64,000 nucleotides of DNA from Emticicia oligotrophica DSM 17448 (GTDB lineage Bacteria > Bacteroidota > Bacteroidia > Cytophagales > Spirosomataceae). The notes beneath the pieces were generated by a model that saw only the letters and a program-made list of their open reading frames with translations, was not told the DNA's origin and searched no databases. Positions 1 to 64,000 of the stretch are shown one piece after another. Position numbers and translations under genes: made by a program. Each line of letters opens with the position of its first letter. Position 1 is the stretch's first letter. Where the stretch lies: positions 1,488,001-1,552,000 of the forward strand of contig NC_018748.1 of NCBI RefSeq assembly GCF_000263195.1. The letters are read 5' to 3'.

Positions 1-620
1 TTATCACCTATCGAAAGTACTGAATTCATATCGTGCGTAATTACTACCGTCGTTATATTAAACTCATCTGTAATTTCTTTAATTAACTCATCTATTTTGA
101 TTGAAGTTAAAGGGTCAAGACCCGAATTGGGTTCATCACAAAATAAGTATTTAGGATTCATTACAATTGCACGAGCAATACCTACACGCTTTTTCATTCC
201 TCCCGAAATCTCCGAAGGCATTCTGCCACCTGTTCCTTCCAAACCTACTCTTTGTAAACAAAACTCCACACGGTCTTTTTTCTCGCCTGCTCCCATATTT
301 GTGAGCATATCTAGCGGAAACTGAATATTTTCGTGAACGGTCTTTGAATCAAATAATGCACCGCCTTGAAAAAGCACCCCCATTTCTCGGCGAATATCTT
401 TTTTATCCTCTTCATCGCCTATATAGAAATCTCTTCCATCGTATAAAGTACTGCCCGACTCCGGACGAACCAAATCGAGCATACATTTCAAAAGTACACT
501 TTTTCCTGTTCCGCTGGCCCCAATGACTAAGCTGGTTTCACCTTTTTTAAACTCCCCACTCACATTATCTAAAACCACTCGACCATTGAAAGCTTTCGAT
601 ATATTTTTTATTTCAATCAT
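1..620 (-). CDS. mlaF: MlaF/Ttg2A-like ABC transporter ATPase (3' end cut by window)
   Basis: ATP-binding subunit of an Mla-type ABC system that moves phospholipids between the membranes of the envelope. 206 complete codons are visible from the ATG at 620; the C-terminus lies outside the window. The translation has a Walker A motif GASGTGKS (about residues 34-41), a Q-loop (FQGG, about 85), the signature SGGMKKR (about 139-145), Walker B LFCDEPNSGLDP (about 159-170) and the switch His in TTVVITHD (about 196). The SGGMK signature and the LFCDEPNSGLDP wording are typical of MlaF/Ttg2A rather than of drug exporters. The permease gene mlaE is directly upstream on the same strand (83 bp gap), which supports the assignment. 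An MCE-domain partner is probably just outside the window. Confidence 0.92.
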   Translation of the reverse strand, partial: MIEIKNISKAFNGRVVLDNVSGEFKKGETSLVIGASGTGKSVLLKCMLDLVRPESGSTLYDGRDFYIGDEEDKKDIRREMGVLFQGGALFDSKTVHENIQFPLDMLTNMGAGEKKDRVEFCLQRVGLEGTGGRMPSEISGGMKKRVGIARAIVMNPKYLFCDEPNSGLDPLTSIKIDELIKEITDEFNITTVVITHDMNSVLSIGD

Positions 621-634
621 TTGAAAAATAATCT

Positions 635-669
635 AAAATGAAAAATGGATAATGAAGAATGAAAAAACA
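635..669. repeat. Heptanucleotide repeat tract between mlaF and mlaE
   Basis: Five consecutive 7-nt units can be read: AAAATGA, AAAATGG, ATAATGA, AGAATGA, AAAAACA. The tract fills part of the 83-bp gap between the two transporter genes. It is one of several period-7 tracts in this window and resembles the short tandem heptamer repeats seen between genes in some bacteria. No function can be read from it. Confidence 0.55.
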
Positions 670-703
670 TTCGCAGTTTAATCATTCGTTCAAGCGGTAG
701 CTA

Positions 704-1435
704 TTAAGTCAATAACTCCGCCAATAAATAATCGGCAATCAATACAGCAATACAACTATTGGTTACAGCCGATGTACTCGACTGCCCAACCTCTAATGCT
801 CCGCCACGAGTATTATACCCTTGAAATGCCGAAATTGTTGAAATCAAAAACCCAAAAACAACGGCCTTAATGATAGAAATAAATACATTGAATGGTAAAA
901 ATGAATATCGGATTCCGTAAATATAATCTTCTGGCGTAATGATTCCTGTCAGTGTTCCAGCAATATATCCACCCAAAATACCTAAGAATCCAGAGATAAT
1001 AGCCAATAATGGGAAAGTAAAAACCGCAGCTAATAATTTAGGCAAAACCAAATAAGAGGCCGAATTGATACCCATTACTTCAAGAGCATCTATTTGCTCA
1101 GTAATTTTCATTGTACCTAATTCTCCCGCAATATTCGAGCCCACTTTTCCTGCTAAAACCACGCACATAAAGGTCGATGATAATTCGAGCAAGGTCATAT
1201 CTCTTACGATATTACTTACCACGTAAATCGGTATCACTGGGCTAACTAAGTTAGCTCGGGTTTGCACACAAACTACCGCTCCAATAAACACCGCCACAAT
1301 AGCCACGATAAATACTGAGCTGATACCAATATTTATACATTCGTCTATAAATCTTTCCCAATAAACCTTAAACGATTCTCTCCGAGTGAATAACCTTCCC
1401 AGAAATATTAAATATCTTCCTGTAACTGATAACAT
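704..1435 (-). CDS. mlaE: MlaE-type ABC lipid transporter permease (DUF140)
   Basis: Integral membrane permease of the Mla/Ttg2 retrograde phospholipid transport system, partner of the ATPase at 1-620. The 243-residue length is normal for the family. Several hydrophobic segments are visible (about residues 35-60, 90-115, 130-165, 180-205 and 220-240). The family hallmark around residues 107-122 (GTMKITEQIDALEVMG), which contacts the ATPase, is intact, as is the following conserved stretch SYLVLPKLLA. It is the first gene of the visible minus-strand pair; a TAnnTTTG box lies about 30 bp upstream of its start. It faces away from the SDR gene, so the two share a short divergent promoter region. 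Confidence 0.92.
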   Translation of the reverse strand: MLSVTGRYLIFLGRLFTRRESFKVYWERFIDECINIGISSVFIVAIVAVFIGAVVCVQTRANLVSPVIPIYVVSNIVRDMTLLELSSTFMCVVLAGKVGSNIAGELGTMKITEQIDALEVMGINSASYLVLPKLLAAVFTFPLLAIISGFLGILGGYIAGTLTGIITPEDYIYGIRYSFLPFNVFISIIKAVVFGFLISTISAFQGYNTRGGALEVGQSSTSAVTNSCIAVLIADYLLAELLT

Positions 1436-1464
1436 GGTTTTTGCCTAAATTTTAACGATATTTG

Positions 1465-1472
1465 CAAAGATA
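1465..1472 (-). promoter_or_regulatory. Candidate -7 box for mlaE (TATCTTTG)
   Basis: On the minus strand this reads TATCTTTG, an exact match to the Bacteroidota -7 consensus TAnnTTTG, about 30 nt upstream of the mlaE ATG. It sits in a near-palindrome centred on TTTGCAAA, so a mirrored plus-strand box (GATATTTG) for the divergent SDR gene overlaps it. No clear -33 TTTG was assigned. Inferred from the consensus only. Confidence 0.45.
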
Positions 1473-1555
1473 ACGATTTGTTTAGGGTTCATAGTTCTAT
1501 TCACAAAGGTTTTTCTGAGAAATCAGCAAGCCTATTCATCAGATTTCTTCAATCA

Positions 1556-2263
1556 ATGAGCAGAAAATTAGCAGTAATTTCGGGTGGCACACGAGGAATT
1601 GGGCGAGCAATTGCCGAAGAATTTGCTAAAAATAATTTTGATATAGTAATTTCGGCCCGTAATGAAGCCGATTTGGCCGAAGCCAAACAAAACATTGAGC
1701 AAACCTACGGTGTCAAATGTTTTACCCAAAAGGCCGACTTATCGAATAAAGAACAAGCCATTGCTTTTGCCGAATTTGTCAAATCACTAAATCAACCCAT
1801 TGGAATGCTCACCAATAATGCTGGTACTTTTATTCCAGGAAATGTTCATGAAGAAGCCGATGGTGTATTAGAACAACTCATCGAAACCAATCTTTACAGT
1901 GCCTATCACCTTACTCGTGGGTTGATTCCAACCATGATAACTCAAAAAAGTGGTCATATTTTTAATATCTGTTCAGTCGCCAGTCTAAAAGCTTATCCAA
2001 ATGGCGGTTCGTATAGTATTTCAAAGTTCGCTTTATTTGGCTTTAGTAAAGTTTTACGAGAAGAGATGAAAAATTTCGGCATAAAAGTTACTTCAATTAT
2101 GCCCGGAGCAGTTTATACAGATAGTTGGGCAGGTGCAGGAATTCCAGAAGAAAGATTCATGACTGTTTCTGATGTTGCTGAAACTATCTGGAGTGCATAC
2201 AGTTTATCGAAAAATGCTGTCATAGAAGATATTGTTTTGCGTCCGCAAGAAGGTGACATATAA
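1556..2263 (+). CDS. Short-chain dehydrogenase/reductase (SDR), substrate unknown
   Basis: Classical SDR fold oxidoreductase of 235 residues. The cofactor loop SGGTRGIG is at residues 9-16, NNAG at 87-90, and the catalytic set is Ser140/Ser143, Tyr153 and Lys157 (YSISK). The reading frame is open from 1478, but the extra 26 residues are unlike SDR N-termini, while MSRKLAVISGGTRG at 1556 fits the family, so the later ATG was chosen. Members with this N-terminus are often annotated 3-ketoacyl-ACP reductase or sepiapterin-reductase-like; the sequence does not decide. It is transcribed alone, divergently from mlaE. Confidence 0.85.
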   Translation: MSRKLAVISGGTRGIGRAIAEEFAKNNFDIVISARNEADLAEAKQNIEQTYGVKCFTQKADLSNKEQAIAFAEFVKSLNQPIGMLTNNAGTFIPGNVHEEADGVLEQLIETNLYSAYHLTRGLIPTMITQKSGHIFNICSVASLKAYPNGGSYSISKFALFGFSKVLREEMKNFGIKVTSIMPGAVYTDSWAGAGIPEERFMTVSDVAETIWSAYSLSKNAVIEDIVLRPQEGDI

Positions 2264-2327
2264 TTCTTAATTTTGTACCTTTAAAAGGAAAAGAAAATTT
2301 TATTCTTAATTTTTTTTAAAAAACATT

Positions 2328-2335
2328 TATATTTG
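2328..2335 (+). promoter_or_regulatory. Candidate -7 box for the ROK kinase gene (TATATTTG)
   Basis: TATATTTG matches TAnnTTTG exactly and ends 29 nt before the ATG at 2365. No convincing -33 TTTG element was found in the A/T-rich stretch upstream, so the call rests on the -7 box alone. Confidence 0.4.
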
Positions 2336-2364
2336 ACCTTTAAATACTTTATAATTTACGCTAA

Positions 2365-3276
2365 ATGGCAACCGAATACTTAGGAATTGATGTGGGCGGT
2401 ACTAACGTCAAAATGGGCATTGTAGAAGCTCAAACTGGTAAAATATCAAATTTTTATAGCCACGATACTGCAAGTTGGCGTAAATCAGGGCATTTTGTTG
2501 AACGCTTGGGCGATGCTATTGCCATTCAATTGGCTGAGAATAAAGACGTTGAAAAATGCGGAATCGGTGTTCCAGGTCTTATTTCTCGTGACCGTACAAC
2601 CTTAATCGAAATCACGGCAATCCCAGAAATAGATGGTACGCCAATTATTCCATATTTGAAAGAACGTTTCCCTAAATGTGATTTCTTCTTAGAAAATGAT
2701 GCCAATGCAGCAGCTTTGGGTGAATACTATTTCGGCGAAGATGAGGAAATTCCTGAAGATTATATCATGGTTACGCTCGGAACTGGTGTTGGTGGAGCAG
2801 CTATCATCGACAAACAGGTGTTTAAAGGCGGTGGCGGAAATGCCATGGAGCCAGGCCACGTACCCTCAAAAAATGGAAAAGTTTTAGAGAGAAATATCGG
2901 CAAAAACGAATTGCTCGACCTTGCCAACAAAATGAGACAAACCTACACAGGAAAAACACAACTTCCTGCTGATGGCACAATCTCAACAACAGGTTTGGTA
3001 GCGGCAGCGGCAGAAGGAGATGAACTTGCCCTACAAGTTTTCAGCGAAGTAGGCGAAATGTTAGGTAACGCATTGGTTGCAATGATTCGTATTCTTGATA
3101 TTACTACAATTTTAGTTGGTGGTGGGCTTTCGGCTTCATTCGATTATATCATGCCAGCAATCAATAAGCAATTGCAATATTGGCTTACACCTTATTACCT
3201 AAAAACGCTCGTTATCAAGAAAGCTACATTAGGCAATGATGCGGGTCTATTGGGTGCAGCAAGCTTGTGTTTCTAA
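2365..3276 (+). CDS. ROK family sugar kinase (glucokinase-like) without the zinc motif
   Basis: Cytoplasmic ROK-family kinase, 303 residues, probably phosphorylating glucose or an amino sugar. The ATP-binding loop GIDVGGTNVK is at residues 7-16, the catalytic Asp is in LENDANAAALG (about 111), and the second phosphate loop is TLGTGVGGA (about 138-146). Most ROK proteins continue after the E-x-GH motif with a CxCGxxGCxE zinc cluster. Here EPGHVPSKNGKVLE is followed directly by a helix, with none of the zinc cysteines. This could mean a zinc-independent glucokinase-like branch. The gene is transcribed alone and ends at a strong intrinsic terminator. Specificity is not decided by the sequence. 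Confidence 0.82.
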   Translation: MATEYLGIDVGGTNVKMGIVEAQTGKISNFYSHDTASWRKSGHFVERLGDAIAIQLAENKDVEKCGIGVPGLISRDRTTLIEITAIPEIDGTPIIPYLKERFPKCDFFLENDANAAALGEYYFGEDEEIPEDYIMVTLGTGVGGAAIIDKQVFKGGGGNAMEPGHVPSKNGKVLERNIGKNELLDLANKMRQTYTGKTQLPADGTISTTGLVAAAAEGDELALQVFSEVGEMLGNALVAMIRILDITTILVGGGLSASFDYIMPAINKQLQYWLTPYYLKTLVIKKATLGNDAGLLGAASLCF

Positions 3277-3304
3277 GATAGAATATCTATATTTCAGCAA
3301 AAAA

Positions 3305-3339
3305 GGTTGATTATCAATATTGATAATCAACCTTTTTTT
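3305..3339 (+). terminator. Intrinsic terminator after the ROK kinase gene
   Basis: Near-perfect palindrome (left arm GGTTGATTATCAAT, right arm ATTGATAATCAACC) followed by seven T residues, starting 29 nt after the kinase stop codon. Confidence 0.85.
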
Positions 3340-3364
3340 ATAAATTCAACCAAAACCTTAAACT

Positions 3365-3961
3365 ATGGAACTCTCTCACGCTATTTCAGATGCGGTGCTT
3401 ACACTCACAGGCATATTCGTATTTTTTCAATATCTACAAAAACTCGAATTCAATACATGTTTATTGTGGGAAGCCTTTATTCTCTCGGTCACGGCTGCGG
3501 CATTTTTCGGAGTCATCCGATTCTTAGGTTTTCAACCTGCACGCAGTATTTCAGAGTTTTTTCAGCATTTGGCCGGAACAACCGGAGGAATAAGTTTAGT
3601 AACTGCCTCGTTCTTAATAGTTCAAAGAAAGCATGCCAATAAAAATCTGACTTACTTAGTTTTAGCCATTGGCTTCATTGCCTTCGGAGTAGTACAGCTA
3701 ACAGGCAATCAGAAAGTTTTACAGACTATTTCTATGATTGCCATTCCTGCAGTTTTATTAATTGGTATTTGGGGAATTATAAAAAAACAAACTTCGGTTG
3801 GTTCTTGGCTGATTTTAGGCGTACTAGCTCTTATTTTAGCTACTTATAATAAAAGTTTTATGCCTAATAATATACTCGACCCAACTGATGTTTACCACTA
3901 TTTATTAGCCATTGGAGTATTTTGTTTTGGTCGAGCTGCTCGTCATCATCAACTTAATTAG
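3365..3961 (+). CDS. Multi-pass membrane protein of unknown function
   Basis: 198-residue protein with about six to seven predicted membrane helices spread over its length (roughly residues 8-24, 34-53, 68-88, 98-114, 120-139, 147-163 and 176-190) and a short basic tail (GRAARHH). No catalytic motif or signal peptide is visible. It resembles small uncharacterised membrane protein families of Bacteroidota (possibly DUF6962-like, not verified). Two strong hairpins isolate the gene from its neighbours on both sides, so it is probably monocistronic. No function is proposed. Confidence 0.7.
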   Translation: MELSHAISDAVLTLTGIFVFFQYLQKLEFNTCLLWEAFILSVTAAAFFGVIRFLGFQPARSISEFFQHLAGTTGGISLVTASFLIVQRKHANKNLTYLVLAIGFIAFGVVQLTGNQKVLQTISMIAIPAVLLIGIWGIIKKQTSVGSWLILGVLALILATYNKSFMPNNILDPTDVYHYLLAIGVFCFGRAARHHQLN

Positions 3962-3968
3962 GTATCAA

Positions 3969-4009
3969 GCAAAACAGGCTTAGATTTTAAAAATCTAAGC
4001 CTGTTTTGC
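3969..4009. terminator. Bidirectional terminator hairpin between convergent genes
   Basis: Perfect 19-bp inverted repeat (left arm GCAAAACAGGCTTAGATTT) with a 3-nt loop, placed between the plus-strand membrane-protein gene and the minus-strand gatC. A/T-rich arm ends would give U-tracts in both directions. Confidence 0.75.
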
Positions 4010-4028
4010 AAAGTCTGAATTTACCAGC

Positions 4029-4316
4029 TTATTCTATTACCTTCGGAACTCTGAAGTATTCTCCATCTTGACTTGGGGCATTTTTCAAACCCTTTTCTCT
4101 CGAAAGTGCATTCACCCCCACATCATCTCTAAACACATTCACCTCTTCGCTCATGTGTGTAAGTGGCACTACATCAGTGGTATCCAATTCTTTCAATTGA
4201 TCCATCCAATTCAAGATTTTTGATAAATCATCAACCATCTTTACTTCCTCTTGCTCACTGAGTTCCAAACGAGCCAAATGAGCGATATTTTGTACAGTTT
4301 TTTGGTTTATTTTCAT
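4029..4316 (-). CDS. gatC: Aspartyl/glutamyl-tRNA amidotransferase subunit C
   Basis: 95-residue small subunit of the GatCAB amidotransferase, which converts misacylated Glu-tRNA(Gln) and Asp-tRNA(Asn) to their amidated forms. The N-terminal pattern TVQNIAHLARLELSEQE, the middle LNWMDQLKELDTTDVVPLTHM and the C-terminal region ending YFRVPKVIE are all characteristic, and the length is normal. gatA and gatB are not adjacent, which is common in Bacteroidota. Confidence 0.95.
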   Translation of the reverse strand: MKINQKTVQNIAHLARLELSEQEEVKMVDDLSKILNWMDQLKELDTTDVVPLTHMSEEVNVFRDDVGVNALSREKGLKNAPSQDGEYFRVPKVIE

Positions 4317-4395
4317 ATAAATTAGTCAACGCTCATAATTAGGCGTTGATAGTTTTTGCAAAGTTAAAATCTATTTTCTTACTAAAAATTTATGT

Positions 4396-5124
4396 TCAAT
4401 CAGCTTTATATTTATTCAATGTTGGTTGAATCACATCATACACTTGCTTTTTCAATGTATCCATATCAGCTTTTGTCATACCTGTTGTTTCAATAGGTTT
4501 GTGCACGATTACTCTCAATTTATGCCATTTTATTAAAACATCAGGCATCATTTTATAATTATCGAGTAATGAAATGGGCACAATTGGCACTTGGTTTTCA
4601 ATGGCCATCGAAAATGCTCCATCTTTGAATGGCTGAACCATTTCGGGAAAATTGGTTGAGTGAATTCCTCCTTCTGGAAAAATCATAATGCTTCTTCCTG
4701 CTTTCAAAGCTTTTATCGAACGTGTAAGGGCTTTTATTCTGCTGTCCTTGGCGGCTCTATCTACTTGAATATGAAGCTTAGTAAACATATAGCCAAATAA
4801 GGGCACTTTCTTCACCGAACTCTTTCCCATAAATGCAAAGTAGTTTTTTACAACCACACCCATCATCGCAATATCAATATAGCTGAAATGGTTGGCACAA
4901 AACACATACGCACGCTTAGGGTCGAGCGCAACTTCATAGCTCACTTTCACGGGTTGGCCTATCATGAAAAAGAAAATTTTTCCCCAAATTCTATTACAAT
5001 AATGAGCAATGGGTTTCCAATTTTCCTTCTGTAATGCCACATAGACTATTGGATACAAAAGCAAAAATACGACTAAAAACCAAAACGCACACCAAATTGT
5101 ATATATCCAAGAAAAAATCTTCAT
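4396..5124 (-). CDS. plsC: 1-acyl-sn-glycerol-3-phosphate acyltransferase (PlsC family)
   Basis: Membrane-associated acyltransferase of 242 residues that adds the second acyl chain to lysophosphatidic acid. The N-terminal hydrophobic segment (about residues 8-30) is followed by the NHxxxxD catalytic motif NHFSYID (His79, Asp84) and the substrate-binding motif FPEGGIHS (about 149-156), then VPIVPISLL. All blocks of the LPLAT family are present in order. It is an isolated minus-strand gene, 79 bp from gatC, and may be co-transcribed with it. plsY (44506-45108) encodes the enzyme for the preceding step. Confidence 0.9.
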   Translation of the reverse strand: MKIFSWIYTIWCAFWFLVVFLLLYPIVYVALQKENWKPIAHYCNRIWGKIFFFMIGQPVKVSYEVALDPKRAYVFCANHFSYIDIAMMGVVVKNYFAFMGKSSVKKVPLFGYMFTKLHIQVDRAAKDSRIKALTRSIKALKAGRSIMIFPEGGIHSTNFPEMVQPFKDGAFSMAIENQVPIVPISLLDNYKMMPDVLIKWHKLRVIVHKPIETTGMTKADMDTLKKQVYDVIQPTLNKYKAD

Positions 5125-5194
5125 ATCGTTACAGTAATTCCTACTTAGGAACTTCTTTCTTTTAAATCTAAAAATCTATTACCTATCTTACAAA

Positions 5195-5225
5195 GCGTCG
5201 GCAAGGTTTAAAACCTTGCCGACGC
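5195..5225. repeat. Perfect intergenic palindrome
   Basis: Perfect inverted repeat with 15-bp arms (GCGTCGGCAAGGTTT) and a single-base centre, between two minus-strand genes (terC-like upstream, plsC downstream). It may end the upstream transcript or be a dispersed palindrome; the adjacent T content is weak for a classical terminator. Confidence 0.6.
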
Positions 5226-5250
5226 TAAGAGACTATTTTTAACTTATCAA

Positions 5251-6006
5251 TTATTTTATTTCATCGTGTAAATCAACTGGCTTTGAATTTTTACGCATTT
5301 TAATGTTAAGACTCTCAACAAGGAACGCAAATGCCATTGAGAAGTAAATGTATCCTTTCGGAACGTGTACCTTGAATGCTTCAGCTACTAACAATGTACC
5401 AATCATTACCAAGAATGATAAGGCTAACATTTTCACCGTTGGGTGGCGTTCGACGAATTCACCAACTTTACCAGCAAAGAATAACATGGCAATGGTAGAA
5501 AGAACTACCGAAACTGCCATAACTATGATATTATTAGTCATACCGATAGCAGTAATGATTGAGTCGATTGAAAAAACAATATTGATAACTGCAATATCCA
5601 TAATGGCTTTAGAAAGATTTGAGGCCTTTTTACTTCCACTGATATTTTCTTCGTGCCCCTCTAGTTTTTGGTGGATTTCAGAAGTTGACTTATACAATAA
5701 GAACAAACCCCCTATCAGTAAGATGATGTCCTTTCCACTAAATCCTAAATCTATAGGCAAACCCAAATCTTTTAGATTAAATAAGTCGGTTTGAAGACCT
5801 AGAATCCAACCCAAGACAAATAATAAGCCGATACGAATGGCCATGGCCATCATCAAGCCTATATTTCGGGCTTTTTGTTGTTCTTGCTTTGGAAGTTTCG
5901 AAGAAATAATCGAAACGAAAATAATATTGTCAACCCCGAGTACTATTTCTAAAAGAGTTAAGGTAAAAATACTCGTCAAAGCAGCGGTTGTAAAAATTTG
6001 TTCCAT
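5251..6006 (-). CDS. TerC family integral membrane protein
   Basis: 251-residue membrane protein of the TerC family, members of which have been linked to metal (Mn) export and tellurium resistance. The N-terminal helix carries the family motif LEIVLGVDNIIFVSI (about residues 19-33), and the second half repeats it as INIVFSIDSIITAIGM (about 141-156); acidic residues inside these helices are typical. About seven membrane segments are visible. It is transcribed alone from a 356-bp intergenic region shared with uxaB. The specific substrate is not shown by the sequence. Confidence 0.88.
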   Translation of the reverse strand: MEQIFTTAALTSIFTLTLLEIVLGVDNIIFVSIISSKLPKQEQQKARNIGLMMAMAIRIGLLFVLGWILGLQTDLFNLKDLGLPIDLGFSGKDIILLIGGLFLLYKSTSEIHQKLEGHEENISGSKKASNLSKAIMDIAVINIVFSIDSIITAIGMTNNIIVMAVSVVLSTIAMLFFAGKVGEFVERHPTVKMLALSFLVMIGTLLVAEAFKVHVPKGYIYFSMAFAFLVESLNIKMRKNSKPVDLHDEIK

Positions 6007-6362
6007 TTTGAGGTTTAGTTTTATTAGTTTATGAGGCGAAATTAGACTTTTTCGTCATTTCGACAAAATTCAATCATGATAAACGGAAAATTTCAAGCGG
6101 TTCTTCCTTGTGATTTCTTGATGAAATTCTAAATAACCTTTATTTTCCACTGTTCAAATTACTAAATGTGAATAGCCAAACTATTCAATTTTATAATTTT
6201 TATTTAATAATTATATCTATCTAAACCTTTCTTGTATGATTATGCCGAAAGATTCAATAAAATCACAAAATAGTATTATAATTTAACTGAATTTTAGTTG
6301 ATGAAACTTAATAAAGTATCTACTTTTGTTATATTCAAATATTTTATATTTTTTGACTTTTA
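6007..6362. other. Divergent intergenic region between terC-like gene and uxaB
   Basis: The only stretch longer than 300 bases without any gene or gene remnant. It is very A/T-rich and holds no open frame of note and no RNA gene that could be recognised. It carries a good promoter candidate for uxaB (6298-6328) and a weaker minus-strand -7 candidate TAATTTCG near 6038-6045 for the terC-like gene. Operator palindromes for a uronate regulator were looked for and none was convincing. Confidence 0.6.
6298..6328 (+). promoter_or_regulatory. Candidate promoter of uxaB
   Basis: TACTTTTG at 6321-6328 matches TAnnTTTG exactly; a TTG at 6298-6300 lies 20 bp upstream, the usual spacing for the Bacteroidota -33 element. 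The predicted start would give a leader of roughly 28 nt before the ATG at 6363. Confidence 0.5.
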
Positions 6363-7829
6363 ATGAAACTCTCTAAAGAATTACTGACGGATAGTACAAC
6401 CCTCCAACTACCTGAAAAAGTCTTACAGTTCGGAACAGGCGTTTTACTTCGTGGGCTTTGCGATTACTTCATAGATAAAGCTAATAAGCAAGGTATTTTC
6501 AATGGCCGAATTGTTGTTGTAAAATCAACGGACTCAGGCGGTGCCGATGCGTTTGCTGAGCAAGATAATCTCTACACAATTTGTGTAAGAGGTATCGACC
6601 AAGGCGTACCAACCGAAGAAAATATCATAAGCTCTGCTATTAGTCGAGTTCTTTCTGCTCAGTCTCAATGGAACGAAATCCTTGAAACTGCTCAAGACCC
6701 TAATATTAAAGTAGTTATTTCAAATACTACTGAAGTTGGTCTTCAGTATGTAGAGGAGAGTATCCGTCAATCGCCACCAAGTTCATTTCCGGCCAAACTT
6801 ACTGCATGGCTTTATGAGCGTTTTCAAGAAAAACAAGGTGGTGTAGTAATCATACCTACTGAGCTGATTGTTGGAAATGGAGATATTTTGAAGGATTTAG
6901 TGCTGAAAATTGCAGCATTTAACCAATTACCAAGTAATTTTATTGAGTGGATTAAAGCAGAAAATACATTCTGTAATTCTTTAGTTGATAGAATCGTTCC
7001 GGGTAAACCAAAAGGCGATGCTTTAGCCGAACTTCAAACTAAATTAGGCTATGAAGACGAGCTTTTAGCTGTTGCCGAAACATACAGACTTTGGGCAATT
7101 CAGGGTGATGAGAAAGTAAAAGAAGTACTATCTTTTTCGAAAGTCGATGATGGTGTAAAAATCGCTAATAATATTGAGCAATTCCGCGAACTAAAGCTTC
7201 GTATGCTTAATGGCACGCACACACTTTTGTGTGGCATGGCCTATCTTTCTGGTTTCCAAACAGTAAAAGAGGCTTTGACAGACGAAACCGTTGAAAAGTT
7301 TGTTACAAATTTAATGATGTCTGAGATTGCTCCAGCAATTCCTTATGCCATTGAGCCAAAAGTGGCACAACGATACGGCCGTGATGTTTTAGACAGATTC
7401 AGAAATCCGTATCTCGACCACCAATGGATTAGCATTACATTGCAATATACTATGAAAATGCAAATGCGTAATATTCCATTATTACTTAATTATTATAAGG
7501 AGTTTAATACCGTCCCTCAATATTTCACTCGTGGATTTGCTGCTTATCTTTTATTTATGAAAGCCGTGAAGGAAGAAAATGGCAAATACTTTGGACAAAA
7601 AGAAGGCGAACTTTATCCGATTCAATGTGATTCGGCAAAATATTTTTATGAAGTATGGCAAAATCATAAACCAGCCGAAGTTGTAGATGCTGTATTGGGC
7701 AATGAACAACTTTGGGGTTCTGACTTACGCAAACTCAAAGGTTTTGCAGAAAACGTAACGACACACCTCTCAAACATGCTTGTGATTGGTGTTCGTGAAG
7801 TGGCTGCAGCCTTGAACGTTTACGCATAG
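6363..7829 (+). CDS. uxaB: Tagaturonate reductase (altronate oxidoreductase)
   Basis: Cytoplasmic NADH-dependent enzyme that reduces D-tagaturonate to D-altronate in galacturonate breakdown. The 488-residue length is typical of UxaB. The N-terminal Rossmann region starts with LQFGTGVLLRGLCDYFIDKAN (within residues 21-42), and the polyol-dehydrogenase core has ELKLRMLNGTHTLL (about 279-292), where the catalytic Lys/Asn/His of the mannitol dehydrogenase family sit. It converges on the eda-kdgK-uxuA operon, which processes the downstream intermediates. UxaA and UxaC are not in the window. UxuB (fructuronate reductase) is the nearest alternative, but the N-terminus and length favour UxaB. Confidence 0.85.
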   Translation: MKLSKELLTDSTTLQLPEKVLQFGTGVLLRGLCDYFIDKANKQGIFNGRIVVVKSTDSGGADAFAEQDNLYTICVRGIDQGVPTEENIISSAISRVLSAQSQWNEILETAQDPNIKVVISNTTEVGLQYVEESIRQSPPSSFPAKLTAWLYERFQEKQGGVVIIPTELIVGNGDILKDLVLKIAAFNQLPSNFIEWIKAENTFCNSLVDRIVPGKPKGDALAELQTKLGYEDELLAVAETYRLWAIQGDEKVKEVLSFSKVDDGVKIANNIEQFRELKLRMLNGTHTLLCGMAYLSGFQTVKEALTDETVEKFVTNLMMSEIAPAIPYAIEPKVAQRYGRDVLDRFRNPYLDHQWISITLQYTMKMQMRNIPLLLNYYKEFNTVPQYFTRGFAAYLLFMKAVKEENGKYFGQKEGELYPIQCDSAKYFYEVWQNHKPAEVVDAVLGNEQLWGSDLRKLKGFAENVTTHLSNMLVIGVREVAAALNVYA

Positions 7830-7831
7830 TC

Positions 7832-7884
7832 GTAACACAATTCTCCGAATTGTGTATATGTTACAATTCGGAGAATTGTGTTAC
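7832..7884. terminator. Long hairpin between convergent uxaB and eda
   Basis: A 22-bp perfect inverted repeat (left arm 7832-7853, right arm 7863-7884, 9-nt loop) lies between the uxaB stop and the eda stop. Each arm is itself nearly palindromic (CACAATTC..GAATTGTG). The left arm recurs exactly at 50122-50143, so this is also a dispersed repeat. Its position suits a bidirectional terminator, although T-tracts are weak. Confidence 0.6.
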
Positions 7885-7895
7885 AATAAGTAATA

Positions 7896-8564
7896 TTATT
7901 TCAATCCTTGAATTATTTTTAAGGCACTTCCCACAATCTCAGTAACTTTTGCCCAATCTTTGGCAGCTAATACATCTTTAGGCACTAACTGCGAGCCAAT
8001 CCCAACGGCGGTTGTACCTGCTCCAAACCATAATTTCAAACTCTCTTCGGTTGGCGAAACCCCACCAGTAACCATGATTTGAGCATCGGGCATTGGGCCA
8101 CCTTTAAGGGCTTTTACAAAACCTGCACCCAAAACATCCCCAGGGAAAATCTTAATAAACTCGGCCCCTGCCACACGAGCATTGTATATTTCAGTAACTG
8201 TCATTACACCCGGCATCCACGGAATACCTGCTTCTTGACAAACTTTACCAACCTCCGGATTCATCACTGGAGCTACAATAAAGTTGGTTCCTACTTCAAT
8301 GTATTTTTGAGCCGTAGCGGCATCATAGATAGTACCTATTCCCAAAATCATTTCGGGCATTTCGGTTTCTGCAATTTTTATGAGTTCAACGAAATTTTTG
8401 TATGAATTTTCCGTACGATTCGTAAACTCAAAAACTCTTACGCCCGCTGCATAACACGCACGTAAAACACCCAAACACAATTCTAAATCATTGTGTGTGA
8501 AAAGTGGCACTAAACCCGTTGCCGAAACCTGTGCCAAGGTTGTATTTTTATCAAATCTTGCCAT
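7896..8564 (-). CDS. eda: KDPG/KHG aldolase
   Basis: Class I aldolase (222 residues) that cleaves 2-keto-3-deoxy-6-phosphogluconate to pyruvate and glyceraldehyde 3-phosphate, the last step of the uronate route. Schiff-base Lys138 sits in AEFIKIFPGDVLG, the acid/base Glu46 in VFEFTNR, and phosphate-binding glycines in VTGGVSP and GIGSQL. It is the last gene of the operon uxuA-kdgK-eda, 52 bp after kdgK. KDPG and 4-hydroxy-2-oxoglutarate specificity cannot be separated by sequence, but the neighbours favour KDPG. Confidence 0.92.
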   Translation of the reverse strand: MARFDKNTTLAQVSATGLVPLFTHNDLELCLGVLRACYAAGVRVFEFTNRTENSYKNFVELIKIAETEMPEMILGIGTIYDAATAQKYIEVGTNFIVAPVMNPEVGKVCQEAGIPWMPGVMTVTEIYNARVAGAEFIKIFPGDVLGAGFVKALKGGPMPDAQIMVTGGVSPTEESLKLWFGAGTTAVGIGSQLVPKDVLAAKDWAKVTEIVGSALKIIQGLK

Positions 8565-8583
8565 TTCTTTATTGTTTTTTAGA

Positions 8584-8616
8584 ACCCTCCCTATCGGGGT
8601 GGGCAGGGTGGGGCTT
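8584..8616. repeat. G/C-rich imperfect inverted repeat in the kdgK-eda gap
   Basis: The 52-bp gap between kdgK and eda consists largely of CCCTCCC, CGGGGTGGG and GGGTGGGG blocks, sharply richer in G+C than the surroundings. The blocks can pair imperfectly. The style resembles the G/C-rich hairpin repeats at 53820-53884 and 59415-59467. Confidence 0.4.
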
Positions 8617-9624
8617 TTATCTTCTCAATCTTCCAGATTTATCTCCGCTCATTACGGCTTCAACTTCTGGAACTGTCACTAAATTTTGGTCACCTTCGAT
8701 GGTATGTTTCAGAGCTGCTGCTGCCGTACCGAATTTAAGCGATTGTAAATCATCTTTCAATACTATTTGCCCATAAACAAAACCACCCAAGAAAGCATCT
8801 CCTGTACCGATGCGGTCAACGATATGAGTAATATCTTGATATTCGGTTTCAATAAGTTCTTCACCATTCCACATTTTTGCGTTGTATTGGTTATGCGAAG
8901 CACTTACTTGAATACGGTCAGTATCAATTACTTTTTTTACATTCGGATAATGCTCCATCAAAAGTTTGCACGCTTCTACAAACTTACCCTTTTCAACAGT
9001 TACTTTCAGACTAAAAATTTCTTCAATGTTCTTGCGGCTTGCTAAAATAATATCAGAATAAGACGCTAATTCAGGAAGAATTTCTTGTGGGGTTTTGCCG
9101 TATTTCCACAAATTACTTCTGTAATAAATATCTGAAGAAACCGTTATACCCATTTTCTTAGCGGTTTTTACTGCCTCTAAACAAGCCTTTGCCGCACCTT
9201 CTGAAATAGCAGGCGTAATTCCACACCAATGAAACCAATCTGCTCCTTCAAGAATTTTTTCCCAATCGAACAATTCTGGATTTAACTTCGCAAAAGCCGA
9301 ATCTGCACGGTCGTACACAATTTGGCTGGCACGCATAACTGCACCTGTTTCTAAGAAAAACGAACCTATTCTATCACCCTCTAAAAAAGCGTGCGAATCG
9401 TTTACGCCTAATGCTCGAAGAAAAGCCTTTGCTTTTTGCCCCATTAAGTTATTAGGAAAAACTGTCACATGAGTAGCGTCGAACCCAAACTTCACGAGCG
9501 AAGCACCCACATTCATTTCTGTTCCACCGAATGTCACATTAAATGAGGTAGCCTGTTCAAGTTTTTGAAAATTTGGTGTCGAAAGGCGAAGAAGTACTTC
9601 ACCGAAAGTTACTATTTTTGGCAT
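8617..9624 (-). CDS. kdgK: 2-keto-3-deoxygluconate kinase (PfkB family)
   Basis: Ribokinase-fold sugar kinase of 335 residues that phosphorylates KDG to KDPG. The N-terminus MPKIVTFGEVLLRLS and FGGTEMNVGASLVKFG (about residues 32-47) match PfkB sugar-acid kinases, and the C-terminal signature DRIGTGDAFLGGFVYG (about 269-284) holds the catalytic Asp. It lies between uxuA, which makes KDG, and eda, which consumes KDPG; this context makes the assignment strong. Confidence 0.92.
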   Translation of the reverse strand: MPKIVTFGEVLLRLSTPNFQKLEQATSFNVTFGGTEMNVGASLVKFGFDATHVTVFPNNLMGQKAKAFLRALGVNDSHAFLEGDRIGSFFLETGAVMRASQIVYDRADSAFAKLNPELFDWEKILEGADWFHWCGITPAISEGAAKACLEAVKTAKKMGITVSSDIYYRSNLWKYGKTPQEILPELASYSDIILASRKNIEEIFSLKVTVEKGKFVEACKLLMEHYPNVKKVIDTDRIQVSASHNQYNAKMWNGEELIETEYQDITHIVDRIGTGDAFLGGFVYGQIVLKDDLQSLKFGTAAAALKHTIEGDQNLVTVPEVEAVMSGDKSGRLRR

Positions 9625-9728
9625 ATTTTATTTATTAATGGGGTTTTGGTTATTGGGAAGTAGTTACAGGAAAACTGGTTTTGTGAACTGCACGGGAAAC
9701 CTTACATTCTTCCTATAAACAATAACTA

Positions 9729-10919
9729 TTATTCTAATGACCGAGTAATACCAAGCTCTAAACCTCGAAGTTCGGCCAAACCACGCAATCGACCAATAGC
9801 AGTATAACCAGGATTTGTCCGCTTCCCAGTGTTCAAATCATCAAGCATTTTATGTCCATGGTCAGGGCGGAATGGCAATCTATAATCTGGGCGACCTTCC
9901 GAAATTCTTCTTTTTTGTTCTTTTACCAAAGCTTTCATCACGCCATACATATCTACATCGCCATCTAAGTGGTCAGCCTCGTAGAAATTACCCTCAGCAT
10001 CACGTTTGGTAGCTCTCAGGTGAACAAAATTAATTCTATCGCCCATACGCTCTACCATTCCTACTAAATCATTATCAGCACGAACGCCATAGCTACCTGT
10101 GCAGAAACACAAGCCGTTATATTTACTTTCGACAGCCGCCAATAGTTGTTTTGCATCGGCCTCTGTACTCACTACACGTGGTAAGCCTAAAATCGGATAC
10201 GGAGGGTCATCTGGGTGAATCGCCAACAACACCCCAGCTTGCTCAGCAACAGGTGTAATTTCTTTCAAGAAAGCATATAGATTCTGACGAAGTTCGGCAT
10301 CACCTACGTACTTATATGTATCTAAGGTATTTCTAAATTCTTCAATTGTAAAACTTTCTTCACTACCAGGTAAGCCAGCAATGATATTTTTTGTTAGGCG
10401 TTGAACATCAGCATCTGAAGCAGACTCAATCCACGCTTTTGCTTTTGCCAACTGAGCTTCGGTATATGATTTTTCAGCACCAATTCGCTTCAAAATATAT
10501 ATTTCGAAAGCACAAAATTCATTCATATCAAATCTTAGAGCTCGTGAGCCATCGGCTACTTCAAAATCTAAATCTGTACGAGTCCAATCTAAAATAGGCA
10601 TAAAGTTATAGCAAACAGTATCAATTCCACACGCAGCCAAGTTTACTAAGCTTTCTTTGTAGTTTTCTATATACTGCTTATAATTACCCGATGCTTTTTT
10701 GATATCTTCATGAATGGGAACACTTTCTACCACCGACCACACTAAACCACTACTCTCTATCAAAGATTTACGAGCTTGTATTTCAGATTTTGTCCAAACC
10801 TGTCCATTAGGAATGTGGTGAAGAGCCGAAACAACACCAGTTGCACCAGCTTGTCGAACGTCAGATAAACTTACGGGGTCATTCGGACCAAACCAACGCC
10901 ATGTTTGCTCAAGAGCCAT
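9729..10919 (-). CDS. uxuA: Mannonate dehydratase
   Basis: Converts D-mannonate to 2-keto-3-deoxygluconate (glucuronate branch). The 396-residue length is typical. The N-terminus [18 protein letters not shown] and the metal-site blocks [30 protein letters not shown] and [10 protein letters not shown] are characteristic of UxuA, as is the C-terminal [18 protein letters not shown]. It is the first gene of the operon with kdgK and eda. Since UxaB serves the galacturonate branch, the locus appears to handle both uronates. The upstream region up to the tRNA genes (266 bp) holds no other gene. Confidence 0.94.
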
Positions 10920-11123
10920 ATTTATAAGGTTGAAAATGAAAGATTCTACAAAAATATAGTTAAGCTAAGAACACTCCAACTAATATTTTGTCAAGAATAA
11001 ATACTATTTTGATAGTTAGAGTAGTATGTTGTGTCAAAAAATGGCATTTGTATTATACAAATCAAATTTTGGATATAAATTAAACAAGAAAAACAAAAAA
11101 CTTACTTTTTTTTTAGGTGAATA

Positions 11124-11155
11124 TTTGGAAATAAAAAAAGAGACGTGCATCTTTG
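11124..11155 (+). promoter_or_regulatory. Candidate promoter of the tRNA-Val pair
   Basis: TTTG at 11124-11127 and CATCTTTG at 11148-11155 (one mismatch to TAnnTTTG) are separated by 20 bp. The first tRNA begins 30 nt further on. Confidence 0.5.
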
Positions 11156-11185
11156 CAGTCCCAAACACAAAAGTAGTTTGCACTC

Positions 11186-11260
11186 GGGAGTTTAGCTCAG
11201 CTGGTTCAGAGCATCTGCCTTACAAGCAGAGGGTCAGCGGTTCGAATCCGTTAACTCCCA
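11186..11260 (+). tRNA. tRNA-Val (anticodon TAC), copy 1
   Basis: 75-nt cloverleaf read by eye: acceptor arm GGGAGTT pairing with AACTCCC plus discriminator A, anticodon stem TCTGC/GCAGA around loop CTTACAA (anticodon TAC, valine), T-arm with GGTTCGAATCC. The CCA end is not encoded. It is identical to the copy 110 bp downstream. Confidence 0.95.
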
Positions 11261-11295
11261 CAAGTTTTTTAAACTTAATTAATATTTTTTGTTTC

Positions 11296-11370
11296 GGGAG
11301 TTTAGCTCAGCTGGTTCAGAGCATCTGCCTTACAAGCAGAGGGTCAGCGGTTCGAATCCGTTAACTCCCA
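11296..11370 (+). tRNA. tRNA-Val (anticodon TAC), copy 2
   Basis: 75 nt, identical in every position to the copy at 11186-11260. A 35-nt A/T-rich spacer separates the two, and the same flanking base precedes both, so the unit looks like a tandem duplication. It is followed directly by an intrinsic terminator. The CCA end is not encoded. Confidence 0.95.
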
Positions 11371-11376
11371 CAGAAG

Positions 11377-11400
11377 CCTCAGAAAATCTGAGGTTTTTTT
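11377..11400 (+). terminator. Terminator of the tRNA-Val operon
   Basis: Stem CCTCAGA / TCTGAGG with a 3-nt loop followed by seven T residues, starting 7 nt after the second tRNA. Confidence 0.85.
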
Positions 11401-11538
11401 ATTGGTATTTTACTGATATTTCTACACATTTCTCTAAAATTGGGTCATCCTGCTGTCCGCAACAATTTCTTAACACTATCTTACAGCTTCTTTACGAATA
11501 TTTTTCAAGAAAACTAAGGATTTAACCGAAAAAACGCT

Positions 11539-11546
11539 TACCTTTG
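11539..11546 (+). promoter_or_regulatory. Candidate -7 box of fusA (TACCTTTG)
   Basis: TACCTTTG matches TAnnTTTG exactly and would give a leader of roughly 95 nt. An upstream -33 element is not clear. Confidence 0.5.
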
Positions 11547-11648
11547 CACCCTAATTTGAAAAGGAGTGTTTTATAGAATTTGATTTTCTGCTTAAATACT
11601 TCATTACAAGAGACTTACAAATCAAAAAAATAATTTAAAACAAACAAA

Positions 11649-13736
11649 ATGGCACGCGATTTAAAATTCACAAGAAATATCGGTATTGCTGCCCACATCG
11701 ACGCAGGTAAAACGACTACTACTGAACGTATTCTTTACTATGCGGGTGTTAGCCACAAAATCGGTGAGGTACACGATGGTGCAGCGACGATGGACTGGAT
11801 GGAGCAAGAACAAGAAAGAGGTATCACTATCACTTCGGCAGCTACAACTGTAAACTGGGGCTACCGTGGAGATAACTATCACATCAACATCATTGATACT
11901 CCAGGTCACGTTGACTTTACTGTAGAGGTAAACCGCTCATTACGTGTATTAGATGGTCTTGTATTTTTATTTAGTGCGGTTGATGGTGTTGAACCACAAT
12001 CAGAAACTAACTGGCGTTTAGCAAATAACTATAACGTTGCTCGTTTGGGTTTCGTTAACAAAATGGACCGCTCTGGTGCTGATTTCTTGAACGTGTGTAA
12101 GCAAGTAAAAGAAATGTTAGGTAGCTACGCTGTGCCATTGCAATTACCTATCGGTTCAGAAGATCAATTCAAAGGCGTAGTTGACTTAATCAACTTCCGT
12201 GGTATGATCTGGAATGAGCATGATAAAGGTATGACTTACGAAGTAGTGCCGATTCCAGAAGATATGATGGAAGAAGCTACAGAATATCGTGAGAAATTAT
12301 TAGAAGCAGTAGCTGAGTTTGATGAGTCTTTGATGGAAAAATACTTCGAAGACCCAGAGTCAATTACTGAAGATGAAATCTTAGCGGCTCTTCGTGAAGC
12401 AACTATCGCAATGAAAATCGTTCCGATGCTTTGCGGTTCTTCATTCAAAAATAAAGGTGTACAAACAATGCTTGACCTTGTGATGGCATTATTGCCTTCT
12501 CCATTGGATAAGAAAGCAATTGTTGGTACTAACCCTGATACAGGTGCTGAAGTAACTCGTCGTCCATCAGTTGAAGACCCATTTGCTGCCTTGGCGTTTA
12601 AAATCGCAACTGACCCTTACGTAGGTCGTTTGTGCTTTATCCGTGCATATTCTGGTGTATTAGAGTCAGGTTCTTATATCTTGAATAACCGTTCAGGAAA
12701 CAAAGAGCGTATCTCTCGTATCTTCCAAATGCACGCTAACAAACAAAATGCAATTGAGCGTTTGGAAGCTGGTGATATCGGTGCGGTTGTAGGTTTCAAA
12801 GATATTAAGACTGGTGACTCATTGTCTGATGAGAAAAACCCAATCGTTCTTGAATCAATGGTATTCCCTGACCCAGTTATCGGTTATGCCATCGAGCCTA
12901 AGAAAACAGCTGACCAAGATAACTTCTCTAAAGCTATCACTAAGCTTATCGAAGAAGATCCAACGCTTCAAGTTGAATCTAACGAAGAAACTGGTCAAAC
13001 TATCATCCGTGGTATGGGTGAGCTTCACCTTGAAATCATCATCGACCGTATGCGTCGTGAGTTTAAAGTAGAAGTAAACCAAGGTGCACCACAGGTTGCT
13101 TACAAAGAAACATTGACTAAAGGATTCGAACACCGTGAGGTTTACAAGAAACAATCGGGTGGTCGTGGTAAATTTGCCGATATCGTATTTGAAATCAGTC
13201 CACGTGAAGACGGAAAAGCTGGTTTAGAGTTCGTAAACGAAATCGTTGGTGGTGCTATTCCACGTGAATTTATCCCTGCGGTTCAAAAAGGTTTCGAACA
13301 AGCGATGTCTAACGGACCATTAGCTGGTTTCCCAGTTGACTCGATGAAAGTTCGTTTATTCCACGGTTCTTACCACGATGTTGACTCTGATTCATTGTCA
13401 TTCGAGATGGCTGCACGTATGGGCTTCAAAGAGGCTGCACGTCAAGCTGGTCCGAAAATCCTTGAACCAATCATGGCAGTTGAGGTAATTACTCCAGACG
13501 AATACACTGGTCCTATCACTGGTGACTTGAACCGTCGTCGTGGTATGATGAAAGGTATGGATACAAAAGCTGGTTCGCAAGTAATCAAAGCTGATGTGCC
13601 TCTTTCAGAATTATTCGGTTATGTAACTGACCTTCGTACAATGTCATCTGGTCGTGCAACGGCTAACTTGACATTCTCTCACTACGAAATCGTACCTCAA
13701 AACATCGCAGATGGTATTGTTAAGAAAAACGCTTAA
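11649..13736 (+). CDS. fusA: Elongation factor G
   Basis: Ribosomal translocase GTPase, 695 residues, full length. The G domain has G1 [11 protein letters not shown]2 region RGITITSA, G3 DTPGHVDF and G4 NKMD; the later domains II-V are collinear with standard EF-G, including [10 protein letters not shown] and GRGKFADI in domains III and IV. It is not in the classical rpsL-rpsG-fusA-tuf order here but stands alone behind the tRNA-Val pair. The start is fixed by [18 protein letters not shown]. The leader just before the ATG is A-rich (AAAACAAACAAA) with no Shine-Dalgarno. Confidence 0.97.
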
Positions 13737-13764
13737 TTAATACCGAAAACGTAGTTTTAGCAAT

Positions 13765-13801
13765 AAAAAAATCCTCCGTCAGCAATAACGGGGGATTTTT
13801 G
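13765..13801. terminator. Terminator between convergent fusA and pcaF
   Basis: AAAAATCCTCCGT pairs with ACGGGGGATTTTT (one G-T pair) around an 8-nt loop. The A-tract and T-tract on the two sides let it work for both fusA and the convergent pca operon. Confidence 0.8.
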
Positions 13802-13820
13802 TTTAAGGGAAGTCAGTATT

Positions 13821-15029
13821 CTACACTCTTTCAATAATCACGGCGTAGCCCATTCCTACACCTACGCACATTGAAGCCAAAGCATAACGCTTTTTACTTC
13901 TAACAAGCTGATTTACAGCCGCTTGAACAATTCTTGTACCTGACATTCCGAGTGGATGGCCGAGAGCAATTGCTCCACCGTTGGGATTGATTCGGGCATC
14001 ATCATCGGCCAAACCAAGATTTCTTGAAACAGCCAAACATTGAGCCGCAAAGGCTTCGTTAAATTCAATTACATCTATATCATTTAAGGTCAAACCTGCT
14101 TTTTGGAGAGCTTTCTGAGTTGCTTCGACTGGCCCAATTCCCATGATACGTGGCTCCACTCCTACTACTGCAGAAGATACGATTCTGGCTTTGGGTGTTA
14201 GATTGTATTTTTTTAAAGCTTCTTCTGAAGTGATGAGCATGGCAGCGGCACCATCGTTCAAACCCGCAGCATTTCCTGCCGTAACGGTTCCTCCTTCTTT
14301 TTTGAACGCTGGACGAAGCTTCGCTAAGATTTCGAGGGTTGTATTTCCTTTTACAAATTCATCTTTATCAAAAACCGTGATATTTCCTTTTTTATCTGCT
14401 ATTTCTACCCCTATAATTTCTTCGGCTAAAATGCCATTTTTTTGAGCAGAAAACGCTTTTTGTTGTGAACGAAGAGCAAACAAATCTTGGTCTTCACGAC
14501 TAATATTATACATTTCTGCCAAATTTTCGGCCGTTATCCCCATAGCATCAGTACCATACAATTTGTGCATTTGTGGATTTACGAAACGCCAACCAAAACT
14601 CGAATCGAAAAGTTGAACATCGCCCCCGAAAGGTTTTGAGGATTTACTCATTACCATTGGTCCACGGGTCATGTGTTCCATTCCTCCTGCAATCAAAACA
14701 TCACCATCATCGGCCTTGATAGCTCGATTGGCATGAATAACTGCCGACATTCCTGAAGAACACAGACGATTAACAGTTTCGCCTGGAACGGTATAAGGTA
14801 ATCCAGCCAAAAGTAAGGCCATTCGAGCCACATTACGATTATCTTCTCCTGCTTGATTATGGCAACCCAAGATTACATCTTCGATAGATTCGAGTGGAAT
14901 GTTGGGGTTTCTTTTGATTAATTCTTTGATTGGAATTGCCGCCAAATCATCAGCCCGTACGGGCGATAAACTGCCACCAAAACTACCGATTGGTGTGCGT
15001 ATGGCATCTATGATATATGATTCTTTCAT
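13821..15029 (-). CDS. pcaF: 3-oxoadipyl-CoA thiolase
   Basis: Thiolase of 402 residues, last step of the beta-ketoadipate pathway, cleaving 3-oxoadipyl-CoA to succinyl-CoA and acetyl-CoA. Nucleophile Cys90 is in NRLCSSGMSAV, His358 in NGGAIALGHPLGMSG and Cys388 in ASMCVGVGMG. The frame is open from 15071, but MKESYIIDAIRTPIGSFGG at 15029 is the normal thiolase N-terminus, so that start was chosen. General acetyl-CoA acetyltransferase is the alternative on sequence alone; the last position of a complete pca operon, 81 bp after the CoA-transferase, argues for PcaF. Confidence 0.9.
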   Translation of the reverse strand: MKESYIIDAIRTPIGSFGGSLSPVRADDLAAIPIKELIKRNPNIPLESIEDVILGCHNQAGEDNRNVARMALLLAGLPYTVPGETVNRLCSSGMSAVIHANRAIKADDGDVLIAGGMEHMTRGPMVMSKSSKPFGGDVQLFDSSFGWRFVNPQMHKLYGTDAMGITAENLAEMYNISREDQDLFALRSQQKAFSAQKNGILAEEIIGVEIADKKGNITVFDKDEFVKGNTTLEILAKLRPAFKKEGGTVTAGNAAGLNDGAAAMLITSEEALKKYNLTPKARIVSSAVVGVEPRIMGIGPVEATQKALQKAGLTLNDIDVIEFNEAFAAQCLAVSRNLGLADDDARINPNGGAIALGHPLGMSGTRIVQAAVNQLVRSKKRYALASMCVGVGMGYAVIIERV

Positions 15030-15110
15030 TATTCGATAACTTTTGGCACGCTGATAACTCTGATGTTCCAACGCTGATTTACAGGGATTTTAGTTCACTA
15101 AAATTAATTA

Positions 15111-16457
15111 TTAATCTAACTCAATCTCAAACTTCGCACTAGTTTTAGCCTTTACTTCTTCCAAAGTTGCATTTGGCATGAGACCGATGAGGGTTAATTT
15201 ACCTGCTGGATAAGCAAAAACTGCCAAATCAGTGATAATCATATCAACCACTCCCGAAGCTGTGAGCGGCAATACACACGACGGAACTATTTTAGGCGAA
15301 CCATCGGGATTGGTATGGGTCATGGTAATAATAAGCCTTTTTGCCCCTACTGCTAAATCCATCGCCCCACCTACACCTAAAAGTGGTTTGCCCGGAACCG
15401 CCCAGTTAGCCAAATTGGCTGCTTCATCACATTCTAAACCACCCATAATAGCCACATCAATATGCCCACCACGAATCATGGCGAATGAATCTGCACTATC
15501 GAAATAGCTACTTCCATTAAGGGCTGTTACTGGTATTTTTCCTGCATTTACCGGATAATCCATTGCTCCACCACCATCAGTTGGGACTGGCCCGACACCC
15601 AACATACCATTTTCGGTATGTAAGATAATGCCGTGTTCTTCGGTAATTAAATCGGCTACTAATGTCGGTATTCCGATTCCTAAATTCACCACATCGCCTT
15701 TTTTCAATTCTTGCAATGCTCTGCGGGCCATATTCATACGAACTTCATCGACTTTCTTTGAAGTAGAAACCGATGCCGACGTACCTAAATCTTCAAGCGT
15801 GAGGGTGGCTTGTACTAAATAATCGACATAACAACCTTGGGTATGCACATTTTCGGGAGCAATTTCGCCAACTGGTACAATCTCCTCTACTTCGGCAATG
15901 ACCAAATCGGCGGCAGTTGCCATAGATTTATTGAAGTTATTTTCAGTCATACGGTATTGAAGATTTCCAGCTGTATCGGCTTTCCATGCACGAATAAATG
16001 CTACATTTCCCCTCAAACCTTTGATAAAAACATATTCTTCACCATCAATTATTTTTGTTTCTCTACCTTCGGCAATCTTTGTTCCTGCAGAGGTCTTCGT
16101 ATAAAAACCGCCAATTCCTGCTCCACCCGCACGAAGAGCTTCGGCAAGCGTACCTTGTGGTAATAATTCGGCTTCAACCAAACCTGCTTGTACTGCTTTC
16201 ACGGCATTGGGATTTGAGGTAAAGAATGAACCTATCACTTTCTTTAACTGTCCGTTTGCCAAAAGTCTATCACCACCTAAGCCTGGTTCGCCAGTATTAT
16301 TTCCTATAAATGTAAGGTTTTTAGTACCTATTTCGGCCAAAGCGTGCATTAAATGAACAGGATTACCAGTCATACCAAAGCCACCTTGCAAAAGTGTATC
16401 GCCCTCTTTAACCATCGAGGCGGCGGTTTTTAAGTCAACAATAGGAACTTGCTTCAT
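15111..16457 (-). CDS. pcaIJ: Fused 3-oxoadipate CoA-transferase (PcaI-PcaJ in one chain)
   Basis: 448-residue CoA-transferase that activates 3-oxoadipate with succinyl-CoA. Residues 1 to about 225 form the alpha (PcaI/ScoA) half with [15 protein letters not shown] and [11 protein letters not shown]; residues about 235-448 form the beta (PcaJ/ScoB) half with [12 protein letters not shown] and the catalytic Glu282 in [11 protein letters not shown]. In most bacteria these are two adjacent genes; here a short linker (about 225-237) joins them in one frame, as in mammalian SCOT. Acetoacetate or acyl CoA-transferase is possible by sequence, but its place between pobA and pcaF supports oxoadipate. 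Confidence 0.9.
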
Positions 16458-16493
16458 GTTTTTATTTATACAGGTCGAATTTATAATACTTGT

Positions 16494-17687
16494 TTAATCT
16501 TCAAATGTTTCAAAAGGCAATCCCACATAGTTTTCAGCAATGGTTGTGGCGTATGCTTCTGATAATGAAATATACTCGAATTTTGCTTTTTGTAATTGAT
16601 ATTGGAATGAACCATGCTCAGCTTGCTTGTGGAAAAGCGTAGTCATGAAATTCGAGAAATCTTGAGCTCTCCAAATACGTTTTAAGGCAGTTTTTGAATA
16701 GTCATCTAAGGACTTCATCGAATTATTCTTGTAAAAATCAGTAAATCCATCTACCAAATGTTTTACATCAGCCACCGCTAAATTTAGGCCTTTTCCACCA
16801 GTTGGTGGTACGATATGAGCGGCATCTCCTGCTAAAAACAACCGTCCGTGTTGCATATTATCAATAAAATAACTACGCATCGGCGTAATACTTTTCTCGA
16901 AAATAGGACCAGATTTCAATTCCCAACCTTCTGTTCCTAATCGAATAGAGAGTTCTTCCCAAATCTGTTCATCTGTCCAATTATCTACGTGGTCATCATT
17001 ATCAACTTGAATGTAGAGACGACTTACTTTTTCTGAACGTAAACTATGCAATGCAAACCCCCTTTCGTGATAAGCATAAATCAACTCTTCAGAAGATGGA
17101 GCGACATTTGCCAAAATACCTAACCAACTAAACGGATAAGTAACGGTATATTCTTTATAACTATCTTTTGGCATTGACTTACGGCCAAGTCCGTGGAAGC
17201 CATCGCAAGCAGCAATAAAATCACATTCAATGATACCTTTTTCACCTTCATGTTCGAAATGTATTTTCGGACTTTGGCTATCAATTCCTTCTAATTCAAG
17301 AGCAGGAGCTTCAAAAAGCAAGGTTTCTCCAGTATTTACCCATGCTTCGGTTAAGTCTTTTACGACTTCTTGCTGACCATAAATAGTTATATTTCGTCCA
17401 TTGGTTAATTTTCCGAAAGGCACACGAATACGTTTTCCATCAAAATTCAGATAGACACCATGATGCTCTTGCCCTTCTCGAACTAATCTATCGGCTAAAC
17501 CAAGGTTTTTGAATATATCAACCGTATTTTGTTCTAACAAACCAGCACGCACACGAGCCTGTACGTATTCTTGGCTACGATGCTCGATAATGACTGACGA
17601 AATACCTTCTTTCTTTAACCAATGGGCCAAAGTAAGCCCAGCAGGCCCAGCACCAATAATTCCGACTTGTGTTTTTATTGTTTTCAT
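16494..17687 (-). CDS. pobA: 4-hydroxybenzoate 3-monooxygenase
   Basis: FAD and NADPH dependent hydroxylase (397 residues) that converts 4-hydroxybenzoate to protocatechuate. The dinucleotide-binding motif GIIGAGPAGL is at residues 9-18, the conserved RxRAGLLEQNTVD segment follows near 46-58, and the FAD motif LFLAGDAAHIVPPTGGKGLN is near 280-299, all typical of PobA. Two in-frame ATGs exist (17702 and 17687); MKTIKTQVGIIGAG from 17687 matches known PobA N-termini better. It is the entry enzyme of the operon, placed between the pcaD-pcaC fusion and the CoA-transferase. Confidence 0.95.
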   Translation of the reverse strand: MKTIKTQVGIIGAGPAGLTLAHWLKKEGISSVIIEHRSQEYVQARVRAGLLEQNTVDIFKNLGLADRLVREGQEHHGVYLNFDGKRIRVPFGKLTNGRNITIYGQQEVVKDLTEAWVNTGETLLFEAPALELEGIDSQSPKIHFEHEGEKGIIECDFIAACDGFHGLGRKSMPKDSYKEYTVTYPFSWLGILANVAPSSEELIYAYHERGFALHSLRSEKVSRLYIQVDNDDHVDNWTDEQIWEELSIRLGTEGWELKSGPIFEKSITPMRSYFIDNMQHGRLFLAGDAAHIVPPTGGKGLNLAVADVKHLVDGFTDFYKNNSMKSLDDYSKTALKRIWRAQDFSNFMTTLFHKQAEHGSFQYQLQKAKFEYISLSEAYATTIAENYVGLPFETFED

Positions 17688-17716
17688 ATTTTTTGAATTC
17701 AATGTAAATTCCTACA

Positions 17717-17744
17717 GTAGAGCCGTTGCATGCAACATCTCTAC
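17717..17744. repeat. Dispersed palindrome, GTAGAG type (imperfect copy)
   Basis: 28-nt near-palindrome starting GTAGAGCCGTTGCATG and ending in CTCTAC, with two mismatched pairs. A perfect relative of the same length and layout lies at 37258-37285. It sits in the 62-bp gap between pcaL and pobA. Confidence 0.7.
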
Positions 17745-17749
17745 GATGT

Positions 17750-18886
17750 TTATTCATTAATATTTATACCTAATTCTTTAAATACTTCTTCGGCAGCATG
17801 AGTAGCTTCATTAGCAGCAGGAAGGCCACAATACAAGGCAGATTGCATGATTACCTCCTTGATTTCATCAACCGTTACACCATTATTGAAGGCTGCTCTT
17901 ACGTGCATTTTAAATTCAGTTTGACGGTTCAAAGCAATTAGCATCGCCATGGTTATCAAGCTTCTATTGTGCTTTGATAAATTTGGTCGAGTCCAAACTT
18001 CACCCCAAGCATAATTTGTAATAAACGATTGAAAATCAGCATTAAAAGAGTTTATTTTACTATTCGCACGATCAACATGAGCGTTTCCTAAAACGGTTCT
18101 ACGTACGTGCATCCCTTTGTCAAAGGTTGACTGGCCTGTAAAAAAATCAATTAAAACTTTGGCATATTCTTGGGGTAATTCGGTAGCGGCTAAATGTCTG
18201 GCATGAAGCACTTTAAGTGTAGCATTTGGAATATTTGCTACTAAAAACTCAGCTTGTTCAACATTCGTAACAGGGTCTTCATCGCCAGTGATTACTAAGG
18301 TTTCAACACGCAAGTTTTGAAGCTGATTTCGAAAATCGGCATCACGAATGGCACAACAGCAATTTGAATATCCTTGCACATCGCTACGTAAAAACATGGC
18401 GTGGGTTTGGGCAACTCTTTCTGGATTTTGTTTGCGAAAATCTTCGGTAAACCAACGCTCCATCGTGTCATCAACAATAGCTTGCATACCATTCTTGGAA
18501 ATAGTTTCGATTCGGCCATTCCAACGCTCATCATTGCCAATTTTTGCACCTGTATTGCTCAAAACTATCTTTTTGAAGCGATTGGGATGATTTAGTCCAA
18601 GATATTGACCAATCAAACCACCCATCGAAAGACCGCAATAGTAGGCAGTTTCGATATTTAGGTCATCCATTAGGTTGATGATATCTTTTCCTAAAAGCTC
18701 GATTGTATATCCCTCCATACTGATATCATTCTTTGAACTTCCATGTCCACGCGTATCGTATTGCAAGACTCTGAAATAAGGTAGTAAGTAGGGTATTAGT
18801 TCATCCCACATCATCATTTCCGAACCTAATGAGTTTGAGAAAATCAGTACGGGGCTGTTCGGAGTGCCTTGTATTTTGTAGTTCAT
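17750..18886 (-). CDS. pcaL: Fused 3-oxoadipate enol-lactonase / 4-carboxymuconolactone decarboxylase
   Basis: 378-residue two-domain enzyme for two steps of the protocatechuate branch. Residues 1 to about 250 are an alpha/beta hydrolase (PcaD) with nucleophile Ser87 in GLSMGG, Asp204 in GDEDPVT and His231 in ARHLAATE. Residues about 258-375 are a carboxymuconolactone decarboxylase domain (PcaC) with RRTVLGNAHVDRA, YAWGEVWTRPNLSKHNRSLITMA (split across about 292-314) and ALYCGLPAANEA. This PcaD-PcaC fusion is known as PcaL in actinobacteria. It lies between pcaB and pobA. Both active sites appear intact. Confidence 0.94.
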   Translation of the reverse strand: MNYKIQGTPNSPVLIFSNSLGSEMMMWDELIPYLLPYFRVLQYDTRGHGSSKNDISMEGYTIELLGKDIINLMDDLNIETAYYCGLSMGGLIGQYLGLNHPNRFKKIVLSNTGAKIGNDERWNGRIETISKNGMQAIVDDTMERWFTEDFRKQNPERVAQTHAMFLRSDVQGYSNCCCAIRDADFRNQLQNLRVETLVITGDEDPVTNVEQAEFLVANIPNATLKVLHARHLAATELPQEYAKVLIDFFTGQSTFDKGMHVRRTVLGNAHVDRANSKINSFNADFQSFITNYAWGEVWTRPNLSKHNRSLITMAMLIALNRQTEFKMHVRAAFNNGVTVDEIKEVIMQSALYCGLPAANEATHAAEEVFKELGININE

Positions 18887-18900
18887 ATTTTTTATCTTTT

Positions 18901-18933
18901 ACCTTTGTCAAAGTTTTGAACTTTGACAAAGGT
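18901..18933. repeat. Perfect palindrome in the pcaB-pcaL gap
   Basis: Perfect 15-bp arms (ACCTTTGTCAAAGTT) around TTG fill almost the whole 47-bp gap between pcaB and pcaL. Placed inside an operon, it is unlikely to be a full terminator; it may tune expression or protect mRNA ends. Confidence 0.6.
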
Positions 18934-20235
18934 TTAATTCAAAATCTCATCAATCATTTCCAAACTATTACCAATTGAGTTTTCGGGTTTGAATAATGCT
19001 TCTAAATTGGGTAAATCAATATTCATTTCTTCAAGTATTTCTTTCAAATGTTTTTGCTGCGAAATAGCTGATTTACAGGCCTTTTCAACCAATTCGTGAG
19101 CATTAATTTTACCTATTTTTGTAGCTAAAGCCAGCGAAACATTTTCGGCATAAATTAAACCTTTGGTAAGTTCGAGATTGAGTAACATTCGCTGTCTATC
19201 TACTTCTAAACTTTCCATTAACTCAATAGCTCGCTCAATACTTCCCGCAGTTAGGAGCATAATTTCGCTTAAAACCTCCCATTCAGCATGCCATAATCCA
19301 GCCGAACGCTCATGCTCTTGAGGCATCGCCGAATACAAACTTGCCACCAAATGCGGCACCCTTGCGGCATTAGCAATAATAGCCGCACAAGTAACAGGAT
19401 TACGTTTGTGTGGCATCGTGCTTGACCCTCCTTTTCCCTCACCAGCTCCTTCGAAAACCTCTGCAATTTCGGTTTGCATAAGCAATGAAATATCCTTCGC
19501 CATTTTACCCAATGATTGATTCAGTAAGGCAAAAACCGAAGCCGCCTCAACTAAAGTATCACGATTAGATTGCCAAGAAAAGGCAGGTTTTAAATCTAAT
19601 ATATTGGCCAAACTCAGTTGCACTGACTTTGAAATATTAGCATTCCCACTTCCTACGGCTCCTACTAATTGAAGCATTAAAGCCCGCTTTTGTGTACTTT
19701 TTAGGCGGTCTTTACTACGTGAGATACTTTGTAGCCAACCTGCCGTTTTCAGTCCAAATGTAATGGGTCGAGCTTGTTGTAATAATGTTCGGCCAATCAT
19801 CAATGTTTCTCGATGTTTTTTCGTGAGGTCGGTAAGAAGTTCTTGAAGGATTACTAATTTATCGTTGAGCCAGTACCAATATTCCTGCATTTGCAAAACA
19901 GTAGCAGTATCAACCACATCTTGGCTAGTTGCTCCTAAATGCACATACTTCGATGCCTCAACATCGTTATTTTTTACGATTCGAGTGAGCTGCTTTACCA
20001 AAGGAATAGCGGCATTCCCCCCTAATTTTATTTCGGATTTGAGCTTATCAATATCTATAAAATCGACTTGACAACAAGTATCAATAATTTCGGCCGATTG
20101 CAAAGGAATAATATCATTCTCAGCTTGAGCAAGAGCCAAAGCTCCTTCAAAACGCAACATTTGGGCAATTGTTTGGCGTTCGGAGAGAAGGTTATTTATA
20201 TCCTTTGAATAAAAATACTCGGAGTATAAAGACAT
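18934..20235 (-). CDS. pcaB: 3-carboxy-cis,cis-muconate cycloisomerase
   Basis: Fumarase/aspartase superfamily enzyme (433 residues) that lactonises 3-carboxymuconate. The superfamily signature GSSTMPHKRNP (about residues 267-277) and the TSQDVVDTA block (about 104-112) are present, as is the N-terminal MLRFEGALALAQAE. Adenylosuccinate lyase is the nearest paralogue, but the TSQDVVDTATVLQM wording and the pca context settle it. It is the third gene of the operon, followed by a long palindrome. Confidence 0.93.
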   Translation of the reverse strand: MSLYSEYFYSKDINNLLSERQTIAQMLRFEGALALAQAENDIIPLQSAEIIDTCCQVDFIDIDKLKSEIKLGGNAAIPLVKQLTRIVKNNDVEASKYVHLGATSQDVVDTATVLQMQEYWYWLNDKLVILQELLTDLTKKHRETLMIGRTLLQQARPITFGLKTAGWLQSISRSKDRLKSTQKRALMLQLVGAVGSGNANISKSVQLSLANILDLKPAFSWQSNRDTLVEAASVFALLNQSLGKMAKDISLLMQTEIAEVFEGAGEGKGGSSTMPHKRNPVTCAAIIANAARVPHLVASLYSAMPQEHERSAGLWHAEWEVLSEIMLLTAGSIERAIELMESLEVDRQRMLLNLELTKGLIYAENVSLALATKIGKINAHELVEKACKSAISQQKHLKEILEEMNIDLPNLEALFKPENSIGNSLEMIDEILN

Positions 20236-20240
20236 TTTTA

Positions 20241-20268
20241 ATTTACGATTTTTGATTTACGATTTACG
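20241..20268. repeat. Heptanucleotide repeats in the pcaG-pcaB gap
   Basis: Four consecutive heptamers ATTTACG, ATTTTTG, ATTTACG, ATTTACG. Related heptamers occur in the two other gaps at the head of this operon (20855-20890 and 21732-21773). Confidence 0.6.
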
Positions 20269-20324
20269 AATGTAAAGCACCTTTCGAATAAACTTTTCGT
20301 CAATCGTAAGCTCGTCATTACATT

Positions 20325-20852
20325 TTATACTTCAAAAAATACAGTTTCATTTTCGCCTTGCATATAAATATTAAATTCATATTGCAATGATGAGATTTGT
20401 TGGGCAATTAGTGTATGTTTTCTATCAGCAGGAACAAGGTTTAATACCTCATCAGTTGCGTTAAGCTCATTTTCATCAGAAAAATAAATACGCGTGTATG
20501 AATGAATCAACTGACCACGCATGAAAACAATTACCGACAAATACGGAGCTTGTCCGTTGTACGATTTTGGCTTGACAGTACTAAAAATAAAGCGATTCTC
20601 AGCATCCGTTCCCGTACCAAAGCGACCAAAAAGTTGCTTTTCGCCATCATTCTGCCAAATTTCAATCATGGCATCTGGAATCACAACGCCATTTCCATCG
20701 AAAACTTTACCAATAATCGTGATAGCATTTTCAACTTCAAAAGTCTTAACCATCTGGTTACCAACTAATTGCTTGAAATCATATAAATATTGCTCAGGCG
20801 TGAGACCATAAGCAAAATATGGCCCGACGGTTTGTGAGGGAGTTTGTTTCAT
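20325..20852 (-). CDS. pcaG: Protocatechuate 3,4-dioxygenase, alpha subunit
   Basis: 175-residue alpha subunit of the intradiol ring-cleaving dioxygenase. It starts with the typical MKQTPSQTVGPYFAYGLTP and has the shared core IEIWQNDGEKQLFGRFGTG and FSTVKPKSYNGQAPYLSVIVFMRG (read in two parts). It lacks the Tyr/His iron ligands seen in the beta subunit, as expected for PcaG. It lies 79 bp after pcaH in the operon. Confidence 0.94.
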   Translation of the reverse strand: MKQTPSQTVGPYFAYGLTPEQYLYDFKQLVGNQMVKTFEVENAITIIGKVFDGNGVVIPDAMIEIWQNDGEKQLFGRFGTGTDAENRFIFSTVKPKSYNGQAPYLSVIVFMRGQLIHSYTRIYFSDENELNATDEVLNLVPADRKHTLIAQQISSLQYEFNIYMQGENETVFFEV

Positions 20853-20854
20853 TT

Positions 20855-20890
20855 TGATTTACGATTTGCGAATGACGATTTTACGATTCA
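20855..20890. repeat. Degenerate heptanucleotide repeats in the pcaH-pcaG gap
   Basis: ATTTACG, ATTTGCG, AATGACG and ATTTTACG follow one another with a near-7-nt period. Same family as the tracts at 20241 and 21732. Confidence 0.45.
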
Positions 20891-20931
20891 AAAATTGACT
20901 TTATAAACTATCATTCTTATGATTATCATTT

Positions 20932-21639
20932 TTACAAATTTTCAAAAGGGGTAGCATTATTGCCTCTCAATACAAAGTCAAAGCGATAGGCTAAGGCAAA
21001 ACTTTCTTCGGTGTTTTCTAAATCAAACTTAGAAATCAACAAATCACGGCCTTTGGGTGGTACACCCAAGAAAATCGGGTCGTATTGCAAAAGTGGGTCG
21101 CCCGGAAAATACATTTGAGTAACCAAACGATTTGTAATATTTGCCCCAAACAATGAAAAATGTATATGATTCGGACGCCAAGCATTATAGTGATTTCCCC
21201 ACGGATACGCCCCTGGCTTTATGGTATAAAACTTATAATTTCCGTCTTTGTCGGTCATACAACGCCCTGCTCCTAAGAAATTTGGGTCAAGTGGAGCATC
21301 GTGCTGGTCAACTTTATGCACATAACGTCCACAAGAATTTGCTTGCCAAATTTCGATAAGTGTATTTGGTACTGGTTGTCCGTTTTCGTTGACAACTTTA
21401 CCAAAAACCTTGATTCTCTCGCCTAAAGGTTCACCATTTTTGATAGAATTTTTTGTAAGGTCATGATCGAGTGGACCTAAATTAAAATCTCCGAAAACTG
21501 GGCCAGTTAACTCCGAAAGCGATTGTTTGATAACCACCAAAGGCTTAGTTGGAGCTCTGAGAATCGTTGATTTATAATCTGGAAATAGTTTTGGAGGATG
21601 AACTTCCAAATCTAGGGGGTTGTAGATGATGTTGCTCAT
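20932..21639 (-). CDS. pcaH: Protocatechuate 3,4-dioxygenase, beta subunit
   Basis: Catalytic subunit (235 residues) that opens protocatechuate between C3 and C4 with non-haem Fe(III). The four iron ligands are visible: Tyr106 in CGRYVHKVDQHD, Tyr145 in KPGAYPWG, His158 and His160 in WRPNHIHFS; their spacing equals that of the Pseudomonas enzyme shifted by two residues. The frame is open from 21720, but MSNIIYNPLD at 21639 gives the usual length and a TAnnTTTG box lies inside the longer version, so the later ATG was taken. First gene of the pca operon. Confidence 0.94.
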   Translation of the reverse strand: MSNIIYNPLDLEVHPPKLFPDYKSTILRAPTKPLVVIKQSLSELTGPVFGDFNLGPLDHDLTKNSIKNGEPLGERIKVFGKVVNENGQPVPNTLIEIWQANSCGRYVHKVDQHDAPLDPNFLGAGRCMTDKDGNYKFYTIKPGAYPWGNHYNAWRPNHIHFSLFGANITNRLVTQMYFPGDPLLQYDPIFLGVPPKGRDLLISKFDLENTEESFALAYRFDFVLRGNNATPFENL

Positions 21640-21657
21640 TGATCGAATATTTTTTAA

Positions 21658-21665
21658 CAAAAGTA
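21658..21665 (-). promoter_or_regulatory. Candidate -7 box of the pca operon (TACTTTTG)
   Basis: On the minus strand TACTTTTG matches TAnnTTTG exactly, 18 nt before the chosen pcaH ATG, giving a short leader of about 12 nt. A small palindrome TTGTACAA lies about 50 bp further upstream and could be an activator site. Inference from consensus. Confidence 0.45.
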
Positions 21666-21731
21666 TTGTATTAGTCAAAAACTTTCTTGGATAAATCAAA
21701 ATAATACTTGTACAAATCAAACATAAAATTT

Positions 21732-21773
21732 ATTTGCGATTTGGAATTTACGATTTGAGATTTTTAATTTTTA
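21732..21773. repeat. Heptanucleotide repeats between pcaH and its regulator
   Basis: Six units in exact period 7: ATTTGCG, ATTTGGA, ATTTACG, ATTTGAG, ATTTTTA, ATTTTTA. They lie in the 228-bp divergent region between pcaH and the AraC-type gene, so they could affect promoter spacing. Confidence 0.6.
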
Positions 21774-21867
21774 TCTAATAATGAATACTTTATGAATATA
21801 AATTAATATTTTAATAATAAACTACTATCTTTAATAAAGATTTTATGACGTTATTTTCAAACATTCA

Positions 21868-22740
21868 ATGAAAAAAGGATTAGTACAATTTGGGGGGCTT
21901 TACGGTGATACACAATCAGTGGTTTTTCCGAATTTTTTGCATCATGAAATGCTCGAAACTCGAAGCAAAATTTATGATTGGGAGATAAAAGAACATCTCC
22001 ATACAGAACTCTTTCAAGTTTTTTTTATTGATGAAGGAAATGGAATTTTGATTTCGGGTGAAAATGAATTAAAAATTGAAGGACCAAGTATTATTCTAAT
22101 TCCAGCGAATACCGTACATGGATTTGTTTTTCAGCCAAAGGTAATTGGTGAAGTCATTACTTTTTCGGAATCCTTTTTAGAGAATATCTTCAAAAATTCT
22201 CCCAAAATCTTGATGGAAACAATGCAACTTAAAATTTTAAATTTTGGTAAAGAAAACTCAACTTTCGACCCAATCATTCAATATAGAAAACAAATTTTAA
22301 ATGAGTTAATTGATGAAAACCCTGAAAAACGCAATGTCATTCAACTGTTATTTCAGCTTTTATTTATTCAGATTTACCGATTCAGTATCTTAGAAAAACA
22401 AGAAATTTCGGTTTCTGATAATCGAATGCTCAATTATTTCAAGGCATTTCAGAAGAATATCAAACAAACAATCACCGAAACAAAATCCGTAGAAGCTTAT
22501 GCAAAAGAATTAAATATAACGGCTGTTCATCTCAATAGAATTTGTCAGGCAATTGTCAAGAAATCGGCCTTACAAATTATTCATGAATACCTCATTGCTG
22601 AAGCAAAAAAATACCTTTTGAACACTCATTACTCTATTTCAGAAGTATCCTATTTTCTTAATTTCAAAGACCCAGCTTACTTTACACGCTTATTCAAAAA
22701 ACAAACGGGCGTTTCGCCGAGTGAGTTTAAAAAGATATAA
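21868..22740 (+). CDS. AraC family regulator, probably of the pca/pob operon
   Basis: 290-residue transcription factor. The N-terminal part (about residues 10-100) is a cupin-like effector domain (EIKEHLHTELFQVFFIDEG, then a GPSIILIPANTVHGF segment with the sensing His). The C-terminal part (about 205-290) is a double helix-turn-helix AraC domain: SVEAYAKELNITAVHLNRIC, then ISEVSYFLNFKDPAYFTRLF and the closing GVSPSEFKK. It is divergent from pcaH, the usual position of a pathway activator such as PobR or PcaQ. 4-Hydroxybenzoate or protocatechuate as effector is an inference from context. Confidence 0.88.
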   Translation: MKKGLVQFGGLYGDTQSVVFPNFLHHEMLETRSKIYDWEIKEHLHTELFQVFFIDEGNGILISGENELKIEGPSIILIPANTVHGFVFQPKVIGEVITFSESFLENIFKNSPKILMETMQLKILNFGKENSTFDPIIQYRKQILNELIDENPEKRNVIQLLFQLLFIQIYRFSILEKQEISVSDNRMLNYFKAFQKNIKQTITETKSVEAYAKELNITAVHLNRICQAIVKKSALQIIHEYLIAEAKKYLLNTHYSISEVSYFLNFKDPAYFTRLFKKQTGVSPSEFKKI

Positions 22741-22766
22741 AAAATGGCAACCGAAGTCGCCATTTT
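22741..22766. terminator. Terminator between convergent araC-type gene and hydrolase gene
   Basis: AAAATGGC pairs with GCCATTTT, extended by inner AC/GT pairs, directly after the regulator stop codon; T-rich ends on both strands. Confidence 0.65.
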
Positions 22767-22793
22767 CAATTAAGTAGAATTGTGTTTTAATGC

Positions 22794-23912
22794 TTACTCC
22801 ATAAAACCAGCTTGGGTTTTCTGACCCGTTTTTACCCAATTGCGAAGAGCATCGAAGGCTTTGCCAGTTTGTTCATTCGTAAAATTACAATGTCCTTGTC
22901 CATTGGTATATTTTACACTAAAATATTGCTGTTTACCTTGCTTCTGAAGCAAGTTTTCGTAGCTAACAATCGCCAAATCGGCTGGAATTAATTGGTCATA
23001 AATCGTATGAAGAGCCAAAGCAGGTTTATCAATGATACCCGTACGGTCATATTTATCGAACAGCGTATTTTGACTTACTGTGGCAGCCAATCGCTCAGCC
23101 TTCTGATTAACCAAAAGACTATTCGGAAATCTACCGTAAACCGTATTGGTATTATCGTAAGGGTTTCCGCCCGCTTTTTGTGCAATATCTCTCAAAACAC
23201 CTTCTCCAAATACAAGTGCAAAAGCCAAATCATCGGGTTTCATATCAAAGTGCTTGGCAAATTCTACAGCCAATAAAGAATCTTTCGCATAGATTGCTTT
23301 TTTCATCACAACTGCTTTACGAAAACCTGCTTGCATCGACATAGGCTCCTTAGGTGCTTTCGAACTATCAAAAATATCGTATAATGAGGTAGCAATTCCG
23401 GGGAAAAGCCCATTGAAAGTGGCAAACATATCAAATTCTTTGCGAGTCTGAAGATAAATTCGTCCAGCCAACGGACACATTGGTAAGCCTCCGTTATAGT
23501 TTTTTCCGAAATTTTCGAGTGTGGCTAACGTAATTCCTCCACCCATTGAGTGGCCAGTCATGAAAGTAGAATCGGGCTGACCATATTTTTTCACGAAGTA
23601 TTGACGTAAAGACTCTGTATCATCAACACCACGTGCCAAAGCCAAACCTTGATTGCCATAATCAGAAGCCGCTACGGCAAAGCCTCTTTCCAAAAAAGGA
23701 GCCATTCGCTTCGGGAAATCTGGATTTTGACTTTGTGCTGGCTTCGAACCCATAAACTCGTATCCGTGAGCATACATCACCAATTTTCCTTTCCAATTTT
23801 CAGGAAAAAGGATTTTGTATTTTGCCCCATCAATACTTCCTGTATCGGTTTTGGCAATATTTTGAGCAAAAACTACCTGCGTGAATAATAACAGAGTTAG
23901 GATTTTTTTCAT
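22794..23912 (-). CDS. Secreted alpha/beta hydrolase
   Basis: 372-residue protein with a signal peptide (MKKILTLLLFTQVVFAQ, cleavage likely after residue 16 or 17), so it acts outside the cytoplasm. An alpha/beta hydrolase fold is indicated by VMYAHGY (oxyanion region, about 45-51), nucleophile Ser122 in TGHSMGGG, an Asp in HTIYDQLIPAD (about 314) and a His in NGQGHCNFT (about 342). No specific esterase or peptidase family could be assigned. As the last gene of the second aromatic block it could release aromatic acids from plant esters; this is inference only. Confidence 0.75.
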   Translation of the reverse strand: MKKILTLLLFTQVVFAQNIAKTDTGSIDGAKYKILFPENWKGKLVMYAHGYEFMGSKPAQSQNPDFPKRMAPFLERGFAVAASDYGNQGLALARGVDDTESLRQYFVKKYGQPDSTFMTGHSMGGGITLATLENFGKNYNGGLPMCPLAGRIYLQTRKEFDMFATFNGLFPGIATSLYDIFDSSKAPKEPMSMQAGFRKAVVMKKAIYAKDSLLAVEFAKHFDMKPDDLAFALVFGEGVLRDIAQKAGGNPYDNTNTVYGRFPNSLLVNQKAERLAATVSQNTLFDKYDRTGIIDKPALALHTIYDQLIPADLAIVSYENLLQKQGKQQYFSVKYTNGQGHCNFTNEQTGKAFDALRNWVKTGQKTQAGFME

Positions 23913-24008
23913 GGTACTTTTGGTCAGTGATTTTAGCTATTAGCTCAAGGTATTTCCAAAAACTAATCGCTTATTTTGAAAGTAAGTTTTATAATAATAG
24001 GTTAGTAC

Positions 24009-24038
24009 GCAGGTCGAATCCCTAGAGATTCGACCTGC
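24009..24038. repeat. Intergenic palindrome before the MetE-like stop codon
   Basis: Arms GCAGGTCGAATC / GATTCGACCTGC with a 6-nt centre. It lies 3 nt after the MetE-like gene end on the minus strand and may act as its terminator; it is of the same long-palindrome style as 5195-5225. Confidence 0.55.
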
Positions 24039-24041
24039 AAA

Positions 24042-25145
24042 TTATGCTTCTCCCCAAACTTTTAGGGCTGTATTTACAACTAAATCTAGCTTACGCCATT
24101 GGTCGTCGTGGCTCATATCATTTCCGTGATGTGTTGAAGAAAAACCACACTGTGGACTCACACAAAGGTTTTCGAGTGGTGCATATTGTGCAGCTTCATC
24201 AATGCGTTTGCAGAGGTCGTCAATGTTTTCGAGCTCTCGTTTTTTCGATGAAACTATTCCCAAAACAACCTTTTTGTTTTTCGGCACAAAGCGAAGTGGT
24301 GCGAAATCGCCCGAACGCTCATCATCGTATTCCAATAAATAACGGTCAACATTGATTTCGTTGAAAAGAATTTCAGCAACTGGCTCATAACCACCTTCAG
24401 CAAACCAAGTGCTTCGGTAATTTCCACGGCAAAGGTGAATTCCAACTGTTAGATCAGCAGGGCGATTATCAATAACTGAATTGATAAGGGCAGCATACGT
24501 GCGTGGTAGTTCATTTGGGTCTTCACCACGTTCGGCAGCAGCAGCACGCATTTTAGGATCGCATAAGTAAGCTAAGTTTGTGTCATCTAATTGCAAATAA
24601 CGCAAACCAGCCTCATATAAATGATTAATTTCTTCACGATAAGCGGCGGCTAAATCGGCAAAGAAAACGTCCATATCAGGATATGAGTTGATGTCAATTG
24701 ATTTACGACCGCCACGAAAGTGAATCATTGTTGGCGAAGGAATGGTTACTTTTGGTGTTTGCGTAACAATTGATTTCAAGTAGTTAAAATCAGCCACCTG
24801 AATATCTTTTACGTGCTTCAATTTGCCTGTTACACTCAATACAGGTGGTTTAAAACCATCTTCTGCTACTTTTGCATTAGGGTTTGCTTCGATTCCACCA
24901 GTAACCGTCACTCCTGCCAATTCTTTCAAGAAATCGAGGTGGAAATAATCACGACGAAACTCGCCATCTGTAATGGCTTTCATGCCCGTTGCTTCCAGTT
25001 TCTTTACGGTTTCTGCAATGGCAGCATCTTCAATCACCCTTAGTTCTTCGGCCGAAATTTGACCTAATTTCCATTTATTACGATTTTCTTTCACTTCTGG
25101 GCTTCTTAATAAACTACCCACGTGGTCGGCTCTGAAATTTGACAT
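24042..25145 (-). CDS. MetE C-terminal-like (cobalamin-independent methionine synthase II) methyltransferase
   Basis: 367-residue single-barrel relative of the catalytic half of MetE; the N-terminal MetE half is absent. The zinc-site pattern is kept: His237 and Cys239 in GIHLCRGN, Glu272 in LLEYDDE and Cys333 in SPQCGFSS. It begins with FRADHVGSLLRSPEV, typical of this stand-alone family, whose members are often annotated as methionine synthase II without biochemical proof. It lies inside an aromatic catabolism block rather than with methionine genes, so a role in moving methyl groups from methoxylated aromatics is conceivable but unproven. Confidence 0.75.
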   Translation of the reverse strand: MSNFRADHVGSLLRSPEVKENRNKWKLGQISAEELRVIEDAAIAETVKKLEATGMKAITDGEFRRDYFHLDFLKELAGVTVTGGIEANPNAKVAEDGFKPPVLSVTGKLKHVKDIQVADFNYLKSIVTQTPKVTIPSPTMIHFRGGRKSIDINSYPDMDVFFADLAAAYREEINHLYEAGLRYLQLDDTNLAYLCDPKMRAAAAERGEDPNELPRTYAALINSVIDNRPADLTVGIHLCRGNYRSTWFAEGGYEPVAEILFNEINVDRYLLEYDDERSGDFAPLRFVPKNKKVVLGIVSSKKRELENIDDLCKRIDEAAQYAPLENLCVSPQCGFSSTHHGNDMSHDDQWRKLDLVVNTALKVWGEA

Positions 25146-25198
25146 TTTCTTTGACTATTTTTATGAACTAAATACAATTATTTTTGACGATAAATTAT

Positions 25199-25345
25199 GT
25201 CGTCCCTTCGGGATTCGGTTTGACATAATACTATTTTTATAATCCTATCATCCTTTCAGGATTATTAAAATGACTCAAATCTTGAAGAGATGATATGATT
25301 GTAGCTATTAAACGAGAAAATCACCTTGAATCCCGAAGGGATGCA
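25199..25345. repeat. Cluster of four REP-like units (consensus AATCyyGAArrGATGA)
   Basis: Four similar units of about 18 nt lie in the 222-bp gap between the MFS gene and the MetE-like gene: 25199-25216 and 25246-25263 on the minus strand, 25277-25295 and 25328-25345 on the plus strand. All fit AATCyyGAArrGATGA; the outer two contain the small hairpin CCCGAAGGG/CCCTTCGGG. The head-to-head arrangement makes a larger inverted structure. Confidence 0.6.
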
Positions 25346-25367
25346 ATACGAATGTTTAAATCATCTT

Positions 25368-26666
25368 TCAGCTTATTTCCTTCGAGTCGATTCTTGAAGT
25401 AATAATACCCGCAAGAGCAGCTGGTAAGGCAAAAATTAAGAAATTGGTTGCAATTCCTAAACCCGCAGCAATCAACACACCTGCTAATGCTGGGCCAACG
25501 ATTCCGCCTAGACGGCCTGCTCCCATTGCCCAGCCCACACCTGTAGTGCGGAATTCAGTTGGGTATAATCTTGCTGAAAGAGCATAGAGTCCAACAAAGC
25601 CACCTTGGATGCCAAAGCCTAAAAGTGCAAAAATCAGTAGGACTACATCAGAGCCAACAAATAATCCAAACGAGGCCATTAAGACTCCTGTAAGCACTAA
25701 AATCACACCTAATGTCTTTTTTAAACCATATTTGCTCGAAAAATAGCCTTGTGTAATTATTCCAAAAAAAGCTCCAACATTGAAAATTGTACCCGCATAA
25801 ATAGCCAATTCCATCGAAAGGCCTGCATCTTTAGCTAATTTTGGAATCCAGCTTGTAAGGAAGTATAAGGCCGCAAATGCCATAAACAAAGCCGCCCAAA
25901 GCTGAATTGTTGGTTTTTTGAAATCAGATTTCAACAGTTGGTCAACTGGTAACCTTGATTTTATTTTTTCAACATTGGGTAAAGAATCTATTGTCGGAAT
26001 ATTCATTTTTGTTAAAATCTTATTCAATTTTTCAAGAGCATTTTTAGGTTGTGCTCGGAAGTAAAAATCAATTGATTCGGACAAAAACAATAAAATTAGA
26101 GGTACTGAAAACATGGAAGCTATGCCCGCAATGCGAAACATATACTGCCAACCATCGGTAGGAATAACTTTAGCAGCCACCAAACCCGAAGCAACTGCTC
26201 CAACTGGATAACCCGAAACCACAAAACTTACCCAAAAATCACGGGTTTTATTGGGTGTATATTCAGAAGCTAAAGAAGCAGTACTCGCCAACATACTACC
26301 AATACCAAGCCCACTAATAAAACGATAAATTAATAAATGACTAATTGAAGTAGCGTATGAGGTAAGAAAAATACATATACCCATGATAATACCGCTAATG
26401 AGAATGATATTTTTTCTACCAATTTTATCGGCAAATGGTGCTAAAAAGAGTGTACCAAGTGTCATTCCGAAAAGACCCGAACTGAAAACTGTTCCGAGTG
26501 CAGCGGGACTAATATCCCAATCTTTGGCAATGGCTGGTGCAGTGTAAGAAATAACCAATACATCCATACCATCAAGCATATTCATCAAAAAACAGATAAT
26601 AATGGTAGAGTATTGAAGGGCAGTCATCGGGTTTTTATCGATAAAAGCCTTGGGGCTTAAATTCAT
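25368..26666 (-). CDS. MFS transporter, aromatic acid:H+ symporter type (copy 1)
   Basis: 432-residue inner-membrane transporter with about 12 predicted helices. The AAHS-family hallmark in helix 1 is present (NMLDGMDVLVISYTAPAI, compare DGFD in PcaK), as is the loop 2-3 motif GTLFLAPFADKIGRKN and the helix-5 region GYPVGAVASG. It probably imports an aromatic acid with protons. A second gene of the same family lies 3 kb upstream in the same block; they differ throughout, so they are not a recent duplication. The exact substrate is not readable. Confidence 0.85.
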   Translation of the reverse strand: MNLSPKAFIDKNPMTALQYSTIIICFLMNMLDGMDVLVISYTAPAIAKDWDISPAALGTVFSSGLFGMTLGTLFLAPFADKIGRKNIILISGIIMGICIFLTSYATSISHLLIYRFISGLGIGSMLASTASLASEYTPNKTRDFWVSFVVSGYPVGAVASGLVAAKVIPTDGWQYMFRIAGIASMFSVPLILLFLSESIDFYFRAQPKNALEKLNKILTKMNIPTIDSLPNVEKIKSRLPVDQLLKSDFKKPTIQLWAALFMAFAALYFLTSWIPKLAKDAGLSMELAIYAGTIFNVGAFFGIITQGYFSSKYGLKKTLGVILVLTGVLMASFGLFVGSDVVLLIFALLGFGIQGGFVGLYALSARLYPTEFRTTGVGWAMGAGRLGGIVGPALAGVLIAAGLGIATNFLIFALPAALAGIITSRIDSKEIS

Positions 26667-26725
26667 GTGCTTATAATTGTTAAGGTTGAATATTTATTTC
26701 GAATAAATCATTATTTACTAATCTA

Positions 26726-27247
26726 TCAATTCAATTTCCAAACTTGAATTGCCACATTATCAGGATTTCTAATGCCTTTACAAACAAAAATAGCATTGTT
26801 CATCCATTCGTATTTACCCTGTGGTGCTTCAAATTTGGGAATCGCACGGAAATAATACTCTGATGGAGACACCTGTTCGCCTCTACCTATGCGAGCTGCC
26901 ACTTCGGGCGTTGCTACTCTCATCCCTGTATTTTTTATATAAATAATTACGCCATCATCGGTTTTGATTTGATAGTGAGCTTCTAATTCTGCTACACCAT
27001 CTTTTCTTACAATTTGCCAATCGGCTCCACCATCAAGGATTTCTCCTTTTATCTTCGGCCCTTCAAAAGTTCCACCTACGATTGGAATGATTCTACGCAT
27101 TCCGTGAGGAGTATCACCCACAACATAAGGCGGTTTTAATTTTACCTTTAATTCACAAACAAACTCAAGTGACGGTGCCTCTGGGGCATTTTGAGCGGAA
27201 ATTTCCATTGAAATAAATAGAGAAAGGAAGAAAAATAAGCGTTTCAT
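26726..27247 (-). CDS. Exported DUF3237 family protein
   Basis: 173 residues with a signal peptide (MKRLFFFLSLFISMEISAQ, cleavage after about residue 19). The mature part matches the small beta-barrel DUF3237 (UPF0311) family: PHGMRRIIPIVGGTFEGPKI (residues about 47-66), GGADWQIVRKDG and the closing NAIFVCKGIR. DUF3237 proteins recur in aromatic and hydrocarbon catabolism clusters but have no established function. Here it follows a flavin monooxygenase gene by 36 bp and is probably co-transcribed. Export distinguishes it from the usual cytoplasmic members. Confidence 0.82.
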   Translation of the reverse strand: MKRLFFFLSLFISMEISAQNAPEAPSLEFVCELKVKLKPPYVVGDTPHGMRRIIPIVGGTFEGPKIKGEILDGGADWQIVRKDGVAELEAHYQIKTDDGVIIYIKNTGMRVATPEVAARIGRGEQVSPSEYYFRAIPKFEAPQGKYEWMNNAIFVCKGIRNPDNVAIQVWKLN

Positions 27248-27283
27248 AGTTTAAATAGGGGAAAAATTATCAAGCCAAGTTAG

Positions 27284-28516
27284 CTATTTTTTTTGATTTA
27301 ATGTTTGAATATCAAATCCAGCTACTTTTTTATAATTATCCATTACGGCTGCCAATTTATCGTGAGGTACTTCTTCGGGCAAAAATCCATTCGGAAACCA
27401 GTCTTCCATCATATCCATAATTTCATCGGGGCCTTTGGCTCTATTTTGCAGAACTACCTTCGCCGCTGCAGGTACTCTTTCCTTATCGTATTCGATTAAT
27501 GCTTCTTCTATACTACTTGTATTTTTCAAACATTCTGTGAGGCAATCAGCATCTAAAATGGCTTGAGAAGCTCCGTTTGAACCAATTGGATACATTGGGT
27601 GAGCAGCATCGCCAAGGAGCGTAACCCGTCCGAACGTCCATTTATCTAAAGGATTTCGGTCCGACATCGGAAATTCATAGACTGCCTTTGCACCATCAAT
27701 CATTTTTGGCACATCCAACCAATCGAAATTCCAAGTTTTGTAAATTTCAACTAATCGAGCCTTATCGGCCTCACGATTCCAATCACGAGCCGTAAGTTTA
27801 GATTTTCCTTCTTTCAGATTTCCAACCCAATTTACCAAGCAATTTCCATCGGCATCGGGTTTTCCAATCGGATAAACCACCATTTTCTGACGTAAGCTAC
27901 CAATCATTGCCATAGAATTTCCATTCAAAAAAGGCTTCATGATGGTGGTGCCTCGGTAAAGCACATTTTCTGAATAGACAGGAGGACCTTCATTAGGATA
28001 TAATTGCTGACGCACAACTGAATTAATACCATCAGCCCCAATCAAAATATCGCCTCTTTCTTCATGAATCTTCTCACCAGTTTCTTTATCAATAAAATGG
28101 GCAATTACTTCATGTTGGTTTTGCTCAAAATGACTTAAATGATGATTTTTAGTAATTGTTTCGACACCCATTCGCTCAACAACCTCATCAAAAAGAAGCA
28201 TTTGCAACACCCCACGATGTACTGAGAATTGCGGCCATTTATAGCCAGCAAATCGACCACGAGGTTCTGTCCAGAATTGTTGGCCAAATCTATTAAAATA
28301 GACTAAATCGCTTGTTTCGATGGCATTTTGGGCAATTTTTTCTTGCAAACCCAGATTTGTAAGCACACGCACACAATGCGGGAGTATATTGATACCCACG
28401 CCAAGCGGTTTTATTTCTTTAACCGATTCAAAAACCTTTACTTCAAAACCTGCTTCATGCAAACTTAATGCAGTTGTTAAACCACCAATCCCTCCACCGA
28501 TAATGATTACTTTCAT
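27284..28516 (-). CDS. FAD-dependent aromatic-ring monooxygenase (salicylate-hydroxylase-like)
   Basis: 410-residue class A flavoprotein hydroxylase. The FAD-binding GGGIGG motif is at residues 7-12, the DG motif in DILIGADGINSVVR (about 155-168) and the second FAD motif in TLLGDAAHPMYPIGSNG (about 300-316). It is closer in layout to salicylate 1-hydroxylase and PhzS-like enzymes than to the PobA at 16494. A hydroxybenzoate or other phenolic acid is the expected substrate. It sits between the zinc dehydrogenase and the DUF3237 gene. Confidence 0.85.
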   Translation of the reverse strand: MKVIIIGGGIGGLTTALSLHEAGFEVKVFESVKEIKPLGVGINILPHCVRVLTNLGLQEKIAQNAIETSDLVYFNRFGQQFWTEPRGRFAGYKWPQFSVHRGVLQMLLFDEVVERMGVETITKNHHLSHFEQNQHEVIAHFIDKETGEKIHEERGDILIGADGINSVVRQQLYPNEGPPVYSENVLYRGTTIMKPFLNGNSMAMIGSLRQKMVVYPIGKPDADGNCLVNWVGNLKEGKSKLTARDWNREADKARLVEIYKTWNFDWLDVPKMIDGAKAVYEFPMSDRNPLDKWTFGRVTLLGDAAHPMYPIGSNGASQAILDADCLTECLKNTSSIEEALIEYDKERVPAAAKVVLQNRAKGPDEIMDMMEDWFPNGFLPEEVPHDKLAAVMDNYKKVAGFDIQTLNQKK

Positions 28517-28672
28517 ATTAGTCTCTATTCTTTACAATAACTCGAATAGTAAATTGTAATTTTTCAACAAAAATCTATATTTTTCTTAGATAAAAATATG
28601 CAATTTTAGACTGAAAGTAAGCAAAATCAATCAATTTAAAGTTTGGAAATTAGAAAAAGGCTCAAAATATCC

Positions 28673-29668
28673 TTAAATCTCAATTATTATTTTACTTTCT
28701 GCCCCAATAGCTGCTTTTTCGAGGGCATTTTGCAGGTCATGAAATGGAGAAAAACTTGATATAATTCGATGAGGTTGAATTGTTTTATTACGAATTAGTT
28801 GAATTGCTCGCCTAAAATCGGTCGGATGATGATAAATGATTGATGGTAAAATAGATATACCCTCACGAGCAATCTTAAGCGGTGTAAAATTTGCTTGCTT
28901 TTCTGATAAGCCCACCAACACAATTTCCGAGCCACGGGGAGCTGCTGCGGCTACTAAAGATGCGGTTGCGGCCGAACCAGCACACTCAAAAACAGCCGAA
29001 ACATCGTTTTCCTCCCAAAGTTTATTTAGCGTATCAGCATCGCCATTGGCGGCAATTGCACCTTCTTCAACGGCCATTTGTAGTTTTTGTTGATTGATTT
29101 CGCTTACAAAAACGTTGTATCCTAAACGTAAAGCCAAATGATTCAGCAACAAGCCAATGGCTCCTAAACCAATAATTGCGATGGTATCTCCAGGCTTAGC
29201 CGACGAAGTGAATAGAGCATGAACACCAACAGCCATTGGCTCGATACAAACCGCATCAAGTTCGTCCATTTCCGCAGGGACTACCCAACAATAATCGGCT
29301 GGTACACAAACATATTCAGCAAAACAGCCATTTTCAAGTAAACCAATGACACGTTTGTTGGAGCAAATATACCCTTTGCCATTTAGGCAATGTTTACAAT
29401 GATTACAGGCAATATTGGGTTCAATAACCACTTTTTCGCCCACTTTTCTATTGTTTACTCCTTCCCCTAATTTGTCAATGATACCTAAACCTTCATGCCC
29501 GATAACCGTAGGTTTGTTGAGTAAACGGTGCCCCAAAAACAAATGTACATCCGAACCACAAATGCCAACTTTTGATAGTTTCACGCGTACTTCGCCTCGC
29601 TTGGGTTCTGGAATTGCAATTTCTTTGAATACAATTTTTTGGGGTTCTTCTAAAAATGCTGCTTTCAT
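28673..29668 (-). CDS. Zinc-dependent alcohol dehydrogenase (MDR family)
   Basis: 331-residue NAD(P)-dependent dehydrogenase. The catalytic zinc site has Cys37 in VGICGSD and His58-Glu59 in VIGHEG; the structural zinc is held by Cys88, Cys91, Cys94 and Cys102. The nucleotide-binding motif is GLGAIG (about 167-172). The family includes sorbitol, threonine and aryl-alcohol dehydrogenases; the sequence alone does not choose. In this block it could interconvert an aryl alcohol or aldehyde, or oxidise a hydroxy-acid side chain. Confidence 0.85.
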   Translation of the reverse strand: MKAAFLEEPQKIVFKEIAIPEPKRGEVRVKLSKVGICGSDVHLFLGHRLLNKPTVIGHEGLGIIDKLGEGVNNRKVGEKVVIEPNIACNHCKHCLNGKGYICSNKRVIGLLENGCFAEYVCVPADYCWVVPAEMDELDAVCIEPMAVGVHALFTSSAKPGDTIAIIGLGAIGLLLNHLALRLGYNVFVSEINQQKLQMAVEEGAIAANGDADTLNKLWEENDVSAVFECAGSAATASLVAAAAPRGSEIVLVGLSEKQANFTPLKIAREGISILPSIIYHHPTDFRRAIQLIRNKTIQPHRIISSFSPFHDLQNALEKAAIGAESKIIIEI

Positions 29669-29822
29669 TTATAGTAATCATTAGAATAATTTGAATTTTC
29701 CGAATGACGAATGAATCGAATTTAAATTTCTTGAAATATAGAATTAACGTAAGAGCTAAATTATTTAAAACACAAGAAATTCGGATTATTCGAAAAACTC
29801 TACTCTCGAAATATTCAAAAAT

Positions 29823-31118
29823 TTATAATTTATCTGATCTAATAGCCCAAATACACACGCCCATCATGAGTAGAGGTATTGAAAAGGCAATAAATAATGC
29901 TTGAATACTTAAACCTAAGTCTGAAAAATAGCCAAAAACCAAAGGACCTAAAATTGCACCAACTCGGCCAATTCCTACTGTATATCCAACACCAGTTGTT
30001 CTGATTTTTGCTTCATAAATACGTGAAAGTGTAGGCCAAATACCATTGAAGCCTCCTTGTACAAAGAAGCCAATTAACAAAACTAAAATAAAAATTAGGG
30101 TTGTTGTAAGGGTAGAAAAAGCGTAGGTTTGCATGACTACAAATGCTACCAACATAAAGGTAAAAATGGTTTGGCGAAGGCCAAATTTACTACCAATTGC
30201 TCCAACCGATGCCGAACCAATAGCCGCACCAATATTGAGCATAATACCAACCCACGTAGCTAATTCAAACGGAAGGCCAGAGTCTTTAGCAATCGTTGGC
30301 ACCCAACTCATAAGCGTGTAGAGTGTCATAAAACCAAAGAATGCCGCTACCCAAACTTTTATAGTAGAATTTTTATAAGTATTTGTAAATAAAGCACTTA
30401 CACCAACCTTTTCTATAGTATTTTCTATTTTCGGAAGTGATTCTAAACTTGGCTGATTAAGTTTTATGAGTAGTTTATTAGCTGCTTCAAGGGTATGAGC
30501 ATTTGGATTATTGAACATAAACTCAAGCGAATCGGTCATGAAAAAGTAAACCATCAACCACATAAGCAACGAAACACAGCCCGCTCCGAGAAACATGGTA
30601 TGCCAACCAAATATAGGGATAAATTTAGCACAAAGTAAGCCCGTAAGTATTGCTCCAATCGGCCAACCTGCTTGAACTAATCCAACATTAAAATCACGGT
30701 ATTTTTGATTGGAAAACTCTGCGGCCGTAGCTGCCATCGTTGGTAAAATTCCACCAATGCCAAGTCCTGTAATAAATCTCAACAGGAGCATTAGACTATA
30801 TTGCTGACAAATGCCCACACTCAACATTCCAAGAGCAATCATTCCAACAGAAATCAAGAAAATTCTTCTTCTCCCAAATTTGTCAGCTTGAGGAGCAATT
30901 AAAAAAGCACCGAAGGTCATTCCTGCCAATCCAGCACTAAAAATATAGCCCATTTCGGTTTTCGATAGTCCCCAATCTTTGATGATTTCGGTACTTGAAA
31001 ACGATACTATGAGTACATCAATGCCATCATTGAAATTTAGAATAAAACAAATAGCTACCATGAGCCACTGAAAGGAGGTCATGGGGCGGTTTGAGAGTTC
31101 GGTTAGGTTGTTTTTCAT
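29823..31118 (-). CDS. MFS transporter, aromatic acid:H+ symporter type (copy 2)
   Basis: 431-residue transporter with about 12 membrane helices. Helix 1 has FNDGIDVLIVSFSSTEI with the AAHS-type DG-D motif, loop 2-3 has GAFLIAPQADKFGRRR, and helix 4 region ITGLGIGGILPTMAA is typical. It belongs to the same family as the gene at 25368 but with many differences, so the block probably handles two substrates. It lies between the amidohydrolase and the dehydrogenase. Confidence 0.85.
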   Translation of the reverse strand: MKNNLTELSNRPMTSFQWLMVAICFILNFNDGIDVLIVSFSSTEIIKDWGLSKTEMGYIFSAGLAGMTFGAFLIAPQADKFGRRRIFLISVGMIALGMLSVGICQQYSLMLLLRFITGLGIGGILPTMAATAAEFSNQKYRDFNVGLVQAGWPIGAILTGLLCAKFIPIFGWHTMFLGAGCVSLLMWLMVYFFMTDSLEFMFNNPNAHTLEAANKLLIKLNQPSLESLPKIENTIEKVGVSALFTNTYKNSTIKVWVAAFFGFMTLYTLMSWVPTIAKDSGLPFELATWVGIMLNIGAAIGSASVGAIGSKFGLRQTIFTFMLVAFVVMQTYAFSTLTTTLIFILVLLIGFFVQGGFNGIWPTLSRIYEAKIRTTGVGYTVGIGRVGAILGPLVFGYFSDLGLSIQALFIAFSIPLLMMGVCIWAIRSDKL

Positions 31119-31191
31119 TATTTAGAGGAAGGGTATAAAAAAATAGAACTTACTGAAGTGTAAATTCTATTGGAGGTGTAAAGCTATAAAT

Positions 31192-32058
31192 TTATTTCAA
31201 CCCAAGCATTCTGATTGCGTTTTCTTTTAAAATCAAGGGCTTTACTTCTTCTTTGAAACCTGCGTCTGCAAAATCCTTCATCCATCTTTCGGGCGTGATT
31301 AATGGAAAGTCTGTTCCGAAAAGCATACGATCTTTTAGCAAAGTATTGGCGTATTGCACCAATTGTTTCGGAAAATATTTCGGCGACCAGCCGCTCAAAT
31401 CAATATAAACATTGGGTTTGTGCATGGCCACACTTAAAGCTTCATCTTGCCAAGGCCAACTTGGGTGAGCAATAATTATCGGACAATCAGGAAAATCAAT
31501 GGCTACATCATCGAGGTGCATCGGATTGGAATATTCTAAACGCAAACCACCTCCTCCACGCACGCCTGAACCAAAACCCGAATGTCCCGAATGAAACAAC
31601 ATAGGCAATTTATACTCGGCAATTACTTCATAAAGATGATAGGCCATTTTATCTTGTGGATAAAACCCTTGCACAGTTGGATGAAATTTGAAGCCTTTAA
31701 CACCGTAATTTTCAATCAAATTACGGGCTTCTCTTGCTCCCATTCGTCCTTTGTGGGGGTCTATACTCGCAAAGGCAATCATCACATCATCGTTTTTGAG
31801 AGCAGCCTCTGCTACTTCAATGTTTGGGATTCGGCGTTTACCCACATTATGCTCAGAGTCAACCGTAAACATGACAAAAGCTAAGTTATTATCTCGATAA
31901 AAATCAGCCGTTTCTTGAATAGTTGGGCGTTTATCTGATTTGAAGTATTTGGCAAATGCTTCATCTAATTCAGGACGAAAATCATCATGTGGTTGGCAGC
32001 ACGAAACCTCTGCGTGGGTATGTACATCTATGGCGATTACTTTGTTAATATCAATCAT
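31192..32058 (-). CDS. Amidohydrolase-superfamily protein (decarboxylase/hydrolase type)
   Basis: 288-residue TIM-barrel metal enzyme. Metal ligands expected for the ACMSD/LigW-type branch are visible: HxH at His13/His15 (DVHTHAEV), a barrel His in MLFHSGHSG (about 170), His in IIAHPSWPW (about 205) and the Asp in LFGTDFPLITP (about 253). The frame is open from 32085, but MIDINKVIAIDVHTHA at 32058 is a more usual N-terminus. Relatives include 5-carboxyvanillate and gamma-resorcylate decarboxylases and aromatic-ring lactone hydrolases. It is next to feruloyl-CoA synthase, which fits a hydroxybenzoate decarboxylase or hydrolase; the substrate is unknown. Confidence 0.8.
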   Translation of the reverse strand: MIDINKVIAIDVHTHAEVSCCQPHDDFRPELDEAFAKYFKSDKRPTIQETADFYRDNNLAFVMFTVDSEHNVGKRRIPNIEVAEAALKNDDVMIAFASIDPHKGRMGAREARNLIENYGVKGFKFHPTVQGFYPQDKMAYHLYEVIAEYKLPMLFHSGHSGFGSGVRGGGGLRLEYSNPMHLDDVAIDFPDCPIIIAHPSWPWQDEALSVAMHKPNVYIDLSGWSPKYFPKQLVQYANTLLKDRMLFGTDFPLITPERWMKDFADAGFKEEVKPLILKENAIRMLGLK

Positions 32059-32149
32059 TTTGTATTCGGAATTATATAGGGTCAATTTCTAATGTAAGAT
32101 AATATTCAAACTATATTCTGCTAAGTCTGCGGTAAGATTTTCAAACGAC

Positions 32150-33943
32150 TTAATACATTTCATTTACCAAATCAGCTCTATGCTTTAAAACTGCTCGTTG
32201 ATTCAATGAACCTTTATCAGTTATTTCTCCTAAATCTATTGATGGTGGGTCGAAGGCTATCACATACTTTCTAATGGCCGTCGAACTCCCTGTTGAGGTT
32301 TTATTAAACTCCTCGAGCCAATTATTAATAAATGCCTTGACCGAATCGTGTTGAAAAGCTTCTTTATTTGATATTTCGGATTCCAAATTAGCTAATTTTC
32401 TACAAGCATCAGCATTTAAAAATAAAATTGCACCAATATACTCTTTATCTAAACCAGCCAAAACAACATCTTGAATAATAGGTGAACCCGTAGAAATAAC
32501 TTTTGCTTTCAGCACCCCAACATTCACCCAAGTACCCGTAGAAAGTTTGAAATCTTCAGCTATTCGCCCATCAAAAACCAAACCTTTATCAGGGTTATTT
32601 TCATCTAAAAACTTCACCGCATCTCCCGTTTTATAATAGCCATCTTCATCGAATGCGGCTGCCGTTGCTTCGGGGTTTCGCCAATAACCTTTGGTTACAT
32701 TCGAAGCTCTATAACGGGCTTCCACTTTATCGCCATCGGGTACAAGTTTTACGTCCATTCCCGCCACAGGTACACCTAAAAGTCCAGAAAATGCACCTCC
32801 CCAATTCGCAAACATCGCGGAAGGTCCAGACTCCGTACAACCTAAACCCGTAATTATTGGAATTTTCACGCCGATGGTTTCAAGGGCTAATTCTTCTAAT
32901 CGGTTCCAAACGGGTTGAGCCAAGCTCGCTCCAGCATAAAACAATATATTTAGATTTCGAAAGAAGTTTTCTCGCAAAGTTGGTTCATTTTCAAGATACG
33001 GAATGAGCATTTCAAAACCTTTGGGCACATTAAAATAAGCCGTTGGAGAAATTTCTCTTAAATTCTGTACAGTTTCTTCGATACCTTTGGGCGTTGGTTT
33101 ACCATCATCAATCAGAATTGTTCCACCATTATAAAGTGCCAAACCAAAATTATGGTTACTTCCAAAAGTATGATTCCACGGTAACCAATCAATAAAAATG
33201 GGCGGCTGCTCCTGCATAAACGGCAGCACTTGCGTAATTTGTTGTAGATTCGCACACCACATTCCTTGATGATTCATCACACCTTTTGGTAAACCCGTTG
33301 AGCCAGAAGTAAACAAAACTTTAGCAATCGTATCGGCATTTACTTTAGAAGCAGCTTCTTCTACATCTGCTGTTGCTTTTACTTGAAGCATTTCTTCAAA
33401 ATGAGTACCGATTATCCCATCAGCCGTAATAATTACAGCATCTGGGAAAAGTGACTTTGATAACTCAATGGCTTTATGATATACCTTTCCACTTTGGGCA
33501 AAAATCACCTTCGGAGTCATGAGTTCGAGGCAATGTTTGAGCTTACCAAAATCATCAGAAACCAACGAATAAGGCGGCGAAATAGGCGTATAAGTAATAC
33601 CTATATGCACCGAAGCCAACACCAAAAGTGCATGTTCGAGGCTATTTTCTGAAAGAATCACAACTGTTTCATCGGGCGAAAACTCAAGATTTAGCAAATA
33701 TTGAGCAATATTTTTTACCTTTTCTAGGGTTTCGTGATAAGATAAATTAACCCAATCTCTCGTAAGTGGGTCTCTTCTACCAATAAAAGTATGGTTAGGT
33801 TTTATTTCAGCCCATTGCAGCAATTTATCAGTAATTTTTATTGGAAAATCCGCTAATGTCTGCTGATTTCCAAAATGAACAATGCCGTTTTCGAGCTGTT
33901 TTTTATAAGTTTTAGTAGGGCCGAATGAGGTATTTTTATACAT
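32150..33943 (-). CDS. fcs: Feruloyl-CoA synthase (hydroxycinnamate-CoA ligase)
   Basis: 597-residue ANL-superfamily adenylating enzyme that activates ferulate, p-coumarate or caffeate to CoA thioesters. The AMP motif LFTSGSTGLPKGVM is near residue 210; the WLPWNHTFGSNHNFGLALYNGG stretch (read as two parts, about 250-271) and the long C-terminal domain are typical of feruloyl-CoA synthases rather than of acetyl-CoA or fatty acyl-CoA ligases. YKTGDAVKF and FDGRIAEDFKLSTGTWVNVG are the hinge-region motifs. It lies 31 bp after a crotonase gene, the classical fcs-ech pairing. Confidence 0.9.
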   Translation of the reverse strand: MYKNTSFGPTKTYKKQLENGIVHFGNQQTLADFPIKITDKLLQWAEIKPNHTFIGRRDPLTRDWVNLSYHETLEKVKNIAQYLLNLEFSPDETVVILSENSLEHALLVLASVHIGITYTPISPPYSLVSDDFGKLKHCLELMTPKVIFAQSGKVYHKAIELSKSLFPDAVIITADGIIGTHFEEMLQVKATADVEEAASKVNADTIAKVLFTSGSTGLPKGVMNHQGMWCANLQQITQVLPFMQEQPPIFIDWLPWNHTFGSNHNFGLALYNGGTILIDDGKPTPKGIEETVQNLREISPTAYFNVPKGFEMLIPYLENEPTLRENFFRNLNILFYAGASLAQPVWNRLEELALETIGVKIPIITGLGCTESGPSAMFANWGGAFSGLLGVPVAGMDVKLVPDGDKVEARYRASNVTKGYWRNPEATAAAFDEDGYYKTGDAVKFLDENNPDKGLVFDGRIAEDFKLSTGTWVNVGVLKAKVISTGSPIIQDVVLAGLDKEYIGAILFLNADACRKLANLESEISNKEAFQHDSVKAFINNWLEEFNKTSTGSSTAIRKYVIAFDPPSIDLGEITDKGSLNQRAVLKHRADLVNEMY

Positions 33944-33974
33944 TTTTATTCTAAAGTTTTATGCCAGAAATAAA

Positions 33975-34772
33975 TCACTCTCCAACTTTCTTAGCTCTTC
34001 CTTCCAAGAAATCGGTCAATCTTTTCTTGGCTTCGGGGGCATCGGCCGAAATTGCTGCGATTAAACTTTCCATCATCAAACCTTCGCTCTGACCCGAATC
34101 TACAATTTTAGGCAAGACGTGCATCAATGCATAATTGGTCATGCCTGCATTACCCGAAATTTTCTTGGCTAATTCAATACCTTTTTCGAGTCCTTGCCCT
34201 TCTTCTACCAAATATTGAGCAAGACCAATGCGTTCGCCTTCTTCGGCTTTATATACTCTTCCCGTAAACATCATATCCATCATGCGAGCCATTCCAATCA
34301 ATTTTGGTACACGAACCGAAGCTCCTCCGCCCACAAAAATTCCTCTTTGCCCTTCTGGTAAAGCATAAAACGTACTTGACTCTGAAACTCTAATATGGCA
34401 AGCTGAAGCTAACTCAAGTCCACCGCCCACAACAGCTCCGTGCAAAACAGCTACTACAGGAACAGGCCCAAACTGCACTTTATCTAAAGCACGGTGCCAC
34501 ATTCTTGAATGATAAAGCCCTTGCACAGCATCTCGTTCACGAAGTTCTGAAAGGTCGAGACCAGACGAGAAATGCTGCCCTAAACCATAAATAATGGCAC
34601 AACGAATATTGGAAGGAATATTTTCGAATACTTTTTCGATGCCTAAAACCAAATCATCATTGAAAGCATTACGCTTCTGCGGTCGATTGATGGCAATTAA
34701 AAGTATTTCATCACGAATTTCTAATTTGATTGATTCGGTTGGCGAAGTGAGTTCTTGCATTGATTTAGACAA
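33975..34772 (-). CDS. Crotonase-family hydratase/lyase acting on hydroxycinnamoyl-CoA (probable)
   Basis: 265-residue enoyl-CoA hydratase/isomerase superfamily protein. Both glutamates used by enoyl-CoA hydratase are kept, Glu120 in GGGLELASAC and Glu140 in ALPEGQRGIF, at the usual 20-residue spacing; oxyanion-hole residues lie in HFSSGLDL (about 67-74). It is paired with feruloyl-CoA synthase, so it probably hydrates (and perhaps cleaves) feruloyl- or coumaroyl-CoA. The motif around Glu140 differs from classical vanillin-forming hydratase-lyases, so simple hydration followed by beta-oxidation is also possible. Confidence 0.82.
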   Translation of the reverse strand: MSKSMQELTSPTESIKLEIRDEILLIAINRPQKRNAFNDDLVLGIEKVFENIPSNIRCAIIYGLGQHFSSGLDLSELRERDAVQGLYHSRMWHRALDKVQFGPVPVVAVLHGAVVGGGLELASACHIRVSESSTFYALPEGQRGIFVGGGASVRVPKLIGMARMMDMMFTGRVYKAEEGERIGLAQYLVEEGQGLEKGIELAKKISGNAGMTNYALMHVLPKIVDSGQSEGLMMESLIAAISADAPEAKKRLTDFLEGRAKKVGE

Positions 34773-34858
34773 AAATGAATTGTTTTATTTCAATACAAAA
34801 TTGAACAATAAAAAGAAATCAAAATAGGTAAAAGGCTATTAATTATATGCAATTTCAA

Positions 34859-35758
34859 TCAAGATTGTAGATTTCGATATTCTTTTGGCGAAATTCCTGT
34901 CTTAGATTTGAAGAATCTCGAAAAATCGCTTGGTTCGAAGCCTCCAATTTTAAAAGCAATGTCGGCGATTCGTAAAGGGGTTTGTTTGAGTAATACTTTT
35001 GCTTCCAAAATCCGCATTTCTTCGAGCAATTCATGAGCCGATTTCCCTGTGGTTGTCTTTACACATTTATGTAAATGATTGGGTGAAACTGCCAACATTT
35101 CGGCAAACTCAGTTACAGTCTTTTTATCGTAGATATTTTCTGAAAGTAAACTTTTATAGCGTTGGGTCAGATTCGAAGCGGCATTATTGAGCGATTTTCG
35201 AGTTTGTGAATAAAATTCTTTTATTTCTTTCAAAAATGCTGTTAAGTACAAAGCAATTATTTCAGCACGATTGGCTTCATTACGTAGTTTTTCGGAAATC
35301 AGGATTTCTAATAAATCAATAATCCTCTGATTATCAATTAATTGAATTAGTGGCTCGGAAGTAATTTGAAAAAAAGGAAAATCATTTTCGAGGTCGATAT
35401 TGAGCAGCGATTGATTAAAAAACTCTGGCTGAAAATGACAATAGAAACCCTCAACATCATCAGAAATGGCTTCGAGCGATGTAATTTGGTCTGAAGATAA
35501 ACCAAAAAAAGTATTAGCTTCTACTTTATATTCGGTCAATCCTTTGCTTCTGATAGCAAAACCTTTGGTTACAAAAAGGAAAAAATACACCGAACGTCGG
35601 TGCGGTAAAACAGGGAGTTTTAGGAAAGATTTATAATTTTCAATTCGCTCAATATGAAATTGCTCGTACAAATCAGAGACTTTAGGTTTCCAACTTCCAA
35701 ATAAATAATTATCAAACTGTGAAGGATTGAGTTTTGGTATTTCTTTCGAGCGATTCAT
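34859..35758 (-). CDS. AraC family regulator of the phenylpropanoid block (probable)
   Basis: 299 residues. The C-terminal AraC domain has two helix-turn-helix units, KKTVTEFAEMLAVSPNHLHK (about 210-229) and RIADIAFKIGGFEPSDFSRF (about 264-283), followed by GISPKEYR. The N-terminal 180 residues form an effector domain of the type seen near aromatic acid operons. It lies 86 bp upstream of the crotonase gene on the same strand, so it could be the first gene of the block and control it. The effector is unknown. Confidence 0.85.
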   Translation of the reverse strand: MNRSKEIPKLNPSQFDNYLFGSWKPKVSDLYEQFHIERIENYKSFLKLPVLPHRRSVYFFLFVTKGFAIRSKGLTEYKVEANTFFGLSSDQITSLEAISDDVEGFYCHFQPEFFNQSLLNIDLENDFPFFQITSEPLIQLIDNQRIIDLLEILISEKLRNEANRAEIIALYLTAFLKEIKEFYSQTRKSLNNAASNLTQRYKSLLSENIYDKKTVTEFAEMLAVSPNHLHKCVKTTTGKSAHELLEEMRILEAKVLLKQTPLRIADIAFKIGGFEPSDFSRFFKSKTGISPKEYRNLQS

Positions 35759-35938
35759 TTTCCCTGATAATTCATTATTAACGCAATTTCAATTAATGTG
35801 ATTGAGCAAAATCTTAGCAAAACTACCCAAAGCCATCTATTCTAATAGGAAAACAAGGTATTTTTACCGAACTTTGCAAAAAAAATTACGTAAAACAATC
35901 GGGCGGCATGCTGCTCTCCAGAATTGTTTGGAAAGAAA

Positions 35939-37246
35939 ATGAAAACAAAAGGAACAGTAAAAAATAAAATCAATATCGTTACGCTTGGTTGTTCGAAAAA
36001 CCTTGTTGACTCAGAAGTGCTTTATACCCAACTCAAAGGCAATGGGATGAAGGTAGAGCATGAATCAAAAAAGGACGATGCCAATATAGTTATCATTAAT
36101 ACTTGTGGTTTTATTGATAATGCTAAGCAAGAATCTATTGATACGATTCTTCGATACGTTGATGCCAAAGATGCTGGAATTGTAGATAAAGTTTATGTAA
36201 CAGGCTGTTTATCACATCGTTATAAAGATGAACTTTCAGTTGAAATTCCAACGGTTGACGCGTGGTTTGGCACAAATGAGCTGCCAAGAATGCTTAAAAC
36301 ACTAAAAGCAGATTATAAGCAAGAATTAGTCGGAGAACGCCTACTTACCACGCCTGCACATTTTGCTTACTTAAAAATTGCCGAAGGTTGCGACCGTCCT
36401 TGTAGTTTCTGTGCGATTCCGCTTATGCGTGGAGGGCACGTAAGTCGCCCAATGGATGAGCTAGTTTTACAAGCTCAAAATTTGGCTAAAAAAGGCACTA
36501 AAGAGCTAATTTTGATTGCCCAAGACCTTACTTACTACGGTTTAGATATTTACAAAAAACGTAATTTAGCAGAGCTTCTTGATAAACTTTCTGATGTAGA
36601 AGGAATTGATTGGATTCGCCTACAATATGCTTATCCTTCAGGTTTTCCGATGGATGTGCTTGATGTGATGAAGAATCGTTCGAATATCTGTAAATACCTC
36701 GATATGCCGCTTCAACATGGCTCTTCAGAAATGCTTAAGATTATGCGTCGTGGCATCGACCGTCCAAAAACTGAAGCTTTAATTAATTCTATTCGCGAGA
36801 AAATTCCAGATATTGCTATTCGTACAACTCTCATTGCTGGTCATCCCGGAGAAACAGAAGAACATTTTGAAGAAATGTATCATTTCGTAGAGAAAATGCG
36901 TTTCGAGCGTTTGGGTGTTTTTCAGTATTCACATGAAGAAGATACCCATTCATTCTCAATGCCTGATGATATTCCATCCGAAGTAAAACAAGAGCGAACT
37001 GATATTATCATGGAGCTCCAACAAGGGATTTCGGCTGAATTAAATCAAGCTAAAATTGGAAATACTTATAAAGTTTTATTTGATAGAAAAGAAGGAGGAT
37101 ATTTTATTGGAAGAACAGAGTTCGATTCTCCAGAAGTTGATAACGAAGTGTTGATTCCTGCTTCACAATATGTGCGAATGGGAGATTTTGCCAATGTAAA
37201 AATCAACAATGCCGAAGAGTTTGATTTATACGGTGATTTGGTTTAA
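35939..37246 (+). CDS. rimO: Ribosomal protein S12 methylthiotransferase
   Basis: Radical-SAM enzyme (435 residues) that methylthiolates an Asp of ribosomal protein S12. The N-terminal domain carries the second cluster cysteines in VTLGCSKNLVDSEV, IINTCGFID and VTGCLS; the radical-SAM CxxxCxxC motif is EGCDRPCSFCAIP (about 145-157), and a TRAM domain ends the protein (NTYKVLFDRKEGGYFIGRTE, about 373-392). LGCSKNLVDSE separates RimO from MiaB. An earlier in-frame ATG at 35924 would add five residues; MKTKGTVKNKINIVTLGC is the more usual start. Confidence 0.95.
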   Translation: MKTKGTVKNKINIVTLGCSKNLVDSEVLYTQLKGNGMKVEHESKKDDANIVIINTCGFIDNAKQESIDTILRYVDAKDAGIVDKVYVTGCLSHRYKDELSVEIPTVDAWFGTNELPRMLKTLKADYKQELVGERLLTTPAHFAYLKIAEGCDRPCSFCAIPLMRGGHVSRPMDELVLQAQNLAKKGTKELILIAQDLTYYGLDIYKKRNLAELLDKLSDVEGIDWIRLQYAYPSGFPMDVLDVMKNRSNICKYLDMPLQHGSSEMLKIMRRGIDRPKTEALINSIREKIPDIAIRTTLIAGHPGETEEHFEEMYHFVEKMRFERLGVFQYSHEEDTHSFSMPDDIPSEVKQERTDIIMELQQGISAELNQAKIGNTYKVLFDRKEGGYFIGRTEFDSPEVDNEVLIPASQYVRMGDFANVKINNAEEFDLYGDLV

Positions 37247-37256
37247 TAAAATATAC

Positions 37257-37286
37257 CGTAGAGACGTTTCATGAAACGTCTCTACG
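37257..37286. repeat. Dispersed palindrome, GTAGAG type (perfect copy)
   Basis: Perfect 30-nt palindrome, left half CGTAGAGACGTTTCA, between the convergent rimO and serine hydrolase genes. It shares ends and spacing with the imperfect copy at 17717-17744. It may serve as a bidirectional terminator. Confidence 0.75.
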
Positions 37287-37311
37287 ATTTAGTTTATAGA
37301 ATTTAAAACCA

Positions 37312-38637
37312 TCACTTCACTGCTGCTACAACACCTTTCACTAAAGCAGAAAGATTAAAATTATCTTTCGGTGTGCATCCCAAACGCACAATTACTAAAT
37401 TCTTCGACGGCACAACTGTTACCGACTGCCCTTCAAATCCTAAAGCCATAAAAGCATCTTGTGGGAAAGTTATATCTTGATGGTCAAGCCAGAAATGTGC
37501 TGCGTATTTACCATCTGAATGTGCAGTTTCGGTAGAGGAATATTTCACCCAACCTTCTGGCAAGAGGCGTTCGCCATTCCAAATACCATCTTGAAGATAT
37601 AATTGACCAAATTTTGCCCAATCACGAGCAGTGGCGTACATAAACGAAGAACCGACAAAAGTTCCTATAGCATCTGGTTCCAAAACGGCACTTTTCATTC
37701 CAATTTTATGAAATAATCGTTGATATGGGAAAGCCAAATAATTGGCGTGAGAAGCAAACTGGCGTCGAATAATTTCTTGCAAAATATTACTTGTTCCACT
37801 TGAATACGACCATATTTTATCGGGTTCGGCAGCGGCTTTACTTTGCAAAGCGTAAGCACCTGCTCCTTTTTTACGAAATAACATTCGGGTAGCATCGCTT
37901 GGTGCGGCATAGTTTTCTTCAAAACCAAGTCCACTACTCATACGAAGAAGGTGGTCGATGGTAATTTTCTTTCGCTCATCGTTTTGCCATTCCGATATTG
38001 GAGCTGGCTTTTTGATATCCAATTTTCCATCTTTTACCAAAAGTCCAATCATGGCACTAGTTACACTTTTGGTCATCGACCAACCCAAAAGCGGTGTTTC
38101 GGGCTTAATATTGGTGGCATATCTTTCTGCTAAAATTTGTCCATTATGCAGTACAACCACTGCTCGTGTACGAATAATATTCTGAGGGTCTTTTTCTTGA
38201 AAAGCATCATTGATAGTTTTATCTAAAGATACTTTATCTATTCCTGCAAAATCTGATATTGTTGTTAGTTTCTCGGTAAGTGTATCGGCTAAAGGAACTG
38301 ATGGTTGTTTTTTGATTTCTTCTTCGGTTAGTTCATTCACAAGTGTACATCCAAGCCCTTTTCTGTAAATGGCCTTGGTTTGAGCCAAGCCATAAATATT
38401 AGCGGTTACGGCTTTATTTACTTCATCAACTTCTACTGTGGCAAATGGCACAGCATAGAGTTCTTCTGCTTTGATATTTTCTAAATCACGCCCAGAAACA
38501 AACATACAAGAACATACTGTTTTGGCATTATAAGAAGAACCTATGTAGGCATATTGAATGGCATAATTTCCAGCATAAATAAGCCCAATTGCCACAATTA
38601 GCAACGTAGCATAAATGATTTTTCGTTTGTTAGACAT
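37312..38637 (-). CDS. Membrane-anchored beta-lactamase-fold serine hydrolase
   Basis: 441 residues. An uncleaved N-terminal membrane segment (about 8-28) anchors the protein, leaving the catalytic domain in the periplasm. The class C beta-lactamase/6-aminohexanoate-dimer hydrolase fold is marked by S-x-x-K at Ser187-Lys190 (GWSMTKSV) and the YxS motif at Tyr278 (WSYSSGT). Members include NylB-like hydrolases and peptidases; the substrate cannot be assigned. A Cys-rich bit near residues 42-44 (VCSC) precedes the domain. Confidence 0.82.
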   Translation of the reverse strand: MSNKRKIIYATLLIVAIGLIYAGNYAIQYAYIGSSYNAKTVCSCMFVSGRDLENIKAEELYAVPFATVEVDEVNKAVTANIYGLAQTKAIYRKGLGCTLVNELTEEEIKKQPSVPLADTLTEKLTTISDFAGIDKVSLDKTINDAFQEKDPQNIIRTRAVVVLHNGQILAERYATNIKPETPLLGWSMTKSVTSAMIGLLVKDGKLDIKKPAPISEWQNDERKKITIDHLLRMSSGLGFEENYAAPSDATRMLFRKKGAGAYALQSKAAAEPDKIWSYSSGTSNILQEIIRRQFASHANYLAFPYQRLFHKIGMKSAVLEPDAIGTFVGSSFMYATARDWAKFGQLYLQDGIWNGERLLPEGWVKYSSTETAHSDGKYAAHFWLDHQDITFPQDAFMALGFEGQSVTVVPSKNLVIVRLGCTPKDNFNLSALVKGVVAAVK

Positions 38638-38726
38638 GGTTTTGATGAATTAGATGGATATGGATACATTTCTTATTGAAAGAAAAAACTTTACAAGAGA
38701 TAGCATTTAAAGTTGAATTCTTCGAA

Positions 38727-39716
38727 TCAATCTTCCAAAATATTGCCAATGAATGTGTTTTTAAAGAAAAAAGCAGTCAGTAGAAAAACAACCGCCCAGT
38801 TGAGATAGATATAGTAAAAATCTTCTACATCACGATAAACATTATCTTTGATTTTTACTTTTTCGAGGCTATTAATTTGCTCAAAAATCTGCTTAAGTGT
38901 CTGATTATCAGTAGCTCTAAAAAATTTTCCATTACCTTCTCTGGCGATTTCACGAAGTGTATTTTCATCAACTTTAACTTCGCCATCATTACCTCCAACG
39001 GCAATAGTGTACACCTTTATACCAAAAGATTTTGCTAAATCAGTAGCGGTAAGTGGGTCGAGCGTACCAGCGGTATTATCTCCATCGCTCAACAAAATAG
39101 CTACTTTACTTTTACTTGGCACTTCTCTGAGTCGATTGATACAAGTAGCCAATGCACTACCAATGGCGGTTCCAGTAGTTTTAATAAGATTGCTATTTAT
39201 TTCTTCTAAATATTCGTTGAGCATTTCATAATCAGTTGTGAGTGGAGACATCGAAAAAGCCTCTCCTGCAAAAACAACCAATCCGATACGGTCTTGAAAA
39301 CGACCTTTAATAAATTCGTGGGCAACATTTTTGGCTGCTTCCAGTCGATTAGGTTTTAAATCATTCGCCAACATCGACTCTGAAATATCCATGGCCAGCA
39401 TGATATCAATTCCTTCAGAAAATTGTTCTTTACTCTCACGCACGCGTTGCGGGCGAGCCAGAGAAAGCAAGACACAAACTACACCAAGCGAGAAAAAAAC
39501 AGGTGGAATGAAACGAAGATAACTAATCCAATTTGTACGAAGTTGATAACTGGTAAGCGAAAGTCCCAGTTTTTGTTGGCCTCGTGTATAAAAAAGCCAA
39601 CGAAATAAGAAGAGGAATGGAACACCGATAGTACTATAAAGATAAAGTTTTTCAGCCCAAACGAACGAACGCAGGGTTTGCCAGCTTAACCAATCTATCG
39701 AAAACCAATCCCACAT
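38727..39716 (-). CDS. batA: BatA-type von Willebrand factor A membrane protein
   Basis: 329-residue membrane protein. Two hydrophobic segments (about 28-43 and 69-87) are followed by a VWA domain with an intact MIDAS motif DISES (Asp110, Ser112, Ser114), a Thr in the TGTAIGSAL loop and DGDNTAGT; a C-terminal helix (about 303-322) closes it. This is the aerotolerance BatA layout. In Bacteroidota batA normally lies in a moxR-DUF58-batA-batB operon; here murQ is upstream and a serine hydrolase downstream, so the gene stands apart from that operon. Confidence 0.85.
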   Translation of the reverse strand: MWDWFSIDWLSWQTLRSFVWAEKLYLYSTIGVPFLFLFRWLFYTRGQQKLGLSLTSYQLRTNWISYLRFIPPVFFSLGVVCVLLSLARPQRVRESKEQFSEGIDIMLAMDISESMLANDLKPNRLEAAKNVAHEFIKGRFQDRIGLVVFAGEAFSMSPLTTDYEMLNEYLEEINSNLIKTTGTAIGSALATCINRLREVPSKSKVAILLSDGDNTAGTLDPLTATDLAKSFGIKVYTIAVGGNDGEVKVDENTLREIAREGNGKFFRATDNQTLKQIFEQINSLEKVKIKDNVYRDVEDFYYIYLNWAVVFLLTAFFFKNTFIGNILED

Positions 39717-39788
39717 GAAATAATGAAGAATGTAAATGAAGAATATAGATTTTTCTACTTATCTTCTTTTCTAAAATATCGTTCTGAA

Positions 39789-40610
39789 CTATTTTCTATA
39801 ATTATCAACGGCATTTCTTACGCTGCCATAAGTATGAAGGAGGTCACTTGCTTCTTCGTAGGGAATATTTAATTCATTCATGACCATTCGGATACCACGC
39901 TCAACTAATTTATGATTGGTTAGCTGCATATCAACCATTTTATTCCCTTTTACTCGCCCTAATTGAATCATTACGGAGGTAGAAATCATATTTAAGACCA
40001 ATTTCTGGGCCGTTCCAGACTTCATTCTCGTACTGCCCGTTACGAATTCAGGCCCCACTACTGCTTCTACTGGGTATTCTGCCTCAGCCGCAACTGCACT
40101 TCCTGCATTACAAACAACACAACCAGTAAGAATTCCGTTTTGGCGAGCGGTGCGTACCCCCCCTACTACATAAGGTGTGCGACCCGACGCAGCAATGCCT
40201 ACTAAACAATCGTTGGTATTGATTTCGTATTCTTCTAAATCTTTCCAAGCTTGTTCTATATCATCCTCCGCATTTTCAACGGCTTTTCTGATTGCTTTAT
40301 CTCCACCGGCCATTATTCCGACCACCATTCCAAAAGGAACTCCGAAGGTCGGCGGGCATTCTGAAGCATCTACCACACCCAAACGGCCACTTGTACCCGC
40401 ACCAATATAAAACAAACGTCCTCCAGCCTTCATTCGAGGTACAATCTGATTCACCAATGCCTCAATCTGAGGAATGCACTTTTCTACTGCATAAGGCACG
40501 GTTTTATCTTCATTATTGATTCCTTCGAGTAATTCTCGAACCGACATTTTCTCAAGGTTATCATAATGAGATGAAGATTCGGTTGCTAATTTTTCTAAGC
40601 CAAGTGACAT
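39789..40610 (-). CDS. murQ: N-acetylmuramic acid 6-phosphate etherase
   Basis: 273-residue SIS-domain enzyme that removes lactate from MurNAc-6-phosphate during peptidoglycan recycling. It has GRLFYIGAGTSGRLGVVDAS (read within about residues 63-83), ECPPTFG and GPEFVTGSTRMKSGTAQK (about 190-207), all MurQ-specific. It is slightly shorter than the E. coli enzyme at the C-terminus, which is normal in Bacteroidota. Its D-lactate product could be oxidised by the FAD-linked dehydrogenase encoded directly upstream. Confidence 0.94.
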   Translation of the reverse strand: MSLGLEKLATESSSHYDNLEKMSVRELLEGINNEDKTVPYAVEKCIPQIEALVNQIVPRMKAGGRLFYIGAGTSGRLGVVDASECPPTFGVPFGMVVGIMAGGDKAIRKAVENAEDDIEQAWKDLEEYEINTNDCLVGIAASGRTPYVVGGVRTARQNGILTGCVVCNAGSAVAAEAEYPVEAVVGPEFVTGSTRMKSGTAQKLVLNMISTSVMIQLGRVKGNKMVDMQLTNHKLVERGIRMVMNELNIPYEEASDLLHTYGSVRNAVDNYRK

Positions 40611-40726
40611 AGTTTTGTTCGCTTCTAATTTTAGATTTTATAAAATAGTGGATGAATTTGTTCAAAAGTAAAGAATTATCCTTTTTCAAAAAACATAATT
40701 GATGAAACTCCTTATTTATGCTACCT

Positions 40727-42115
40727 CTAATGATTTATTTTGGGTAATAATTTGCCAGGATTCATGATATTTTGAGGGTCTATTGCTTTCTTAATCGTCC
40801 ACATAAGGTTAAGTGCTTCACCATGTTCGGCTTTCATGTAATGAAGTTTCCCAACGCCAATCCCATGTTCGCCTGTGCATGTTCCACCCATTTCAAGAGC
40901 TCTCGTTACCAATCGTTCGTTTAGGGCTTTTGCTCTTTCAAATTCATCAGCATCATCTGCTGAAACAACAATCGTTAGATGAAAATTACCATCACCAACG
41001 TGCCCTAAAATTGGAGCTAAAATATTACTTTCTTTTATATCTATTTGTGTATCAACAATACACTTTGCTAATTTAGAAATCGGCACGCAAACATCGGTCG
41101 ACATCAATTTCCCTCCTTCACGGAGTGCAACTGAAGCAGGTGCAGCATCAGTTCGAGCTCGCCAAAGTTTCTTTCGATTTTCTTCGCTGGTTTCCCACAA
41201 AAACTCCAATACTTCGTGCTGCTGTGTGATTTCCTCAACTTTCTTTATTTGTTCTTTTAATTCTATTTCTGAACCCGCAAATTCTAAAAAAAGTGTTGGT
41301 TTTTCGGCATAACCTAAGGCTGAATAAAGATTAATTGCCCGCATCATTGCATCGTCAAGCAATTCTATTTTAGAGATAGGAATACCCCTTTGAATAGTTT
41401 TGATGGCGGTATTAACGGCCAATTCAACACTTGGAAATGAACAAACTGCGGCATAAATCGCCTCTGGGTAGCTATGCAATTTAAGGGTAAGCTCTGTGAT
41501 AATTCCTAAAGTACCTTCTGCTCCAATTAATAGTCGAGTGAGGTCATAACCCGCCGACGATTTTTTTGCTTTACTGCCCGTTTGTATAATTTCGCCATTG
41601 GGCAAAACAGCCTTGAGCGTCAGTACATTATCTTTCATGGTGCCATATCGTACGGCATTCGTACCCGATGCCCTTGTACTGGCCATACCACCTAAAGTAG
41701 CATTTACGCCTGGTCCTATCGGAAAGCAGAATCCACTTCCTTCGAGAGCCTCATCAATCTGATTACGTGTGACGCCTGACTCAACCGTCACGTACATATC
41801 ATCTGCACTGATTTCGATGATTTGATTCATCTTGCTTAAATCAATACAAACACCTCCTTCAAGGGCAAGTATGTGCCCTTCAACCGAAGTACCTGCTCCA
41901 AAAGGTATGATTGGTGTGCTATATCTTGCACAAATTTTTACAATTTCAGAAACCTCTTGTGTATTTAAAGGAAAAACGACACAATCAGGTGGCGTACAAG
42001 CATGATAACTAAATCCGACACCGTGTTCGTTTCGGATGTTTGTTTCGCTCGTTACACGGTCTTGCAAAAGGCTTTTTAGTTCTTCAAAAACCGACTGATT
42101 GAATCGTTTTTCCAT
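40727..42115 (-). CDS. FAD-linked D-lactate dehydrogenase / glycolate oxidase GlcD type
   Basis: 462 residues with a PCMH-type FAD domain in the first 220 residues (IIPFGAGTSVEGHI near 91, GPGVNATLGGMASTRASGTN near 137, RLLIGAEGTLGIITELTLKL near 193) and the FAD-oxidase C domain after it. The ASGTNAVRYGTMKDNVL block and C-terminal GEHGIGVGKLHYM match mitochondrial-type D-lactate dehydrogenase more closely than glycolate oxidase. It is encoded 116 bp upstream of murQ on the same strand; MurQ releases D-lactate, so the pair could be linked. Confidence 0.82.
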   Translation of the reverse strand: MEKRFNQSVFEELKSLLQDRVTSETNIRNEHGVGFSYHACTPPDCVVFPLNTQEVSEIVKICARYSTPIIPFGAGTSVEGHILALEGGVCIDLSKMNQIIEISADDMYVTVESGVTRNQIDEALEGSGFCFPIGPGVNATLGGMASTRASGTNAVRYGTMKDNVLTLKAVLPNGEIIQTGSKAKKSSAGYDLTRLLIGAEGTLGIITELTLKLHSYPEAIYAAVCSFPSVELAVNTAIKTIQRGIPISKIELLDDAMMRAINLYSALGYAEKPTLFLEFAGSEIELKEQIKKVEEITQQHEVLEFLWETSEENRKKLWRARTDAAPASVALREGGKLMSTDVCVPISKLAKCIVDTQIDIKESNILAPILGHVGDGNFHLTIVVSADDADEFERAKALNERLVTRALEMGGTCTGEHGIGVGKLHYMKAEHGEALNLMWTIKKAIDPQNIMNPGKLLPKINH

Positions 42116-42382
42116 ATTGTGTTAATATAATTATATAGAACCAAGAGACTTTATAAGAGTCTTTGCAAACATATCTATCTTTGAGCGAAAAGCTTGTGTC
42201 TATGTCTGTCTATTCTTTAAAACACCTAATTTTTTTCCTTATGAAAAAAGAAAAAAAGCACCAATATAACCATTCCAAGCTAATTAAAATCTGTTTTAAT
42301 ATTTACTTTTAATTATACTAAAAACGGGTTTGTCATTTATGAATTTGGGGTCGATGTTTATCACTAAAACTATCTCCTTTTT

Positions 42383-43063
42383 TTATATTTTCTTTCTAAA
42401 TTCAAAAACAATAAAATCTTCTTTTTTAAGATATGGCTGGTATTTTTTAAAAAGTATAAGGTTATGTTTGGTAAATAAATTTATTAACTCTGGCTCTAAA
42501 AACATTGGTTTTCCACACCCTTTATGCCTTTTGTTAGGTTTGCTCGAAATATACTCAGAAACAAATAGGCTCCCATTATTTGAAAGTTTTTGTTCAATAT
42601 CACACAACATTTCATAGGAGTTCGAGAATTCATGTAAAGAGTTTTCAATCAAAATTTTATCAAATAATATTTTAGGTAGCTTGGTTGAAATGCTATCTCC
42701 TATATAAATCCTAAACTCTGATTTTGTTTGTTTTCCGTAGCTATTCTGAAGCAAGAAAATTTCTTTTTCTAATAAGCTGACGTTCAAAAACTGAGCATTG
42801 ATATCTTCAAGGTAAAAGTAAAGTTTGGGAGACTCTAATGAATATATAATTTCATTTATACCCCAACCAGCTCCAATGCTTGCAACTTTTTCGTTTTCTT
42901 TAAATTTATAAATTGGTTGATAGCATTCATTTTCAAAAGCAATATGCTTTTTTTTAGTCACACTACTGGGAATATTATAATTTTGACCATCTATCTTAAA
43001 TTCATATTGTCCAAACATTTGAGCAGGAATCAATAAGATTAAAAGTAATTGGATTTTAAACAT
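42383..43063 (-). CDS. Exported protein with a SAM-methyltransferase-like domain
   Basis: 226 residues. Residues 1-19 look like a signal peptide (MFKIQLLLILLIPAQMFGQ). The rest resembles a class I SAM-binding fold: a glycine motif VASIGAGWG (residues 60-68), an acidic end of the next strand YLEDIN (Glu86, Asp87), IGDSIS and an FDKILIENSLHEF strand/motif. A methyltransferase outside the cytoplasm would have no SAM supply, so either the signal is a membrane anchor or the domain has been repurposed. No family name could be assigned. It is 13 bp from the dipeptidase gene and the two are probably co-transcribed. Confidence 0.65.
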   Translation of the reverse strand: MFKIQLLLILLIPAQMFGQYEFKIDGQNYNIPSSVTKKKHIAFENECYQPIYKFKENEKVASIGAGWGINEIIYSLESPKLYFYLEDINAQFLNVSLLEKEIFLLQNSYGKQTKSEFRIYIGDSISTKLPKILFDKILIENSLHEFSNSYEMLCDIEQKLSNNGSLFVSEYISSKPNKRHKGCGKPMFLEPELINLFTKHNLILFKKYQPYLKKEDFIVFEFRKKI

Positions 43064-43076
43064 ACTTTTCTCCTTT

Positions 43077-44456
43077 TTACTTCATCAATTCGGCATAATG
43101 CTTGAAAAACAACGGAATGGTTTCGATTCCTTTAAAGAAATTAAACAATCCATAATGTTCGTTAGGCGAGTGGAGAGCATCTGAATCTAAACCAAAACCA
43201 AATAGTATTGATTTCAAGCCTAATTCTTGCTCAAATAATGCCACGATTGGAATACTTCCTCCACCTCTTGTTGGTACGGGCTTTTTACCAAAAGCTTCTT
43301 CCATCGCCAACATTGCAGCCTTATAACCCGCCGAATCAGTTGGCGTTACATAGGGCTGTCCTCCATGATGACGGGCGACTGAAACCTTTACTGTTGGCGG
43401 AGCAATCGCCTTGAAATGAGCTTCGAATAATTCTGCTATTTCCTCCCAATCTTGATCTGGTACAAGTCGCATCGAGATTTTAGCAAATGCTTTCGATGGA
43501 AGTACCGTTTTCGAGCCTTCGCCTATATAGCCACCCCAAATGCCGTTTACATCAAGTGTTGGTCGAATACTGGCACGCTCACGAGTAGTATAGCCTTTTT
43601 CGCCAGAAACTTCGGCAATTTCAAGGTCTTTTTTATATTCTTCCAAATCAAAAGGTGCAGCCTCTAAATCATCACGCTCAGCTTGGCTCAGCTCTGCTAC
43701 TTTATCATAGAATCCTTTAATCGTAATTTTGCCATCGGCATCGTGCATGGAAGCAATCATCTGGCAAAGAACATTAACAGGATTGGCCACAGCTCCACCA
43801 TATACACCCGAGTGTAAATCTCGATTTGGACCGGTTACGGCAACTTCCATATAAGTAAGTCCACGCAAACCAGTTTCTACCGAAGGAATATCATTGGCAA
43901 TGATAGAAGTATCAGAAATCAGGATTAAATCGGCCTTAAGTTTTTCTTTATTTTCTTTCACGAAAATACCCAAATTCTCTGAGCCAACTTCTTCTTCTCC
44001 TTCAAACATAATCTTTACATTACAAGGCAAACCACCTTGAGCCAACATCATTTCGATAGCTTTTACGTGCATATAGATTTGTCCTTTATCATCACAAGAA
44101 CCACGAGCAAAAATAGCTCCGTCTGGGTGATTTTTAGTTACCTTGATTGTTGGTTCAAATGGAGGCGAATCCCATAGTTCGTAAGGGTCAGCAGGTTGAA
44201 CGTCGTAATGTCCGTAAATTAAAATTGTTGGCAAAGATGCATCTACCATTTTTTCAGCATATACAATCGGATGCCCCGCTGTCGGACAAATCTCTGCCTT
44301 ATCAAGGCCTGCAGCTAATAATTTTTCTTGAATATATTCAGCCGCACGAAGCATATCGGGCTGAAACTTTGAGTCGGCACTAACCGAAGGAATACGTAAG
44401 AAATCAAAAAGTTCGTTTAAGAACCTGTCTTTATTTTGTTCGATGTAAGTGTTCAT
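43077..44456 (-). CDS. M20 family dipeptidase
   Basis: 459-residue zinc metallopeptidase. Metal and catalytic residues appear in IYGHYDVQPADP (His and Asp, about 80-91), RGSCDDKGQ (bridging Asp), FEGEEEVGSENLG (catalytic Glu pair) and the C-terminal SDALHSPNEHYGL His. The dimerisation lid domain lies between about 205 and 320. The closest layout is the carnosinase/CNDP-like dipeptidase group (M20.05). It probably acts on peptides in the cytoplasm, since no signal peptide is visible. Confidence 0.9.
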   Translation of the reverse strand: MNTYIEQNKDRFLNELFDFLRIPSVSADSKFQPDMLRAAEYIQEKLLAAGLDKAEICPTAGHPIVYAEKMVDASLPTILIYGHYDVQPADPYELWDSPPFEPTIKVTKNHPDGAIFARGSCDDKGQIYMHVKAIEMMLAQGGLPCNVKIMFEGEEEVGSENLGIFVKENKEKLKADLILISDTSIIANDIPSVETGLRGLTYMEVAVTGPNRDLHSGVYGGAVANPVNVLCQMIASMHDADGKITIKGFYDKVAELSQAERDDLEAAPFDLEEYKKDLEIAEVSGEKGYTTRERASIRPTLDVNGIWGGYIGEGSKTVLPSKAFAKISMRLVPDQDWEEIAELFEAHFKAIAPPTVKVSVARHHGGQPYVTPTDSAGYKAAMLAMEEAFGKKPVPTRGGGSIPIVALFEQELGLKSILFGFGLDSDALHSPNEHYGLFNFFKGIETIPLFFKHYAELMK

Positions 44457-44505
44457 TGATTTATTTTGTCCAGTGGACTTTTACTACATATACAAAGTTA
44501 TGGCT

Positions 44506-45108
44506 TTATTTTTTCGCCCCAAACTTATTTTCAGTACCGTTTATTAGGCGACTGATATTTTGGCGATGCATGATAGTTAAGATTAAGAAAACCACCCAAG
44601 CAAAGCCAATGGCGTAATTATCGGCATTATCATTCCATAAATTGAACATCAATTGAATAGGGAAAGCTAATCCGCCTAAAATTGAACCTAAGGATACATA
44701 TTTTGTAGCAAGTACTATTACTAAAAATACTAAAAAGCAACCTAAAGCAGCCCAAGGAAAAGTAGCAACCAAAACCCCCATTGAAGTAGCCACGCCTTTT
44801 CCACCTTTAAATTGGGCAAAAATTGGGAAAATATGCCCCATAATCACGGCTAAGCCCATAAGTAAATATAGATACTGAGTGATATCTGACATAAACAAAC
44901 CAGCAGCTTTTACAGCTAAAAAACCTTTGAGGAAATCGACAATCAGAACAATGATACCTGCTTTTTTGCCAAGTGTACGAAGAGAGTTGGTTGCCCCAGC
45001 ATTTCCACTTCCATGTTCGCGAACATCAATACCGTGAAAAATCCTACCATACCAAACTGCTGTGGGAATCGAGCCCATTAAATAGGCTAAAATAATACTT
45101 AGAATCAT
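44506..45108 (-). CDS. plsY: Glycerol-3-phosphate acyltransferase PlsY
   Basis: 200-residue membrane enzyme that transfers acyl from acyl-phosphate to glycerol 3-phosphate. The three conserved loops are present: GSIPTAVWYGR with HGSGNAGATNSLR (about 12-45), FKGGKGVATSMG (about 101-112) and a C-terminal cytoplasmic region with HRQNISRL. Five membrane helices can be seen. It supplies the substrate of PlsC (4396-5124). Confidence 0.95.
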   Translation of the reverse strand: MILSIILAYLMGSIPTAVWYGRIFHGIDVREHGSGNAGATNSLRTLGKKAGIIVLIVDFLKGFLAVKAAGLFMSDITQYLYLLMGLAVIMGHIFPIFAQFKGGKGVATSMGVLVATFPWAALGCFLVFLVIVLATKYVSLGSILGGLAFPIQLMFNLWNDNADNYAIGFAWVVFLILTIMHRQNISRLINGTENKFGAKK

Positions 45109-45186
45109 TAAGGTTATAGAAAACTTTTAAGGTGAGTTGGCAAAATTAATCAAAATTGTGCTATTTCATGATAGTCACCCATAAAA

Positions 45187-45225
45187 AAACACATAAGATA
45201 TTGATATACAAAATCTTATGTGTTT
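45187..45225 (-). terminator. Terminator of the glycogen synthase gene
   Basis: 13-bp perfect stem (AAACACATAAGAT / ATCTTATGTGTTT) with a 13-nt loop. On the minus strand the stem is followed by a run of T residues, as required for ending the upstream gene. Confidence 0.8.
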
Positions 45226-45258
45226 AAAAGTATCGTCAATAATTGTATATTTTGAAAA

Positions 45259-47127
45259 CTATATACGTGTTATACCCTTACGTTTCAGGGCTAAATCGTG
45301 AGCAGTATCGTAGTACGAACGTAGATTTGTCCAATCAAATACTTCTGAGATATTCTCTACTCTATTACGCTGCATGATGCGGTCACGTCGGTTCATTGTT
45401 ACGAACTTAAAGAGAATTTCGGCTAGTTGGTCGGCGGCTTTATCAAAGTTTTTACGCTTACGATTAACCACATATACCCCTACGTTTTCGAAATCTTTCA
45501 TGAGTTGCATAATGAAATCACCAAAGCCTGATAAATCACTCGTTACAGTAGGAATTCCTCTTACAACACACTCTAGCGGCGTATATCCCCAAGGTTCATA
45601 ATAACTCGGGAAAATGCCCAAATGGCATCCACGCACAAACTGGCTGTATTCCATTCCAAAAAGTGGGTTGGTAGGAGAAATAAAATCTGGGTGATACACA
45701 AATTTTACGCGGTCTTGTTCGTGGTTAAGTAAATTGGTTTCCTTCAAATAATTGGTAATATCATCGGGTTGCTTCAAAAGGTGCGTCACCGTATGAGGAA
45801 GTTTTTTGGTCTTCCAAGTTTGAATTGTGCGGCGTAAACGTAATCTCCAATATTCATCAACAAACTGATTTAAGTCAGGAAGATTTGGGTCATCGTTTGA
45901 TGCCGAGGCATGGAATAGATGTTCTCCAATTTGTTTTTCCATAGCCTCACAGGTTTGTCGAATCTCTTCCATTACAGCCCTCGACTGTAGCACCTCTGGG
46001 TCTATCGAATGAACAGGGTTTTTAGTAATGATAAACATCACGATTGTCGTATCAATACCTGCCTGAACAAGTTTGAAGTTCAAACGTTTGAGAGCTTCAA
46101 GTGTAAGGTCATATCCTTTGTTTCTAAATTCGTAGCGGCCTGAAGTAAAGAAGTAGAGTGTATTATCTAAATCCCAAGAATAACTTTGGAAGAAGTGCCC
46201 CATCACAAATTGATGGATTTTTTCTTTATATTTCAAGTGAAGATTCTGGAATTCATGAATAGCTGCAAAACGTGTAACATTCAGACCATTCGGTAGAATC
46301 AAATCACAAGTTCGACCGAAAAACACCTCACATTCTTTAGCTGTCACATCACTTACTGTAGTGAGTACATGCGATTTTTGGGCAGCTAAACGTTCAATTT
46401 TCGCTTGTGCTTCTATTCCATAATGGCGTGCTTCCTGTTCCCAATCATATCCTGATAGTTTTTCGTAAAAATCAGGCTCATTTCCAGCGATATAACGCCC
46501 CAACATGGTGGCATGTGTAGTAAATACGGTCGAAATTGGCACATTATCAGTGCGAATATCTATCAAAGCAGTGGCAACCATCCACTCATGAAAATGAGCC
46601 ACAACCTCGTTTTTGCTCCCAAAAGCTTCACCAAATTCGGTCAAGAAAACCCTAATCATCTCACCTAGAGCAATCACTTGGTCAACCAATGGCTCAGCAT
46701 TTAAAGTTGAAATTTGGTGTCTTTCCCAAAGTTTAAACTTTAAATCGTTGGTATCATTCAAAATTGACTTGAAATCGAGCAAAACAATTTTGGGTTTGCC
46801 CGTAACCAGCCAACGGCCATAATGGGCATCAAAGCCCATTTCTTTCATTTTTTTTACAACTTTCCCAAAAGGCGATTCATCGAGGTCTGCAATTGGTTCA
46901 AACTCAATCATTGCCGTATTAGGGAAGTACGGGCCAACGAGACAGTAATTTTCGCCCCACTCCTCAACCATTGAAGGTACTTTCGAGCGAATTACTGTAT
47001 AAATTCCACCAACTTGGTTACATACCTCCCAAGCAATCTCCATCAACATTGGCTTCTTTTGTTCACGCGGCTTAATACTAATAGTTTCTTCTGATTCTTT
47101 CTTTAATTTTGCTTTGGTTGTTGCCAT
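45259..47127 (-). CDS. Glycogen synthase, GT3 (eukaryote-like) type
   Basis: 622-residue glycosyltransferase of family GT3, the UDP-glucose type known from fungi and animals and present in Bacteroidota. Characteristic pieces are EIAWEVCNQVGGIYTVIRSK (residues about 29-48), FTTHATMLGRY, LPNGLNVTRF (about 277), the C-terminal donor-site motif SYYEPWGYTPLECVVRGIPT (about 518-537) and the SGRYEFRNKGYD segment. It lacks the N-terminal KTGGL of bacterial GT5 GlgA. A lysine-rich first 25 residues precede the domain. It is monocistronic with its own terminator. Confidence 0.92.
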   Translation of the reverse strand: MATTKAKLKKESEETISIKPREQKKPMLMEIAWEVCNQVGGIYTVIRSKVPSMVEEWGENYCLVGPYFPNTAMIEFEPIADLDESPFGKVVKKMKEMGFDAHYGRWLVTGKPKIVLLDFKSILNDTNDLKFKLWERHQISTLNAEPLVDQVIALGEMIRVFLTEFGEAFGSKNEVVAHFHEWMVATALIDIRTDNVPISTVFTTHATMLGRYIAGNEPDFYEKLSGYDWEQEARHYGIEAQAKIERLAAQKSHVLTTVSDVTAKECEVFFGRTCDLILPNGLNVTRFAAIHEFQNLHLKYKEKIHQFVMGHFFQSYSWDLDNTLYFFTSGRYEFRNKGYDLTLEALKRLNFKLVQAGIDTTIVMFIITKNPVHSIDPEVLQSRAVMEEIRQTCEAMEKQIGEHLFHASASNDDPNLPDLNQFVDEYWRLRLRRTIQTWKTKKLPHTVTHLLKQPDDITNYLKETNLLNHEQDRVKFVYHPDFISPTNPLFGMEYSQFVRGCHLGIFPSYYEPWGYTPLECVVRGIPTVTSDLSGFGDFIMQLMKDFENVGVYVVNRKRKNFDKAADQLAEILFKFVTMNRRDRIMQRNRVENISEVFDWTNLRSYYDTAHDLALKRKGITRI

Positions 47128-47324
47128 GTTGAATATCTAATTTATTAAAACACAAGGTTGAATTAGCTTAAAATTTTTAATAATAACAATAAAAAATTTA
47201 ACTTTTCTAACAGAATTTATGCAAATTTATTGATTTTAAAGAATATCCTTTTTTTTCACCGTACTTTGTATTAGCAAATCTATCATATTCATTCTTTTTT
47301 CTGGTTGAGATTCCGTTATTTTTT

Positions 47325-48230
47325 ATGCCCAAACGCTCAAATTATTGGTTAGGAGCTTTATTGGTTTTTGGAGCTGCGTTTGGTTTTGCTTTAAAAGGTA
47401 TTTTCATCAAATCGGCCTACCAATATGGGGTAGGAACCATCTCCCTACTTTCCCTCCGATTTATATTTGCTGCTCCTTTCTATATTTTTACTATCTTAAG
47501 AAAACGCTTCAAAGAAGAGGCACACCCAAAAGTATCTACCAGCACTTGGCTTAAGTTATTTGGGGTTGGGTTTATTGGATACTATATTTCGGCTTACTTT
47601 AACCTTTTAGGTCTGAATTATATTACTGCGAGTTTAGAGCGAATCTTGCTTTTTGTCTATCCTACTTTTGTCTTAATCTTGAGTGCTATCATTTTCAAAA
47701 AGAAGATTTCTCCTTTGCAATGGTTGGCTTTGGGTATTACTTATTTCGGTATCTTCATTGCTTTTTTAAAGAACTTCGATGCTCACCAACAAAAAGATAT
47801 TTGGCTAGGAGCCTTTTGGGTAGTTTTAAGTGGTTTTACTTATGCGTTTTATTTAATCAGTAGCGATGGGCTTATCGCTAAACTTGGTACAACTCGTTTT
47901 ACCTCTTGGGTTATTTTATCAGCTTTTGTTCCTACCCTTATTCACTGCTATACCGTTAATCAATTAAATATTTTAAATTTTCCTATTCCTGTTTATACCA
48001 TTTCGTTGTCAATTGCCGTTTTCTCAACGGTTTTACCAACTTTTATGTTATCGGAAGGAATCAAAAGAGTTGGCTCAGGAAACGCTTCCATCATTGCTAG
48101 CATCGGACCAATTTTTACGATTGTGCTAGCCACAACGTTTTTAGGCGAAACGATTTGGCTTGAACAAATTATAGGAACTGTTTTTGTACTTATCGGCGTA
48201 TTTTTGATTAGTTGGAAAGGGAAAAAATAA
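47325..48230 (+). CDS. EamA/DMT family transporter
   Basis: 301-residue membrane protein with about ten helices arranged as two EamA repeats (about residues 8-140 and 153-298). The first repeat opens with LGALLVFGAAFGFALKGIF and ends with WLALGITYFGIFIAFL; the second ends with LEQIIGTVFVLIGVFLISW. A substrate (metabolite or amino acid export) cannot be assigned. It stands alone after a 197-bp gap. Confidence 0.82.
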   Translation: MPKRSNYWLGALLVFGAAFGFALKGIFIKSAYQYGVGTISLLSLRFIFAAPFYIFTILRKRFKEEAHPKVSTSTWLKLFGVGFIGYYISAYFNLLGLNYITASLERILLFVYPTFVLILSAIIFKKKISPLQWLALGITYFGIFIAFLKNFDAHQQKDIWLGAFWVVLSGFTYAFYLISSDGLIAKLGTTRFTSWVILSAFVPTLIHCYTVNQLNILNFPIPVYTISLSIAVFSTVLPTFMLSEGIKRVGSGNASIIASIGPIFTIVLATTFLGETIWLEQIIGTVFVLIGVFLISWKGKK

Positions 48231-48360
48231 ACAAGAAATGAACAAAACTTGTACCTATATATCTAAATGAAGCCATAACGAATCATTAACACTATAACAC
48301 TATAAAATTACCACACAATTTCACTAATTTTGAATGATTATTTGAATCAAAAACCAAAAA

Positions 48361-49281
48361 ATGAAATACCTCATCACTGCTATTTGCCTATTATTTACGC
48401 TCACTTCATGCCAAAACAAAAACGAACAGAAAAACCTTCAGCTCTCTGATACTCAAGAGTTCAGAAAATACTGGTTTAATAATCAAGCCGAAATAAGTAG
48501 CTACGATTTACAACAGGCTCGCTACGGAAAAAAACATGTGGGCGAAGCTGTAATGGTTTTTGTAACTGAAGATTTTAGACTAGATAAACAAGTAAAGCTC
48601 GAATCAGATGCTCGTGAAAAAGCAACCCCAGTTTTGAAGCTAAATTTTCTAAAAAAGTTCATTACAGGTATCTATGATTACTCCATGTATTCATCAATCT
48701 TTACCCCTGTACAAACCAACACCTACCCTGCTACTTTAAAAGTGACAAACACGAATCAAGAATGGTGTGGACAAACATTTACCCAATTAAACTATCATCA
48801 AAATGGCTATCAAGTTCTAGGAAAATCTTATTTTGAAGAAGAAGTTTCGGATGATTTTCATGTTGATTATGCATTGCTTGAAGATGAATTATGGAGTAAA
48901 ATTAGACTTTCTCAAACCGAGCAACTGCCCATTGGCAATGTAATGATGATTCCGAGTATGACTTCTTTACGCCTTCGCCACAAGCGTGTATTGCCCGAAA
49001 TGAGCAAGATTAAACTTGAAGCTTATAAAGGAGATTCAACGTTTAAAGGTACAGAACTGATGGACTACAATATTCATTATCCAGAGAGTAAACGTGACCT
49101 CAGAATTATTTTCGAAAAAAACTTTCCGCATCAAATTATCGGCTGGGAAGAATCTTATGAAGAAAACAAAAAGCGGCTAACTACCAGAGGAGTTTTGAAA
49201 GCGACCATTCGCAATGATTATTGGAAGAAAAATATGCCTGCTGATACCATTTATAGAAAACTATTGAAGTTGAAATACTGA
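48361..49281 (+). CDS. Lipoprotein of unknown function
   Basis: 306 residues with a lipoprotein signal (MKYLITAICLLFTLTSC; lipidated Cys17). The mature part is rich in charged and aromatic residues, has no repeats and no catalytic motif that could be recognised. Similar Cytophagales proteins exist by impression and are sometimes mislabelled as septum formation inhibitors; this is not supported by any motif here. It lies 130 bp after the DMT transporter and 67 bp before a second lipoprotein gene; the latter pair may be co-transcribed. Confidence 0.72.
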   Translation: MKYLITAICLLFTLTSCQNKNEQKNLQLSDTQEFRKYWFNNQAEISSYDLQQARYGKKHVGEAVMVFVTEDFRLDKQVKLESDAREKATPVLKLNFLKKFITGIYDYSMYSSIFTPVQTNTYPATLKVTNTNQEWCGQTFTQLNYHQNGYQVLGKSYFEEEVSDDFHVDYALLEDELWSKIRLSQTEQLPIGNVMMIPSMTSLRLRHKRVLPEMSKIKLEAYKGDSTFKGTELMDYNIHYPESKRDLRIIFEKNFPHQIIGWEESYEENKKRLTTRGVLKATIRNDYWKKNMPADTIYRKLLKLKY

Positions 49282-49348
49282 TTTTTTTATTTTTGTAAAA
49301 AGTTGCCCCAAAAAGGCTGACTTACAAATACTTAAATGATTTCCCTCA

Positions 49349-50125
49349 ATGAAAAAGCCAGCTAATTTTTTCCTAATTGCTTTAATTATCGTCTTTTTAG
49401 CTTCTTGCGGCGAAAAGAAAACTCAAAAAACCGAAAATACTGCCAACAGTCCGGCTATTCATACATTGGTATTTATTGATAAAACTGCCAGTGTTGATGT
49501 GTCGAAGCCTTTTGTAGCACAAAAATATCAGCAAGCCCTCAATAGCATCATTGAGGAAAATGTGAGGAAATCGGGTGATAAATTTGAAATTTATTATATC
49601 CACGAAAATACCGCTAAAGGACGTTGTTTATCGCTTACTTGTCGAACCGAAATGGAAGATACAGAGGGAGTCAATGCAACCGATTTAGAGGCTATCAAAA
49701 CTAACTATGACCTCTCCATTCGAAAAGAACGTTCTTTTGTCTCAAAACAAGCATTAGCACGCCTCAATGCTGAAAATACAAGCGAATCGAACCGCGAAAC
49801 CAATATTTTAGCAAGTCTACCAGTCATTGCGAAAGCATCAGAGTCGGGAGCGATTGTGAAGGTATATTACCTAAGTGATATGGTTGAAAGTGTGAAAAGT
49901 GGGCGTGATTTTCAGATTAAACCACCAAAAGATAATTCAGAAGCAGAAAGCTGGGCTAAAGCTGATGCCGATAAATACAAAGACTTAGCCTTGAATGGTC
50001 CAGATATTTCGATGATTTTACCTTTTGAAGCAACCAGTTCTATCAAAGAAAATAACCCAACAATTACTTATTATTGGACTAAATTATTTGAGAACTTAGG
50101 TGTGATGAGTGTTCAAGAAATGTAA
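49349..50125 (+). CDS. Lipoprotein with a VWA-like domain
   Basis: 258 residues with a lipoprotein signal (MKKPANFFLIALIIVFLASC; lipidated Cys20). After a linker, TLVFIDKTASVD (about residues 40-51) has the D-x-T-x-S pattern of a MIDAS-like metal site at the end of the first strand, and YYLSDMVES (about 179-187) could be the later Asp-bearing strand. This suggests a divergent von Willebrand A-like fold exposed in the envelope. No enzyme motif is seen. It follows the other lipoprotein gene on the same strand. Confidence 0.68.
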   Translation: MKKPANFFLIALIIVFLASCGEKKTQKTENTANSPAIHTLVFIDKTASVDVSKPFVAQKYQQALNSIIEENVRKSGDKFEIYYIHENTAKGRCLSLTCRTEMEDTEGVNATDLEAIKTNYDLSIRKERSFVSKQALARLNAENTSESNRETNILASLPVIAKASESGAIVKVYYLSDMVESVKSGRDFQIKPPKDNSEAESWAKADADKYKDLALNGPDISMILPFEATSSIKENNPTITYYWTKLFENLGVMSVQEM

Positions 50126-50144
50126 CACAATTCTCCGAATTGTG
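50122..50144. repeat. Second copy of the CACAATTC-type palindrome arm
   Basis: This 23-nt stretch is identical to 7832-7854, the left arm of the long hairpin after uxaB. It begins inside the last codons of the lipoprotein gene (the TAA stop lies within it) and is itself nearly palindromic (CACAATTC..GAATTGTG). Confidence 0.7.
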
Positions 50145-50158
50145 CTGTAGGAAAAGAA

Positions 50159-50193
50159 AAACGGCGATATATCTTTCGATGTATCGCCGTTTC
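50159..50193. terminator. Terminator hairpin between the lipoprotein gene and atpG
   Basis: AAACGGCGATA pairs perfectly with TATCGCCGTTT around a 12-nt loop between two convergent genes; A- and T-rich flanks allow use in both directions. Confidence 0.75.
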
Positions 50194-50213
50194 TGATATA
50201 TAAGAACTAATAA

Positions 50214-51098
50214 TTAGTTTCCTTTCAAAGCTTCTGCACCACCCACAATTTCCAAAATTTCTTTTGTAATGGCAGCTTGGCGACTACGGTTATATTCGAT
50301 TTTCAAATTACGTAATAACTCGTTGGCGTTATCAGTTGCTTTATCCATAGCAGTCATACGAGCACCGTGTTCAGAAGCATTTGATTCTAAAACGGCTTTG
50401 AATAACTGCATTTTGATAGCCTTTGGCATTAATTCTAATACAATTTCTTCTTCCGATGGTTCGAAAATATAATCTGTATTAGCAGCTTTAGCGTTATCAT
50501 CTTTTTTCTCAACTAAAGGAAGCATTTGCTCTACACGAATAATCTGCGTAGCTACGTTTTTGAATTCGTTGAACACAATTTCAACTACATCATATTTTCC
50601 ATTTGCAAAAGCTGCCATTGCTTGCTCTGCAGCTTGGCGGGCAGTAGCAAAACTCAAGCGTTGGAAAATATCCATAAACTCGGTATTTGTCTTGAAGCCA
50701 CGCTTTTGTAATGTTTCACCACCTTTTTTACCCAAAGCCATGATTTCAACATTACCTTTAGCTAATTGAGCAGGGTAGTTTTCGTTAATATGAGCCACAG
50801 TGGCCTTTACAACGTTTGCATTAAATGCACCGCAAAGTCCTCTATCAGAAGTAACAACGATTACTAAAACCTTCTCAACAGAGCGAACTTGAGTATATGG
50901 ACTCGCTGTTCCTACCTCAGTATTAGCCGATACCGCAGAAATCAACTCATTGAGTTTCGTTGCATACGGACGCATCTGAGTAATGGCATCTTGTGCACGA
51001 CGAAGCTTCGCCGCTGATACCATTTTCATTGCCTTGGTAATCTGTGTTGTAGAGTTTACCGAGGTAATTCTATTTCTAACTTCTTTTAATGAAGGCAT
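50214..51098 (-). CDS. atpG: ATP synthase gamma subunit
   Basis: 294-residue central stalk subunit of F1. The N-terminal helix MPSLKEVRNRITSVNSTTQITKAM (read within residues 1-24), VVTSDRGLCGAFN (about 79-91) and the C-terminal helix ending RSRQAAITKEILEIVGGAEA are diagnostic. It is 92 bp downstream of atpA, a gap filled with heptamer repeats. Confidence 0.96.
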   Translation of the reverse strand: MPSLKEVRNRITSVNSTTQITKAMKMVSAAKLRRAQDAITQMRPYATKLNELISAVSANTEVGTASPYTQVRSVEKVLVIVVTSDRGLCGAFNANVVKATVAHINENYPAQLAKGNVEIMALGKKGGETLQKRGFKTNTEFMDIFQRLSFATARQAAEQAMAAFANGKYDVVEIVFNEFKNVATQIIRVEQMLPLVEKKDDNAKAANTDYIFEPSEEEIVLELMPKAIKMQLFKAVLESNASEHGARMTAMDKATDNANELLRNLKIEYNRSRQAAITKEILEIVGGAEALKGN

Positions 51099-51109
51099 CT
51101 TTTTATTAA

Positions 51110-51185
51110 ATTAAGAATGTAGAATGTAGAATTAAGAATTAATTATGCTAAAAAACATTCCTAATTCTTAATTCTCAATTCTTAA
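51110..51185. repeat. Two opposed heptanucleotide tracts in the atpA-atpG gap
   Basis: 51110-51144 reads ATTAAGA, ATGTAGA, ATGTAGA, ATTAAGA, ATTAATT in exact period 7; 51165-51185 reads TTCTTAA, TTCTCAA, TTCTTAA. The two tracts are complementary, so the gap can fold into a long A/T hairpin inside an essential operon. Confidence 0.65.
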
Positions 51186-51190
51186 TTGTA

Positions 51191-52768
51191 TTAAGCGTAT
51201 TTCTCTGCTAATTCTTTACCTACTTTCTTGATAGTGTCAGTAGTAGCATCATCTAACTTACCAGCCGCAAGGTTTGTAATAACCTCTGGGTTTTGGCTCT
51301 TCAATAATAAAGCGAATTCGTTTTCGAATTCTTTTACTCTTGCAACAGGTACTTTGTCTAATACACCGTTGATTGAAGCATAGATAATAGCAACTTGCTC
51401 TCCTACTGATACTGGCGAGAATTGAGCTTGCTTTAAGATTTCTTGGTTACGACGTCCACGCTCGATAGTCAAACGAGTAGCAGCATCTAGGTCTGAACCA
51501 AACTTCGCAAAAGCTTCCAATTCACGGAACTGTGCTTGGTCAAGTTTCAATGTACCAGCTACTTTCTTCATTGATTTAATCTGAGCATTACCACCTACGC
51601 GTGATACCGAGATACCTACGTTAATCGCTGGACGAATACCTGCATTGAACAAGTTAGACTCCAAGAAGATTTGTCCGTCAGTAATCGAGATTACGTTTGT
51701 AGGGATATAAGCAGAAACGTCACCTGCTTGTGTTTCGATGATTGGAAGGGCTGTTAATGAACCACCACCTTTCACTTTAGATTTCAATGATGGCGGTAAA
51801 TCGTTCATTTCACTTGCAATAGCATCATCAGCGATAACTTTTGCAGCACGCTCCAATAAACGGCTATGTAAGTAGAATACGTCACCTGGATAAGCTTCAC
51901 GGCCTGGTGGACGACGAAGCAATAATGATACTTCACGGTAAGCTACGGCTTGCTTAGAAAGGTCATCGTAGATAACCAATGCTGGACGGCCTGTATCACG
52001 GAAGTATTCACCGATAGCAGCACCCGTAAACGGAGCAAAGAACTGCATCGGAGATGGGTCAGAAGCACCCGCTGCTACGATTACTGTGTAATCCATAGCA
52101 CCATATTTACGTAATGTCTGCTCAACAGCCTTAATTGTAGAAGCTTTTTGACCACAAGCTACGTAGATACAATATACAGGTTCGCCTTTGTCGTAGAATT
52201 CTTTTTGGTTAATGATGGTGTCAATACAAACGGCAGTCTTACCAGTTTGACGGTCACCGATAACCAACTCACGTTGGCCACGGCCAATCGGAATCATCGC
52301 GTCAATAGCTTTGATACCTGTTTGTAAAGGCTCAGTTACTGGCTGACGATAAATAACGCCTGGTGCTTTACGCTCCAAAGGCATTTCAAAAGTTTCTCCT
52401 TGAATAGGGCCATTGCCATCGATAGGCTCAGCCAAAGTATTTACAACACGGCCTACGATGCCATCACCTACTTTTACAGAGGCGATTTCACCTGTACGTT
52501 TTACTGTTGCACCTTCTTTGATACCTGCCGAGTCACCTAACAATACCGCTCCTACGTTGTCTTCTTCGAGGTTAAGTGCTAAGGCTTTTAAGCCATTTTC
52601 AAATGCCAGCAATTCACCGGCTTGAACTTTTGATAAACCGTATATACGTGCTACACCGTCACCGATTTGTAGCACTGTACCAACTTCTTCGAGTTCGGCT
52701 TCGGTTCTTGCACCTGCCAATTGCTCACGCAGGATAGCCGAAACTTCGTCTGGTCTAACTGATGCCAT
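51191..52768 (-). CDS. atpA: ATP synthase alpha subunit
   Basis: 525-residue non-catalytic F1 subunit. It has [17 protein letters not shown] near the N-terminus, the P-loop GDRQTGKT (about 171-178), the alpha-specific [19 protein letters not shown] (about 288-306) and the C-terminal domain. It is the first gene of a two-gene unit with atpG. The genes for the a, c, b and delta subunits are not upstream; instead comB lies there on the other strand. Confidence 0.97.
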
Positions 52769-52838
52769 ATAATTCTTTATGATGAGTTTTGAATGTAATT
52801 TTTTAAGAAACGTGTGCTGTACTCTTAATTTTCGGCTG

Positions 52839-52846
52839 CAAAATTA
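52839..52846 (-). promoter_or_regulatory. Candidate -7 box of atpA-atpG (TAATTTTG)
   Basis: Minus-strand TAATTTTG fits TAnnTTTG exactly, about 70 nt before the atpA ATG. Its presence supports atpA-atpG having its own promoter. The -33 element is unclear. Confidence 0.4.
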
Positions 52847-52945
52847 CGATACGATTTTCACAATTCCGATATTTTGCTTAAAAAAAGATTAAAAATGTAG
52901 GATTTTTTTTAGAATTTGGAACTTAATTGAAGAAGTTTTGAACAA

Positions 52946-52978
52946 AAAATTGACAACTTTGCAAAACTTGTCAATTTT
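52946..52978. repeat. Inverted repeat in the atpA-comB divergent region
   Basis: AAAATTGACAA pairs with TTGTCAATTTT around an 11-nt centre. A second small hairpin follows at about 52986-53009 (TTTTTTGGCA/TGCCAAAAAA). As they lie upstream of two divergent genes, they are possible operator sites rather than terminators. Confidence 0.45.
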
Positions 52979-53049
52979 AAACACTTTTTTTGGCATCTTT
53001 GCCAAAAAATCTCATAATTCGAAACGACACCGTTTTATATTGCATTACG

Positions 53050-53757
53050 ATGAAAAATATTGATGTTTGTTTAACTCCCGATTTACTTCACCTACATAAA
53101 ATTGATAATACGATTGTTATTGTTGCTGATATTTTTCGTGCAACTTCTTGTATGGTTACAGGCTTTGCTTATGGTGTAAAAGCCATTATTCCAGTTGAAA
53201 CCGTAGAAGAATGTCAAGAATTACAGGCCAAAGGTTTTATTGCCGCGGCGGAACGAAACGCCCAAAAAGTGGAGGGATTCGAACTTGATAATTCTCCTTT
53301 TAGCTACATGGATGAAAAGCTAATCGGTGAAAAAATTGCCATGACAACCACCAATGGCACCTATTCGATTTCAAAAGCTAAAACATCTGCTGTAAAGGTT
53401 TTAGTTGGAGCTTTTCTAAATCTCAATGCAATCGTAGAATACCTAAAAACACAGCCTTACGATGTATTGGTGCTTTGTGCAGGCTGGAAAGGGCGAACCA
53501 ATTTAGAGGATACACTCTTTGCAGGAGCAGTAGTAGATGCCGTACAAGATGAGTTTTTTGTGGCCGAAGATAGTGCTATTATGTCTATGAGACTCTATCA
53601 ACAAGCCAAAGACGATATGCTTGGATACTTGGCAAATTCATCGCATATTCGCCGTTTGCAACGCTTAGGTATCAACAAAGATATTAGCTATTGCTTACAA
53701 CGTGATTTGTATGATGTTGTGCCTGTACTACGTGGAAATGAGTTGGTGAATATGTGA
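53050..53757 (+). CDS. comB: 2-phosphosulfolactate phosphatase family protein (ComB)
   Basis: 235-residue magnesium-dependent phosphatase related to ComB, which makes sulfolactate for coenzyme M in methanogens. The family blocks VIVADIFRATSCMVTGFAYG (residues about 25-44), MTTTNGTYSI (about 100-109), LVLCAGWKGRTNLEDTLFAG and AEDSA are present. The frame is open from 52990, but the 20 extra residues are atypical, and MKNIDVCLTPDLL at 53050 fits. Members in Bacteroidota have no proven role; a link to sulfonate metabolism is possible. It is transcribed alone. Confidence 0.85.
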   Translation: MKNIDVCLTPDLLHLHKIDNTIVIVADIFRATSCMVTGFAYGVKAIIPVETVEECQELQAKGFIAAAERNAQKVEGFELDNSPFSYMDEKLIGEKIAMTTTNGTYSISKAKTSAVKVLVGAFLNLNAIVEYLKTQPYDVLVLCAGWKGRTNLEDTLFAGAVVDAVQDEFFVAEDSAIMSMRLYQQAKDDMLGYLANSSHIRRLQRLGINKDISYCLQRDLYDVVPVLRGNELVNM

Positions 53758-53819
53758 TATTTTATCTTTGAGGATAATGAGAGATAAATTGAAAGGTAAA
53801 AAATACGAGAACAAAATTT

Positions 53820-53884
53820 CCCCTCCTTTTTTCAAGGAGGGGTGGCAAAATTTTGACGAAGTCGAATTTTGACGGGGTGGTTGA
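53820..53884. repeat. Left inverted repeat of the DUF559 element
   Basis: About 65 nt with two hairpins: CCCCTCCTT/AAGGAGGGG (53820-53842) and CAAAATT..GTC/AATTTTG around GAA (53846-53871), ending ACGGGGTGGTTG. It matches the reverse complement of 54254-54313 over its length, apart from changes inside the second hairpin. Confidence 0.8.
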
Positions 53885-53913
53885 ACATTGGAGTAATTTT
53901 TTAGAAAAAAACT

Positions 53914-54252
53914 ATGCAACTCAATAATCTAAAGTCCTTAAAACCACAAAGAAAACATTTACGAAACCACTCCACATCGGCTGAGGCAACTTTATGGAGT
54001 TACTAAAAGAATAGTCAATTAGAAGGACGAAAGTTTAGAAGACAACACAGTATTGAATTTTACATTCTTGACTTTTTTTGCCCATCAGAAAAAATAAACA
54101 TAGAATTAGATGGACAAGAACACTTTGAAGGCTACGGACTCGTGCACGATGAAAAACGTGATGAGTTTTTAAAATCACTCAACATTAAAGTATTAAGATT
54201 TGAAAATATAGAATGGGTTTTGAATGAGATTAAAAGGCATTTTAAAACTTAA
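53914..54252 (+). pseudogene. DUF559 endonuclease gene with an in-frame stop
   Basis: 113 codons encode a complete DUF559 (Vsr/PD-(D/E)XK-like) nuclease except that codon 31 (54004-54006) is TAA. Family members have LWxxLKxxQLxGxKFRRQ here; the sequence reads LWSY, stop, KNSQLEGRKFRRQ, so a single change of TTA (Leu) to TAA explains it. Downstream the nuclease core is intact: FYILDFFCPSEKINIELDG (Asp and Glu of the active site), HDEKRDEFLKSLNIKVLRF and a final WVLNEIKRHFK. No other frame damage is seen, so inactivation is recent, or the stop is read through. Confidence 0.85.
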
Positions 54253-54253
54253 A

Positions 54254-54313
54254 CAACCACCCCGTCAAAGTCCGATTCCATCAGGACTTTGACACCCCTC
54301 CTTTGAAAGGAGG
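54254..54313. repeat. Right inverted repeat of the DUF559 element
   Basis: 60 nt: CAACCACCCC, then hairpin GTCAAAGTCC/GGACTTTGAC (54264-54293, loop GATTCCATCA), then hairpin CCTCCTTT/AAAGGAGG (54297-54313). Inverted with respect to 53820-53884. It begins 2 nt after the nuclease stop codon. Confidence 0.8.
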
Positions 54314-54355
54314 AGAAACTTTATTACACGGTATAAACAAACGACCTTCATCAAA

Positions 54356-55366
54356 ATGAAACTAAAATTCCATATTCTCACGCTGCAAATGCGGCATACT
54401 TTTACCATTGCTCACGGCTCACGTGATGATATTGATGCCTTTATCGTTGAACTTCAAGACGGTGAACTCAGTGGTTATGGAGAAGCAACTCCAATACCTT
54501 ATTATGGAGTTACGGCCGAAGGAATGAGAGACAAACTCTCTGAATATCAAGAAATTATCGAAAACTACGACCTTCAAAATCCAGAGGATTTTTGGGCATT
54601 TATGTACCCTCATCTAAAAAATGACCCTTTTGCACATTGTGCATTAGATATGGCAGCTTGGGATTTATGGGGCAAAAAACAAGGTAAACCCTTATACGAA
54701 ATTTGGGGCCTTGACCCTTCAAAAGCCCCGAATTCTAATTATACCATCGGAATTGATACCATTGAAAAAATGGTTGAGAAAATGAAAGAGTTTGATTTCC
54801 CGATTTATAAAATCAAGTTGGGTACTAATCACGATGTTGAAATTGTTCGTGAACTAAGAAAACACACCGATGCTCTTTTTAGAGTTGATGCTAACTGTGC
54901 CTGGGGTATTGAAGAAACCATTGAAAACTCGAAAGCTTTTGCAGAGTTGGGCGTAGAATTTATCGAACAACCAATGCACAAAGATGCTTACGTAGAGATG
55001 GAAGAAGTAATGAAAGGTTCGGTTTTACCACTCATTGCCGATGAAAGCTGCATTGTGGAAGAAGACGTAAAAAAATGCGTAGGTAAATTTCATGGTGTAA
55101 ACGTAAAATTGGCCAAGTGTGGTGGAATTACACCAGCATTACGCATGATTTCAGAAGCAAAAAGCTTGGGATTGAAAGTTATGTGTGGCTGTATGACGGA
55201 AACAAGTGTGGGTATTTCAGCAATCGGGCAGCTAGCACCTTTACTTGATTATGTAGATATGGATGGTTCGATTTTAATTGCCAATGACCCTGCAACGGGA
55301 GTATATCTTGACAAAGGCAAACCTGTTTTCCCGAAAGTAAACGGAACAGGTGCAACACTTTTATAA
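54356..55366 (+). CDS. Dipeptide epimerase (L-Ala-D/L-Glu epimerase-like, enolase superfamily)
   Basis: 336-residue muconate-lactonising-subgroup enzyme. The active-site set is visible: KIKLGT with the catalytic KxK (about 151-156), metal ligands Asp in FRVDANCAW (about 177), Glu in FIEQPM (about 205) and Asp in IADESC (about 228), and the second base Lys in NVKLAKCGG (about 250-258). The layout suits L-Ala-D/L-Glu epimerase, which recycles murein peptides, in keeping with murQ elsewhere in the window. True muconate cycloisomerase is less likely because the pca branch here uses PcaB. Confidence 0.85.
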   Translation: MKLKFHILTLQMRHTFTIAHGSRDDIDAFIVELQDGELSGYGEATPIPYYGVTAEGMRDKLSEYQEIIENYDLQNPEDFWAFMYPHLKNDPFAHCALDMAAWDLWGKKQGKPLYEIWGLDPSKAPNSNYTIGIDTIEKMVEKMKEFDFPIYKIKLGTNHDVEIVRELRKHTDALFRVDANCAWGIEETIENSKAFAELGVEFIEQPMHKDAYVEMEEVMKGSVLPLIADESCIVEEDVKKCVGKFHGVNVKLAKCGGITPALRMISEAKSLGLKVMCGCMTETSVGISAIGQLAPLLDYVDMDGSILIANDPATGVYLDKGKPVFPKVNGTGATLL

Positions 55367-55370
55367 ATTT

Positions 55371-55411
55371 TTGGGGTAGTTAGGAATAAATATCTTCCTA
55401 TACTACCCCAA
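55371..55411. terminator. Terminator between the epimerase and lipoprotein genes
   Basis: TTGGGGTAGTTAGGAA pairs with TTCCTATACTACCCCAA (one bulged base) around an 8-nt loop; convergent genes on both sides. Confidence 0.75.
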
Positions 55412-55416
55412 TCTCT

Positions 55417-55926
55417 TTAAAATTCATTCAATACAATCACATCTGACTCTGCGGTATTACTCACATTCCCTGCTCTATCTTTAATGATTACTTGAAATTT
55501 TAGTGAATCTTTAGGAGGCGTAAATGGGTGAGGAAACTCCATTGAATAATCAAGTGTCCCTTCTATCGGACCAGTTTTGCCATCAGCTTTTAAGCGAGGA
55601 AAATAACCCGAATAGGGTACCGCTGGAATAAATTCGGTAAAAACACCTTTTTTCTTGCGAAATAGCCTAATGAGATAATTATAATTACTAGTTGTTTCGG
55701 CAGTAGTTCTTTCTTTTTCATTCAAACCTAAATCACCATCTCCATCTTGAAACTTAATCGTCAGAATAACAGAATCCTTTTTCGTACCAGCAAATTGGTC
55801 GATTCTAACCTCCTTTTTAATTGACTTAAAGCTAATGGCTGGCGTATTATCAAAAGTGGTTTCTTTATAACAACCTACCAATGCGACAATTATTGTTAAT
55901 ATTCCAAAAACTGAAACCTTTTTCAT
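55417..55926 (-). CDS. Small lipoprotein of unknown function
   Basis: 169 residues with a lipoprotein signal (MKKVSVFGILTIIVALVGC; lipidated Cys19). The mature part has a DGDGDLGLNE segment (about 60-69), possibly calcium-binding, and a beta-rich C-terminus ending in KFQVIIKDRAGNVSNTAESD (about 143-162), reminiscent of Ig-like folds. Such proteins are common in Cytophagales envelopes. No function is proposed. Confidence 0.7.
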   Translation of the reverse strand: MKKVSVFGILTIIVALVGCYKETTFDNTPAISFKSIKKEVRIDQFAGTKKDSVILTIKFQDGDGDLGLNEKERTTAETTSNYNYLIRLFRKKKGVFTEFIPAVPYSGYFPRLKADGKTGPIEGTLDYSMEFPHPFTPPKDSLKFQVIIKDRAGNVSNTAESDVIVLNEF

Positions 55927-56088
55927 TCTAAAAATGTAATTTTAATTAGTCTGTTATGCAAAACAAGTGTGGCACATTTTAATTGAATAGAAAACCTTGA
56001 GAAAACGGTGTCGTCTGACGTGCTACACTTTGCAATATCAATAATTTTCTATATTTCGGCTAATTTAGTAAAAATCATAAAATTTTCA

Positions 56089-57153
56089 ATGGGCATTCGT
56101 GACGAACTAAAATCGGCGGTTTTACAGTTGAACGACTCTTCCGTACGACCACACGATTTCGAAGAATTGGCTTTAGAAATATTTCGTTTTCAAGCTGCCA
56201 CTAATTATACCTACAAAGAATATTTAGCGTATCTCCGAGTAAATCCTCAGCAAGTGAGTCGAATCGAAAAAATTCCTTTTTTACCGATTCAGTTTTTCAA
56301 GCACCATAAAATTGTTTCTGAGGGAGCTCCTACCCAAATAATTTTTGAAAGTAGCGGCACCACAGGCGATACCACCAGTAAACATTTAGTGAGCGATTTG
56401 CCTTTTTATGAATACATCAGTCAACGAATTTTTGAGCAGTTTTATGGCCCTTTGAATGAGTTTCACATTTTAGCTTTACTGCCTTCTTACCTTGAACGAA
56501 ATAATTCTTCGTTGGTGTATATGGTACAGAGTTTTATTTATAGAACCTACTCAAGAGAATCTGGTTTTTATTTGAAAAATACCCAAGAATTGCTTCAGCA
56601 ACTTCGACTGTTATCTAAACAACAATCTAAAAGAAAAGTTTTGTTGATTGGCGTCACATTTGCCTTGCTTGATTTAGCTGAATCTGGAGAAGATTTATCT
56701 TGCATGAAAGACCTAAAAAAACGCTTAATTGTCATGGAAACTGGGGGAATGAAAGGTAGAAGGAAAGAATTATTGCGGGAAGAAGTACATGAAATCTTAA
56801 CCTCGGCGTTTGGAATCGAAAAAATTCACTCTGAATATGGCATGACAGAACTACTTTCGCAAGGATATTCGAAAGGCGATGGGATTTTTGAATTACCCAA
56901 TACTATGAGAGTGCTACTTCGTGAAATAAACGACCCATTCAAGATTATCTCAACGGTAAACTATTCCCAAAAGAATGAGAAAACCTTGATTCGTGGCGGA
57001 ATCAACGTAATTGATTTAGCTAATATTGATTCTTGTTGCTTCATAGAAACCCAAGATTTAGGAGCATACAACACTGAAAATCAATCATTTAGCATCATTG
57101 GTCGCTTTGATAACTCTGATATCAGAGGCTGCAATTTGATGTATCAAGGCTAA
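56089..57153 (+). CDS. LuxE-like acyl-protein synthetase family protein
   Basis: 354 residues related to the LuxE acyl-protein synthetase domain of the ANL superfamily. The nucleotide-motif region is FESSGTTGDTTSKH (about 89-102), and the conserved ETGGMKGRRKEL (about 219-230) and HSEYGMTELLSQGYS (about 249-263) blocks follow. No luciferase genes are nearby; Bacteroidota homologues are usually in lipid or polysaccharide contexts, so the acyl or carboxyl substrate is unknown. The frame is open from 56008, but MGIRDELKSAVLQL at 56089 is the better start. It overlaps nothing and faces the kinase gene at a distance of 4 bp. Confidence 0.8.
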   Translation: MGIRDELKSAVLQLNDSSVRPHDFEELALEIFRFQAATNYTYKEYLAYLRVNPQQVSRIEKIPFLPIQFFKHHKIVSEGAPTQIIFESSGTTGDTTSKHLVSDLPFYEYISQRIFEQFYGPLNEFHILALLPSYLERNNSSLVYMVQSFIYRTYSRESGFYLKNTQELLQQLRLLSKQQSKRKVLLIGVTFALLDLAESGEDLSCMKDLKKRLIVMETGGMKGRRKELLREEVHEILTSAFGIEKIHSEYGMTELLSQGYSKGDGIFELPNTMRVLLREINDPFKIISTVNYSQKNEKTLIRGGINVIDLANIDSCCFIETQDLGAYNTENQSFSIIGRFDNSDIRGCNLMYQG

Positions 57154-57157
57154 AATC

Positions 57158-58039
57158 TTATAGATATCTATTGAGAGTTCTGATGATTGGGGGTAAATAG
57201 CTCGTTCCAAAAATATTGGTATGCACAAGCAAGGGATAAATATTATAAATAGGCACTCGTTCATCGAATCTTGGTTGGAGAGGATAGGCTTCCTGATACG
57301 AGTCATAGAAACGCTTATCAAAACCGCCAAATAAGTTTGTGAAAGCTATTTCCATTTCTCGGCTTCCGTAATAAACCGATGGGTCGATGAGTGAGGGCTC
57401 ACCTTTTTCATCAGTAATCACATTTCCCGACCACAAATCTCCATGTAAGAGAGAAGCTGGTTCGTTTGGAATAAGTTCGGGCAAAACCTTATAAAATTGC
57501 TGAAATTTATCGTATAAAGATTTAGAAATCAACTCATTATAATAGGCTAAACCTGCTTGAACATTCAAACGTTTTTCAATAAAAAAGCTCAGCCAATCAG
57601 ATTTCTGCTCATTACTTTGACGAAGTGAACCAATATAATTATCGAACGAGAGGCCAAAAGAATCGGCTGTATTTCGATGCAGACTAGCTAATTTTTGACC
57701 CAAAGACTCCCAATAATCGAAATTAGGTTTAGAATATTCGATATTTTCGAGAACCAAATAATCTTGTCCATCACGACGCCCCCAATGAATCACCTCGGGC
57801 ACACGAATCACGTTAGTTTCACGCAATAGGTCAAGGCCTTTTGCTTCTGTTTCAAACATTCCTTCGTAGTTCCGAGTATTATATTTAATAAAATATTTGC
57901 CTTCGTTGGTAAGTACTTGCACGGTCACATTGATACTTCCACCCTGTATTAGGCGATACTCGTTTACTTGTAGGTCACGTCCGAAGCTTTCAAAAAAAAC
58001 GCCCTCAAAAAATTGGAATTGATCTTCAGCCGTTTGCAT
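57158..58039 (-). CDS. Fructosamine kinase / aminoglycoside phosphotransferase-like protein
   Basis: 293-residue protein-kinase-fold phosphotransferase of the fructosamine/ketosamine-3-kinase family. The catalytic loop LLHGDLWSGNV (about 197-207) and the metal-binding Asp in PSLIDPSVYYGSREMEIA (about 214-231) are typical, as is FETEAKGLDLLRE in the N-lobe. It probably phosphorylates glycated amines for deglycation. It converges on the LuxE-like gene with a 4-bp gap and no terminator between them. Confidence 0.87.
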   Translation of the reverse strand: MQTAEDQFQFFEGVFFESFGRDLQVNEYRLIQGGSINVTVQVLTNEGKYFIKYNTRNYEGMFETEAKGLDLLRETNVIRVPEVIHWGRRDGQDYLVLENIEYSKPNFDYWESLGQKLASLHRNTADSFGLSFDNYIGSLRQSNEQKSDWLSFFIEKRLNVQAGLAYYNELISKSLYDKFQQFYKVLPELIPNEPASLLHGDLWSGNVITDEKGEPSLIDPSVYYGSREMEIAFTNLFGGFDKRFYDSYQEAYPLQPRFDERVPIYNIYPLLVHTNIFGTSYLPPIIRTLNRYL

Positions 58040-58251
58040 AGATGCCCTTAACCCCTGTGGGGAATAAATTTAAAAAGTATTTAAACTAAACTCTTGAATA
58101 TATCTATAAAACGCTAATAACTAACTCATTAGACAAATAAACTCGAAAACCAAAATGCTTATTTCGTATTTCAAGTCTAATACAAACGTTAAAATAAAAA
58201 CTTTATCATTAAATTTTCCGAACTTTGTAAAAAATTTCAATAGTTTATTTC

Positions 58252-59403
58252 ATGCAGAAACGTCATCTTGCTATTCTTGGCTCAACTGGTTCTATCGGAA
58301 CACAAGCCTTAGAAGTTGTTGAAGCCAATCCAGATATTTTTGAAGTAGAAGTACTGACCGCCCAAAACAACGCCGATTTGTTGATTGAACAAGCAGCTAA
58401 GTTTAAGCCAAACGTAGTGGTGATTTCTAACGAAAACCTTTATGACAAAGTCTTTGCCGCTCTCGACCCACTTGATATAAAAGTTTATTCTGGAGATAAA
58501 TCTTTGGCATCGGTTGTAACCATGGAATCGGTGAATATGGTACTCACTGCTCTGGTGGGTTATGCAGGACTTATTCCGACGGTGGCGGCCATTAAAGCAG
58601 GTAAACACATTGCTTTAGCCAATAAAGAAACGCTCGTAGTAGCTGGCGAATTAGTGACGGAATTAGCTCAAAAGCATAGAGTTGATATATTACCTGTTGA
58701 TTCTGAACATTCGGCTATTTTTCAGTGCTTGGTAGGTGAGTTTCATAATCCTATTGAAAAAATAATACTAACGGCTTCGGGTGGTCCATTTAGAGGGAAA
58801 GACCGTGAGTTTTTGAAAACAGTTACCAAAGCCCAAGCCCTCAAGCACCCTAATTGGAGCATGGGAGCAAAAATTACCATAGATTCTGCTTCTTTGATGA
58901 ATAAGGGTTTAGAGGTAATTGAAGCAAAGTGGTTATTCGGACTCACACCAGAGCAAATTGAAGTGGTTGTACACCCACAAAGTATTATTCACTCAATGGT
59001 GCAGTTTGAAGATGGAAGTATGAAAGCCCAAATGGGTTTACCAGATATGCGAGTGCCGATTCAGTTTGCGATTGGCTATCCGAATCGTTTAAAATCAACT
59101 TTCCCACGTATGGATTTTGCCCAGTATCCATCGCTTACTTTTGAAAAACCTGATTATGAAACATTCAGAAATTTAGGTTTCGCATTTGAAGCCCTACGTA
59201 CTGGCGGGAACATGGCGTGTATTGTTAATGCGGCCAACGAAATAGCCGTTGCAGCATTCTTACGTGATGAAATCGGATTCTTAGAAATGTCGGATTTGAT
59301 TGAAGATTGTATGAAAAAAGTGACCTTCGTTCGCACACCAACGCTCGAAGATTATATAGAAACCGACAAAGAAACCAGGCGTCTGGCTTTAGAGTTTGTT
59401 TAA
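58252..59403 (+). CDS. dxr: 1-deoxy-D-xylulose 5-phosphate reductoisomerase
   Basis: 383-residue NADPH-dependent enzyme, second step of the MEP isoprenoid pathway. The NADPH motif GSTGSIGTQ is at about 9-17, ALANKETLVVAGE at about 121-133, the metal/substrate site in LPVDSEHSA and EVIEAKWLFG, and the flexible-loop HPQSIIHSMVQFEDGS at about 242-257. ispE, the fourth step, lies 2.2 kb downstream on the same strand. A GAACTTTG box about 30 bp before the start is a weak promoter candidate. Confidence 0.96.
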   Translation: MQKRHLAILGSTGSIGTQALEVVEANPDIFEVEVLTAQNNADLLIEQAAKFKPNVVVISNENLYDKVFAALDPLDIKVYSGDKSLASVVTMESVNMVLTALVGYAGLIPTVAAIKAGKHIALANKETLVVAGELVTELAQKHRVDILPVDSEHSAIFQCLVGEFHNPIEKIILTASGGPFRGKDREFLKTVTKAQALKHPNWSMGAKITIDSASLMNKGLEVIEAKWLFGLTPEQIEVVVHPQSIIHSMVQFEDGSMKAQMGLPDMRVPIQFAIGYPNRLKSTFPRMDFAQYPSLTFEKPDYETFRNLGFAFEALRTGGNMACIVNAANEIAVAAFLRDEIGFLEMSDLIEDCMKKVTFVRTPTLEDYIETDKETRRLALEFV

Positions 59404-59414
59404 ATTAAAAGTTT

Positions 59415-59467
59415 ACATCCTCCTGCCCCCGCTTCGGCAGTCCGATTCAAAGAGGGCAGGGAGATGT
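59415..59467. repeat. G/C-rich inverted repeat before the pseudouridine synthase gene
   Basis: ACATCCTCCTGCCC pairs (with two mismatches) with GGGCAGGGAGATGT; the loop holds CGGCAGTCCGATTCAAAG, which shares TCCGATTC with the right repeat of the DUF559 element. It lies in the 92-bp gap after dxr and could be a related non-coding repeat. Confidence 0.5.
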
Positions 59468-59495
59468 CGTAAAAGAGTAATTATGTAAATAAATT

Positions 59496-60224
59496 ATGGC
59501 AAAGCAACCATTTCAAGTAGTTTACGAAGATAATCACATCATTATCGTCAATAAAGCCCAAGGAATTTTAGTTCAGGGCGATAGCACTGGCGATAAAACG
59601 CTTTCTGACTACGTAAAAGAGTATATTAAAGAAAAATACAATAAACCAGGAGATGTTTTTCTTGGAACCGTACACCGCCTCGACCGCCCCGTGAGTGGCT
59701 TGGTGGTTTTTGCACGTACATCAAAAGCACTCGAACGCATGAACGAGATATTTAGAAAACGTGATGTTCAGAAAACTTATTGGGCAGTTGTGGGTAAAAA
59801 ACCCGAGAAAAAATCGGCAAAATTGACCAACTGGCTCGTAAAAGATGAAACTAAGAATACCGTAAAAGCCTACGACGAAGAAGTACCTAACTCACAAAAA
59901 GCAGAGTTGACGTATCGTTATTTAGGCGAATTGAACCATTATCATTTACTCGAGATAAACCCGATTACTGGTCGCCCACACCAAATTCGTGTGCAATTGG
60001 CCAAAATGGGTTGCCCAATTAGAGGTGATGTGAAGTATGGATACCCACGCCCAAATATTGAAGGCAACATCAATCTTCATGCTCGCAGGTTGTATTTTAT
60101 TCATCCAGTGAAAAAGGAGCCAATCATTTGCAAAGCGGCATTGCCCGAAAATGCCTTCTGGGAAGAGTTTTTAGAACTCGAACCGGAAGATATCAAAACA
60201 GAAAATCTTGATTTCTTATATTGA
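59496..60224 (+). CDS. RluA family pseudouridine synthase
   Basis: 242-residue RNA-modifying enzyme. The catalytic Asp is in VHRLDRPVSGLVVFARTSKA (about 55-74); the RluA-family motifs ITGRPHQIRVQLAKMGCPI (about 156-174) and a C-terminal HARRLYFIHPVKKE are intact. It has no N-terminal S4 domain, so it belongs to the short RluA/RluC-like group; which rRNA or tRNA position is modified is unknown. An intrinsic terminator follows. Confidence 0.9.
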   Translation: MAKQPFQVVYEDNHIIIVNKAQGILVQGDSTGDKTLSDYVKEYIKEKYNKPGDVFLGTVHRLDRPVSGLVVFARTSKALERMNEIFRKRDVQKTYWAVVGKKPEKKSAKLTNWLVKDETKNTVKAYDEEVPNSQKAELTYRYLGELNHYHLLEINPITGRPHQIRVQLAKMGCPIRGDVKYGYPRPNIEGNINLHARRLYFIHPVKKEPIICKAALPENAFWEEFLELEPEDIKTENLDFLY

Positions 60225-60230
60225 AAAAAC

Positions 60231-60263
60231 AAAAAGCGATTGGGTTAGTCCAATCGCTTTTTT
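60231..60263 (+). terminator. Terminator of the pseudouridine synthase gene
   Basis: AAAAAGCGATTGG/CCAATCGCTTTTT with a 6-nt loop and a closing T-run, 7 nt after the stop codon. Confidence 0.9.
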
Positions 60264-60354
60264 TATAATATATTTGAAGACCATTTATTCCAACAAAAAA
60301 TTCAAAACTACCAAACCATTATTTTGGTATTCAACCTTCAATCTATAACAAAAA

Positions 60355-61299
60355 ATGAATCGCAGAAACTTTTTATCAAAGAGTGTCTTGGCTGCCGGAG
60401 CTAGTACCCTTGGCACTTCAACCGCAGCTTTAGCTTCTACGCCGAGTCAAATCGAACAACCAAACATCATCGCTCCTAATAAATTCAAACTTCTCTATGC
60501 TCCGCATTTCGGAATGTTTGAAAATTCAGCTGGCAAAGACCTTTTCGACCAACTTAAATTCATGGCTGACAATGGCTTCATGGCTCTGGAGGATAACGGA
60601 ATGTTAGGCCGCCCAGTAGAAATACAAACAAAAATTGGTGAAACAATGGCCAAATTAGGCATGAAAATGGGGGTTTTTGTGGTAGATGGTGGCGATAATT
60701 GGAAAGTTTCACTCACCACTGGTAAAAAAGATTTCCTCGAAAATTTCTTAAAAACTTGCCGTGCCTCGGTAGAAACAGCTAAACGTTGTAATGCTAAATA
60801 CATGACGGTTGTACCTGGCTATTTTGAGCGAAATCTACCATTAGGTGTTCAGACAGCCAATGTCATTGATGCCTTACGCCGAGCTTGTGATATTTTCGAG
60901 CCTCATAACCTCACGATGGTACTTGAACCATTAAGCGATAATGCCGATTTATTCTTACGCTATTCTGACCAAACCTACATGATTTGTAAGGCGGTGAATA
61001 GCCCTTCATGTAAGATTTTATTTGATATGTGGCACATGCAAAGAAATGAAGGCCGCATGACTCAACACATGAATTGGTGCTGGGAAGAAATTGCCTATTT
61101 TCAGATTGGCGATGAGCCAGGCCGCAAGGAGCCAACTACTGGCGAAATAAATTACAAGAGCTTATTTAAGCATATTTACGAAAAATCGAAAGCCAATAAT
61201 CAAGAGTTCATCATGGGAATGGAACATGGTAATTTTGCTAAAGGCAAAGAAGGAGAAGCAAAATTGATTGAAGCTTATCAATGGAGCGATAATTTCTAA
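60355..61299 (+). CDS. Exported TIM-barrel sugar isomerase-like protein (Hyi family)
   Basis: 314 residues. A twin-arginine signal (NRRNFLSKSVLAAGASTLG, residues 2-20) predicts folded export. The mature part is an AP-endonuclease-2/xylose-isomerase-like TIM barrel with metal-site elements in MVLEPLS (Glu, about 188), ILFDMWHMQR (Asp and His, about 223-232), FQIGDEPGRKEP (about 247-258) and a final FIMGMEHG Glu. Hydroxypyruvate isomerase is the nearest named family, but exported members probably act on sugars or sugar acids in the periplasm. It is monocistronic with its own terminator. Confidence 0.82.
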   Translation: MNRRNFLSKSVLAAGASTLGTSTAALASTPSQIEQPNIIAPNKFKLLYAPHFGMFENSAGKDLFDQLKFMADNGFMALEDNGMLGRPVEIQTKIGETMAKLGMKMGVFVVDGGDNWKVSLTTGKKDFLENFLKTCRASVETAKRCNAKYMTVVPGYFERNLPLGVQTANVIDALRRACDIFEPHNLTMVLEPLSDNADLFLRYSDQTYMICKAVNSPSCKILFDMWHMQRNEGRMTQHMNWCWEEIAYFQIGDEPGRKEPTTGEINYKSLFKHIYEKSKANNQEFIMGMEHGNFAKGKEGEAKLIEAYQWSDNF

Positions 61300-61310
61300 G
61301 ATTATTATAC

Positions 61311-61335
61311 AAGCAGGGGTATAAAGCCCCTGCTT
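61311..61335 (+). terminator. Terminator of the TIM-barrel gene
   Basis: AAGCAGGGG pairs with CCCCTGCTT around a 7-nt loop, followed by a T-rich stretch. Confidence 0.8.
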
Positions 61336-61594
61336 ATTTATTTTTCATAGTTTCATTTAGTGAATCATCAGACTTTTACTATTTATCTACAATCAGTTTC
61401 TATTCTTCCTTATCAAAACTGCTCAAAAGTCCTACTAAAACCACTATTCAGACTACAATTCTGATTATTTCATATTTTTGAGTCTGTTTAAAATTAACTT
61501 ATTTAAGATTTAAGTGTTTTAATAAAAACTAACAATCGTTTTGTTATTGATTTACTCGGTGGTTGAGTAATTTTGAAATCGAAATTTTATATAG

Positions 61595-62419
61595 ATGCTT
61601 ACATTTCCAAACGCTAAAATAAACATTGGCCTCAATATCGTAGAAAAACGCTCTGATGGCTTCCATAATATCGAATCTGTTTTTTACCCAGTCGAATGGT
61701 GCGATGCCCTCGAAATCTTACCAAATCAAGACCAAACTGCCAATGAAGCAATCTTCCAAAGTACGGGCTTGAGTATTCCGGGCAATGAAAGTTCAAATCT
61801 TTGTTTGAAGGCATGGCATTTATTGCAAGACCAAATCTCTACGCCACCGACTATTCATTTGCACAAAGTAATACCAATGGGTGCAGGCTTGGGTGGTGGT
61901 TCTGCCGATGGAGCTTTTACACTTCGCATGCTCAATGAGGTTTATCAACTAAATTTGAGCAACGACCAACTAAAAGATTTTGCCCGAAAATTAGGTTCGG
62001 ACTGTGCTTTTTTCATCGAAAATAAACCTGTTTTTTGCTATAATAAAGGCGATGAATTTGAAGATTTTTCGCTTAATCTGAAAGGGAAATTTATAGTGTT
62101 AGTCAATCCAGATATTCATATTTCTACTGCTGAAGCTTATTCGGGGGTATCGCCACAAAAACCTGAAATATCATTAAAAACGGCTCTTTCGGAGCCAATA
62201 TCTAATTGGAAAACAATTGTTAAAAACGATTTCGAAGAAAAACTGTTATTAAAGTATCCAACCATTGCCGAAGTAAAAGAATCACTTTATGTAGCTGGTG
62301 CTGTTTATGCTTCTATGACGGGCTCAGGCTCAACTGTATATGGAATTTTTGAAAACGAAATAGACTTAAAAAATCAATTTCCAAATTTCGCAATATGGCA
62401 AGGATTCTTTAAAGTATAA
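61595..62419 (+). CDS. ispE: 4-diphosphocytidyl-2-C-methyl-D-erythritol kinase
   Basis: 274-residue GHMP kinase of the MEP pathway. The N-terminal FPNAKINIGLNIVEKRSDGFHNIES (read within residues 4-28) holds the conserved Lys and Asp region, the ATP-binding GHMP motif is PMGAGLGGGSADGA (about 92-105), and the C-terminal motif is SMTGSGSTVYGIF (about 246-258). It is followed by an oxidase subunit gene 33 bp downstream. dxr is in the same window, but the genes in between are unrelated. Confidence 0.95.
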   Translation: MLTFPNAKINIGLNIVEKRSDGFHNIESVFYPVEWCDALEILPNQDQTANEAIFQSTGLSIPGNESSNLCLKAWHLLQDQISTPPTIHLHKVIPMGAGLGGGSADGAFTLRMLNEVYQLNLSNDQLKDFARKLGSDCAFFIENKPVFCYNKGDEFEDFSLNLKGKFIVLVNPDIHISTAEAYSGVSPQKPEISLKTALSEPISNWKTIVKNDFEEKLLLKYPTIAEVKESLYVAGAVYASMTGSGSTVYGIFENEIDLKNQFPNFAIWQGFFKV

Positions 62420-62452
62420 TTTTATTTAAACCCTTGGGGGACGGGTGAAAAG

Positions 62453-63037
62453 ATGAATCAATTAAGTAAACGCCGAGAACCATTTGCTTTCATGCTCTAC
62501 CTTGCTATGATTAGTAGCGGGCTGCTTTTTTTCTTTTTATTGATTGTTTTTATTACGAAAGAAGCTAGAAATCAGGATATTCCTGTAAAGATTCCGGGTG
62601 TATTTTGGTTTAGTACTTTAGTTATTATAGCAAGTAGCCTTACGCTGCAAGGGGCAAATAAAGCTTTTAAGGAAGAGCGTTTTCGAACCTATCGTCTAAA
62701 TATCAGTCTGACCTTACTGACGGGCATTTTGTTTATCGTTTTACAAGGTTTTGGATGGCGTAAATTATTGAATGCCGGCATCACAATGAGCAATAATACT
62801 GGAGGAATGTTTATTTATGTTCTTTCAGGACTACATATTTTGCACACACTGGGCGGAATTATAGCACTCATCTCAGCTAACAAAGATGCTTTTCAACGAA
62901 TGGAATATATTGATTCTTATGTTTATAGTGTCAATCCACCTAATCAACTGAAAATCAAGCTCATAAGTATCTATTGGCATTTTGTAGATGTACTTTGGGT
63001 TATTCTGTTTCTATTCTTATTGTATCATGCTTCATAA
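62453..63037 (+). CDS. Cytochrome c oxidase subunit III-like protein
   Basis: 194-residue membrane protein with five predicted helices (about 14-35, 48-65, 80-98, 115-137 and 166-190). The conserved helix with GGMFIYVLSGLHILHTLGGI (about 117-136) and the C-terminal motif ISIYWHFVDVLWVILFLFLL are typical of subunit III (CoxC/CyoC type). It is shorter than the classical 260-residue form because the first two helices are missing, as in many bacterial short forms. The remaining oxidase genes are not in the window. It overlaps recO by 11 nt. Confidence 0.87.
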   Translation: MNQLSKRREPFAFMLYLAMISSGLLFFFLLIVFITKEARNQDIPVKIPGVFWFSTLVIIASSLTLQGANKAFKEERFRTYRLNISLTLLTGILFIVLQGFGWRKLLNAGITMSNNTGGMFIYVLSGLHILHTLGGIIALISANKDAFQRMEYIDSYVYSVNPPNQLKIKLISIYWHFVDVLWVILFLFLLYHAS

Positions 63038-63716
63038 AACTCGTGGGATAGTCATTAGCTATATTCGATACCGAGAAACCTCCATTATCGTAAAGATTTA
63101 TACCGAAAAATTTGGTATTCAATCGTTTATTGAAAATGGCGTAAGAAGCAGTAAAGGAAAAAATAAGATTGCACTTTTTCAACCGCTTACACTACTCGAT
63201 ATGGTGGTATATCATGATGAAAAGAAAGACTTGCATCGTATCTCGGAGGCCAAATCAGGCTTTCCATTTCGAAGCCTTCCTTACGATATTCACAAGTCAA
63301 GTATCGCCATGTTTTTGGATGAAGTTTTGAACAAAACACTTCAAGAACATACTGAAAACGATGCTCTTTTCGATTTTCTTTATCATTCACTCATTTTTTT
63401 AGACGAAACCGACGAACATTTTGAAAATTTTCACCTAATCTTTCTGCTCAAATATGCTTTTTTCTTAGGCTTTTCTCCAGAAAATGCACAAGAAATCGTC
63501 TCTCAGTTTCGAGAATTAAATGTTCTTATTCCTTTTGAAAACGATTATCAGAAATTGATGAACCAGCTTATCATGGCTGATTACCAAACGCCATTATTCA
63601 TGAATCGGGCGGTTAGAAATCATTTACTCGAAATCATCATCGCGTTCTACAAAATTCATGTTGAAGAATTTGGCGAAATAAAATCACTGCAAGTATTACG
63701 GGAAGTATTGAGTTGA
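63027..63716 (+). CDS. recO: DNA repair protein RecO
   Basis: 229-residue recombination mediator of the RecFOR pathway. The N-terminal OB-fold starts MLHKTRGIVISYIRYRETSI and continues with KIYTEKFGIQSFIENGVRSSKG (read in parts, residues about 24-46); the helical C-terminal domain follows, with FLDEVLNKTLQEH and FHLIFLLKYAFFLGFSP. No zinc-cysteine cluster is present, as is frequent in Bacteroidota RecO. The start at 63027 overlaps the preceding gene by 11 nt, implying translational coupling. The frame is open from 62988, but those residues belong to the overlap with the oxidase gene. Confidence 0.92.
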   Translation: MLHKTRGIVISYIRYRETSIIVKIYTEKFGIQSFIENGVRSSKGKNKIALFQPLTLLDMVVYHDEKKDLHRISEAKSGFPFRSLPYDIHKSSIAMFLDEVLNKTLQEHTENDALFDFLYHSLIFLDETDEHFENFHLIFLLKYAFFLGFSPENAQEIVSQFRELNVLIPFENDYQKLMNQLIMADYQTPLFMNRAVRNHLLEIIIAFYKIHVEEFGEIKSLQVLREVLS

Positions 63717-63734
63717 GTACTAAGCCTTCAGTAG

Positions 63735-63872
63735 TTGAGCGAAGTCGAAACCACTCCCTGTAGCTTCGGCTTCGCTCAGCTTCCGATGTTTCTTGGTAGG
63801 TATCGGTGCAGAAACGCTTGTCAAAATCACTAAATTATAATTTTTGCCAATCGGTGGTTTCGGCTTCGCTCA
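63735..63872. repeat. Inverted and direct copies of a TTGAGCGAAG-type intergenic repeat
   Basis: TGAGCGAAGTCGAAACCAC (63736-63754) and GTGGTTTCGGCTTCGCTCA (63854-63872) are inverted copies differing at one position; a further partial copy (GCTTCGGCTTCGCTCAGC) lies near 63763-63780. They occupy the 183-bp gap after recO, between convergent genes. Confidence 0.65.
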
Positions 63873-63899
63873 CCCACCGAAAGAAAAATTACACATCAA

Positions 63900-64000
63900 T
63901 TATTTTCGCAAGAAGGTAGTTAATAAATTTACACCAAAAGCGGTAGCCGACTTCATTTTGGCAAATTCTGAATCGCCAAAAGCCATCCCAGCAATATCAA
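63900..64000 (-). CDS. C-terminal end of an unidentified protein (cut by window)
   Basis: The minus strand is open from the window edge to TAA at 63900-63902, giving 32 residues that begin DIAGMAFGDSEFAKMKSATA and end GVNLLTTFLRK. The composition is that of a normal coding end, and codon use resembles the neighbours. The fragment is too short to recognise a family. It converges on recO. Confidence 0.6.
   Translation of the reverse strand, partial: DIAGMAFGDSEFAKMKSATAFGVNLLTTFLRK

Follow-up and report, generated by a model that had tools for sequence, protein, structure and literature searches.

A small unit in the genome of Emticicia oligotrophica, in which a DUF559 nuclease gene is enclosed by hairpin-bearing inverted repeats, is best read from its sequence as a member of a REPIN-like mobile family, where a Vsr/homing-endonuclease-like nuclease would take the place of the RAYT. 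We consider it probable that the nuclease of this mobile family acts on its own hairpins. The sequences themselves show the architecture of the element, the association of nuclease and hairpins, the covariation of repeat and nuclease, presence and absence at orthologous sites, and in-frame insertions in proteins.

Anatomy and decay of the element

Within the window, the whole stretch of 64,000 nt that was analysed, the DUF559 gene lies between a comB-like and an epimerase-like gene (gene names by our own reading) and is enclosed by inverted repeats, each with two hairpins and a GGGGTGGTT tag (Table 1). The layout that had been predicted, of a DUF559 gene within two-hairpin inverted repeats, is confirmed: the arms (53829-53883 and 54254-54308) are 55 nt long, 80% complementary and 370 nt apart, each end folds as single-stranded DNA into two hairpins (z = -3.4 and -6.2 against shuffles), and the gene matches PF04480 with an E of 1e-25 (90.1 bits against a curated cut-off of 20.6, its stop codon being read as X). 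Pyrimidine-arm hairpins occur in 2 of the 261 bins of the window, both at the DUF559 element. The exact CCCCTCCN4-22GGAGGGG hairpin has a single occurrence in the 5.22 Mb genome, which is the left outer hairpin of the element, and the right outer hairpin is one base off this pattern. The tag CGGGGTGGTT has five exact sites in the genome, two of them at the element; the other three are without hairpin ends and look, by our own reading, like coding sequence.

Table 1. Features of the DUF559 element, with positions in the window
Feature	Position	Strand	Basis
Left outer hairpin CCCCTCC...GGAGGGG	53820-53842		single-strand folding and genome pattern count
Left inner hairpin	53844-53873		single-strand folding
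Left tag CGGGGTGGTT, pointing toward the gene	53873-53882	+	exact-match count in genome
DUF559 (PF04480) nuclease gene, TAA at codon 31	53914-54252	+	Pfam match
Right tag, repeating the left tag in inverted orientation	54255-54264	-	exact-match count in genome
Right inner hairpin GTCAAAGTCC...GGACTTTGAC	54264-54293		inverted-repeat alignment and folding
Right outer hairpin CCCCTCCTTTGAAAGGAGGAG	about 54295-54315		folding; similar to the lone hairpin at the G085 site

The gene itself is broken, being interrupted by an in-frame TAA (54004-54006), which is also why it is missing from the list of open reading frames. This stop was overlooked in the original prediction, whose domain identity stands. 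One further DUF559 copy in the genome, between trpE and trpG by our own reading, is broken as well, with one in-frame TAG; its inverted C-rich ends are of different sequence and its matched repeat is weak (score 30, a level that 8% of 600 cross-pairs attain). The trpE-trpG gap measures 38-105 bp in seven congeners without the element and holds other ORFs in G062 and G123; no trpE was found next to the trpG of G085. The gap of G123 (L096) contains a transposase of the Y1 type, accompanied by a hairpin of its own. Recoding of the stop was rejected, since the two DUF559 copies of the genome differ in stop codon and stop position, and it is also opposed by the 120 of 123 standalone loci which, by our own count, have no stop inside the domain. 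One stop each was also flagged in a DUF559 copy of G039 and in a fragment of G104. Comparison with related bacteria suggests that the unit in the window is the decayed remnant of a small mobile element, relatives of which also sit in frame within conserved proteins.

The nuclease and its hairpins in other genomes

DUF559 is the sole Pfam family found in the gene of the element, and the Y1 HUH transposase by which a REPtron is recognised is not found there. A search with a profile built from 16 relatives recovers 3hrl (2.1e-27) and 3r3p, which is I-Bth0305I (8.8e-4), and with a structure model of the relative L131 (mean pLDDT 85.7) the only Foldseek matches under 0.001 were these same two, 3hrl (E 3.4e-8) and 3r3p (E 3.4e-4); profile and model derive from relatives of the window copy. 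The fold of the homing-family nucleases is thus recovered via 3r3p, by the profile and by the relative's model, with modest scores. YcjD has been linked to Vsr (PMC1189080), EDxHD homing nucleases have been described (PMC3943268), and a Caulobacter DUF559 protein, VsrA, has been proposed to act in mismatch repair (PMC12907096). PADLOC gave weak mREase_II matches (E about 1e-5) for two of three proteins. No publication joining DUF559 and an inverted repeat was found among the open PMC papers searched, which does not prove absence.

PF04480 matches occur in 69 of the 150 family genomes, and the loci tested were the standalone ones of the family together with the best 80 loci of a larger genome-wide scan. 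The repeats that had been proposed as the ends of the unit flank DUF559 far above chance: a matched inverted repeat above the 99% level of the same-locus null was found at 31 of 49 usable family loci and 41 of 69 usable genome-wide loci, and C-rich (pyrimidine-arm) hairpins stand on both sides at 22 of 47 family loci, against 0 of 215 control windows, and at 37 of 66 wider standalone loci, against 1 of 473, by a rule that requires no matching between the sides. At least one side carries a hairpin at 34 of the 47 family loci (4/215 windows) and 57 of the 66 wider ones (21/473 windows), and by the same rule neither side does at 13 and 9 loci, respectively. Judged by record title, positive loci come from Bacteroidota, Acidobacteria, Anaerolineae, Nitrospinae, Parcubacteria, Uhrbacteria and others. 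In a plasmid collection 39 records had a hit, and 11 of 19 picked loci score at least 29, in a set without a null of its own; there were also three phage hits for DUF559. The more similar the nucleases, the more similar the repeats (rho 0.233, a value reached in 0 of 2000 permutations) over 69 of the 120 loci, those with a matched repeat, in a comparison that ignores shared ancestry.

Some further observations concern single loci. A known RNA family was rejected, the lone Rfam match reaching 20.8 bits, below the gathering score of 39. The C-terminal tails at L022, L039, L059 and L061, such as TSPQPPPSIGGG, resemble by our own reading the translated start of the downstream hairpin. Sphingomonas parapaucimobilis has DUF559 genes in two settings, one in the sufB-sufC gap and one separating a GatB/YqeY gene from dnaG (L325 and L324). 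In S. meliloti Ak57 (L328) a DUF559 gene lies between long matched repeats, with 23 repeat places on its 3.7 Mb record, against 2-5 on the remaining S. meliloti records among the matches listed (15 of 100), record sizes differing. E. coli ycjD is annotated DUF559, and no matched repeat was found between its upstream and downstream flanks (score 20). A C-rich repeat pair, which may be linked to the RSA repeats, stands downstream of ycjD, before fabI (L205, 1493-2052); a query over this downstream stretch has a median of 4 match places per genome, and a query of ycjD with its flanks reached a coverage of 80% or more in 3361 of 5426 genomes. We set ycjD aside as an empty-site test, because an efflux operon occupies its place in the two ycjD-less strains examined (see also PMC12817139); the S. 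meliloti flanks likewise proved unusable for such a test.

The ends of the element also occur without the gene. Among 18 hairpin neighbourhoods from five congeners, several show outer hairpin, inner hairpin and tag face to face across a short spacer with no gene between them, G085 being one example of a gene-less doublet that shares the element's ends. One G085 doublet sits in an intergenic gap of 247 bp; the corresponding gap is 46-47 bp long in G128 and G110, and in G062 and G123 a different palindrome stands in a gap of 92 bp. That the repeats are found alone, as single hairpins and as gene-less doublets, answers one point of the original prediction and counts against its simple version; solitary repeats are expected of REPIN-like elements.

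The 44 genomes that we classed as having a standalone DUF559 (a class that includes two fragments and the window genome's own broken copies) have a median of 3 exact CCCCTCC hairpins and a mean of 16.7, against a median of 0 and a mean of 1.6 in the other 106, in-frame carriers included (Mann-Whitney p = 2.4e-6, shared ancestry being ignored by the test). Some DUF559-bearing genomes count zero such hairpins, and counts of 5-23 are seen in eight genomes that have no standalone match: four of these genomes (G085, G123, G082, G095) carry in-frame copies and the other four (G008, G023, G055, G120) have no PF04480 match. G016 has 220 exact hairpins, against 1-7 in its eight congeners, none with a standalone DUF559 match and one (G082) with an in-frame match. 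Two full doublets bracket the DUF559 gene of G016, and doublets similar to these match many other places in G016 and none in the congeners at E 0.001. Many gene-less inverted doublets, as in REPIN systems, are thus seen in G016, and the window genome has its exact hairpin at the element only. The DUF559 site of G016 was set aside as a clean empty site, since two of the congeners (G108, G043) hold another gene there and the others, judged from match positions, about 10 kb.

Orthologous sites and in-frame copies

The comB-epimerase gap contains the DUF559 unit in 1 of the 11 genomes of the genus and lacks it in all 10 congeners, the comparison that the original prediction had proposed; the arrangement is not kept at this locus in relatives. 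In G085, the best-aligned congener, well-aligned flanks enclose one hairpin instead of the unit. By our own reading, other hairpins occupy this gap in G110 and G128 and an unrelated inverted repeat does so in G062 and G123; such a hairpin is missing from G102, G094, G027, G074 and G049. The single hairpin of G085 may represent either an old target or a scar, as the window genome falls, in a three-gene tree, outside the G085/G128/G110 group. In a check for a co-conversion tract around the G085 site, the diagnostic sites counted 2 of 4 at the comB end, compared with 12 of 123 in other parts (p = 0.06). At the uvrA site of the same genus, G074 carries DUF559 with both hairpins, G049 has a single in-frame hairpin, and eight of the ten genomes compared (G000, G027, G094, G102, G062, G110, G085 and G123) are empty, with a short linker at the site; this comparison leaves out G128, where the match is cut by a contig end. 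Several DUF559 loci appear, by our own reading, to be common to congeners, which counts against the simple version of mobility, as do the loci with a hairpin on neither side and the broken state of the window copy.

Long DUF559 ORFs are mostly in-frame insertions, in which the hairpins at both ends are translated. A matched inverted repeat stands at the domain edges in all 33 domain rows (32 distinct copies, as L006 is the second domain of L353), the lowest score being 28 and the null maximum 26 over 104 windows; partial matches below 50 bits in long ORFs were excluded. This test left out five long ORFs from the genome-wide scan, of which four have hairpins on both sides of the domain and L127 has a hairpin on one. 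Beyond the ends of the long ORFs, as distinct from the domain ends, a matched repeat was found in 1 of 13 cases and hairpins on both sides in 1 of 12. The hosts recognised by Pfam are MetH, UvrA, a class I tRNA synthetase (IleRS by our own reading), methylmalonyl-CoA mutase, MnmE, CoA transferase and a PDDEXK_1 protein. DUF559 joins the CoA-transferase A and B parts in L007 and L357 (by Pfam) and in L018 and L028 (by our own reading), is terminal and not internal in L349, L351, L352 and L069, and occurs as two domains in the MetH of G007. In 18 long proteins, of which two overlap, the Pfam matches at E up to 0.001 included no splicing (Hint) domain. L069 (G112) contains three tandem DUF559 stretches, two of them partial.

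A possible route of movement and its relation to known systems

In our preferred reading the element consists of a single gene for a DUF559 nuclease of the Vsr/EDxHD-type PD-(D/E)XK kind, with tagged palindromes as its ends, and the same ends minus the gene form REPIN-like doublets and single hairpins. The nuclease may recognise and cut its own type of tagged hairpin, and host repair would then fill the break with a copy of the hairpin-gene-hairpin unit, or of a gene-less doublet, as with homing nucleases. Cutting, target and copying route are what we infer here, since the homing-type fold, the covariation and the empty, single-hairpin and full states point to cutting of palindromes and copying by repair. 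The homing route alone we hold tentatively, with more doubt than belief. The minimal mobile element originally proposed, of RAYT-like layout with another nuclease fold or of homing type, gains support from these data, its mobility being still something we infer.

Other routes and other roles can be considered. The nearest characterised relative is a homing endonuclease, and no strand-joining activity is known for PD-(D/E)XK nucleases, both of which speak against a RAYT/IS200-like route for the same element, in which the nuclease would nick the tagged hairpins on single-stranded DNA and the single-stranded unit would be copied or rejoined. This route is unlikely, though it deserves attention, as the element's ends fold well as single strands and the tag-plus-hairpin doublets have REPIN anatomy (PMC3116915). 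Movement of the palindromes by Y1/RAYT (HUH) transposases encoded elsewhere in the genome, with DUF559 as a passenger, receives very little credence from us: Y1 transposase matches were found in 14 of the 17 genomes searched, the window's own included, but the Y1_Tnp search found none in three hairpin-rich genomes (G106, G080 and G142, with 45, 35 and 27 hairpins), and none of the 30 fetched Y1 loci has the CCCCTCC hairpin, the one flavour sought.

It could also be that DUF559 is a host repair nuclease, Vsr-like and comparable to the Caulobacter VsrA, and that the hairpins beside it act as terminators or are intergenic repeats of an ordinary kind. This would agree with the VsrA data (PMC12907096) and with the intergenic hairpins of the standalone cases, but it is made highly improbable by left and right flanks that match each other, by gene-less doublets with the same ends, by unrelated host proteins with in-frame copies that hold such hairpins within their coding sequence, and by presence and absence among congeners. 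Equally hard to credit, or slightly more so than either of the last two, is the idea that the unit is a gene for defence or restriction that has no self-movement and spreads through ordinary recombination at repeats. The weak mREase_II matches from PADLOC, for two of three proteins, would fit it, whereas the unit has no partner gene, and it is difficult to see how such a gene would come to lie within MetH, UvrA, a tRNA synthetase and MnmE.

A wider reading can also be formulated, about which we are almost evenly divided and lean slightly to doubt: that tagged-palindrome-flanked, Vsr-like DUF559 genes form a cross-phylum mobile class, which would move itself and gene-less doublets and would also insert, unspliced and in frame, into MetH, UvrA, IleRS, MnmE and methylmalonyl-CoA mutase. 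Were this true, hosts would carry a translated selfish nuclease within a protein, with MetH, UvrA, the tRNA synthetase and MnmE as proteins that have a selfish domain inside; the translated hairpins would account for the proline/glycine-rich linkers of those hosts; and REP-like repeats that have no transposase would gain a dedicated enzyme. CGTC repeats are among the bacterial palindromic repeats without a known mover (PMC3733652), and the question of the mover becomes testable with a small, widespread nuclease of unsettled function, to whose family E. coli YcjD belongs, tied to REPIN-like repeats.

Among known systems, Neisseria NGO0050 (3hrl) is the best fold match, and the EDxHD/Vsr-type homing endonucleases (I-Bth0305I) are the closest characterised fold of the DUF559 family; unlike these, the DUF559 element has a compact protein and palindromic ends, and no intron or intein. 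The in-frame copies differ from inteins in having no splicing domain in Pfam. Rickettsia palindromic elements are palindromic units inserted in frame in proteins, and the DUF559 units can be likened to them, both being in-frame palindromes, many of the DUF559 ones with a nuclease. E. coli YcjD is of the same family, but the flanks of ycjD have no matched repeat pair by our score. REPtrons (REP/REPIN with RAYT; PMC3116915 and PMC3733652) differ in their nuclease, which is a Y1 HUH enzyme where the element has DUF559 (PD-(D/E)XK), and in their tag, which is GTAG where that of the element is GGGGTGG-like, its gene-side repeat ending in CGGGGTGGTT. They resemble the DUF559 family in having tagged palindromes in inverted doublets, with many copies in some genomes, and in that these repeats also flank a nuclease gene, as the inverted palindromes do in the window element.
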